Of a DNA stretch of 35,634 nt, positions 1 to 35,634 are shown piece after piece (positions within the stretch are counted from its first letter, which is position 1; every line of letters starts with the position of its first letter). The stretch is from a virus. The position numbers were made by a program, and so were the translations under genes. The stretch lies in IMG/VR virus record IMGVR_UViG_3300027963_000175, positions 1 through 35,634 of that record; one strand, written 5' to 3'. The notes under the pieces were generated by a model. That model was not told where the DNA came from. It worked only from the letters and a program-made list of their open reading frames with translations, and searched no databases.

Positions 1-2
1 AA

Positions 3-1943
3 TTAACTGATGCAGTTTGGAGTTCAAGGCCATATAGTGGGAGCAAGGCTTGGATGATTGAACACGGAGATTTAAATACAACTGCGATAACTAATATTGA
101 TTTATCTGATATGCGTGGTTATGATTTGCGTCTAATTACTGGGGAATATACATCAAGTAAATTTATAGGAACCGGTTATCCTTCAAATACTACATCTGCA
201 ATAATTCATTTAGAATCAAATCCATCAAGATCGGATATAATAGGAAATAAAAAGTATTTTTTTCGACCTGATTATTGGATTCCAAGCACTTTGCACAATA
301 CTCATTCATATTTTAGAAGGATGCCCGACATCGAGCAAATTTTTGATAAAAATGGAATGAAAAAAATGTGGGTTGATATGGCCGAACCATTAATGGATAT
401 TGTAAACGCATCTACTCATACGGCAAGAACATCAACACGGCTAAATAAAGGTATTACAGAGGCTCGAGATGTTACAACAGCTTGGGGAGTAAGTCAAAAC
501 ATTGATAGAAATAAACATCTATTTTATGAATATGATGACACGTTTAAATCTGCAGTGGCAAGGGCTTGGGATTCTAGTGGAGTACCGGCAACGGGTAATT
601 TTTTAGATGATATTTGGCAACATAGAACGACGGCATTATTTGAATCATTAGATGTAAGCCAAGCAAATAAATCTACTTGGAGGTATATTCGAGGCGGTTA
701 TGATTGGAGTTATTACGAAGTAAATAAATATGAATTTACAACGGCTTGGGCATCAGGTACAAATTATCAATTTGATGGGCCAGCAAGTCAATATACATCA
801 TATTTTTATCCATATGGGGCAACTAATGGAGTGCATATTGAATATGATTTTGAAATAGTAAGCCCAGCTTTATTTTCTGAAATTGCGGGAATCAATTGGA
901 ACAAATGTATTAATTCGGCCAAGGCAGTTGCTGAACAAGTTTATAGCGGTTTTCAATATCCAAAATTTTCTATTTATGGTTTAGGGATTTATCAATCTAT
1001 TAATCAAGGGGCAAGTGGTTATGGATGGAAAGATATGAAGCCGGGTAATACAATTACGGGAACGCAATTATATTCCGATTATCACGATTATTTTGTAAAT
1101 GGTACAATTTCTTATACGAGTTTAGGAACTTATAAAGCGTGGTTTAAAGGAGCAATTGAAAATTTTGGCTATTTCTATGTTTCAAACTATCAATTGGATA
1201 TGGATGCCAAATTCCAAATTTATTCAATCGTTCATAATACCGATATTACAAGAAAGATATTATTTCAAATTTTAGGAAGTGGACATAATAAAAAGGTTTG
1301 CGGTTATTTTTGGTATAAACAAGAAATCGTCTCGGGAACTTCGGATTATTCATACCAACGCAAAGTAGTAACATCGGGAGGTGGACAATATAATACGGAT
1401 CGCAACCGATTGGAAGCATCGCCATCAATGATGTATAATATGGCGGTATGGTCAATGACTTATGCAGATGGTCTATACTTTTGGTACCAAGCAAAATTAG
1501 GCGAAGAAACGGGAGCAGCAAGAACGGATGGAGAAGCAAATTCATTAAGTGATGGGGCTATAGAAACTAAATGGGGCGAAACTTGGTGCGTAGGTAAATC
1601 TTCATATGATTGGGCCTATATTGGTTATTTGCACGCAAGTCAAAACAAAGATATTATTGGGGCCAATACTGATTGGAAAACTCCTAATTATTATTTAGGT
1701 AGTAGCAGTTGGACATCGGGAACGCAAGAATATCCGGTTAGTTTATTTAATCAATCAAGGCCCATATCTAAGTATAAATTAAGTGCAGATGGCACAGAAG
1801 CATTAGTTATTATTTACAATGGATTTAATAATGGCTATACAAAAGTAACTCATACGTTACGATTGCCGGATAAGGCAAATTACCAGTTTACAGTTGACAC
1901 TTATGGGAGTTTTACTACGATTTTACGTTTAAGCGGTTTATAA
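3..1943 (+). CDS. Tail fibre / receptor-binding-like protein, 5' truncated (copy A)
   Basis: The reading frame is open from the window edge and lacks about the first 118 residues compared with the complete copy at 29252-31546. It is rich in Tyr, Trp, Ser and Gly, has no transmembrane segment, and ends in a beta-rich stretch (a Gly-Phe-Asn-Asn turn, then alternating hydrophobic residues). It lies downstream of the tail-tip gene in the complete copy, so a tail fibre or an adsorption-associated carbohydrate-binding or degrading protein is the best inference. I recognise no catalytic motif. About 16 residues differ from copy B, scattered and mostly conservative. Confidence 0.7.
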   Translation, partial: LTDAVWSSRPYSGSKAWMIEHGDLNTTAITNIDLSDMRGYDLRLITGEYTSSKFIGTGYPSNTTSAIIHLESNPSRSDIIGNKKYFFRPDYWIPSTLHNTHSYFRRMPDIEQIFDKNGMKKMWVDMAEPLMDIVNASTHTARTSTRLNKGITEARDVTTAWGVSQNIDRNKHLFYEYDDTFKSAVARAWDSSGVPATGNFLDDIWQHRTTALFESLDVSQANKSTWRYIRGGYDWSYYEVNKYEFTTAWASGTNYQFDGPASQYTSYFYPYGATNGVHIEYDFEIVSPALFSEIAGINWNKCINSAKAVAEQVYSGFQYPKFSIYGLGIYQSINQGASGYGWKDMKPGNTITGTQLYSDYHDYFVNGTISYTSLGTYKAWFKGAIENFGYFYVSNYQLDMDAKFQIYSIVHNTDITRKILFQILGSGHNKKVCGYFWYKQEIVSGTSDYSYQRKVVTSGGGQYNTDRNRLEASPSMMYNMAVWSMTYADGLYFWYQAKLGEETGAARTDGEANSLSDGAIETKWGETWCVGKSSYDWAYIGYLHASQNKDIIGANTDWKTPNYYLGSSSWTSGTQEYPVSLFNQSRPISKYKLSADGTEALVIIYNGFNNGYTKVTHTLRLPDKANYQFTVDTYGSFTTILRLSGL

Positions 1944-1944
1944 G

Positions 1945-2103
1945 ATGATAAAGCAAGTAATTAGTTTATTAATGACGATTGACCATTTTAATCAATCTGA
2001 ATTAATTGAAATAGCAAAAGGAAGGAATGAAATTCCGACCACATTACATAAGGGAATTAAACAAATAAAAAGAATATCCAAATGGCGAAAGATGTCGAAG
2101 TAA
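1945..2103 (+). CDS. 52-aa conserved small protein between fibre and tape measure (copy A)
   Basis: The ATG follows the fibre stop by one base, and the gene overlaps the start of the tape measure gene by 22 bases in another frame. The protein is basic at its C-terminus (KGIKQIKRISKW) and predicted helical, with no membrane segment. The same frame is intact in copy B (31548-31706) with only a few substitutions, which supports real coding. The position before the tape measure suggests a tail assembly role, but I do not recognise the family. Confidence 0.65.
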   Translation: MIKQVISLLMTIDHFNQSELIEIAKGRNEIPTTLHKGIKQIKRISKWRKMSK

Positions 2104-3563
2104 ATTTAAACGTAAATAATAACGTTGAGGGATCAATTGCCGAATTAAAGAAATTAAAGAAGCAATTAAAGGATACCGAAGTCGGCACAGAAGCGTTTAA
2201 AAATCTTTACAATCAGATTGATGATTTAGAAGATAAAATTAAGTCGGCAAAAAATGTGTCCTCCGATTGGGTAGATTCTTTGGCAAGTGCTGGTGGCCCA
2301 ATTGGAGAATTAGGAACGACCATAAATAATGTAAAAGTAGCGACGCAATCTTTTGGAAGTGCATTAAAAGCAACAGGAATTGGTTTGCTTGTTTCCTTAG
2401 TTGGTGGATTAGTGGCAGCGTTTAATGATTCTGAAAAAGCGACTAAAAAACTACAACCATTATTTCTTGGATTGGAAAAAATATTTAATGGCGTTTTTGC
2501 AGCAATTGAACCATTGTTTAACACCTTGGTCGATTTTGCAATTAGTGCTTTGCCTTTAGTTTCTAAAGCAATGCAAACGGTGTACGGATCAGTTACGGCA
2601 GTTATTCAATCATTGGGAAGTTTAGGGAGTTCAGTTTTAAAATTTATTAAAGGTGATTTTTCGGGTGCCTGGAAGGATGCTAAATCTTCGGTAAATGATT
2701 TCGGTAAAAATTACGATGAATCAATTAAACGTTTTCAAGATGGTTCAAAAGAGTTAACAAAAACCGAAAAAGAGGAATTAGATAAAAGAAATAAACAAAG
2801 AGAGGAAGATTTACAAAAACAATACGATAAAAATGAGGAATTATTAAAAAAATACAAAGCCCAACAACAACAAGAATACGATGATAGGACAAAAGGTTTA
2901 GAATGGTTAAAATTAATTAATACGGGGTATTTACAAAAAGTCGAATCAGATTCTCAAAAGTATTCTAAATTAAATTTAAAGAATTTAACAGAAAGGTTAG
3001 ATGCTGAAACGGCTTTAGAAAGAAAGAAAAAAGAAGAAGGAATTGTAACTACTCAAACAGAGGCAGATTCGAAAGAGGAAATTAAAGAAAAATCGATTGC
3101 AAATATTATGCGAATCGGTCAGGGTTTAAGACAGATTGCTGGTGATAATAAAGAATTGGCAATCGCTGGAATTGTGTTGGAACAATCTGCGGCAGTTGCT
3201 TCTATTATTATGAATACTCAAAAAAATGCGGCCAAATATGGTTATTTAACTCCTTTGGGAATCTCTGAATTAGTTGCTGGAGGTCTGGGGGTTGCTTCTG
3301 CAATTTCCGCAGGTGTTAAAGGTATTCAAGATATTAATTCGGGAACGGCTACGGGAAATCAAATGAGTTTTGGAAATCCACAAATGACTGCAAGCTATTC
3401 TAAAGCACCAACATTTAACGTGGTAGGTGTTAGTCCAGTCAATCAAATTGCACAGTCCTTAGGTGGGGAAATGCCACCAGTACGGGCCTATGTTGTGGCT
3501 AATGATGTAACAAATCAACAAGCATTAGACCGAAATAGAGTAAGTGCAGCAACATTAGGATAA
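2082..3563 (+). CDS. Tape measure protein (copy A)
   Basis: A 493-aa protein with the layout of a short tape measure: a charged coiled-coil N-terminus (about 12-60), a hydrophobic Gly/Ala-rich region (about 95-185, with two or three possible membrane-inserting helices), a long Lys/Glu/Gln coiled coil (about 225-360), and a second hydrophobic Ala/Gly block (about 360-420). Tape measure proteins set tail length and help DNA entry. By the usual rule of about 1.5 angstrom per residue, 493 residues implies a short tail of roughly 70-75 nm. It differs from copy B at 16 residues, seven of them between residues 76 and 93. The next gene encodes the head protease, so the tail and head modules touch here. 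Confidence 0.85.
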   Translation: MAKDVEVNLNVNNNVEGSIAELKKLKKQLKDTEVGTEAFKNLYNQIDDLEDKIKSAKNVSSDWVDSLASAGGPIGELGTTINNVKVATQSFGSALKATGIGLLVSLVGGLVAAFNDSEKATKKLQPLFLGLEKIFNGVFAAIEPLFNTLVDFAISALPLVSKAMQTVYGSVTAVIQSLGSLGSSVLKFIKGDFSGAWKDAKSSVNDFGKNYDESIKRFQDGSKELTKTEKEELDKRNKQREEDLQKQYDKNEELLKKYKAQQQQEYDDRTKGLEWLKLINTGYLQKVESDSQKYSKLNLKNLTERLDAETALERKKKEEGIVTTQTEADSKEEIKEKSIANIMRIGQGLRQIAGDNKELAIAGIVLEQSAAVASIIMNTQKNAAKYGYLTPLGISELVAGGLGVASAISAGVKGIQDINSGTATGNQMSFGNPQMTASYSKAPTFNVVGVSPVNQIAQSLGGEMPPVRAYVVANDVTNQQALDRNRVSAATLG

Positions 3564-3597
3564 TCGAAAATATAACAAAACAAAATTTAAAGGTTTA

Positions 3598-4188
3598 ATG
3601 GATATGAAAATAATCGAGTTGATTATCGAAAACGATTTGGATGGAATTGAGGCGATCTCGTTGGTTGAAAAACCTGCGATTGAATCCAATTTTATCACAT
3701 TGGCTAAGGAGTACGAAATGAATTTGGCGGAAGTTGATGGCGAGAAGCACATATTAATGGGCCCGGCATTAATTCCAAATAAAATGATTTTCAGAAAGGA
3801 AGGCGATTTGAAATATCAAGTCTATTTTTCTGAGGCTACGGTAGAGCAAGCAAGCCAAATGTATTTAAAAGCGGGCAATCAATCAAACGCAACTTTGCAC
3901 CATAAAACAAAGGTGGATGGTATGTCCTTGGTTGAATCGTGGATCATCACGAATCCTGAAATGGACAAGTCTAAAGCCTACGGATTTGATTTGCCAAAAG
4001 GGACTTGGATGGTATCAATGAAAGCCGATAATGAGGAAATGTGGCAAAAGGCAAAAAGCGGAGAGGTAAAAGGTTTTTCAATTGAAGGATATTTTGCAGA
4101 CAAATTGAGTTTACAAGTTTTGCCTGATATTGATGACAATGAATTAGTAGAACACATTTTAAATATTTTAGAAGATGGCGAAAAATAG
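3598..4188 (+). CDS. Prohead serine protease, XkdF-like (Peptidase_S78_2) (copy A)
   Basis: A 196-aa protein resembling the XkdF family of capsid maturation proteases. Visible landmarks are the N-terminal ISLVEKPAI segment, the His pair at residues 101-102 (LHHKTK, candidate catalytic His), the LVESWII strand, and the candidate nucleophile S161 within GFSIEGYF. In the family the enzyme cleaves the scaffold and capsid N-termini inside the procapsid. It sits just upstream of the scaffold-like and capsid genes, as expected. The ATG at 3598 is followed by a second in-frame ATG two codons later. Its stop overlaps the next start by 14 bases. Only one residue differs in copy B. Confidence 0.85.
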   Translation: MDMKIIELIIENDLDGIEAISLVEKPAIESNFITLAKEYEMNLAEVDGEKHILMGPALIPNKMIFRKEGDLKYQVYFSEATVEQASQMYLKAGNQSNATLHHKTKVDGMSLVESWIITNPEMDKSKAYGFDLPKGTWMVSMKADNEEMWQKAKSGEVKGFSIEGYFADKLSLQVLPDIDDNELVEHILNILEDGEK

Positions 4189-4363
4189 TTACACAAGTCC
4201 AAAGGGCGGTAAACGTGGATGCTTATGCAAAGATGAAACGTATTCGGTTGATTGTTGCGATGGCGAGATTATCTCACAAGGTGTTGGGGCCTTAGTTAGC
4301 CAATCAATTTCGGATGTAAATAATACAAATCAACCAAGAACAATTGTAACAACATCAAATTAA
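4175..4363 (+). CDS. 62-aa Cys-rich small protein (copy A)
   Basis: It starts inside the end of the protease gene. The first 40 residues carry Gly/Lys-rich and Cys motifs (GCLCKD, then DCCDGE), followed by a Ser/Asn-rich tail. Four cysteines in CxC and CC pairs could bind metal or form disulfides, but this is unproven. In copy B the first 40 residues are nearly identical while the last 20 diverge strongly, right beside the indel boundary. The function is unknown; by position it belongs to the head assembly operon. Confidence 0.7.
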   Translation: MAKNSYTSPKGGKRGCLCKDETYSVDCCDGEIISQGVGALVSQSISDVNNTNQPRTIVTTSN

Positions 4364-4368
4364 AAGAT

Positions 4369-4761
4369 ATGCAAACAGAAAAATTAGTATTTGAAAAATT
4401 ATTTGGAACAAATAAGGTTGAATTAACATCTCAAAGAATTGAATTAGCAAAAAAACCTATTTCTATTTTATCAGATGTAAAAAAAGTGGATGATACATTA
4501 AGGAAAAATGAAGCTAAAATAGAAGCAATTTATTTAAGTTATAAAAAAGCTTACAATGAATTTCAATTGGCAATTGATTCAGCATTAAATTCAGTTAATT
4601 CTTCAGAAAAGGATTTATTAGTAGTTATGGATGGTTTAACTGCTTTAGGTTTAGACGCTAAAGAAGCACAAAAAATTGAAGGATTTACTGCTGCTTCGGA
4701 TTTAATTAATAAAATTCAGCAAATGGCCCCAAATGCTAAAAATTTATATCCAAAACCATAA
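4369..4761 (+). CDS. 130-aa helical protein in a strain-variable insertion
   Basis: This gene is present in copy A and absent from copy B, where the 62-aa gene is followed almost directly by the scaffold-like gene. The protein is almost entirely helical and charged, with coiled-coil-like heptads around residues 35-75 (Lys/Glu/Ala/Leu) and no Cys or membrane segment. The DNA looks even more AT-rich than its neighbours and uses mainly A/T-ending codons, consistent with a separate origin. It could be an accessory virion or decoration protein, or a moron-like gene. I do not recognise a family. Confidence 0.75.
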   Translation: MQTEKLVFEKLFGTNKVELTSQRIELAKKPISILSDVKKVDDTLRKNEAKIEAIYLSYKKAYNEFQLAIDSALNSVNSSEKDLLVVMDGLTALGLDAKEAQKIEGFTAASDLINKIQQMAPNAKNLYPKP

Positions 4762-4787
4762 TAAAATAGTAATTAACAAAAATAAAT

Positions 4788-5381
4788 ATGGAATACAAAA
4801 GCACAAAAAATCGAGTTAAAGCAGTTTTAGGCTTTCAGATTAATTTGGCACAAATGAAGTTAGAGGATGGAATTACCATCGTTGAAGCGGAAGCATTTGA
4901 GCCTGATTACTCAATTGGAATCGTTACGACTGACGGAATTGTACCGTTACCAGTAGGCGAATACACTTTAGAAGATGGTAAAATCTTAGTGGTAGCAGTT
5001 GAAGGAATCATTGCAGAAGTTAAAGATGCAATGCCTGAGGAAGCACCTATGCCAGAGGCACCGGTAAATGTAACGGTGGAGGCAGATTCACAAGCACCAC
5101 AACCAAAAAGAGTGGTTGAATCGGTTAGCAAAGAAACATTTTTTGCAGAAATCGAGAAGTTACGCACGGAATTATCGGCACAAATCAACGAAGTTAAATC
5201 GGAAAATGAATCCTTAAAAGCCGAAAAATTAGCATTAGAAGTAAAATTAAATAGTCAAGAAGAAGGAGCCGAACCAATTGTACCGAATCCTGAAGCTGAA
5301 GTAAAAGTACAAGGATTTGCGTACGGACAAAATCATCCCGAAACAATTCTTGATAATGTGTTTTCAAAAATATTTTCATAA
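4788..5381 (+). CDS. Scaffold-like protein upstream of capsid (copy A)
   Basis: A 197-aa acidic protein. It has an N-terminal globular part (about 1-75, including a VPLPVGEYTLEDGK hairpin), a Pro/Glu/Ala-rich linker (80-110), a clear Lys/Glu/Leu coiled coil (about 114-160), and a C-terminal tail ending DNVFSKIFS. A coiled-coil protein between the protease and the capsid protein is the classic place and shape of a scaffolding protein. The N-terminal part may have a further role. It is conserved in copy B (33979-34572). The assignment rests on position and architecture, not a recognised motif. Confidence 0.65.
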   Translation: MEYKSTKNRVKAVLGFQINLAQMKLEDGITIVEAEAFEPDYSIGIVTTDGIVPLPVGEYTLEDGKILVVAVEGIIAEVKDAMPEEAPMPEAPVNVTVEADSQAPQPKRVVESVSKETFFAEIEKLRTELSAQINEVKSENESLKAEKLALEVKLNSQEEGAEPIVPNPEAEVKVQGFAYGQNHPETILDNVFSKIFS

Positions 5382-5403
5382 CAATTTAAATTAATTACAA
5401 GAA

Positions 5404-6357
5404 ATGGCGACCACCACATCAATTACGACTACGTATGCCGGTCAATACGCAAATAAGATTATTGCGGCATCATTGCTTTCATCTCCTACTATCGATCGCG
5501 GTGGTATTGAGGTAAAGCCTAATGTAAATTACAAGCAAGTTATCAAGCGTGTTGCTACTGATGCAATCTTAAAAGATGCAACTTGCGATTTTGATGCAAC
5601 ATCTACAATTACTTTGACTGAAAAAATCTTACAACCGGAGGAGTTCCAAGTGAATTTACAATTGTGTAAAAAAGATTTCGTTTCTGATTGGTTAGGTGCA
5701 GAGCAAGGATTTTCAGCATTTAAAGTATTGCCTAAATCATTCCAAGAGTTCTTAGTTGCTCACGTTGCTGCTAAAGTTGCTGCAAAAAATGAGACTAACA
5801 TTTGGGAAGGTGTAACGGCTAACGCTGGAGAGTTTAATGGTTTAACTACATTATTAACGACGGATGCCAATTTACCTTCTGCACAAGAAGTTGCGGGAAC
5901 TACTGTAACGGCTTCAAACGTAATTACTGAACTTGGTAAAATTGCGGATGCTATTCCGTCATCTCTTTACACTAAAGATGATCTTTACATCTACGTTTCT
6001 CAATCAATTGCTCGTTCTTATGTTCGTGCTTTGGGTGGTTTTGGTTCTTCGGGCTTAGGTGCTAATGGTACTAACGCAATGGGTACACAATGGTACAATA
6101 ATGGATCATTAACATTTGACGGAATCAAAATTTTTGTTGCTGATGGTCTTGCTTCAACTAAGGCAATTGCGACACAAAAATCAAACCTTTATTTTGGTAC
6201 TGATTTATTATCTGATTTGGCTGAAGTTCAAGTAATTGATATGTCCCCAATGGATGGATCACAAAACGTGCGTATCGTAATGCGTATGACGGCAGGAGTT
6301 CAATACGGATTTGCTTCTGATATTGTTACTTACGGAATTACAAACTCCGCTAACTAA
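5404..6357 (+). CDS. Major capsid protein (copy A)
   Basis: A 317-aa protein directly after the scaffold-like gene and followed by a strong terminator, as expected for the most highly expressed structural gene. It is rich in Ala, Thr, Gly and Val, has no membrane segments, and has the mixed alpha/beta composition of HK97-fold capsids. The codon choice is visibly more GC-rich and regular than in the early genes, a sign of high expression. Copy B differs at seven residues. The fold is inferred from size, context and conservation; I cannot point to a diagnostic motif. Confidence 0.8.
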   Translation: MATTTSITTTYAGQYANKIIAASLLSSPTIDRGGIEVKPNVNYKQVIKRVATDAILKDATCDFDATSTITLTEKILQPEEFQVNLQLCKKDFVSDWLGAEQGFSAFKVLPKSFQEFLVAHVAAKVAAKNETNIWEGVTANAGEFNGLTTLLTTDANLPSAQEVAGTTVTASNVITELGKIADAIPSSLYTKDDLYIYVSQSIARSYVRALGGFGSSGLGANGTNAMGTQWYNNGSLTFDGIKIFVADGLASTKAIATQKSNLYFGTDLLSDLAEVQVIDMSPMDGSQNVRIVMRMTAGVQYGFASDIVTYGITNSAN

Positions 6358-6365
6358 TTAGTTTA

Positions 6366-6397
6366 AAGCACCTCGTTAATTCGGGGTGCTTATTTTT
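6366..6397 (+). terminator. Rho-independent terminator after the capsid gene (copy A)
   Basis: AAGCACCTCG (6366-6375) pairs with CGGGGTGCTT (6382-6391), with one G-T pair and a six-base TTAATT loop, followed by ATTTTTC. The same hairpin is present unchanged in copy B at 35557-35582. It would separate capsid expression from the tail tube gene. Confidence 0.85.
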
Positions 6398-6417
6398 CAC
6401 ATTTAAATAAATTCAAT

Positions 6418-6945
6418 ATGCCTTGCGATATTAGTTTAGGACGGTTAGAGCCTTGCAAAACCAGCGTCGGTGGATTGAAAGCAGTGTACATTATGAACGA
6501 AGGTGATGCGACTACGGTCACCTACGATGCGACTGATACGGATGCGATAACTGCAATTGCAGGTACTCCGATTGGTTACAAATACGATTTGAAGGGTTCA
6601 AGTTCATTTGAGCAAACAATTAATTCAAGCCGTGCGAATGGAACTACTTTTTTTACGCAAACGCTTAATTTATCCCTAAAGGGAATTACAAAAAAAGACT
6701 TGAAACAAATCAAGTTGTTAGCCTACACACGGCCCCAGGTTATCATCGAGGACAATAACGGAAATTTCTTTTATGCTGGATTAAAAAACGGTATGGAAGT
6801 TACGGGCGGTTCAATTGTTACGGGTGCTGCGATGGGCGATTTATCGGGTTTCACGATTACATTAGTGGGCGAGGAACCGGTACCGGCAAACATCATTACA
6901 ACATCATTGACATCTGCGGGGGTTACAGTTACGGTTGGAACCTAA
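6418..6945 (+). CDS. Major tail (tube) protein candidate
   Basis: A 175-aa beta-rich protein with Gly/Thr alternation, no membrane segment, and the central pattern SSFEQTINSSRANGTTFFTQ, then a KGITKKDLKQIKLL helix and a strand pair around VIIEDNNGNFFYAG. This helix between beta sheets in a protein of about 175 residues fits tail tube proteins. It has terminators on both sides, so it forms a separate, strongly expressed unit beside the capsid gene. The second copy begins at 35609 and is cut by the window end. Tail tube is favoured, but a head decoration protein is possible. Confidence 0.6.
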   Translation: MPCDISLGRLEPCKTSVGGLKAVYIMNEGDATTVTYDATDTDAITAIAGTPIGYKYDLKGSSSFEQTINSSRANGTTFFTQTLNLSLKGITKKDLKQIKLLAYTRPQVIIEDNNGNFFYAGLKNGMEVTGGSIVTGAAMGDLSGFTITLVGEEPVPANIITTSLTSAGVTVTVGT

Positions 6946-6966
6946 TTAGGTCTAATTTTAAGAAGT

Positions 6967-7003
6967 TGGAAGGCCGGGCAGAGTTCCCGGTCTTTCCATT
7001 TTA
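6967..7003 (+). terminator. Rho-independent terminator after the tail tube gene
   Basis: TGGAA plus CCGGG (6967-6978) pairs with CCCGG and TTTCCA (6986-6998) around a seven-base loop, with a small internal asymmetry, followed by TTTT. The GC-rich core stands out in this AT-rich DNA. Confidence 0.75.
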
Positions 7004-7034
7004 AAACAAAATCAGTTTTTTCGGTTTATACAAT

Positions 7035-7469
7035 ATGATTCTATTGAAGCAAATTGCAACGGCCCAACAAATTAAATTTATTCCGACACGGAGTGGAAGG
7101 CCGAATGAATTAATATTGAAAAACGAAACAACTGGCGTGCAAACTCAGTATTATATTGATTGCACGACGGAATCGTTTTATAGTAAATTTTCAAAGGTTC
7201 TTGATTTAAAGGAAGGCCATTTTTATACGTTGACAATCAACGAAAATTCTGACAAAACTAATATTGATAATTTTGCGTCAAGGGTTGTGGCAGATGGTGG
7301 AACGTATGAAGGGGAATCGTGTTTATACTCGTTTTACTCATTGTTTGCCCATACAACGACTTTAATACACCTGGACAAGGTTTTTATCACAAATCAAGAA
7401 ATTGACACATATAGCGTAAATAAAAACGAATACGTTTCAAATTCGTCAAATATAATTTTCTATGAATAA
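7035..7469 (+). CDS. 144-aa virion-associated protein with the DxGTYE...C motif
   Basis: I do not recognise a named family. The C-terminal half has RVVADGGTYEGESCL (around residues 85-100), a motif shared with the 372-aa protein at 25580-26698 and the 80-aa protein at 9790-10032, so the three probably share a small structural domain. The protein is beta-rich and soluble. Its stop overlaps the portal start by eight bases, implying coupled translation, and it follows the tail tube gene and its terminator. Its role is probably structural (head-tail interface or tail). Confidence 0.65.
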   Translation: MILLKQIATAQQIKFIPTRSGRPNELILKNETTGVQTQYYIDCTTESFYSKFSKVLDLKEGHFYTLTINENSDKTNIDNFASRVVADGGTYEGESCLYSFYSLFAHTTTLIHLDKVFITNQEIDTYSVNKNEYVSNSSNIIFYE

Positions 7470-9222
7470 AAGAAAAGAAAATAGCGGTTTACATTTTGTT
7501 CAATTAGAGGCTTATTCAGCACCTAAAATGACGGAAAACAATCGTGAAGCGTGGGTTGGATTTGGCGAGGATAACAATTTCTTTCAGTTTTTGATTGATA
7601 GATATAATGGATCAACGACAAATAATGCCGTTATTAATAACGTTATTAAATTGATCTATGGTCGTGGTTTAGATGCTACGGATTCAAGCAAGAAGCCCAA
7701 CGAATATGCACAAATGATGATGCTATTTCGGAAGGATATTGTTAAAAAAGGAGTAGCAGACCTTAAAATGTTAGGCCAATATGCCTATCAATTAATTTAT
7801 AATAAAACAAAGGATGCCATCATTCGGGTTGAGCATATCCCAGTTCAATTATTAAGGGCCGAGAAGTGTAATAAAAAAGGAGAAATTGAAGCATACTATT
7901 ATTCAGATAATTGGGAGGATACAAAAAAATTTGAACCTAAACGCATTCCGGCTTTTGGTTATGGCGATAAAACTTTGGAAATCCTTTATATTGGAAATTA
8001 TACCGTTGGCCAGAAGTATTATAGTAATGTTGATTACATAGGTGCCATTCCTTATGCAAAATTAGAGGAAGAAATAGCCGATTATTTAATAAATGATGTT
8101 CAAAACGGATTCAGTCCGACAAGCGTCGTAAATTTCAATAACGGAATACCTGATGAAGAAAAAAGGGAATTAATTAGTCGCCAGGTATCGGCAACATTAA
8201 CCGGATCAAAAGGTAAAAAAGTTGTGGTATCATTTAATAATGATGAAACCAAAAAAACTACGGTAGATTCTATTCCTTTGAACGATGCACCGAAACACTA
8301 TGAGTATTTAAGTCAAGAGGCCCAAGGCAAGATTTTGTTAGGTCACGGGGTTGTTAGTGGTTTGCAGTTTGGAATACCTTCAGCAAATGGATTTAGTTCG
8401 AATGCTGATGAGTTGAAAAATGCAATTACCTTATTTGATAATATGGTTATTCGTTATTTTCAAGACACGTTTATTGATGGAATCGAAAAGGTTTTATCAT
8501 TTAATGGAGTTAGTTTAAATCTATATTTTAAGACCTTGCAACCTTTGGAATTTGTTGATTTAAATCCTATTGTTGATAAGGCCACAATGGAAGAAGAAAC
8601 AGGGGTTAAATTGTCGGCCCATTTAGATGAAATTGAACTTGAAGAATTTGGCGAGGATATAGATTTGAATGAATGGGAGTTAATTGATTCAAGAGTGGTT
8701 GATGATATGGAAGCGGAGGCCCAATTGGATGCGGAACTTGAAGCATTAAACAATCCAAAAAAATCGTTAATGTCAAAGATTTACGAATTTGTGACTACTG
8801 GAGTTGCTCGACCAAATATCGGTTCAAGTCAAGACGGCAAACTATTTATGAGTCGTTATCGATATGCTGGAAAAACTACTGATAAGAGCCGACCTTTTTG
8901 TGTTAAAATGACGCAATTAAATAAATTATACCGTAAAGAGGATATTGAACTAATGAGTCAAAAGGCAAGTACTAATCCAGGTTGGGGGCCACGAGGTGCT
9001 GATACATATGATATTTTCCTTTATAAAGGCGGTGGGGCTTGTCATCATTTTTGGGTGCGGGAAACATACAAAAGATTCACTGATCCAAGACGCAAAGGTT
9101 CAGTACAGATAACACCAGCACAAGCACGGAAGCAAGGCGAGATTTTGCCAACAAATAACAAATTGGTTTATACCAAGCCGATAGATATGCCAAATCAAGG
9201 ATTTTTACCAAAAGGACAATAA
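7462..9222 (+). CDS. Portal protein with C-terminal MuF-like extension
   Basis: A 586-aa protein. Residues 1-430 look like a portal: an N-terminal GFGEDN segment, the helix TTNNAVINNVIKLIYGRGL, the central SPTSVVNF segment, and the SGLQFGIPSANGFSSNADEL stretch seen in phage portals. After an acidic linker (about 385-435) comes an extra domain (about 440-586) with SRPFC (476-480) and GGGACHHFW (523-531). This Cys/His-bearing layout resembles head morphogenesis (MuF-like) domains, usually a separate gene. Portals form the dodecameric DNA entry ring; MuF proteins enter the capsid with the DNA. The gene lies far from the terminase genes (22264-23821), which is unusual. Confidence 0.8.
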   Translation: MNKRKENSGLHFVQLEAYSAPKMTENNREAWVGFGEDNNFFQFLIDRYNGSTTNNAVINNVIKLIYGRGLDATDSSKKPNEYAQMMMLFRKDIVKKGVADLKMLGQYAYQLIYNKTKDAIIRVEHIPVQLLRAEKCNKKGEIEAYYYSDNWEDTKKFEPKRIPAFGYGDKTLEILYIGNYTVGQKYYSNVDYIGAIPYAKLEEEIADYLINDVQNGFSPTSVVNFNNGIPDEEKRELISRQVSATLTGSKGKKVVVSFNNDETKKTTVDSIPLNDAPKHYEYLSQEAQGKILLGHGVVSGLQFGIPSANGFSSNADELKNAITLFDNMVIRYFQDTFIDGIEKVLSFNGVSLNLYFKTLQPLEFVDLNPIVDKATMEEETGVKLSAHLDEIELEEFGEDIDLNEWELIDSRVVDDMEAEAQLDAELEALNNPKKSLMSKIYEFVTTGVARPNIGSSQDGKLFMSRYRYAGKTTDKSRPFCVKMTQLNKLYRKEDIELMSQKASTNPGWGPRGADTYDIFLYKGGGACHHFWVRETYKRFTDPRRKGSVQITPAQARKQGEILPTNNKLVYTKPIDMPNQGFLPKGQ

Positions 9223-9223
9223 G

Positions 9224-9724
9224 ATGGCAACAGCACTACTTGTAAGTCGGGACGAGATTGTAAAGTTTACTGCACTTAATGGCAATATCGATACAGACAA
9301 CTTTTTGCAATGGGTTAAAGTGGCCCAAGACATCCACATTCAAAGCTATTTAGGTACTAAGTTATTTAAAAAAATAAACGATGATTTAGTTGCCGGAACC
9401 TTATCAGGTAATTACTTGGCTTTGACGAATGTGTACATTAAACCTATGCTTATTCATTGGTCGATGGTGGAGTACTTACCTTTTGCAGCTTACACAATTT
9501 CAAATAAGGGAGTTTATAAACATAATTCGGAAACGAGTGATACTGTCAACAAAGAAGAAATTGATTTCTTAGTAGAAAAGGAAAGGTCGATTGCTGAAAA
9601 TTACTCCAGGCGGTTTATTGATTATATGAGTTTTAATCAGTCTTTATTTCCGGAATATAACACTAATTCAAACGCAGATGTCTATCCAACAAAAGAATCA
9701 GATTTTAACGGTTGGGTTTTGTAG
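9224..9724 (+). CDS. Head-tail connector (adaptor) protein candidate
   Basis: A 166-aa mostly helical protein starting two bases after the portal stop. The N-terminal VSRDEIVKFTALNGNIDTDNF, then QDIHIQSYLGTKLFKKI and a central IHWSMVEYLPF helix, resemble the connector-like family (DUF6712 type) found next to portals in Bacteroidota phages. Such proteins form the ring below the portal. The C-terminal frame ends at TAG, while the +1 frame stays open for another 22 codons and ends exactly over the next start codon, so the natural protein may be longer. Confidence 0.65.
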   Translation: MATALLVSRDEIVKFTALNGNIDTDNFLQWVKVAQDIHIQSYLGTKLFKKINDDLVAGTLSGNYLALTNVYIKPMLIHWSMVEYLPFAAYTISNKGVYKHNSETSDTVNKEEIDFLVEKERSIAENYSRRFIDYMSFNQSLFPEYNTNSNADVYPTKESDFNGWVL

Positions 9725-9799
9725 GGGAACTTACAAGCCGAAGGATGAAAACATTAAAAAATTAAAGGTTTACCTTAATAAATTAGAAGATGCCAAATA
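9722..9799 (+). other. Open +1-frame extension after the connector stop
   Basis: Shifting +1 within TTGGGTTTTGTAG gives an open frame reading GTYKPKDENIKKLKVYLNKL and a few more residues. It stops at the TAA overlapping the ATG of the next gene (ATGCCAAATAA). That helical, charged reading and the tidy stop/start overlap look coding, yet the frame has no start codon of its own. It may be a C-terminal extension lost by a one-base indel in the TTTT run, a programmed shift, or chance. Confidence 0.4.
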
Positions 9800-10032
9800 A
9801 TATAGGATGGGGCCAAGGTGCTGGAAATAACGCAATTGGATGGGGCCAAGGTGCTGCGAACAATTTAATCTCTTGGGGGAAATCACATCTTTCATCGTAT
9901 TTTGGCGAAACCGATATTAGTGGCGGAGTTTATGCGATGTCCGCAAATTTTCAAACTCGAATTTCAACGGATTCGGGTACATTTGAAGCACAAACGTGCT
10001 TAATTAATACATTAAACACATTTAAAATATAG
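9790..10032 (+). CDS. 80-aa GWGQGA-repeat protein
   Basis: The N-terminus contains three imperfect repeats of about 11 residues (NNIGWGQGAG, NNAIGWGQGAA, NNLISWGK), followed by SSYFGETDISGG and a C-terminal TDSGTFEAQTC motif shared with two other structural proteins here. Short Gly/Trp/Asn repeat proteins of this kind occur among virion genes of Bacteroidota phages. The repeats would form a rigid beta or solenoid element. It is placed between the connector and the lectin-like protein, so a small fibre or decoration role is inferred. Confidence 0.65.
   Translation: MPNNIGWGQGAGNNAIGWGQGAANNLISWGKSHLSSYFGETDISGGVYAMSANFQTRISTDSGTFEAQTCLINTLNTFKI
9805..9856 (+). repeat. Direct repeat, 33-bp period
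   Basis: GGATGGGGCCAAGGTGCTG occurs at 9805-9823 and again at 9838-9856, encoding the GWGQGA repeat. The near-perfect DNA identity suggests a recent or maintained in-frame duplication that could change repeat number. Confidence 0.8.
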
Positions 10033-10036
10033 AAAT

Positions 10037-11008
10037 ATGGCATTATTAGATACTGCGTCCTTAATTGTAACGCCAAACGGTTATAAGGCTTCCAAATTGT
10101 ATTCCATTGTTCCAAGTGACGGAACAGGAGATATGACCTTTTCAAGAACGGGAAACACGGCTACTAGGGTTAATTCAAGTGGAGTAATTGAAACGGTAAA
10201 CGCAAATATTCCAAGGCTTGATTATTTGGACAGTACTTGTCCTAAATTGTTACTTGAACCACAAAGAACAAATGTATTATTAAATAGTGCTACATTATCA
10301 ACTCAATCAGTTACAACTACTGCGGTTTCATATACTCTTTCATTTTATGGAACTGGAACAATTGTTTTAAGTGGTGCATTTGTTCGAACATTAACAGGAA
10401 CAGGTGCATCTAATCGAGTAAGTACAACATTTACATCAACTGCCGCAGTATTGACATTAACTATTACTGGAAGCGTTACAAATGCTCAATTAGAAGTTGG
10501 CTCATTCGCAACATCATACATTCCAACGACTACGGCAAGCGTAACAAGGAATTTGGATATTTGTTCAAAATCAGGCATTACTTCTTTATTAGGTCAAACG
10601 GAAGGAACTTTATTTGCGGATTTTGTAATATCAAATTTTTCAGATCAAAGAATAACGCTTGATGATACTACGTCAAATAATAGATTATTAATAGCTATAA
10701 CTATTGCGGGCAATATCCAAGGTCGTGTAGTTTCGGGAAATATTGATCAATTTAACGTAACAAGTTCTACTTTTGCAATAAATGATCGTATAAAAGCTGC
10801 TGTTTCGTATAAAAATAACGACTTTGCTTTATATGTAAATGGCTCATTAATTAGTTCATCTAATAGTGGAAGTGTACCAGCTTCATTATCTCAAATTAGT
10901 TTTTCAAGTGGATTTGGAACGGCATACTTTAACAATAAAGTTAATTCATTAGCACATTGGAAAACACGTTTAACAAATTCAGAATTAGCACAATTAACTA
11001 CACTATAA
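10037..11008 (+). CDS. Lectin-like (concanavalin/LamG-type) phage structural protein
   Basis: A 323-aa protein. The N-terminus carries the phage fibre/decoration pattern TFSRTGNTATRVNSSG, then NIPRLDYLD and LLLEPQRTN, often found before concanavalin A-like lectin domains. The rest is a beta-sandwich-like Ser/Thr-rich sequence; the end (YVNGSLISSS, then HWKTRLTNSELAQLTTL) matches the closing strands and terminal helix of LamG-like domains. It probably sits on the capsid or tail surface and binds carbohydrate. There is no membrane segment. It follows the repeat protein by four bases and is followed at once by the 118-aa gene. Confidence 0.7.
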   Translation: MALLDTASLIVTPNGYKASKLYSIVPSDGTGDMTFSRTGNTATRVNSSGVIETVNANIPRLDYLDSTCPKLLLEPQRTNVLLNSATLSTQSVTTTAVSYTLSFYGTGTIVLSGAFVRTLTGTGASNRVSTTFTSTAAVLTLTITGSVTNAQLEVGSFATSYIPTTTASVTRNLDICSKSGITSLLGQTEGTLFADFVISNFSDQRITLDDTTSNNRLLIAITIAGNIQGRVVSGNIDQFNVTSSTFAINDRIKAAVSYKNNDFALYVNGSLISSSNSGSVPASLSQISFSSGFGTAYFNNKVNSLAHWKTRLTNSELAQLTTL

Positions 11009-11009
11009 T

Positions 11010-11366
11010 ATGAAATTCAAAAAATACGAATTTGATCCTAAGGAATGGGATAAATTAAAACCCGAAATTCAAATTAGTTTTGGATTAGGCGAGGAAAAGT
11101 CAATCGGATATAATCACGAATTAATCGAATCGGTTGTGGAAATTGGTCACATTATGACTAAGCCCCCAGTATTTAACGACAAAATGGAAATGACTAAACC
11201 ACCGGTTCTTTCGGATTTATTTGCCGTGGATATTCTTTGGAAGAAAGATGAATTAGAATCGTTTGCACCGTTTAAAGTTTGGTGTATGCCGGTTGGAATC
11301 CATTCTTTTGGTGCTTCCATCGATGCGGATTATATCGAGGCTTACAACGCACAAAAGGAAAAGTAA
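11010..11366 (+). CDS. 118-aa protein of unknown function
   Basis: The ATG lies one base after the previous stop. A soluble, mixed-charge protein that contains a short internal duplication (TKPPVFND at about 51-58 and TKPPVLSD at about 62-69) and a C-terminal FKVWCMPVGIHSFG segment. The position between the lectin-like structural gene and the lysis cassette suggests a virion or chaperone protein. I recognise no family. The stop codon overlaps the next start (TAATG). Confidence 0.6.
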   Translation: MKFKKYEFDPKEWDKLKPEIQISFGLGEEKSIGYNHELIESVVEIGHIMTKPPVFNDKMEMTKPPVLSDLFAVDILWKKDELESFAPFKVWCMPVGIHSFGASIDADYIEAYNAQKEK

Positions 11367-11563
11367 TGGAACAAAATCAGCATCCTTTAGGGGTACTTTC
11401 TTTATTTATGGGTGGAATTACTGCTATTATTTCTTACACAAGTTTGTCCTATTTAGTTGGTATTATATCGGGCTTATTTGCTATTGCATCTTGCTCGTTT
11501 GCGATGGTATATTACTACAAACAAATAGTAAAATTAAACAAGGATGAAAACGCTAATAGATAA
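11366..11563 (+). CDS. Small membrane protein, lysis-cassette holin candidate
   Basis: A 65-aa protein with two predicted transmembrane helices (about residues 8-27 and 29-48) separated by a very short turn, a short N-terminus and a charged Lys-rich C-terminus (KQIVKLNKDENANR). This is the size and layout of a class II holin or accessory membrane protein. The start is taken at TAATG, sharing bases with the preceding stop; earlier in-frame starts would lie inside the 118-aa gene. The next membrane protein and the endolysin follow directly. Either of the two membrane proteins could be the holin. Confidence 0.6.
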   Translation: MEQNQHPLGVLSLFMGGITAIISYTSLSYLVGIISGLFAIASCSFAMVYYYKQIVKLNKDENANR

Positions 11564-11777
11564 CATTCACGAATTTTTTAAATTTAAAGATGAATTTTCG
11601 TCGGGCCGATTGGTGTTTATCCTTGGTTCTATAATTGTTTTCGGAGTTTACATTTACGATTATAAAAACGGCGGAGTGCAAAATATTGTAATGTCGGTGC
11701 TTGGATATTCGTCAGCATCCATAACTTTGTCTAAGTTTTCTAAAAACAATAATAATGAAAATACTCCAAATAAGTGA
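11544..11777 (+). CDS. 77-aa membrane protein, holin candidate
   Basis: It has an N-terminal amphipathic and charged segment (IHEFFKFKDEF), one clear transmembrane helix (LVFILGSIIVFGVYIYDY, about 24-41), a second moderately hydrophobic stretch (about 46-60), and a polar Asn/Lys tail. It overlaps the previous gene by 20 bases and the endolysin by 23 bases, so the three are translated as a unit. The context argues for a holin or antiholin. There is no family motif to separate these. Confidence 0.6.
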   Translation: MKTLIDNIHEFFKFKDEFSSGRLVFILGSIIVFGVYIYDYKNGGVQNIVMSVLGYSSASITLSKFSKNNNNENTPNK

Positions 11778-12219
11778 TTTGGGAATAAATTTAATAAAGA
11801 AATACGAAGGATTTAGGGCGAAACCTTATTTATGCCCAGCAAATGTACCGACAATAGGATACGGATCGACCTACTACGAAGATGGAACCAAAGTAAAATT
11901 AACGGATCAAGCAATTACAGAACAAAGGGCCACGGAATTACTCAAGGCCCTTTTATCGTTATATGAAAAGGCCGTCGATTCTTATTGTATTGATTCTATA
12001 AATCAATTTCAATTTGATGCACTTGTTTCCTTTGCATACAATTGCGGTACCGGTAACTTGAAATCTTCAACATTACTAAAAAAGGTAAACGCAAACCCAG
12101 GCGATCCATCAATAAAAAATGAATTTATGAAATGGAATAAGGGCCTGGGGAAAATACTTACCGGATTAACATTAAGAAGAAATGAAGAAGCTAATTTATA
12201 TTTTAATGAAATCGTTTAA
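11755..12219 (+). CDS. Endolysin, T4-type lysozyme (GH24 muramidase)
   Basis: A 154-aa protein of the normal length for this family. The catalytic signature is E18 in KKYEGFR, C27 at the position of T4 Asp20, and T33 in PTIGYGS, keeping the E-x8-[D/C]-x5-T spacing. It then has FDALVSFAYNCG, typical of the second half, and RR near the C-terminus. It would cleave the MurNAc-GlcNAc bond of peptidoglycan. There is no signal peptide, so export depends on a holin. Asp-to-Cys at this place is tolerated in T4 lysozyme. It lies between the membrane proteins and the spanin-like lipoprotein. Confidence 0.93.
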   Translation: MKILQISDLGINLIKKYEGFRAKPYLCPANVPTIGYGSTYYEDGTKVKLTDQAITEQRATELLKALLSLYEKAVDSYCIDSINQFQFDALVSFAYNCGTGNLKSSTLLKKVNANPGDPSIKNEFMKWNKGLGKILTGLTLRRNEEANLYFNEIV

Positions 12220-12658
12220 TCTATTTATTTTTGCTTTGATTCTTTTTGCAAGTTGCAAATCTACCAAGGTAACCAGCACTGCGGAAAAAATCCGAGTTGA
12301 TACAATTCGAGAAGTTAAGACGGTTGTAAAATTCAAACCGATTCACGACACATTAACAATTGAAAACGTATGCGATTCTTTGGGCATTCTGACACGATTT
12401 TATAGCAGTCTAACCATTCCATCGGGTAGACTTACAATAAGGTCACAGAATGGAAGTATTAAAGCCACAATTGATTTAGATTCGGTTGCAAATGTGTACG
12501 ATTCCAAGTACAAAGCGAAGTATAAAGATGAAATTAAATTTTACGAGAAAATAGTGATTAAAAATGTGGTTCCGGTATGGGCCATAGTTACGATTCTTAT
12601 TCAGTCGTTCATCATAATTTTATACTTTTATTTCAAATTTATAAACCCATTCAAATGA
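12206..12658 (+). CDS. Unimolecular spanin (u-spanin) candidate
   Basis: A 150-aa protein. The N-terminus MKSFNLFIFALILFASC is a lipoprotein signal with a lipobox-like FASC, predicting acylation of the Cys and outer-membrane anchoring. The middle (about 20-110) is periplasmic. The C-terminus has one transmembrane helix (VPVWAIVTILIQSFIIILYF) and a short basic tail. A lipoprotein at one end and an inner-membrane helix at the other is the u-spanin layout, which joins and fuses both membranes after endolysin action. The start is taken at 12206 because it begins the signal peptide directly; an earlier ATG at 12182 adds eight residues. It overlaps the endolysin by 14 bases. Confidence 0.75.
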   Translation: MKSFNLFIFALILFASCKSTKVTSTAEKIRVDTIREVKTVVKFKPIHDTLTIENVCDSLGILTRFYSSLTIPSGRLTIRSQNGSIKATIDLDSVANVYDSKYKAKYKDEIKFYEKIVIKNVVPVWAIVTILIQSFIIILYFYFKFINPFK

Positions 12659-13797
12659 GGCCACGTTTTAAACAAATGGTTATAGAAGCCATTGAGTTAA
12701 TGAATGATGGCAAAGCTAAATCAAAAGGCGAAGCGACAAGAATCATCGGTAAGAAATACGATTACAATTCTGAGAATTTACGAAAGGCCTGGAATAATTA
12801 CGTTGACCTTGCTAAAATTAAAGAAGATCATCAGGGCCTTGCAAACCATTGCGAGGAAAGGGGTATTGATCCAGGCGATGTGTCAATGTATTGGGATAAA
12901 ACCAAAGAATATTCGGTGGCGGTTAAATTGGATAAAGTCCAAAAGACCTACGAAAATCTTCGTGATGCCATTGTAGAATCGATGAATGAGCATTCGCCTA
13001 ATTACATACCGATTGTTTATAAAGATTGTAATGATGGGCATTTATTAGTTGTTGATCCGGCAGACATTCATATCGGTAAATTAGCCACGGCCTTCGAAAC
13101 TGGCGAAGATTACAATAGTAATATAGCAGTTCAAAGAGTACACGAAGGAGTTGAGGGAATTTTAAATAAGGTCAAAGGTTTTGAGATAGATCAAATCCTT
13201 TTGATTATTGGAAATGATATTCTGCACATTGATACACCTAAAAGAACAACAACAAGCGGAACTTTCCAGGACACTGACGGAATGTGGTACACAAATTTTT
13301 TAATGGCGAAGCAGTTATATGTTGATGTGATTGAGAAGCTGAGATTGATTGCAAAGGTTCACATAACTTATAATCCATCTAATCACGATTATACAAACGG
13401 ATTCTTTTTGGCCGACGCTATTCAGTCTTGGTTTAGGTTGGACGAATCAATTAGTTTTGATTGTTCGATCAATCATAGAAAGTATTACCGTTACCATAAT
13501 AATTTAATAGGAACCACGCACGGCGATGGGGCCAAGATTACAGATTTAGGTTTGTTAATGGCTGAGGAGTCAAAACAACATTGGGCCGATACAAAGCACC
13601 GGTATGTTTACACCCATCACGTTCATCACAAAACAAGCAAAGATTTTATTGGGGTAACGGTTGAGAGCCTCCGCAGTCCATCGGGTGCGGACTCCTGGCA
13701 TCATCGTAATGGCTATGCTCACGCACCGAGGGCCATTGAAGGATTCCTTCATTCAAAGATTCACGGGCAAATTGCACGAATATCTCATTTATTTTAA
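12655..13797 (+). CDS. Calcineurin-like metallophosphoesterase
   Basis: A 380-aa protein. The metal-binding blocks appear in order: D137-x-H139 (PADIHIGK), GND with D188 (IIGNDILH), NHD at 243-245 (NPSNHDYT), H289 (TTHGDG), and the His cluster 321-325 (THHVHH). These are the five motifs of dinuclear metal phosphoesterases, a family covering nucleases (Mre11/SbcD) and phosphatases. Residues 1-55 are a separate helical region (KSKGEATRIIGKKY) resembling a DNA-binding helix-turn-helix. The gene starts by ATGA overlap with the spanin stop; earlier in-frame ATGs lie inside the spanin gene. Substrate unknown; a DNA end-processing role is plausible given the N-terminal domain. Confidence 0.8.
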   Translation: MRPRFKQMVIEAIELMNDGKAKSKGEATRIIGKKYDYNSENLRKAWNNYVDLAKIKEDHQGLANHCEERGIDPGDVSMYWDKTKEYSVAVKLDKVQKTYENLRDAIVESMNEHSPNYIPIVYKDCNDGHLLVVDPADIHIGKLATAFETGEDYNSNIAVQRVHEGVEGILNKVKGFEIDQILLIIGNDILHIDTPKRTTTSGTFQDTDGMWYTNFLMAKQLYVDVIEKLRLIAKVHITYNPSNHDYTNGFFLADAIQSWFRLDESISFDCSINHRKYYRYHNNLIGTTHGDGAKITDLGLLMAEESKQHWADTKHRYVYTHHVHHKTSKDFIGVTVESLRSPSGADSWHHRNGYAHAPRAIEGFLHSKIHGQIARISHLF

Positions 13798-13818
13798 TTA
13801 CATTTGTTTTTCATAAAG

Positions 13819-13848
13819 TTTGTTTAGATAGGTTTACTTATTATTTTG
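13819..13848 (+). promoter_or_regulatory. Candidate Bacteroidota-type promoter (overlaps terminator)
   Basis: TTTG at 13819-13822 is followed by exactly 19 bases and TATTTTG (13842-13848), close to the Bacteroidota -33 TTTG / -7 TAnnTTTG pattern. The predicted start falls in the stem of the terminator at 13849-13877, and an ATAGGT element (13828-13833) lies in the spacer. It may be a real promoter partly silenced by that hairpin, or coincidence in AT-rich DNA. Confidence 0.35.
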
Positions 13849-13880
13849 AATCCCTACTGATAATATCGGTGGGGATTTTT
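13849..13880 (+). terminator. Strong rho-independent terminator at the end of the late operon
   Basis: AATCCCTACTGAT (13849-13861) pairs with ATCGGTGGGGATT (13865-13877) over 13 pairs, with two G-T wobbles and a three-base loop, followed by a T-rich tail (TTTTTGTTTTG). It lies 51 bases after the metallophosphoesterase stop and closes the structural/lysis operon. Confidence 0.88.
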
Positions 13881-13898
13881 GTTTTGTATGCACATTGT

Positions 13899-13930
13899 AC
13901 GTACAAGAAAACGTACAAGAAAACGTACAA
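13899..13930 (+). repeat. Tandem ACGTACAAGAAA repeats (iteron-like)
   Basis: There are two full copies of the 12-base unit ACGTACAAGAAA (13899-13910, 13911-13922) and a partial third, ACGTACAA (13923-13930). Each contains the palindrome ACGT/GTAC, and GTACGTAC spans the first junction. Evenly spaced palindromic repeats between a terminator and an operator-like dyad suggest protein binding, as an operator or origin element. Confidence 0.75.
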
Positions 13931-13965
13931 ATAGGTTAAAAATAGGTAACCTATTAAAAACCTAT
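13931..13965. promoter_or_regulatory. Symmetric four-half-site operator-like element
   Basis: The hexamer ATAGGT occurs at 13931-13936 and 13942-13947, and its reverse complement ACCTAT at 13949-13954 and 13960-13965. The arrangement is exactly symmetric about base 13948, with 11-base spacing (one helical turn) between half-sites on each side. A further ATAGGT lies at 13828-13833. This looks like a binding site for a dimeric or tetrameric regulator, or for a replication initiator, upstream of the early genes. Confidence 0.75.
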
Positions 13966-14021
13966 CAAAAAAAATATTGAAAAAAAAAGATAGAAAAGTT
14001 TTTTTATTCAAAAAGTTTTTG

Positions 14022-14029
14022 TACTTTTA
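14022..14029 (+). promoter_or_regulatory. Weak -7 box candidate for the early operon
   Basis: TACTTTTA matches TAnnTTTG at all but the last base and lies 43 bases before the first early gene, just after T-rich tracts. No TTTG stands at the expected -33 position. A short hairpin (ATAGC...GCTAT) follows in the presumed leader. Confidence 0.3.
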
Positions 14030-14071
14030 TTACACGATAGCAACGAAGCTATTTAATAAACCTTTCAAACA

Positions 14072-14230
14072 ATGTCAAAATTTAAAATTTCTTTCGAGGA
14101 TGCACAAGAAAACGATGTGTATTCAGTTACAAAACAATTTGAGGATTTGCAAGAAGCTATAAAGTATGCCGAGTTAATTTTGGCAACCACTTCCGATGAT
14201 TGCATTTCTTTTAATATTTATCAATTTTAA
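14072..14230 (+). CDS. 52-aa small acidic early protein
   Basis: This is the first gene after the intergenic control region. The protein begins MSKFKISFEDAQEND, has a central Glu-rich helix (QFEDLQEAIKYAELIL) and ends FNIYQF. It is soluble and acidic with one Cys. Small acidic proteins in the first early position are often host-takeover or regulatory factors, but nothing specific is recognisable. I chose this frame over an overlapping one because it has an A-rich upstream site and balanced amino-acid usage. Confidence 0.6.
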   Translation: MSKFKISFEDAQENDVYSVTKQFEDLQEAIKYAELILATTSDDCISFNIYQF

Positions 14231-14241
14231 ACCTTATCAAA

Positions 14242-14376
14242 ATGAAAAAAACTTTTAAGTACATCATCGAACGGCACAAGGAAGATCCTGAGTGCTTATT
14301 TATGGCCCTTGGCTTCATTATTTTCTGCACGGTGGCCTTTTTCCTATTACCTTACTTTTATATCCTTTTAAAATGA
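14242..14376 (+). CDS. 44-aa single-pass membrane protein
   Basis: It has a charged N-terminal half (KKTFKYIIERHKEDPE) followed by one long hydrophobic helix (about 19-43, LFMALGFIIFCTVAFFLLPY). The stop overlaps the next start (ATGA). A tiny early membrane peptide; function unknown. Confidence 0.55.
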   Translation: MKKTFKYIIERHKEDPECLFMALGFIIFCTVAFFLLPYFYILLK

Positions 14377-14540
14377 TTTGGCGGATGGCATTCCGGTATC
14401 ACGGTACTGGCACTTATTTCATTACAATGAAATTTAAGGACATAAGAGAAGCAAATCGCTACATTAAACAAGAGGAAGCAAGAGAGCAATCCGAATTTAT
14501 AGACTTTAAAATCTTGGAACGCTATGGCTTACAAAACTGA
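14373..14540 (+). CDS. 55-aa early protein of unknown function
   Basis: It starts by ATGA overlap with the membrane peptide. The protein has an aromatic N-terminus (MIWRMAFRYHGTGTYF) and a charged helical C-terminus rich in Glu, Lys and Arg (IREANRYIKQEEAREQSEF). A similar helix of charged residues occurs in the 52-aa protein upstream, so these small early proteins could share a fold. No family is recognised. Confidence 0.55.
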   Translation: MIWRMAFRYHGTGTYFITMKFKDIREANRYIKQEEAREQSEFIDFKILERYGLQN

Positions 14541-14715
14541 ATTTCCTTGCGTTTTACATTGCCGATTGCACGATGGACGTGGTAATTGGTGGAACACGAC
14601 TCAAATGTTCAAGACTGAAGAACAATTTGACCAATTCCTAAAAGATGGAATGAAAGACGGCTACGATGTTGATGATTGGTCTTACATCGAAGGTTATTTT
14701 GATCGTAAAAATTAA
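14524..14715 (+). CDS. 63-aa aromatic-rich early protein
   Basis: It overlaps the previous gene by 17 bases. The sequence is rich in Trp, Tyr and Asp, with VLHCRLHDGRGNWWNTTQMF at the front and an acidic DGYDVDDWSYIEGYF at the end. It is soluble and acidic. No family is recognised; it belongs to the early small-gene run before the recombination genes. Confidence 0.55.
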   Translation: MAYKTEFPCVLHCRLHDGRGNWWNTTQMFKTEEQFDQFLKDGMKDGYDVDDWSYIEGYFDRKN

Positions 14716-14734
14716 TTAATTTAAACAAATAAAA

Positions 14735-15316
14735 ATGGAAAATCAATTAGCAGTAATTCAAAATTTGGTGAAGGTACCAAAAGGTCAGTTTAATTCATTC
14801 GGCAAATACAAGTATAGATCAGCTGAGGACATTCTTGAAGCGGTTAAACAAGTTGTTAATCCGATGGGATTTAGCATTACCGTTTCAGACACGATTATTA
14901 ACCTGGGAGATAGATATTACATTAAGGCCACGGCAACGCTAACAAACGGCAAAGAAATGTGGTCTACGGATGGATATGCAAGAGAGGAAGAAAGTAAGAA
15001 AGGAATGGATGGTAGTCAGGTTACCGGTGCTTCTTCGAGTTATGCTCGAAAGTATGCTTTGAATGGATTATTTGCCTTGGATGATACAAAGGATTCCGAT
15101 GCTACCAATACGCACGGAAAAGAATCAGCAAAGCCAGCACCTAAAGCAGAAGTAAAATTGGAGTTAGGCGAATTTCAAGAGATTCAAGAAATCATCAATG
15201 GTACCGGTACTATTGCCCAATTAACATCACTTTGGCTTGACCTTGAAGATTATTACAAGGAGATCCAAGTGGTCAAAGATTTATTTTCAAACCGTAAAAA
15301 TCAATTAACAAAATGA
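14735..15316 (+). CDS. erf: ERF-family single-strand annealing protein
   Basis: A 193-aa protein with the ERF family marks: GKYKYRSAEDILEAVKQVV near the N-terminus (about 23-41), a beta strand pair ending ATLTNGKEMWSTDGYAREEE, and GASSSYARKYALNGLFALDD (about 95-114). ERF proteins anneal complementary single strands in phage recombination and help form or repair replicating concatemers. The C-terminal third is a variable tail. The SSB-like gene overlaps its stop, as is common for annealase/SSB pairs. Confidence 0.92.
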   Translation: MENQLAVIQNLVKVPKGQFNSFGKYKYRSAEDILEAVKQVVNPMGFSITVSDTIINLGDRYYIKATATLTNGKEMWSTDGYAREEESKKGMDGSQVTGASSSYARKYALNGLFALDDTKDSDATNTHGKESAKPAPKAEVKLELGEFQEIQEIINGTGTIAQLTSLWLDLEDYYKEIQVVKDLFSNRKNQLTK

Positions 15317-15600
15317 GCAAACCAGAAAAAGTATTTGCAAAAGGTTTCATTTTCAAGAAAAATGAGAATGCACCGGAATGGGTAGTCGGTCGGCTATCCC
15401 TAAAAAAAGATGAGGCAATTGCCTTCATTCAAAATCAAGGCAATGAATGGATAAATTTAAACATTGCACGAGGCCAACAAGGTAATTTCTATATCGAATT
15501 AGATACCTGGAAGCCTACCAACCAATCAAATCCTAGTTCTAATCAGCCGAATGTTCCACAATTTAACCCACAAACCAATGGAAACGACCTCCCCTTCTAA
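15313..15600 (+). CDS. Single-stranded DNA-binding protein candidate
   Basis: A 95-aa protein with a beta-rich core (KGFIFKKNENAPEWVVGRLSLK, then WINLNIARG and FYIELDTW), a Pro/Asn/Gln-rich flexible linker, and a C-terminal tip NGNDLPF. The acidic-hydrophobic tip with final Pro-Phe imitates the SSB tail that recruits partner proteins. The core is shorter than a standard SSB OB fold and looks like the phage SSB-like families found beside annealases. It overlaps the ERF gene by four bases. The assignment is by tail, linker and neighbour. Confidence 0.7.
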   Translation: MSKPEKVFAKGFIFKKNENAPEWVVGRLSLKKDEAIAFIQNQGNEWINLNIARGQQGNFYIELDTWKPTNQSNPSSNQPNVPQFNPQTNGNDLPF

Positions 15601-15790
15601 AGTAGTTTTAACACAAAAGCAGAACGAAGAATGTTTTGCGTTCAGTTGCTTCCAGCACATTATGAAAAGCAATATCGCTTTGAATGATAACACCCGTCGG
15701 ATCATAATGGATATGGCTGCGACCGAAGTGATCAAAGGTAAGATGAGTGAAGAATTTTTTAACTCCTTATTTCCAAACAATGATAATTAA
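15578..15790 (+). CDS. 70-aa early protein of unknown function
   Basis: The start at 15578 (METTSPSKVVLTQKQNEECF) avoids nine upstream residues that would lie inside the SSB-like gene, and it still overlaps that gene by 23 bases. The protein is helical and soluble, with two Cys (EECFAFSCF) and an NDNTRRIIMDMAATEVIKGK helix. It overlaps the next gene by 11 bases. No family is recognised. Confidence 0.55.
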   Translation: METTSPSKVVLTQKQNEECFAFSCFQHIMKSNIALNDNTRRIIMDMAATEVIKGKMSEEFFNSLFPNNDN

Positions 15791-16013
15791 GGAAATCGAT
15801 AAATATCAAATGACTGCGGACATATTAAACGAGAGGGGCATTAAGCCTTTCTCGGCCCGCACTTGGTATTGGGAAAATGTACGTTCAATTGCGTATTACA
15901 ATCGTAAAAACGCAAAAGCCGGGTTTATGAAAAGGCCCGATGTAATGGAAGTAATTAGAGAAGTCACAATTAAAATGCTCGAAGATGCAAGGGAAAAAGA
16001 AGTCCTCAATTGA
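15780..16013 (+). CDS. 77-aa putative helix-turn-helix protein
   Basis: Residues 9-40 (MTADILNERGIKPFSARTWYW, then ENVRSIAY) resemble the recombinase/resolvase-type DNA-binding pattern in which a LNERGI helix is followed by a W-containing helix. No catalytic domain is present. It could be a small DNA-binding regulator of the early region, perhaps acting on the 13931-13965 dyad, but that link is only a guess. The start is taken at 15780, 11 codons after an earlier in-frame ATG within the previous gene. Confidence 0.55.
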   Translation: MIIKEIDKYQMTADILNERGIKPFSARTWYWENVRSIAYYNRKNAKAGFMKRPDVMEVIREVTIKMLEDAREKEVLN

Positions 16014-16095
16014 AAAGGCCGAGTACCTTACAATGGTCGGCCTAATTGGATTAATTGCTTGCTGGGTTTTTTTTATTATCAGATCAAATTTTTAA
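15985..16095 (+). CDS. 36-aa single-pass membrane peptide
   Basis: It starts inside the end of the previous gene (ATGCAAGGG). It has a basic N-terminus (MQGKKKSSIEK), a transmembrane helix (LTMVGLIGLIACWVFFII) and a short basic end. An ATG at residue 17 is possible but would cut into the helix. A real small gene is supported by its tight overlap and classical membrane topology; function unknown. Confidence 0.5.
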   Translation: MQGKKKSSIEKAEYLTMVGLIGLIACWVFFIIRSNF

Positions 16096-16107
16096 ACTTA
16101 AAATAAA

Positions 16108-16515
16108 ATGAAAAATAAATCTGTTTTTAAAGTAGGAGATAAAGTGTTTGACATCCGTTACGGATGGGGAGTTATTAGCGAAATTCATGAAGGTTTAGAA
16201 TTTCCTATTAGTGTTCATTTTGATGATGATAATTATGATTTTTATACTTATGATGGAAGAATTACTAATACTAGTATACCATTTCTTTCATTTACCGAAT
16301 ACAAGCTCGAAGGATTCAGTCAAGAAAGACCAGAGGAATTGCCAAAGATAGGGCAGATTGTTTGGGGCAGAAATGAACTTCCAAGTGAATGGCACATTGG
16401 ATATTTTTTTGAAAAAAGAGGTGACAAATATTTAATCAACTCACACCCAAATCCATCTTTATGGCATAGTGAAGTAACCGAAATCACAACTGAAAACCCC
16501 TACAAAGATGAATAA
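16108..16515 (+). CDS. 135-aa protein with SH3-like N-terminal segment
   Basis: The start VFKVGDKVFDIRYGWGVISEI, followed by PISVHFDDDNYDFYTYDGR, resembles small SH3-like barrel domains seen in many phage early proteins. The C-terminal half begins at about residue 80 (IGQIVWGRNELPSEWHIGYF) and may be a second similar barrel. Soluble and acidic. It may bind nucleic acid or a host protein; no specific function is recognisable. It overlaps the next gene by eight bases. Confidence 0.6.
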   Translation: MKNKSVFKVGDKVFDIRYGWGVISEIHEGLEFPISVHFDDDNYDFYTYDGRITNTSIPFLSFTEYKLEGFSQERPEELPKIGQIVWGRNELPSEWHIGYFFEKRGDKYLINSHPNPSLWHSEVTEITTENPYKDE

Positions 16516-16693
16516 ATTAATAATATTAATGATGATACTTTTATCATCTTGCGTTCGGTTTCCCAATGGTATAGATAAAATTAAGGGCCGAGTAAAGCAT
16601 ACTAAAAGTTTGCGAGAAACCAGGCGAAACCTTCGCATAAATTACCATTACCACCAAACCAAACTTGGTAGATTTTTTAATTTCGAAGTATGA
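16508..16693 (+). CDS. 61-aa small lipoprotein
   Basis: A short signal peptide (MNKLIILMMILLSSC) ends in a lipobox-like LSSC, giving an acylated Cys at residue 15. It is followed by a very basic Arg/Lys/His-rich mature part of about 46 residues. Early-expressed phage lipoproteins can act in superinfection exclusion or membrane remodelling, but that is speculative here. The stop overlaps the next start (ATGA). Confidence 0.6.
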   Translation: MNKLIILMMILLSSCVRFPNGIDKIKGRVKHTKSLRETRRNLRINYHYHQTKLGRFFNFEV

Positions 16694-16854
16694 AAAAACT
16701 AACCTTTAACGAGTGGCAAGACCACATCGCACGGCAATTAGAAGCCGATTACAATAAAATTTTTAATCAACCTAAATTACAAATGAATGAAAAGTTTTTT
16801 AAAATTCAACGAAGTAAATCCAAGAGTTTACGATCAGTTCAAGGAAATCGCTAA
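16690..16854 (+). CDS. 54-aa early protein overlapping the next gene
   Basis: It begins MKKLTFNEWQDHIARQLEAD and turns Ser/Lys/Arg-rich at the end. It overlaps the following 90-aa gene by 68 bases in another frame, longer than other overlaps here, so only the N-terminal 30 residues may be selected. The ATGA start overlap with the lipoprotein supports translation. No family is recognised. Confidence 0.4.
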   Translation: MKKLTFNEWQDHIARQLEADYNKIFNQPKLQMNEKFFKIQRSKSKSLRSVQGNR

Positions 16855-17059
16855 CCTTTATATTAGCAAAGGCGAAAGGCGAATCAAGGCCGAAACCATC
16901 TGCGAAATCATTCGATTTCAGTTGATGAAGGAGTTTAATGATGGGCATAAATTCATTAGGTTTTTTGCCCAGGATTATGCAAAAAAGTTCGAAAATGATT
17001 TCCCGCAACACGTTGGAATCTTTACAAAAAGATTGGTAAATTTTGAACTTAAAGATTAA
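16787..17059 (+). CDS. 90-aa phage early protein (FNExNPxVYxxF type)
   Basis: The sequence FNEVNPRVYDQFKEIANLYI, followed by RRIKAETICEIIRFQ and FFAQDYAKKFENDFP, follows a pattern seen in many phage and plasmid early proteins: a helical domain with a conserved NPxVY start and a YAxxFxxxxP end. Its function is unknown; DNA binding has been guessed for such proteins because of the helix-rich basic make-up. The stop lies within the spacer of the promoter at 17042-17072. Confidence 0.6.
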   Translation: MKSFLKFNEVNPRVYDQFKEIANLYISKGERRIKAETICEIIRFQLMKEFNDGHKFIRFFAQDYAKKFENDFPQHVGIFTKRLVNFELKD

Positions 17060-17072
17060 TTTGCTATATTGC
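17042..17072 (+). promoter_or_regulatory. Bacteroidota-type promoter for the structured RNA
   Basis: TTTG (17042-17045), exactly 19 bases, then TATATTGC (17065-17072), matching the -33 TTTG / -7 TAnnTTTG pattern except for one base. The predicted start is about 17078-17080, just before the structured RNA. It overlaps the 3' end of the 90-aa gene. Confidence 0.65.
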
Positions 17073-17078
17073 AATACA

Positions 17079-17170
17079 ATAAGTCAAGACGGTGAGAGGT
17101 ATTGATTTGTTCTAAAGGTTTATCATACCTAACTAAGCCAGTCTACTCTCTCACGTAGCTGGCTTTTTTA
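17079..17170 (+). ncRNA. Structured RNA with pseudoknot, own promoter and terminator
   Basis: Hairpin P2: AGGTAT-(T)-GAT (97-106 of 17000+) pairs with ATCATACCT (17122-17130), a nine-pair stem with a 15-base loop. Hairpin P3: AGCCAG-(T)-CTAC (17136-17146) pairs with GTAGCTGGCT (17155-17164), followed by TTTTTT. The eight-base P3 loop TCTCTCAC contains CTCTCAC (17148-17154), the exact complement of GTGAGAG (17092-17098) just before P2. So the terminator loop can form a pseudoknot with the 5' end; its last two bases compete with P2. No coding frame covers it. It may be a free small RNA or a leader that controls termination before the gene at 17181. Confidence 0.7.
17136..17170 (+). terminator. 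Terminator hairpin of the structured RNA
   Basis: A ten-pair stem (AGCCAG, bulged T, CTAC / GTAG CTGGCT), eight-base loop, then six T. It lies 11 bases before the start codon of the replication gene, so read-through or anti-termination would set expression of that operon. Confidence 0.8.
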
Positions 17171-17180
17171 TTTTTAATTT

Positions 17181-17960
17181 ATGGCAGCATTTCGCAAAAT
17201 ATCCGTTTCCTTTTGGTCGGATTCATTTGTGGGGGAGTTGACACCAGAGCAAAAATATTTCTATTTGTATCTGATGACCAATGACAAGACAACCCAATGT
17301 GGCATTTACGAAACATCGATTCGGAAAATGTCTTTTGATACTGGTTACAATCAAGAAACGGTATTAAAATTAATTTCATTTTTTGAGGAACAAAACAAAA
17401 TCAGGTTTTCAAAAGAAACCAATGAAATTGCTTTATTAAACTGGGTCAAGTACAATGATTCAACATCGCCAAAAGTTACGGCTTGCGTTGATAAAGAACT
17501 TTTAAAGGTTAAAAATAGAGTATTGATACACTATCTATACAGTATGGATACACATCCACAAGAAGAAGAAGAAAAAGAAGAAGAAAAAGAAAAAGAATAC
17601 CAAGAAGAAAAAGAAGAAGAAAAAGATCCTTTTTACATTCCTACAGAACGTGATCTTCTTTTTAATAAGTGGTTTGATTATAAAAAACAAAAACGATCTA
17701 AGTACACAAAAATTGGTATGGATCAATTGTTTAAAGAATGGGAATTAGTTGGTAATTTTGAATTAGAAAAAGCGATTAATCATTCGATAGCTAATAATTA
17801 TCAAGGGTTATTTGCACCTAAAGAAAATAAACCTTTAATCAATTCAGAACCGGCACCTGGTAAGATGACCAAGAATCTTAATCAAATGCAAGAAATTTAT
17901 GAAGAAACTTTAGAACAAATAGCAAATGGAACTTATCACAATCCCTTCATCCGGAAATAG
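17181..17960 (+). CDS. Replication initiator / replisome organiser-like protein
   Basis: A 259-aa protein. Residues 1-95 (VSFWSDSFVGELTPEQKYFYLYL, TQCGIYETSIRKMSFDTGY, LLNWVKYN) match the winged-helix N-terminal region of phage replisome organisers and DnaD-like proteins. Residues about 127-150 are a Glu/Lys low-complexity linker. The C-terminal part (about 155-259) is helical with FNKWFDYKKQKRSKYTKIGM and NHSIANNYQGLF, a common replication-protein tail. It probably binds the origin and loads the helicase. It is the first gene after the structured RNA, and the next gene overlaps it by 35 bases. Confidence 0.7.
   Translation: MAAFRKISVSFWSDSFVGELTPEQKYFYLYLMTNDKTTQCGIYETSIRKMSFDTGYNQETVLKLISFFEEQNKIRFSKETNEIALLNWVKYNDSTSPKVTACVDKELLKVKNRVLIHYLYSMDTHPQEEEEKEEEKEKEYQEEKEEEKDPFYIPTERDLLFNKWFDYKKQKRSKYTKIGMDQLFKEWELVGNFELEKAINHSIANNYQGLFAPKENKPLINSEPAPGKMTKNLNQMQEIYEETLEQIANGTYHNPFIRK
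17560..17626 (+). repeat. GAA/AAG low-complexity tract
   Basis: An almost pure A/G tract of GAA, AAG and GAAAAA units encodes the Glu/Lys linker of the replication protein. It is prone to in-frame length change, and its reverse complement is a poly-Phe shadow frame without biological meaning. Confidence 0.85.
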
Positions 17961-18732
17961 TATTGATAAATACTCTAAACCGATTCTTGCAGATAGCAAG
18001 ATGACAAAAAGCGAAACCATTATTTACGATGCTTCGCTAAAACAAAAAATAATGTACTTGTCTGAGGCAGAAAAAGCACGGATAGCCAATACAATTATTT
18101 CAATGGCTAAAGTTCGTTTAAGCCTAAAGGATAGAGCCAAACACGAAGATGCAGTCGAAAGCCAAATGATTTTTTCAGACTTAAACAAGTTTGATCATTT
18201 AACGGAAAATGAAGTATTACTTGCCTTAGAAAATGGACTTGATGGTAACTACCTTAAAGAACACGAATCGAATGTATTTTGGAATCCTTCCAATTTTGTC
18301 ATTTGGATTAAGCGATATTTGCTTGAAAAGAACGATGTGATGCGGAAGGTAACAAATGCCAAGCCAGCGGATCACATTCGGCATACTTTAAAGGATGAAG
18401 AAATAAAGCAACAAGGAATACTTTGTGCCAATGATTATGCTGATCTTTATGCACGGACTAAAGATGCAGATCGCACATTTAAATATCCAGCCGGTTTGAA
18501 TTTTCTTTATGACTTAGGAGTTCAATACGGATGGCTTCATTTGGATGAGGAAATAATAGATCAAATCAAGATGTCCGTGGCACCAAACTTTTTACATTTG
18601 GTTAAAAATCCGGCAGATGTTTTTGATCATACGGAATTTATTTGGGCCTATAAAGCTGAATGTTACAAAAGGTTTATAAAAGACCTGGTAATGTTTGAGG
18701 TTCGAATTGATACAAACGGAAAAATTAATTAA
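17926..18732 (+). CDS. Replication-module protein of unknown function
   Basis: A 268-aa soluble, helical protein that follows the initiator-like gene with a 35-base overlap, the usual place of a helicase loader. I see no Walker A motif, so it is not an obvious DnaC-type ATPase. Notable segments are EKARIANTIISMAKVRLSLKD, LTENEVLLALENGLDGNY and WNPSNFVIWIKRYLLEK, which recur in Bacteroidota phage replication proteins. The start at 17926 could be replaced by a Met 25 codons in (MTKSETIIYDAS), which would remove the overlap. Confidence 0.55.
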   Translation: MELITIPSSGNSIDKYSKPILADSKMTKSETIIYDASLKQKIMYLSEAEKARIANTIISMAKVRLSLKDRAKHEDAVESQMIFSDLNKFDHLTENEVLLALENGLDGNYLKEHESNVFWNPSNFVIWIKRYLLEKNDVMRKVTNAKPADHIRHTLKDEEIKQQGILCANDYADLYARTKDADRTFKYPAGLNFLYDLGVQYGWLHLDEEIIDQIKMSVAPNFLHLVKNPADVFDHTEFIWAYKAECYKRFIKDLVMFEVRIDTNGKIN

Positions 18733-18779
18733 TTAAGTTAGATTAAAGCCAAAAATTATCATACACTAAAAAATTATAA

Positions 18780-19133
18780 ATGAAAAAAATAATTATAATA
18801 ACGATTTGCTTTGCATTGCTCACGCAGATCACTCACGCATCTGATGTATTCTTTAACATTTCCAGGCATACAACACTTGACTATTTAATTAGTTGGGTGT
18901 TTGCCTTTTCTTTGGAATCATCTATCTTGATTTTTACATTACTTGGGAAACGAAACACGGCTATCTTTTTTGGGCTTATTTCGTGGCTGATAAATCTTCT
19001 TTATTACTGGGTAGAAATTGGGATGACTCAAAAGTTTGTGGCGATGAATATTATTTCATTGATCATTCCGATTACCATATTTTTTTATTCTGAATTGATT
19101 AAAACGGATAAACGTAAAAACTTATTAAAATAA
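18780..19133 (+). CDS. Multi-pass membrane protein
   Basis: A 117-aa protein with an N-terminal hydrophobic helix resembling a signal sequence (IIIITICFALLTQITHAS) and three further membrane helices (about 36-57, 60-82, 89-109), ending in a basic tail (KTDKRKNLLK). Function unknown; an inner-membrane host-modifying or exclusion protein is possible. A 47-base gap precedes it; its stop overlaps the next start (ATAATGA region), so it belongs to the same transcript as the HExxH gene. Confidence 0.65.
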   Translation: MKKIIIITICFALLTQITHASDVFFNISRHTTLDYLISWVFAFSLESSILIFTLLGKRNTAIFFGLISWLINLLYYWVEIGMTQKFVAMNIISLIIPITIFFYSELIKTDKRKNLLK

Positions 19134-19480
19134 TGAACAAAATTAAAATTGGAAATTACTGGATTCTTGGTAAGGAAACCAACGGTATTACTTTATTTCC
19201 TTTTATTTTCTTACGTAAATCATATGTCGATAGATTGGCTGATTGGAATCTTTATAGTCTAGTAAACCACGAATCAATCCATTTAAAACAACAAGCGGAA
19301 ATGGGTGTAGTATTCTTTTATGTGTGGTATTTATTGGAGTTTTGTGTCAGAACCGTATTAATTGGTAATACCGATGCAGCTTATCGAAGAATTTGTTTTG
19401 AGAAAGAAGCCTATGAGAATGAAGGCAATCTTGAATATTTCAATACAAGAAAGTTTTGGTCATTTTTAAAATATTTATGA
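19133..19480 (+). CDS. Putative zinc-metalloprotease-like protein (HExxH)
   Basis: A 115-aa protein with HESIH at residues 46-50, inside NHESIHLKQQAEM, and a downstream Glu-rich helix (FEKEAYENE, about 88-96) that could supply the third zinc ligand, as in small gluzincin-like proteins. A hydrophobic stretch (VVFFYVWYLLEF) lies between them and may touch the membrane. It starts at the stop of a membrane protein gene, so the two may work together. Whether it is an active peptidase is unknown; the motif alone is suggestive. Confidence 0.6.
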   Translation: MNKIKIGNYWILGKETNGITLFPFIFLRKSYVDRLADWNLYSLVNHESIHLKQQAEMGVVFFYVWYLLEFCVRTVLIGNTDAAYRRICFEKEAYENEGNLEYFNTRKFWSFLKYL

Positions 19481-19824
19481 AACAAGAAGAACATCTCCTC
19501 CAGGTAGCAATTTGTATATGGTTAGATTTAACTCAAGACTTTCCATATTTTGCCATTCCAAACGGTGGCCTAAGACATAAGTTAGTTGCCATCAAATTAA
19601 AAAGAGAAGGTGCCAAATCAGGAGTTGCTGATATGTTTTGGATGGTTTCGAATAATACCTGGAAAGGCTTATTTGTCGAGGTTAAAATCGAGAAGGGTAA
19701 GCAATCGCCAAGCCAAAAGGATTTTGAGGTCGTAGCGATAAAGCACGGGTACTATTACGGAGTTGTGAGAAGTATTGATGATTGTATTAATTTAATTAAT
19801 CGGTTCAAAAAAAATGAGATCTAA
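19477..19824 (+). CDS. VRR-NUC domain nuclease
   Basis: A 115-aa protein matching the VRR-NUC fold: FAIPNGGLRHKLVAIKLKREGAKSGVADMF, FVEVKIEKG and SPSQKDFEVVAIKHGY. The nuclease core residues are the Asp of GVAD, the Glu and Lys of EVK, and the Gln of the SPSQ helix. Stand-alone phage VRR-NUC proteins can cut branched DNA or Holliday junctions, so it may resolve recombination or packaging substrates. The start at 19477 (ATGA overlap) is preferred to 19456, which lies inside the previous gene. Confidence 0.88.
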   Translation: MKQEEHLLQVAICIWLDLTQDFPYFAIPNGGLRHKLVAIKLKREGAKSGVADMFWMVSNNTWKGLFVEVKIEKGKQSPSQKDFEVVAIKHGYYYGVVRSIDDCINLINRFKKNEI

Positions 19825-20026
19825 TTACCTTGATGCTATCGCCTGGATAGATCAGCAATTAATAAATCCGACACGACAAATAAAAGTTGGATGCGAAACT
19901 ATTCTTGATTTGAATTATTCTTTGGCCTTAAATCGAAAACACATTTTAGAAAATTCGGGGCAGTTGTCTTATTCAGCATTTGGGAGAACTAAAAAAATAA
20001 AGGATTATTTGCAATTATCAAAATAA
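19814..20026 (+). CDS. 70-aa protein of unknown function
   Basis: It overlaps the nuclease gene by 11 bases. A basic, helical, soluble protein beginning MRSNYLDAIAWIDQQL and ending TKKIKDYLQLSK. There is no motif I recognise. The position between nuclease and DUF3310 genes suggests a DNA metabolism context. Confidence 0.55.
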   Translation: MRSNYLDAIAWIDQQLINPTRQIKVGCETILDLNYSLALNRKHILENSGQLSYSAFGRTKKIKDYLQLSK

Positions 20027-20045
20027 AAATGTAAACTTTGTCAAT

Positions 20046-20267
20046 ATGTTAAAAGAAGAATTAATTGATTTTGTTAATCAGCCTCCGCACTATAAAAGTA
20101 AAGGCGGTATTGAATCTATTGAGGTAATTGAATCCTTTGAATTGAATTTTAATTTAGGGAATGTGATTAAATATATTTTGAGATCCGATAAAAAGGGTAA
20201 CAAAAAGCAAGATTTGGAAAAGGCACAATGGTATTTGAAAAGGGAAATTGAAAAGTTTAAAGGATGA
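20046..20267 (+). CDS. DUF3310-family protein
   Basis: A 73-aa protein with the family layout: VNQPPHYKSKGGIESIEVIE at the N-terminus, FNLGNVIKYILRSDKKGNK, and DLEKAQWYLKREIEKF at the end. Members are widespread in phages and of unknown biochemical role; some are annotated as nucleotide kinase-like without proof. It follows the previous gene after 19 bases. Confidence 0.88.
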   Translation: MLKEELIDFVNQPPHYKSKGGIESIEVIESFELNFNLGNVIKYILRSDKKGNKKQDLEKAQWYLKREIEKFKG

Positions 20268-20273
20268 TGACAA

Positions 20274-20741
20274 GTGGTAAGCATTGACCACCTTATTGAT
20301 AAGCATAAACATTGGATAACCGTAGTAAAAAGATTCGGCGAAAATACCTACGCCGAGGATATAGTCCAGGAAGCCTACATAAAAATCATTCAATCAAACA
20401 AAGATGTAAATTTTGCCTATTTCTATTTTACTTTGCGATCATTGACAATGAACCTGCATAACAAGAAAGTTATCAAGATAGAAATCACAAAAGACATAGA
20501 ATATTTATTGAGTGATTCCATTGAAGAAGATATAGTTTTAGAATTGGCCCAACCTTTTATAGACTACATTAAAACCTGGGAAGATTACGAAAGAATGCTT
20601 TTTATGGTTTATGTTAATAAGGGAGTTAGTATGCGGAAGATGGCAAGGGAATCAGGCATAAGTTTTACAAGCATTTATAACACAATAAGAAACTGCAAAT
20701 TAAAATTAATACAATGGCAAAAAGAAAACCAAAAGGATTAG
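20274..20741 (+). CDS. Phage-encoded RNA polymerase sigma factor (sigma-70 family)
   Basis: A 155-aa protein with a region 2 pattern (YAEDIVQEAYIKIIQS, about 26-41) and a C-terminal region 4 helix-turn-helix (SMRKMARESGISFTSIYNTI, about 119-138). There is no region 1 or 3, giving an ECF-like small sigma. It would direct host RNA polymerase to phage promoters, possibly the late genes. The start is GTG at 20274: an in-frame stop lies just upstream and no in-frame ATG precedes the conserved N-terminal helix. It overlaps the next gene by 28 bases. Confidence 0.82.
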   Translation: MVSIDHLIDKHKHWITVVKRFGENTYAEDIVQEAYIKIIQSNKDVNFAYFYFTLRSLTMNLHNKKVIKIEITKDIEYLLSDSIEEDIVLELAQPFIDYIKTWEDYERMLFMVYVNKGVSMRKMARESGISFTSIYNTIRNCKLKLIQWQKENQKD

Positions 20742-21097
20742 GCGATACTATCGAACAATTCACGGAGGCTACCGGTATAAAAGCAGGAGTTGAAAAATTA
20801 GCGGAGGCAATCGGTTGGGATTGTGGATGTGACAAAAGAAAAGAAGCATTGAATCAAATGTTTCCATACCGAAAAATCAATTGTTTAAATGAAGAAGATT
20901 ACGAATACCTTAATTATTGGTTTAGCGTTGATCGCCATCAGGTTTCAATCTTGGAGCAAACGAAACTCCGTGAAATTTATTACAATGTTTTCGAAGAACG
21001 ATTAGAGCAAACGAGTTGTGATAGTTGCTGGAGGGATTACATTAGTCGTATTCGTAAAGTTTACATCGAGTATAAAAAAAATCAAGATGCCAATTGA
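20714..21097 (+). CDS. 127-aa Cys-containing conserved phage protein
   Basis: The N-terminus MAKRKPKGLGDTIEQFTEAT, then CGCDKRKEALNQMFPY, is a recurring pattern in Bacteroidota phages, where the gene sits shortly before the terminase genes. A CxC motif (37-39) and a CDSC motif near residue 101 could form a metal site. The rest is helical. Function unknown. It overlaps the sigma factor gene and the methyltransferase gene, so all three are co-translated. Confidence 0.65.
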   Translation: MAKRKPKGLGDTIEQFTEATGIKAGVEKLAEAIGWDCGCDKRKEALNQMFPYRKINCLNEEDYEYLNYWFSVDRHQVSILEQTKLREIYYNVFEERLEQTSCDSCWRDYISRIRKVYIEYKKNQDAN

Positions 21098-22274
21098 ATT
21101 AAAAAAGATTAGTGATATTAAATTGAATCCGAATAATCCAAGATTAATTAAGGATGATAAATTTAAAAAGTTAGTTCAGTCGATTAAGGATTTTCCCGAA
21201 ATGTTGGACATTCGTCCGATTGTCGTAAACAAAGATATGATAATCTTGGGTGGCAATATGAGGTACAGGGCTTGCAAAGAAGCAGGCATAAAAGAAATAC
21301 CGGTAATTGTTACTGATTTATCAGAGGAAAAACAAAGAGAATTTTTAATCAAGGATAATACAAGTGGAGGAGAGTGGGATTGGGATATGTTGGCCAACGA
21401 ATGGGATACCGATGAACTTGAAGCGTGGGGATTAGATTTGCCTTCGTTTGATATTGATGATTTAGGAACGGCAGAAGAAGATGATTACGATGTACCTGAT
21501 ACGATTGAAACGGATATTGTGTTAGGGGATTTGTTTGAGATTGGAGAACATAGATTGCTTTGTGGGGATTCAACGGATAGCGATGCGGTTGCAAAGTTAA
21601 TGGATGGCAATAAAGCTGATATAGCATTTACAAGTCCGCCATATAATGCTGGAGATAATGTGCGTGGCAAATTTTATGAAAATGATAATGATAATAAATC
21701 AAATGATGATTATGTTAAATTTTTATATGATTTTACTATAAATACTTTAAATAATTCAAAATATTCATTCGTTAATTTGCAAATTTTAGAAAGCAATAAA
21801 CAAGCTTTAATTAATTATCAATATCAACTTAAAGACCAAATAAAAGATATATTAATTTGGAATAAAAAACAATATCCACCACATATAAATAAGGGGACTT
21901 TTGGATGTAAATGGGAATATGTTTTTGCATTTTCTTATGATTCTAAAGGCCGTTCATTTCCTGCAAGTTGGCAAGGTAAATTTCCAAATGTAATTGAAAC
22001 TGAAAATGCTAGTGGTAATGATTATGCTCAAATTCATAAAGCAACATTTCTGATTGCATTTCCATCTTGGATATTTGAAAAAATGGATTTCGCAAAATTA
22101 ATATTAGATTTATTTATGGGGACAGGTACAACTATGGTAGCATCACATCAATTGAATCGTAAATGCTATGGAATGGAATTAGAACCGAAGTATTGCCAAG
22201 TGATAGTTGACCGAATGCAAAAATTAGATCCAACATTAGTAATTAAAAAAAACGGACAACCGTATGGCATATAA
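21087..22274 (+). CDS. ParB-like domain fused to an N6/N4 DNA methyltransferase
   Basis: A 395-aa fusion. Residues 1-105 are a ParB/Srx-type domain (NPNNPRLI, LGGNMRYRACKEAG, IKDNTSGGEWD). Residues about 140-395 are an amino-DNA methyltransferase with the catalytic TSPPYN motif at 182-187 before the AdoMet-binding DLFMGTGTT at 341-349, the beta-class order. It probably methylates phage DNA to escape restriction or to mark replication or packaging sites; target sequence unknown. The ATG at 21087 overlaps the previous stop; an earlier ATG at 21018 lies inside that gene. The central target-recognition part (about 190-290) is markedly AT-rich and Asn-rich. Confidence 0.9.
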   Translation: MPIELKKISDIKLNPNNPRLIKDDKFKKLVQSIKDFPEMLDIRPIVVNKDMIILGGNMRYRACKEAGIKEIPVIVTDLSEEKQREFLIKDNTSGGEWDWDMLANEWDTDELEAWGLDLPSFDIDDLGTAEEDDYDVPDTIETDIVLGDLFEIGEHRLLCGDSTDSDAVAKLMDGNKADIAFTSPPYNAGDNVRGKFYENDNDNKSNDDYVKFLYDFTINTLNNSKYSFVNLQILESNKQALINYQYQLKDQIKDILIWNKKQYPPHINKGTFGCKWEYVFAFSYDSKGRSFPASWQGKFPNVIETENASGNDYAQIHKATFLIAFPSWIFEKMDFAKLILDLFMGTGTTMVASHQLNRKCYGMELEPKYCQVIVDRMQKLDPTLVIKKNGQPYGI

Positions 22275-22635
22275 AACTGACGATTTATTAAAACAATCAT
22301 TGGCAGCAATTGAAAAGCATAAGTTATTTTTTATTGAGGATATTGTGGCTTATTTACCTTGCTCAAAGGAAACATTTTACCAGCATAAACTGCACGAATC
22401 TGACGCATTAAAATCTGCTTTATTAAAAGTCAAAACCGAAATCAAAGTTTCAATGCGATCTAAATGGTACAAGTCAGAGAATCCAACTTTACAAATGGGA
22501 TTAATGAAACTGATTGCATCGCCAGAGGAATTGAAGCAGTTATCAATGACTCACGTTGAAAGTAATAATACGCACGAAGTAAAGGAATTTAATCTAAGTG
22601 ATTTGGTAAAATTCAAGAATGATTCTTCTAAATGA
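22264..22635 (+). CDS. terS: Terminase small subunit candidate
   Basis: A 123-aa protein directly before and overlapping the large terminase gene. The N-terminal half has a helix-turn-helix-like region (FFIEDIVAYLPCSKETFYQH) suited to recognising the packaging site; the rest is helical (oligomerisation) with an acidic/polar tail. The family is not explicit in the sequence, so the call rests on position, size and the DNA-binding motif. Confidence 0.75.
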   Translation: MAYKTDDLLKQSLAAIEKHKLFFIEDIVAYLPCSKETFYQHKLHESDALKSALLKVKTEIKVSMRSKWYKSENPTLQMGLMKLIASPEELKQLSMTHVESNNTHEVKEFNLSDLVKFKNDSSK

Positions 22636-23821
22636 TAAGTGGAAAGCGTTATTTAATGATACACGATATTTTATAATTTCGGGAGGCCGTGGTTCATCCA
22701 AATCGTTTGGAGTTGGAACGTTTACAAGTTTACTTTCATTTGAAAAGGGCCACAAGATTTTATTTACAAGACAGACAATGACATCGGCTCACTTGTCAAT
22801 CATTCCCGAGTTTCAGCAAAAAATTGAGTTACTAGAATCAGAAGACAAATTTGAAATAACAAAGACCGATATATTAAATAAGCAATCAGGAAGCGAGATA
22901 ATATTTAGGGGTTTAAAGACATCGTCAGGCGATCAAACTGCAAATTTAAAGTCGTTACAAGGAGTAACGGATTGGGTGCTCGAGGAGGCAGAGGAATTAA
23001 CGGACGAGGCTACATTTGACAAGATTAACTTATCGGTTAGACAAAAGGGAGTTCAGAATAGAATTATTATTATTTTTAATCCAACAACAAAAGAACATTG
23101 GATTTATAAACGATTCTTTGAACAAGAAGGGGTGGAAGGTGGATTCAATGGTGTAAAAGGAAACATAACATACATTCATACAACTTATGAAGATAATATT
23201 GAGCATTTAGATAAATCATTTTTAGATGAGGTACAAAGGATTAAAGAAACCAATCCAAAGAAATACCAGCATGCAATATTAGGGGGATGGTTGGACAAAG
23301 CGGAAGGGGTTGTGTTTACAAATTGGCAGTTTGGCCCATTCAATCCGAATGGTTTACAAACATCATTTGGAATGGACTTTGGATTCTCCATTGATCCAGA
23401 TGCGTTGACGGAAGTGGCAATTGACAAGACCAAGAAAATCATTTATATCAAAGAGGTAATTTATGAACGTGGTTTAAAAACTCACGTTTTGGCTAAGTTG
23501 ATGAAAGACAAAGTTGGGGGCGGTTTGATTATTGCAGATTCAGCAGAGCCAAGATTGATTGATGATTTAAAGTACCAGGGAATAAATATTCAACCAGTAA
23601 AGAAAGGTACGATTGAATCGGGAATTGTAAGGATGCAAGACTACCAAATTATTCTTGATCCGCAGTCGACCAATTTAGCGAAAGAATTTAATAACTATTG
23701 TTATTTAAATAAGGCAAGCAAACTATATATTGACGACTGGAACCACGGAATAGATTCGGCAAGGTACAATATCATTTACCACTTAGATAATCCAAACCAA
23801 GGCAATTATCACATTTATTAA
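22619..23821 (+). CDS. terL: Terminase large subunit
   Basis: A 400-aa packaging motor of the PBSX/Terminase_3 type. ATPase: Walker A GGRGSSKS (22-29), Walker B WVLEEAEE (119-126, catalytic Glu 122/123), then the coupling motif IIFNPTT. Nuclease: D253 (GMDFGF), D307 (IADSAEPR) and D379 (HGIDSARY) as the metal-binding acids of the RNase H-like domain. All key residues are present. It packages concatemeric DNA through the portal, though the portal gene is encoded far away (7462-9222). Overlaps the small subunit gene by 17 bases. Confidence 0.96.
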   Translation: MILLNDKWKALFNDTRYFIISGGRGSSKSFGVGTFTSLLSFEKGHKILFTRQTMTSAHLSIIPEFQQKIELLESEDKFEITKTDILNKQSGSEIIFRGLKTSSGDQTANLKSLQGVTDWVLEEAEELTDEATFDKINLSVRQKGVQNRIIIIFNPTTKEHWIYKRFFEQEGVEGGFNGVKGNITYIHTTYEDNIEHLDKSFLDEVQRIKETNPKKYQHAILGGWLDKAEGVVFTNWQFGPFNPNGLQTSFGMDFGFSIDPDALTEVAIDKTKKIIYIKEVIYERGLKTHVLAKLMKDKVGGGLIIADSAEPRLIDDLKYQGINIQPVKKGTIESGIVRMQDYQIILDPQSTNLAKEFNNYCYLNKASKLYIDDWNHGIDSARYNIIYHLDNPNQGNYHIY

Positions 23822-23852
23822 GACGAAATATTAACAAATTTGTTTATACCAT

Positions 23853-24527
23853 ATGAAAGTAAAAATTTCAATCCCGACAGATTTAAGTGAGATTAAATTA
23901 AGTCAGTACCAAAAGTTTTTAAAGATTGTAAAGGAAAACGAGGAATCTGATTTCTTAAATCATAAAATGATTCAAATCTTTTGCAATATTGATTTGAACG
24001 TAGTTGATGCAATGAAGCAGAAGGATGTCGAGGACGCAGTAAATACGATTGGAAGTTTATTCAAGCAATTGCCTCCACTATCTCAAAAGTTTGAATTAAA
24101 CGGAACGACATTTGGATTTATTCCAAACTTAGATGATATGTCCGCAGGGGAGTATATGGATTTAGATAATTATGCAATCAATTGGGATGAGATGCACAAG
24201 GCGATGGCGGTTTTATATCGACCAATAAAGCAGAAGTTAGGGGATAAATATTTGATTGAAGATTACGAGGGAACGGACAAGTATTCCGAACTAATGAAGG
24301 ATGCACCTTTATATGTAGTTTTAGGGGCGATGGTTTTTTTTTGGCATTTAGGGAAAGAATTATTAACAAGTACGATTCATTATTTGGAACAGAGCCCGGC
24401 AATAGTTTCGATGAACAAAGCCAATTTGGAAAGCGGTGGGGTTGGTATTCTTCAATCTATGGACTTGCTCAGGGAGATGTTAGACGATTCGATGAAGTCA
24501 CTAAACTTTCCATTAACCAGTGTTTGA
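23853..24527 (+). CDS. Tail assembly chaperone, frame-0 product (gpG-like)
   Basis: A 224-aa soluble, helical protein preceding the neck and tail genes. Like lambda G/GT, it carries a slippery T run at 24335-24341, and a second frame (24341-24595) follows in -1. The chaperone coats the tape measure during tail assembly. About 163 residues are shared by both products; without slipping, translation continues 61 codons to the stop at 24527. The tape measure gene is encoded about 7 kb further on instead of directly after, an unusual separation. Confidence 0.8.
   Translation: MKVKISIPTDLSEIKLSQYQKFLKIVKENEESDFLNHKMIQIFCNIDLNVVDAMKQKDVEDAVNTIGSLFKQLPPLSQKFELNGTTFGFIPNLDDMSAGEYMDLDNYAINWDEMHKAMAVLYRPIKQKLGDKYLIEDYEGTDKYSELMKDAPLYVVLGAMVFFWHLGKELLTSTIHYLEQSPAIVSMNKANLESGGVGILQSMDLLREMLDDSMKSLNFPLTSV
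24335..24341 (+). promoter_or_regulatory. -1 programmed frameshift site (T TTT TTT)
   Basis: In frame 0 the codons are GTT TTT TTT TGG, inside a run of nine T (24334-24342), so both ribosomal-site tRNAs can re-pair one base back. The -1 frame then reads TTG GCA TTT AGG and stays open to 24595. I do not see an obvious downstream stem-loop. Confidence 0.8.
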
Positions 24528-24595
24528 CATTCCTAACATTTGAGAAACAAAAGAATGATTTGGAAATGAAGATGATAAAACAAAATAGACAATGA
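24341..24595 (+). CDS. Tail assembly chaperone, -1 frame extension (gpT-like)
   Basis: The 84 residues read after the shift (LAFRERIINKYDSLFGTEP...) include KRWGWYSSIYGLAQGDVRRF, then DEVTKLSINQCLTFLTFEKQ and a Lys/Glu helix, a pattern typical of the T-domain of siphovirus chaperones. It has no ATG start of its own (TTG only) and overlaps frame 0 by 187 bases, so it is best read as a fusion with the first 163 frame-0 residues (about 247 aa). In lambda the T domain contacts the tail tube protein and the tape measure. Confidence 0.8.
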   Translation: MAFRERIINKYDSLFGTEPGNSFDEQSQFGKRWGWYSSIYGLAQGDVRRFDEVTKLSINQCLTFLTFEKQKNDLEMKMIKQNRQ

Positions 24596-25047
24596 ACGGA
24601 TTTTATTACGCAGTAGGTACAATTAGGGATTATTTAAAAGCAAATGGCTTTATTAATACGGTCAGCACTGGGGACATTTATGATGTTGATTTGGCTAAAC
24701 AAACGATCTATCCTTATTGCCATATCATTGTAAATAATGCGACACCAAAGGAAAATAATTTGTCGTTCAATATTTCTGTATTGTTTATGGATTTGGTTGA
24801 TTTATCTAAAGCCGATAATATAAACGTATTTGATAACAATGATAATTTACTTGATGTCTTAAATACTCAATTGGCCTTAGCTAATAGAATGATTTCAGAT
24901 TTACGAAGGGGAGTTTTGTTTTCTAATTTAGTGCAATTAGATGGCGATGCGTTATGCGAACCATTCACGGATCGATTTGATAATAAGGTAGCCGGGTGGG
25001 CCGTTACTTTTGATTTGATTGTGCCAAACGATATGACTATCTGCTAA
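24592..25047 (+). CDS. Neck/tail completion protein candidate
   Basis: A 151-aa protein whose C-terminus GWAVTFDLIVPNDMTIC follows a pattern seen in tail-terminator or neck-like proteins of Bacteroidota phages. It also has a conserved beta strand set (YPYCHIIVNNATPKENN, FNISVLFMDLVD). It starts by ATGA overlap with the chaperone frame and ends sharing one base with the next start. Soluble, no catalytic motif. A role at the end of the tail tube is inferred from position. Confidence 0.6.
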   Translation: MNGFYYAVGTIRDYLKANGFINTVSTGDIYDVDLAKQTIYPYCHIIVNNATPKENNLSFNISVLFMDLVDLSKADNINVFDNNDNLLDVLNTQLALANRMISDLRRGVLFSNLVQLDGDALCEPFTDRFDNKVAGWAVTFDLIVPNDMTIC

Positions 25048-25580
25048 TGAATCAGTTAAAGGAAACGTATGCGGTAATTAAAAAATATAGGGATTATGTG
25101 ATTCAGCAATCACGTTCGAACTTATCTAAGGGCCGTAAAAATGTTTCTAAGGAACTATACAACTCATTAAAAGGCGAGATAGTCCAGGAGGATAACTATG
25201 CAATAGTTGGTTTTAGGATGGCCGAATATGGGCAGTACCAAGACCAAGGGGTTAAAGGAAAATTTAAGTCAGCCAAGGCCCCAAATAGTCCGTTTAAATT
25301 TGGAAGCGGTACCGGTAAACCTGGTGGATTATCGGAAGGGATTAACAAATGGGTTAAACAAAAGAAAATACAATTTAGAGATAAGAAAACGGGTAAATTT
25401 ATTTCATATCAATCAACGGCATCTATTATTAGTCGAAGTATTTATATGACGGGAATGAAGCCAAGTTTATTTTTTACAAAGCCATTTGAGGCGGGGTACA
25501 AAAAATACATTGAAACGGATTTAGCGAATGCCTTGGGGATTGATTTGGATACGATAATAGACTACAATTTAAAAAGATAA
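25047..25580 (+). CDS. HK97 gp10-like neck protein candidate
   Basis: A 177-aa basic protein. The centre AEYGQYQDQGVKG is the tyrosine/glycine segment typical of gp10-like neck proteins, followed by a Lys/Gly-rich loop (FKFGSGTGKPGG) and a C-terminal helix. It sits beside the completion protein in a standard neck pair. It starts within the previous stop and ends within the next start, so the four genes 24592-29250 form one tight translational unit. Confidence 0.65.
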   Translation: MNQLKETYAVIKKYRDYVIQQSRSNLSKGRKNVSKELYNSLKGEIVQEDNYAIVGFRMAEYGQYQDQGVKGKFKSAKAPNSPFKFGSGTGKPGGLSEGINKWVKQKKIQFRDKKTGKFISYQSTASIISRSIYMTGMKPSLFFTKPFEAGYKKYIETDLANALGIDLDTIIDYNLKR

Positions 25581-26698
25581 TGAAAACGATAAACGCACGA
25601 AGTCCGTATTTTATTTCAATTACTGGAAGCACAAATACGACTTTGCAATTATTCTTATGGAACGGATCGACGGAACCGGTATCGCATACTTATTCGTTTA
25701 CGAAGGCGGCCCCATCGGCAACACAAACCGAATCGAATTATGACATTAGTCCATATTTGCGTGAATACATTGAAAATATTAATTCGACTTATGATCCAAC
25801 ACCAGCGACAGAATCAAGCACATCGTTTGTAAACTTTAAAACGGTTGCATTTAGCAATGGAACAAATAGGACAAGTGCATTTAAAGCCCGAGTAATTGCA
25901 GATTCTGGAACCTATGAAGCTGATAATTGTCTTGGTTCATTTATGGGCGATTATCTTTTAGGTATTGGTGTAGATGGTTATAATAATTATTTGGGTGGCT
26001 ACAATCAAGGAAGTACGGCCGACATCGTGGCCTTAGCAGATACAAGCAAAGTAATAACCTACCTTGAAAATACGGATAACAAATATGTTAATTTGATTAT
26101 TAATCATACCGGTACAAATGTCACTGCTGATTATGTTACATCGGTAGGAACGACAAGTGTCACAATCTTATCATCCTCCGCAACAAAAAAGGTTTATAAT
26201 ATGAAAATTCCTTTAAAGTTGGTCGGATTTACATCTTCAAACGTGTTAAATATCAAAAGCAATGGCACCACGGTTTATACTTTCAACGTGGCACCGGTAT
26301 GCGAGCCAAAATATACTCCGGTTCTTTGTCAGTTTATTAATCGTTATGGAGGTTGGCAGTTCTTGACATTTTTCAAGGCCCAGGCGAGTTCAATAATGAT
26401 TGAAAAAATAAAGCATAATCTTTTACCTGATTCTGTTAATTATAACGCAAAACGTGGGCAATCTAAGTCATTTAATATCAATGGTTCGCAAAAAATTGTG
26501 TTAAATACTGGTTTTGTCGATCCGAATTATTCCGATTTAATACAAGATTTATTAATGTCTAATACCGTATTATTGGATAATGTGCCGGTTCTTGTTTCAT
26601 CAACTCAAAGCGACATTAAAACATCGTTAAAAGATAAAAATATCAATTACGAAATTGAATTTGAATACGCATTTAACTTAAAAAACACGGTAATTTAA
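25580..26698 (+). CDS. Tail structural protein with the DSGTYEADNC motif
   Basis: A 372-aa beta-rich protein. Its N-terminal 110 residues contain RVIADSGTYEADNCLGSF (about 97-114), matching motifs in the 144-aa and 80-aa proteins elsewhere in the genome. The middle is Ser/Thr/Asn-rich, and the C-terminal half has RYGGWQFLTFFKA and a SKSFNINGSQKI repeat-like strand region, consistent with a distal tail or baseplate protein. No enzyme motif. The adjacent gene is the large tail-tip protein. Confidence 0.6.
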   Translation: MKTINARSPYFISITGSTNTTLQLFLWNGSTEPVSHTYSFTKAAPSATQTESNYDISPYLREYIENINSTYDPTPATESSTSFVNFKTVAFSNGTNRTSAFKARVIADSGTYEADNCLGSFMGDYLLGIGVDGYNNYLGGYNQGSTADIVALADTSKVITYLENTDNKYVNLIINHTGTNVTADYVTSVGTTSVTILSSSATKKVYNMKIPLKLVGFTSSNVLNIKSNGTTVYTFNVAPVCEPKYTPVLCQFINRYGGWQFLTFFKAQASSIMIEKIKHNLLPDSVNYNAKRGQSKSFNINGSQKIVLNTGFVDPNYSDLIQDLLMSNTVLLDNVPVLVSSTQSDIKTSLKDKNINYEIEFEYAFNLKNTVI

Positions 26699-29250
26699 TG
26701 ATAATTGCAGCGATTTATATCTTTGTCGATGGCCTTTATAAGAGGATTGAATTATTTAACGACGAAAAAATCAGCGTTACAAGTTCAATTCAAAATATTA
26801 ATGATATATCAAAGGTATTTACGGACTATTCGCAGTCGTTTACGGTGCCTGCAAACAAGCACAATAACGAAATATTTAAGCATTGGTACGAAAATTCGAT
26901 TGATAATGGCTTTGATGCAAGAACAAGAAAGCCGGCATACATCGAAATAAATTCGGCATTATTTAGAAGCGGTAAAATTCAATTAGAAAAAGCCCAATTC
27001 AAAAATAATCAAATCGATAATTATCAAATTACGTTCTTTGGTAGTTTACTTTCATTAAAGGATTTATTTGGTGGTAAGTTCCTTCGTGACTTTGACTATT
27101 CGGCTTACAATTTTACTTATACCGGTGCCGTTGTAAAAACTCGAGTTACTGGAGGAGTTACAAACGATGTAAAATTTCCTTTGATTACATCGGATAATAA
27201 TTGGACTTATAACACGAATGGAGGAATAAAAGCGGATTGGGATATTACAAAAAATTCACATCCGATTCATCATCACGATTTATTCCCAGCGATGAGGGTA
27301 AGTAAGATCGTGGATTCTATTGCGTCGGGTTTAGGTATTACAATTCAAGGTAATTCAAGTAATAATTTTTTAGATGATGCAAGGTATAAAAATGCTTTTC
27401 TTTGGCTAAAAAATACAGATACATTTACCTTAAAACAAACACCACAAAGAATCAATTTCCAAACTAACACAAGTACGGTTGGAACTCAAGGAATTTTTGT
27501 TGTAGGTGGTTCAAATCCTGATCACTTAGATTATGTAAAGCCCGAAAGTCCAGCTTATTTAAGTAAGTCAAATATTAAACTAACTTTCACGACATCGGGA
27601 ACTGAATTTTATTTATATGTTTATAAAAATGGAATTAAACTAAGCGAGCAAAGTTATTTAACGCAGACAAGTCAAATGACATTGTCCGCACCTTTGGAAG
27701 ATTCGGGAGTTTACACGTTTTACGTTTCTTCGGCCTCCGCAGTTACTTACACATCGGTTTATGAATTTGAAACAAGGGATTCAATAACAACAAACATTGT
27801 AAGCGATGTAACGTGTACCGGAACAAGTCAGACAACCACCACGACTTTAAACGTGGCGGATTATATGCCTGATATGAAGGCAGAAGATTTCTTTAGCGGA
27901 ATCTTAAAAATGTTTAATTTAACTTGTTTCTCAGTTTCGGATGGAGTTTACCAGGTTGAACAAATTGAAAATTGGTATTCAAACGGAACGGTTAGGGATA
28001 TTTCAAAATATGTTATTAGCGATGAAATAAATATTGAACGAGTAAAGCCATACAAAGCAATTACGTTTCAATACGAGAAATGCGAGAATATTTTGGCAAC
28101 GGAATATCTTTCACGATCTGCGGTTCCATATGGAGATTTGAAATACACATTGAATAACGATGGCGAGGAGTTCGAAATTAGTTTGCCTTTTGAAAATATG
28201 CCATTTCAAAAGTTTACTAATACTAATTTGCAAGTTGGTTATTCTTTGAAGCATGATCTAAATCAATACATTCCTAAACCCGTAATTCTTTATGATTACA
28301 ATACGATTCAAAGTTGCGATTTTCATTTTAATGATGGGAGTTCTACTACTAATGTTACTACCTATAATCTTTTTGGACAAGATACTCTCGTTAGCGGTCA
28401 AGTAAATACAATTAATTTCGGGGCCCAACAAAGTACGTTCACGGATGCAATTGAAACACGTTCTTTATTTAATAATTATTACCTTAATTATTTAGCCAAT
28501 ATCTTCACGGACAAGGCAAGAATATTAAAATTAAAAGCAATATTTCCAATTAGTTTATTGAATGCCTTGAAGCTGAATGATCGTTTAATTATTCGTGATA
28601 AAAGGTATGTGATTAATCAATTTACAACGGATTTGGCTACTGGAGAAGTTGATTTGGAATTGCTCAATGATTTCCGTGTTGCTTCAACTATTCCTGACCC
28701 AATTACTTACTATTCGTTTTCGGTAAGCAATAACAATTCTGCAAACTACACGAATGCGTGTGCTGAATCGACCTATCCATTATTAATCTACGGAACAAAT
28801 CCAACATTTGAAAGTAATTTGACATTTTACACAAGTGCCGGGGCCTTATTCAATGGTGGTAATTATTACTTTAAAACAAGTCTAAATAAATATGTTCAAA
28901 TTAATACTGTTGGTATTGCTTCTAATTTTGGTTCTTGTGGATCAGCACCAACCCCGACTTTAAATTCATTTAGTGTCACGAATGCAAGTTCAGCTTCATC
29001 GGTGGAGGCTTGCCCAATAACTGATTATTCATTGACTTTATACGGAGAAGCGACACCATTGTACACGAATGTCGTTGTTTACGGAAACAATACCGGAACA
29101 CTAATTCCTTTTGTTGGTAATAATTACGTGTATCATTGCAACGATGGAACGTGGGTGCAAATTAATTCAAGTGGAGTTATAACGACTTGGGGAACTTGTT
29201 CATTTATTCCGCCAGCGATTGAAACATTTACATTCTATACTTTAAAATAA
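26698..29250 (+). CDS. Tail-tip / baseplate hub protein with tandem C-terminal domains
   Basis: An 850-aa protein. The N-terminal part (about 1-110: LYKRIELFNDEKISVTSSI, SFTVPANKHNN) resembles tail-hub proteins of Bacteroidota siphoviruses. The middle (about 110-670) is beta-rich. From about 671 there are two tandem domains of about 80 residues, each opening with a (Y/L)xSF(S/T)V-like strand, with a Cys near residue 20 and closing in GxxxxxG(S/T)C. The last residues (IETFTFYTL) look like the start of a third, truncated copy. The domains probably lie outside the virion and bind the host surface. Confidence 0.65.
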   Translation: MIIAAIYIFVDGLYKRIELFNDEKISVTSSIQNINDISKVFTDYSQSFTVPANKHNNEIFKHWYENSIDNGFDARTRKPAYIEINSALFRSGKIQLEKAQFKNNQIDNYQITFFGSLLSLKDLFGGKFLRDFDYSAYNFTYTGAVVKTRVTGGVTNDVKFPLITSDNNWTYNTNGGIKADWDITKNSHPIHHHDLFPAMRVSKIVDSIASGLGITIQGNSSNNFLDDARYKNAFLWLKNTDTFTLKQTPQRINFQTNTSTVGTQGIFVVGGSNPDHLDYVKPESPAYLSKSNIKLTFTTSGTEFYLYVYKNGIKLSEQSYLTQTSQMTLSAPLEDSGVYTFYVSSASAVTYTSVYEFETRDSITTNIVSDVTCTGTSQTTTTTLNVADYMPDMKAEDFFSGILKMFNLTCFSVSDGVYQVEQIENWYSNGTVRDISKYVISDEINIERVKPYKAITFQYEKCENILATEYLSRSAVPYGDLKYTLNNDGEEFEISLPFENMPFQKFTNTNLQVGYSLKHDLNQYIPKPVILYDYNTIQSCDFHFNDGSSTTNVTTYNLFGQDTLVSGQVNTINFGAQQSTFTDAIETRSLFNNYYLNYLANIFTDKARILKLKAIFPISLLNALKLNDRLIIRDKRYVINQFTTDLATGEVDLELLNDFRVASTIPDPITYYSFSVSNNNSANYTNACAESTYPLLIYGTNPTFESNLTFYTSAGALFNGGNYYFKTSLNKYVQINTVGIASNFGSCGSAPTPTLNSFSVTNASSASSVEACPITDYSLTLYGEATPLYTNVVVYGNNTGTLIPFVGNNYVYHCNDGTWVQINSSGVITTWGTCSFIPPAIETFTFYTLK

Positions 29251-29251
29251 T

Positions 29252-31546
29252 ATGGCATTTTCAAACGCAAGTGATGCGAGAACAAAATTAATCAATCCTT
29301 ATACGGATAATAGTTCAGAAATTTTGTATGCCAATAATGATTTATTGGATTCGACTACAATATTTTACAAAAATTCGACCAAGACTATTTTAGCAAGTGC
29401 TGGAAATTACGTGGTTGTCACAAACTATAAAACGTATTTCATTACTCTTGGAAGCGATGGTAAAATTAGCGGAACTAAATCCGAAGTGATGCCGAGTGGA
29501 TCAGATTCAACCTGGGTAGAGGATAGATTAAAAAATGGCGATGCATTAATATCAAATCAATTAAGCGTAGGGGGTACAAGTTTAAGCATTTCGGGAGATT
29601 TTAAATTAACTGATGCAGTTTGGAGTTCAAGGCCATATAGTGGGAGCAAGGCTTGGATGATTGAACACGGAGATTTAAATACAACTGCGATAACTAATAT
29701 TGATTTATCTGATATGCGTGGTTATGATTTAAGGTTAATTACTGGGGAATATACATCAAGTAAATTTGTCGGAACTGGTTATCCTTCAAATACTACATCT
29801 GCAATAATTCATTTAGAATCAAATCCATCAAGATTGGATATAATAGGAAATAAAAAGTATTTTTTTCGGCCTGATTATTGGATTCCAAGCACTTTGCACA
29901 ATACTCATTCATATTTCAGAAGGATGCCCGACATCGAGCAGATTTTTGATAAAAATGGAATGAAAAAAATGTGGGTGGATATGGCCGAACCATTGATGGA
30001 TATTGTAAATGCATCTACTCATACGGCAAGAACATCAACACGGCTAAATAAAGGTATTACAGAGGCTCGAGATGTTACAACATCTTGGGGAGTAAGTCAA
30101 AACATTGATAAAAATAAACATCTATTTTATGAATATGATGACACGTTTAAATCTGCGGTGGCAAGGGCTTGGGATTCGAGTGGAGTACCGGCAACTGGTA
30201 ATTTTTTAGACGATATTTGGCAACATAGAACGACGGCATTATTTGAGTCATTAGATGTAAGCGAAGCAAATAAATCCACTTGGAGATATACTCGAGGCGG
30301 TTATGATTGGAGTTATTACGAAGTAAATAAATATGAATTTACAACGGCTTGGGCATCAGGTACAAATTATCAATTTGATGGGCCAGCAAGTCAATATACA
30401 TCTTATTTTTATCCTTACGGGGCAACCAATGGAGTGCATATTGAATATGATTTTGAGGTAATAAGCCCAGCTTTATTTTCTGAAATTGCGGGAATCAATT
30501 GGAATAAATGTATTAATTCGGCCAAGGCAGTTGCTGAACAAGTTTATAGTGGTTTTCAATATCCAAAATTTTCTATTTATGGTTTAGGGATTTATCAATC
30601 TATTAATCAAGGGGCAAGTGGTTATGGATGGAAAGATATGAAACCAGGGAATACAATTACGGGAACGCAATTATATTCCGATTATCACGATTATTTTGTA
30701 AATGGTACAATTCCTTATACGAGTTTAGGAAGTTACAAAGCGTGGTTTAAAGGAGCAATTGAAAATTTTGGCTATTTCTATGTTTCAAATTATCAATTGG
30801 ATATGGATGCCAAATTCCAAATTTATTCAATCGTTCATAATACCGATATTACAAGAAAGATATTATTTCAAATTTTAGGTGCTGGTCATAACAAAAAAGT
30901 TTGCGGTTATTTTTGGTATAAACAAGAAATCGTTTCGGGAACTTCGGATTATTCATATCAACGTAAAGCAGTAACATCGGGAGGTGGACAATACAATACG
31001 GATCGCAATCGATTGGAAGCCTCTCCGTCAATGATGTACAATATGGCGGTATGGTCAATGACTTATGCAGATGGTCTATACTTTTGGTATCAAGCAAAAT
31101 TAGGCGAAGAAACGGGAGCAGCAAGAACGGATGGAGAAGCAAATTCATTAAGTGATGGAGCCATTGAAACTAAATGGGGCGAAACTTGGTATGTTGGTAA
31201 ATCTTCATATGATTGGGCATATATCGGTTATCTTCACGCAAGTCAGAACAAAGATATTATTGCAGCAAATACTGATTGGAAGACACCTAATTATTATTTA
31301 GGAAGTAGCACTTGGACATCTGGAACGCAAGAATATCCAGTTAGTTTATTTAATCAATCAAGGCCCATTTCAAAATATAAATTAAGTGCAGATGGCACAG
31401 AGGCATTAGTTATTATTTACAATGGATTTAATAATGGCTATACAAAAGTAACTCATACGTTACGATTACCGGATAAGGCAAATTACCAGTTTACAATTGA
31501 CACTTATGGAAGTTTTACTACGATTTTACGTTTAAGCGGTTTATAA
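29252..31546 (+). CDS. Tail fibre / receptor-binding-like protein, complete (copy B)
   Basis: A 764-aa protein starting one base after the tail-tip stop. Residues 1-118 (absent from copy A, which is cut by the window edge) include a collar-like N-terminus (MAFSNASDARTKLINPYTDN) that probably joins the tail tip, and SLSISGDFKLTDAVW. The large body is rich in Trp/Tyr with repeating YDWSYYEV/SSYDWAYI-like segments, and the end (SADGTEALVIIYNG, then KANYQFTIDTYGSFT) looks like a beta-sandwich seen at the C-terminus of surface-polymer hydrolases. A glycan-hydrolysing or binding fibre is plausible; no catalytic pair is identified. Confidence 0.7.
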   Translation: MAFSNASDARTKLINPYTDNSSEILYANNDLLDSTTIFYKNSTKTILASAGNYVVVTNYKTYFITLGSDGKISGTKSEVMPSGSDSTWVEDRLKNGDALISNQLSVGGTSLSISGDFKLTDAVWSSRPYSGSKAWMIEHGDLNTTAITNIDLSDMRGYDLRLITGEYTSSKFVGTGYPSNTTSAIIHLESNPSRLDIIGNKKYFFRPDYWIPSTLHNTHSYFRRMPDIEQIFDKNGMKKMWVDMAEPLMDIVNASTHTARTSTRLNKGITEARDVTTSWGVSQNIDKNKHLFYEYDDTFKSAVARAWDSSGVPATGNFLDDIWQHRTTALFESLDVSEANKSTWRYTRGGYDWSYYEVNKYEFTTAWASGTNYQFDGPASQYTSYFYPYGATNGVHIEYDFEVISPALFSEIAGINWNKCINSAKAVAEQVYSGFQYPKFSIYGLGIYQSINQGASGYGWKDMKPGNTITGTQLYSDYHDYFVNGTIPYTSLGSYKAWFKGAIENFGYFYVSNYQLDMDAKFQIYSIVHNTDITRKILFQILGAGHNKKVCGYFWYKQEIVSGTSDYSYQRKAVTSGGGQYNTDRNRLEASPSMMYNMAVWSMTYADGLYFWYQAKLGEETGAARTDGEANSLSDGAIETKWGETWYVGKSSYDWAYIGYLHASQNKDIIAANTDWKTPNYYLGSSTWTSGTQEYPVSLFNQSRPISKYKLSADGTEALVIIYNGFNNGYTKVTHTLRLPDKANYQFTIDTYGSFTTILRLSGL

Positions 31547-31547
31547 T

Positions 31548-31706
31548 ATGATAAAGCAAGTAATTAATTTATTAATGACGATTGACCATTTTAATGAATC
31601 TGAATTAATTGAAATAGCAAAAGGAAGGAATGAGATTCCGATCACATTACACAAGGGAATTAAACAAATAAAAAGAATATCCAAATGGCAAAAGATGTCG
31701 AAGTAA
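31548..31706 (+). CDS. 52-aa conserved small protein (copy B)
   Basis: Counterpart of 1945-2103, with the same start, length and overlap with the tape measure gene. The few substitutions seen (for example Ser to Asn at 7, Gln to Glu at 17, Thr to Ile at 32) leave the frame intact, which supports coding. Confidence 0.65.
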   Translation: MIKQVINLLMTIDHFNESELIEIAKGRNEIPITLHKGIKQIKRISKWQKMSK

Positions 31707-33166
31707 ATTTAAACGTAAAAAATAACGTTGAGGGATCAATTGCCGAATTAAAGAAATTAAAAAAGCAATTAAAAGATACCGAAGTCGGAACGGAAGCGTT
31801 TAAAAATCTATACAATCAGATTGATGATTTAGAGGACAAAATTAAATCAGCCAAAAACGTTTCGTCGGATTGGGTTGATTCTTTGGCAAGTGCTGGTGGC
31901 CCGATTGGGACATTAGGTACGGCTTTAAATAGTGCTAAGGTAGCAACACAATCATTTAGTGGAGCGTTAAAAGCCACGGGAATTGGTTTGCTTGTTTCTT
32001 TAGTTGGTGGATTAGTGGCAGCGTTTAATGATTCTGAAAAAGCAACAAAAAAACTACAACCATTATTTCTTGGATTAGAAAAAATATTCAATGGGGTATT
32101 TTCTGCGATTGAACCATTGTTTAATACCTTGGTCGATTTTGCGATTAGTGCTTTGCCTTTAGTTTCTAAAGCAATGCAAACAGTGTACGGATCAGTCACG
32201 GCAGTTATTCAATCATTAGGAAGTTTAGGGAGTTCAGTTTCAAAATTTATTAAAGGCGATTTTTCGGGTGCCTGGAAGGATGCTAAATCTTCGGTAAATG
32301 ATTTCGGTAAAAATTACGATGAATCAATTAAACGTTTTCAAGATGGTTCAAAAGAATTGACCAAAACCGAAAAAGAGGAATTAGACAAACGGAAAAAACA
32401 AAGAGAGGAAGATTTACAAAAACAATACGATAAAAATGAGGAATTATTAAAAAAATACAAAGCTCAACAACAACAAGAATACGATGATAGGACAAAAGGT
32501 TTAGAATGGTTAAAATTAATTAATACGGGGTATTTACAAAAAGTCGAATCAGATTCTCAAAAGTATTCTAAATTAAATTTAAAGAATTTAACAGAAAGGT
32601 TAGATGCTGAAACGGCTTTAGAAAGAAAGAAAAAAGAAGAAGGAATTGTAACTACTCAAACAGAGGCAGATTCGAAAGAGGAAATTAAAGAAAAATCGAT
32701 TGCAAATATTATGCGAATCGGTCAAGGTTTAAGACAGATTGCTGGGGATAATAAGGAATTAGCTATTGCAGGTATTGTGTTGGAACAATCGGCGGCAGTT
32801 GCTTCCATTATTATGAATACTCAAAAAAATGCGGCCAAATATGGTTATTTAACTCCTTTGGGAATCTCTGAATTAGTTGCTGGAGGTCTTGGAGTTGCTT
32901 CTGCTATTGCCGCTGGAGTTAAAGGTATTCAAGATATTAATTCGGGAACGGCTACGGGAAATCAAATGAGTTTTGGAAATCAACAAATGACGGGAAGCTA
33001 TTCTAAGGCACCAACATTTAACGTGGTAGGTGTTAGTCCAGTCAATCAAATTGCACAGTCCTTAGGTGGGGAAATGCCACCAGTACGGGCCTATGTCGTG
33101 GCTAATGATGTAACAAGTCAACAAGCATTAGATCGGAATCGGATAAGTGCCGCAACATTAGGATAA
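31685..33166 (+). CDS. Tape measure protein (copy B)
   Basis: A 493-aa counterpart of 2082-3563 with the same coiled-coil and hydrophobic layout and no length change. Of 16 differing residues, seven lie between 76 and 93, just before the first hydrophobic block. That clustering looks like local recombination with another lineage more than steady drift. Confidence 0.85.
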   Translation: MAKDVEVNLNVKNNVEGSIAELKKLKKQLKDTEVGTEAFKNLYNQIDDLEDKIKSAKNVSSDWVDSLASAGGPIGTLGTALNSAKVATQSFSGALKATGIGLLVSLVGGLVAAFNDSEKATKKLQPLFLGLEKIFNGVFSAIEPLFNTLVDFAISALPLVSKAMQTVYGSVTAVIQSLGSLGSSVSKFIKGDFSGAWKDAKSSVNDFGKNYDESIKRFQDGSKELTKTEKEELDKRKKQREEDLQKQYDKNEELLKKYKAQQQQEYDDRTKGLEWLKLINTGYLQKVESDSQKYSKLNLKNLTERLDAETALERKKKEEGIVTTQTEADSKEEIKEKSIANIMRIGQGLRQIAGDNKELAIAGIVLEQSAAVASIIMNTQKNAAKYGYLTPLGISELVAGGLGVASAIAAGVKGIQDINSGTATGNQMSFGNQQMTGSYSKAPTFNVVGVSPVNQIAQSLGGEMPPVRAYVVANDVTSQQALDRNRISAATLG

Positions 33167-33200
33167 TCGAAAATATAACAAAACAAAATTTAAAGGTTTA

Positions 33201-33791
33201 ATGGATATGAAAATAATCGAGTTGATTATCGAAAACGATATGGATGGAATTGAGGCGATTTCGTTGGTTGAAAAACCAGCAATTGAATCCAATTTTATCA
33301 CATTGGCTAAGGAGTACGAAATGAATTTGGCGGAAGTTGATGGCGAAAAGCACATATTAATGGGCCCAGCATTAATTCCAAATAAAATGATTTTCAGAAA
33401 AGAAGGCGATTTGAAATACCAGGTTTATTTTTCAGAAGCTACGGTAGAGCAGGCAAGCCAAATGTATTTAAAAGCAGGCAATCAATCAAACGCGACATTG
33501 CACCACAAAACAAAGGTGGATGGTATGTCCTTAGTTGAATCGTGGATTATCACGAATCCCGAAATGGATAAGTCGAAAGCCTACGGATTTGATTTGCCTA
33601 AAGGAACGTGGATGGTATCAATGAAAGCCGATAATGAGGAAATGTGGCAAAAGGCAAAAAGCGGAGAGGTCAAAGGTTTTTCAATTGAAGGATATTTTGC
33701 GGACAAATTGAGTTTACAAGTTTTGCCTGATATTGATGACAATGAATTAGTTGAACACATTTTAAATATTTTAGAAGATGGCGAAAAATAG
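33201..33791 (+). CDS. Prohead serine protease, XkdF-like (copy B)
   Basis: Identical to the copy A protein except for Leu to Met at residue 14, with H101/H102 and S161 kept. Many silent changes in the DNA against one amino-acid change show strong purifying selection. Confidence 0.85.
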   Translation: MDMKIIELIIENDMDGIEAISLVEKPAIESNFITLAKEYEMNLAEVDGEKHILMGPALIPNKMIFRKEGDLKYQVYFSEATVEQASQMYLKAGNQSNATLHHKTKVDGMSLVESWIITNPEMDKSKAYGFDLPKGTWMVSMKADNEEMWQKAKSGEVKGFSIEGYFADKLSLQVLPDIDDNELVEHILNILEDGEK

Positions 33792-33966
33792 TTACACAAG
33801 CCCAAAAGGCGGTAAACGTGGATGCTTATGCAAAGACGAAACGTATTCACCTGATTGTTGCGATGGAGAGATTATCTCGCAAGGTGTTGGGGCCTTAGTT
33901 GATCAAGTTGTTTCAAGTGTTAACAACACGAATTCACCGAGGACAATTATTTCAGTAAGTAATTAA
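33778..33966 (+). CDS. 62-aa Cys-rich small protein (copy B)
   Basis: The N-terminal Cys motifs are retained, with Val to Pro at residue 25. The final 20 residues (DQVVSSVNNTNSPRTIISVS) differ at many positions from copy A, beside the insertion breakpoint. The stop is 12 bases before the scaffold-like gene. Confidence 0.7.
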   Translation: MAKNSYTSPKGGKRGCLCKDETYSPDCCDGEIISQGVGALVDQVVSSVNNTNSPRTIISVSN

Positions 33967-33978
33967 ATAATAAATCAT

Positions 33979-34572
33979 ATGGAATACAAAAGCAAAAAAA
34001 ACTTGATTAAAGCCGCATTAGGTTTCCAAGTTAATTTAGCACAAATGAAGTTAGAGGATGGAATTACCATCGTTGAAGCGGAAGCATTTGAGCCTGATTA
34101 TTCAATTGGAATCGTAACGGCTGACGGTATTGTACCGTTACCAGTAGGCGAATACACTTTGGAGGATGGAAAGATTTTATCCGTAAAAGTTGAAGGAATT
34201 ATTGCAGAGGTTAAAGATGCAATGCCTGAGGAGGCACCAATGCCAGAGGCACCGGTAAATGTAATGGTGGAGGCAGATTCACAAGCACCACAACCAAAAA
34301 GAGTGGTTGAATCGGTAAGCAAAGAAACATTTTTTGCAGAAATCGAGAAGTTACGCACGGAATTATCGGCACAAATTAACGAAATTAAAGCGGAAAATGA
34401 ATCGTTAAAAGCCGAAAAATTAGCATTAGAAGTAAAATTAAATAGCCAAGAAGAAGGAGCCGAGCCAATTGTTCAGAATCCTGAAGCTGAAGTAAAAGTG
34501 CAAGGATTTGCGTATGGCCAAAATCATCCAGAAACAATTCTTGATAATGTGTTTTCAAAAATATTTTCATAA
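33979..34572 (+). CDS. Scaffold-like protein (copy B)
   Basis: A 197-aa counterpart of 4788-5381. Differences cluster in the first 15 residues and around 68-71; the coiled coil is conserved apart from Val to Ile and Ser to Ala changes. Here it follows the 62-aa gene directly, because the 130-aa gene is missing. Confidence 0.65.
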   Translation: MEYKSKKNLIKAALGFQVNLAQMKLEDGITIVEAEAFEPDYSIGIVTADGIVPLPVGEYTLEDGKILSVKVEGIIAEVKDAMPEEAPMPEAPVNVMVEADSQAPQPKRVVESVSKETFFAEIEKLRTELSAQINEIKAENESLKAEKLALEVKLNSQEEGAEPIVQNPEAEVKVQGFAYGQNHPETILDNVFSKIFS

Positions 34573-34594
34573 CAATTTAAATTAATTACAAGAA

Positions 34595-35548
34595 ATGGCG
34601 ACCACCACATCAATTACGACTACGTATGCCGGCCAATACGCAAATAAGATTATTGCGGCATCATTGCTTTCATCTCCAACTATCGATCGCGGTGGTATTG
34701 AGGTAAAGCCTAACGTAAATTACAAGCAAGTTATCAAGCGTGTTGCTACTGATGCAATCTTAAAAGATGCAACTTGCGATTTTGATGCAACATCTACAAT
34801 TACTTTGACTGAAAAAATCTTACAAACGGAGGAGTTCCAAGTGAACCTCCAGTTATGCAAAAAAGATTTTGTATCGGATTGGCTTGGCATGGAGCAAGGA
34901 TTTTCAGCGTTTAAGGTATTGCCTAAATCATTCCAAGAGTTCTTAGTAGCTCACGTTGCTGCAAAAGTTGCGGCAAAAAATGAAACAAACATTTGGGAAG
35001 GTGTAACGGCTAACGCTGGAGAATTTAATGGTTTAACTACATTATTAACGACGGATGCTGCTTTGCCATCGGCTCAAGAAGTTGCGGGAACTACTGTAAC
35101 AGCTTCAAACGTAATTACTGAACTTGGTAAAATTGTTGATGCTATTCCAGCTTCATTGTACACTAAGGATGATCTTTACATCTACGTTTCTCAATCAATT
35201 GCTCGTTCTTATGTTCGTGCTTTGGGTGGTTTCGGTTCTTCGGGCTTAGGTGCATCCGGTACTAACGCAATGGGAACTCAATGGTACAACAACGGAAGTT
35301 TAACATTTGACGGAATCAAAATTTTTGTTGCTGATGGTCTTGCATCTACTAAGGCAATTGCGACACAAAAATCAAACCTTTATTTTGGTACTGATTTATT
35401 ATCTGATTTGGCTGAAGTTCAAGTGATTGATATGTCCCCAATGGATGGATCACAAAACGTGCGTATCGTAATGCGTATGACTGCTGGAGTTCAATACGGA
35501 TTTGCAGCTGATATTGTTACTTACGGAATTACAAACTCCGCTAACTAA
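34595..35548 (+). CDS. Major capsid protein (copy B)
   Basis: A 317-aa counterpart of 5404-6357 with seven substitutions (for example Pro to Thr in ILQTEEF, Ala to Met in WLGMEQ, and Asn to Ser in LGASGTN). The upstream 22 bases and the downstream terminator are identical between copies. Confidence 0.8.
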   Translation: MATTTSITTTYAGQYANKIIAASLLSSPTIDRGGIEVKPNVNYKQVIKRVATDAILKDATCDFDATSTITLTEKILQTEEFQVNLQLCKKDFVSDWLGMEQGFSAFKVLPKSFQEFLVAHVAAKVAAKNETNIWEGVTANAGEFNGLTTLLTTDAALPSAQEVAGTTVTASNVITELGKIVDAIPASLYTKDDLYIYVSQSIARSYVRALGGFGSSGLGASGTNAMGTQWYNNGSLTFDGIKIFVADGLASTKAIATQKSNLYFGTDLLSDLAEVQVIDMSPMDGSQNVRIVMRMTAGVQYGFAADIVTYGITNSAN

Positions 35549-35556
35549 TTAGTTTA

Positions 35557-35588
35557 AAGCACCTCGTTAATTCGGGGTGCTTATTTTT
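35557..35588 (+). terminator. Rho-independent terminator after the capsid gene (copy B)
   Basis: The same hairpin as at 6366-6391 (AAGCACCTCG / CGGGGTGCTT), followed by ATTTTTC. Confidence 0.85.
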
Positions 35589-35608
35589 CACATTTAAATA
35601 AATTCAAT

Positions 35609-35634
35609 ATGCCTTGCGATATTAGTTTAGGACG
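35609..35634 (+). CDS. Tail tube protein, 3' truncated by the window end (copy B)
   Basis: Only the first eight codons and part of the ninth are present (MPCDISLG), identical to 6418 onward. Confidence 0.7.

Follow-up and report, generated by a model that had tools for sequence, protein, structure and literature searches.

We found an RNA element consisting of two hairpins, whose loops pair with each other, directly upstream of a phage replication gene. Phages that infect Flavobacteria and related bacteria carry it before replication genes that are unrelated to one another. Judged from its sequence and its place in the genome, this element is probably (a probability of about 0.65) a cis-acting leader RNA that attenuates transcription of the phage's replication operon.

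The RNA in the window

The element was found in an IMG/VR phage record, and the window (the whole stretch of DNA that was analysed) is 35.6 kb long. The features of the element and of the neighbouring gene are as follows.

17042..17045, + strand: −33 promoter element TTTG (sequence)
17065..17071, + strand: −7 promoter element TATATTG, in close relatives TATATTTG (sequence and promoter scan)
17078..17090, + strand: 5′ arm of H1 (fold; changes on both sides in relatives)
17091..17098, + strand: H1 loop GGUGAGAG, 8 nt, in which L1 (17092-17098) pairs with L3 (100% Watson-Crick)
17099..17111, + strand: 3′ arm of H1 (fold and covariation)
17116..17130, + strand: H2, a small hairpin (AGGU/ACCU) between H1 and H3 (fold)
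17136..17146, + strand: 5′ arm of H3, the terminator (fold and covariation)
17147..17154, + strand: H3 loop UCUCUCAC, 8 nt, in which L3 is 17148-17154 (CUCUCAC) (covariation)
17155..17164, + strand: 3′ arm of H3 (fold and covariation)
17164..17169, + strand: terminator U-run (sequence; a T-run stands before the start codon in relatives)
17181..17960, + strand: gene of a replication initiator or DnaD-like helicase loader, putatively regulated (phrog matches)

Seven bases of one 8-nt loop are complementary to seven of the other, and thus an intramolecular kissing-loop complex results, in which L1 and L3 join H1 to H3 by a 7-bp helix. H1, this kissing helix and H3 are mutually compatible. In addition, H3 is an intrinsic terminator, because it is a GC-rich hairpin with a U-run immediately after it. 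The minimum-energy fold of the region was better than that of shuffled sequences (z = −2.85). At the site of H2, a GG..CC hairpin is also present at the same place in relatives. The product of the downstream gene matched phrog_6251 (E = 2.3e-45) and phrog_1701 (E = 2.9e-30).

Several parts of the original prediction are present in the sequence, namely the promoter with 19 nt between TTTG and TATATTG, the complementarity of GTGAGAG to CTCTCAC (each of which occurs once in the 35.6-kb window), a terminator hairpin P3 with CTCTCAC in its loop (our H3), and an RNA end 11 nt before the replication gene (the T-run ends at 17169 and the ATG is at 17181). Sequence and position also agree with an RNA that has its own promoter and terminator and the layout of an attenuator directly upstream of the replication gene. 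The fold had to be redrawn. GTGAGAG was described as a single-stranded 5′ element, and it is actually the loop of H1, a hairpin that had been missed. The proposed hairpin P2 (17097-17106 with 17122-17130) was rejected since only 50.3% of its cells pair in 27 relatives, and slid controls did no worse. A competition between P2 and the pseudoknot had also been suggested. We dropped this model, since P2 shows no conservation, H1, the kissing helix and H3 are compatible, and no conserved alternative helix was seen. What stands of the pseudoknotted RNA is the pairing between its 5′ part and the terminator loop, which is kept by covariation; the drawn fold is replaced by loop-loop kissing of two hairpins.

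Two observations concern the rest of the record. About 6 kb are repeated at its ends (window 1-6031 overlaps 29604-35634); the identity starts at 97% and then falls to about 87%, and there is a 412-bp offset. Thus, the record seems to be one turn of a ~29.6 kb genome followed by a second strain variant. The first copy of this repeat has a 130-aa ORF (window 4369-4761) that the second lacks; the offset goes from 29603 to 29191, and this difference between the copies is a strain-level insertion or deletion. Furthermore, window 21018-22274 encodes a ParB N-terminal domain fused to a DNA methyltransferase domain in one protein.

Conservation, position and distribution of the element

To compare the element, viral contigs were retrieved by a search with the replication protein, and their upstream regions were used as relatives. 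In an alignment of 27 rows, drawn only from contigs of this protein search, 99.3% of 729 cells were paired, compared with 86.0% in shuffles and 34-48% in slid versions. Both sides had changed in 16 of the 27 pairs. There were 106 doubly changed cells vs 29.6 ± 5.2 in shuffles, and the covariation score was 0.427 vs 0.154. In the kissing helix, all 189 cells (189/189) were paired, without a single G-U. When 88 distinct relatives were used, 98.4% of cells were paired, the covariation score was 0.669 vs 0.206, and each pair of H1 was doubly changed somewhere. The kissing helix was 100% Watson-Crick across several sequence types. Furthermore, a covariance model built without the kissing helix found an independent group with other stems (E = 2e-8 to 1e-4). 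The pairing is thus kept while the sequence changes, which indicates a real, uncatalogued RNA element. The compensatory changes that the original prediction had expected in homologues are strong in H1, H3 and the kissing helix.

Among the column pairs that form helices, those with the strongest covariation belong only to H1, the kissing helix and H3, and no mutually exclusive anti-terminator helix was found among the covarying column pairs. Invariant positions are few (the ends of the kissing helix, the H3 stem and the U-run), and across the relatives no riboswitch-like ligand-binding core with slow sequence change was seen. Among close relatives, one-sided changes numbered 0 in the kissing helix vs 40 in the stems, and double changes per pair were 0.86 in the kissing helix vs 2.3 in the stems. 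We also considered diversifying selection on the loops, which was unsupported, as kissing pairs did not change faster than stem pairs.

The loop pairs varied in the relatives. For instance, those of the window type carry GTGAGAG/CTCTCAC, GTAGGAG/CTCCTAC, GTCGGAG/CTCCGAC, GTCAGAG/CTCTGAC and GTGGTAG/CTACCAC, and further pairs from the scan include GTTGCAG, GTCGCAT, GTCTCAC and GCTGGAC; there are more than ten in total. The RNAs of phages L249 and L294 are identical apart from one substitution in L1 (U to A) and one in L3 (A to U), which concern both partners of one kissing pair, although the genes that follow them are of different families. There is also a second subclass (e.g. L262, L310, L311 and L313), with a shorter H1, a loop of ~14 nt, a kissing helix of ~8 bp and a two-part H3, which has the architecture alone in common with the first. 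Since the sequence is not conserved between subclasses, comparing the element with phage records by blast at the DNA level gave nothing useful.

To count the element without bias, two further replication-protein families were searched (three families in all). Loci found by the kissing pattern itself are biased towards kissing, and they were excluded from the unbiased counts, which are those of the 27 relatives, of the upstream regions and of the T-run spacing. We required two hairpins whose loops contain 7-nt segments of exact complementarity, with a T-run after the second hairpin. Among protein-search loci only, such a kissing terminator was present in 116 of 137 distinct upstream regions vs 7 of 685 shuffled regions; in most of the regions lacking it, coding sequence extends as far as the start codon.

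A Bacteroidota-type promoter stands at a fixed distance upstream of H1. A strong sense promoter (at least 9 of 10 consensus positions) was found in 58 of 91 elements, with its −7 box 26-34 nt before L1. The same scan, which detects the sense promoter, found no conserved antisense promoter in the 91 elements. In the stem cells, G-U was far more frequent than A-C (81 vs 26 in all, 22 vs 2 in the group of the window), and thus the sense RNA is the folded strand. In addition, the sense strand was the more stable one in 79 of 94 cases.

The position before the gene is also constant. In 83 of 84 kissing elements, the start codon follows the end of the T-run within 20 nt (4-12 nt, median 8 nt), whereas this was true of 20 of 92 other terminator-like hairpins at the same loci (median gap 102 nt). 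The downstream genes are unrelated replication modules, and their families include phrog_6251 (DnaD-like), phrog_2562/Lin1244_N, phrog_2514, DUF6291, HTH_36 and a primase-helicase. In some relatives, the RNA and the replication gene are separated by small genes of unknown function.

Among cultured phages, the element was found upstream of replication genes in Olleya phage Harreka_1, in Flavobacterium phages 11b, tooticki6-1, hemulen9-1 and mumin9-2, and in Cellulophaga phages phi19:3 and phi13:2. In tooticki, hemulen and mumin, a second element (GTCGTCG/CGACGAC) lies directly before an endonuclease/SSB operon (L467, about 1109-1190; L472, 5745-5826; L473, 3685-3766). Phages hemulen9-1 and mumin9-2 have the same host strain, LMO9. 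Their first elements are identical, and their second elements differ at two compensated pairs and have different replication modules downstream. Two elements of different sequence are also present in L187, a contig of a Saprospiraceae MAG, at 2067-2151 and about 3905-3995, where they precede a primase-helicase and the replication protein. In Nonlabens P12024S/L and Riemerella RAP44 no such element was found, and none was seen in elemoA. The Nonlabens phages (L463 and L464) have the nearest cultured-phage terminase (67% identity) and a VirE-type primase module. When 395 Bacteroidia genomes were searched with the covariance model, the matches were one phage-like contig (L187) and two ordinary terminators that do not kiss. 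Thus, no host-genome family was found in these genomes, and the strict filters may have lost weak matches. The element is confined to phage replication and recombination operons.

Proposed attenuation and alternative explanations

The space between the terminator and the start codon is too short for a promoter, and therefore the gene needs read-through; this is the main reason why we regard the element as an attenuator. In the mechanism that we propose, transcription would start just upstream of H1, and H1 would fold first and expose L1. L3 would then emerge from the polymerase and pair with L1, locking H1 to the terminator hairpin in a compact RNA. The kissing helix could form at the moment of the termination decision, because the polymerase is then in the U-run and L3 is just out of the enzyme. 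The polymerase would either stop at the U-run, giving an RNA of ~90 nt, or pass it and transcribe the gene of the replication initiator, with a start codon within about 10 nt. Read-through would be the regulated step, the kissing helix would set the balance between the two outcomes, and in this way the element probably sets the amount of the phage replication protein.

Most likely, the kissing helix would clamp and strengthen the terminator, and a factor, an ion or a temperature that weakens it would serve as the trigger for more read-through. Such clamping is likelier than a replacement of the terminator, because the kissing helix is compatible with the terminator and no competing helix is conserved. 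The sign may also be the opposite, if kissing delays the closing of H3 and so favours read-through. The same compatibility speaks against an attenuator in one respect, since it leaves no classical on/off switch helix; the small genes that separate the RNA from the replication gene in some relatives, and the lack of the element in some flavophages, also count against it.

Strict Watson-Crick pairing in many loop types suggests that the shape and the strength of the kissing helix matter rather than its letters, which argues against a seed that reads foreign targets. It is unlikely that the element is a free small RNA of early infection whose exposed loops pair with targets of the host or the phage, its location merely reflecting compact genomes. 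Such an RNA would account for the own promoter and terminator, for the two ends in hairpins and for the size of about 90 nt. However, the loops vary freely yet stay complementary to each other, hemulen9-1 and mumin9-2 have different loops in their second element on the same host LMO9, and the spacing from the T-run to the ATG is nearly constant. The original prediction had listed both an attenuator and a small trans-acting RNA, and the compensated variation of the kissing sequence together with the near-constant distance to the start codon makes the latter the less likely of the two. Modelled on plasmid incompatibility, copies of the leader could instead kiss one another (L1-L3′ and L3-L1′) and terminate sister transcripts, with the loops as compatibility groups in the control of copy number or superinfection. 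The more than ten loop pairs would agree with this, as would the use of two different pairs in two-element genomes (L187, tooticki, hemulen and mumin). Nevertheless, we hold it to be improbable, because the kissing pairs are not faster than the stems (0.86 vs 2.3 double changes per pair), a partner in cis is always closer, and no antisense promoter was found.

Control of translation or stability would fit the location of H3 and the T-run at most about 20 nt from the start codon and of the RNA 5′ end in H1: the kissed H3 might hinder the ribosome, or the kissed 5′ end might protect the mRNA, and termination would be incidental. A GC stem with a U-run is kept in all sequence classes, however, and translation control does not need it, so that we give this explanation little credence. 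Finally, single-stranded DNA hairpins beside the initiator gene, for example as part of an origin, would explain why the element adjoins replication genes. This is highly improbable in view of the polarity of promoter and U-run, the excess of G-U over A-C, the greater stability of the sense strand, and the element before the endonuclease/SSB operon.

Relation to known systems and meaning of the element

The attenuator reading has a parallel in the repC attenuator of pT181-type staphylococcal plasmids, where 5′ hairpins and an intrinsic terminator precede the initiator gene, which is expressed only by read-through. There, an antisense RNA acts together with a mutually exclusive preemptor helix. 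The flavophage terminator also lies directly before a replication initiator, but the element lacks a conserved antisense promoter and an alternative helix, and it has an internal kiss with the terminator loop instead. In ColE1, RNA I and RNA II kiss through loops of ~7 nt in replication control, as two molecules from opposite strands, whereas the flavophage kiss is within one molecule and no replication primer is known. The packaging RNA of phi29 is a small phage RNA with two compensating loops that pair between molecules in the packaging motor; in contrast, the flavophage RNA is a replication-gene leader with a terminator. Like these kissing-loop RNAs, the element has two loops with compensating complementarity. 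In the repZ leader of IncIα/IncB/IncK plasmids, the loop of a near-5′ hairpin pairs with a structure just upstream of the initiator gene, and this pseudoknot activates translation of repZ; it depends on a leader peptide, and an antisense RNA blocks it. The flavophage element likewise pairs a near-5′ loop just upstream of the replication gene, but its partner is the terminator loop. The IncIα/IncB/IncK group is treated in PMC10724649.

Rfam 15 gave zero matches in the window at the gathering score, in agreement with the original view that the RNA fitted no riboswitch class that could be named. At a relaxed threshold, the window and nine relatives gave chance matches only, none of them on the element, and no description of it was found in the open-licence literature searched. 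A 2021 list of RNAs names HMP_4078, a palindromic RNA of Bacteroidetes phages. The element is likely a new RNA family with the likely function of an attenuator. It resembles the plasmid attenuators of initiator genes, but two of their defining features, the antisense RNA and the anti-terminator helix, were not found.

Little appears to be known about the timing of replication genes in Bacteroidota phages, and here one control element is common to unrelated replication modules. Because cultured phages with cultured hosts carry it, the element can be tested now. In addition, it offers a naturally occurring case of an intrinsic terminator with a loop tethered to an upstream hairpin, and this is relevant to how the folding of terminators can be adjusted. 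For RNA engineering, its many loop pairs are a ready-made set of parts that may be orthogonal. More tentatively, Bacteroidota phages might use shape-read switches, in which a protein, an ion or a condition senses the kissing helix whatever its sequence and couples unrelated replication modules to one infection signal, or the partners might swap between RNAs and so count genomes.
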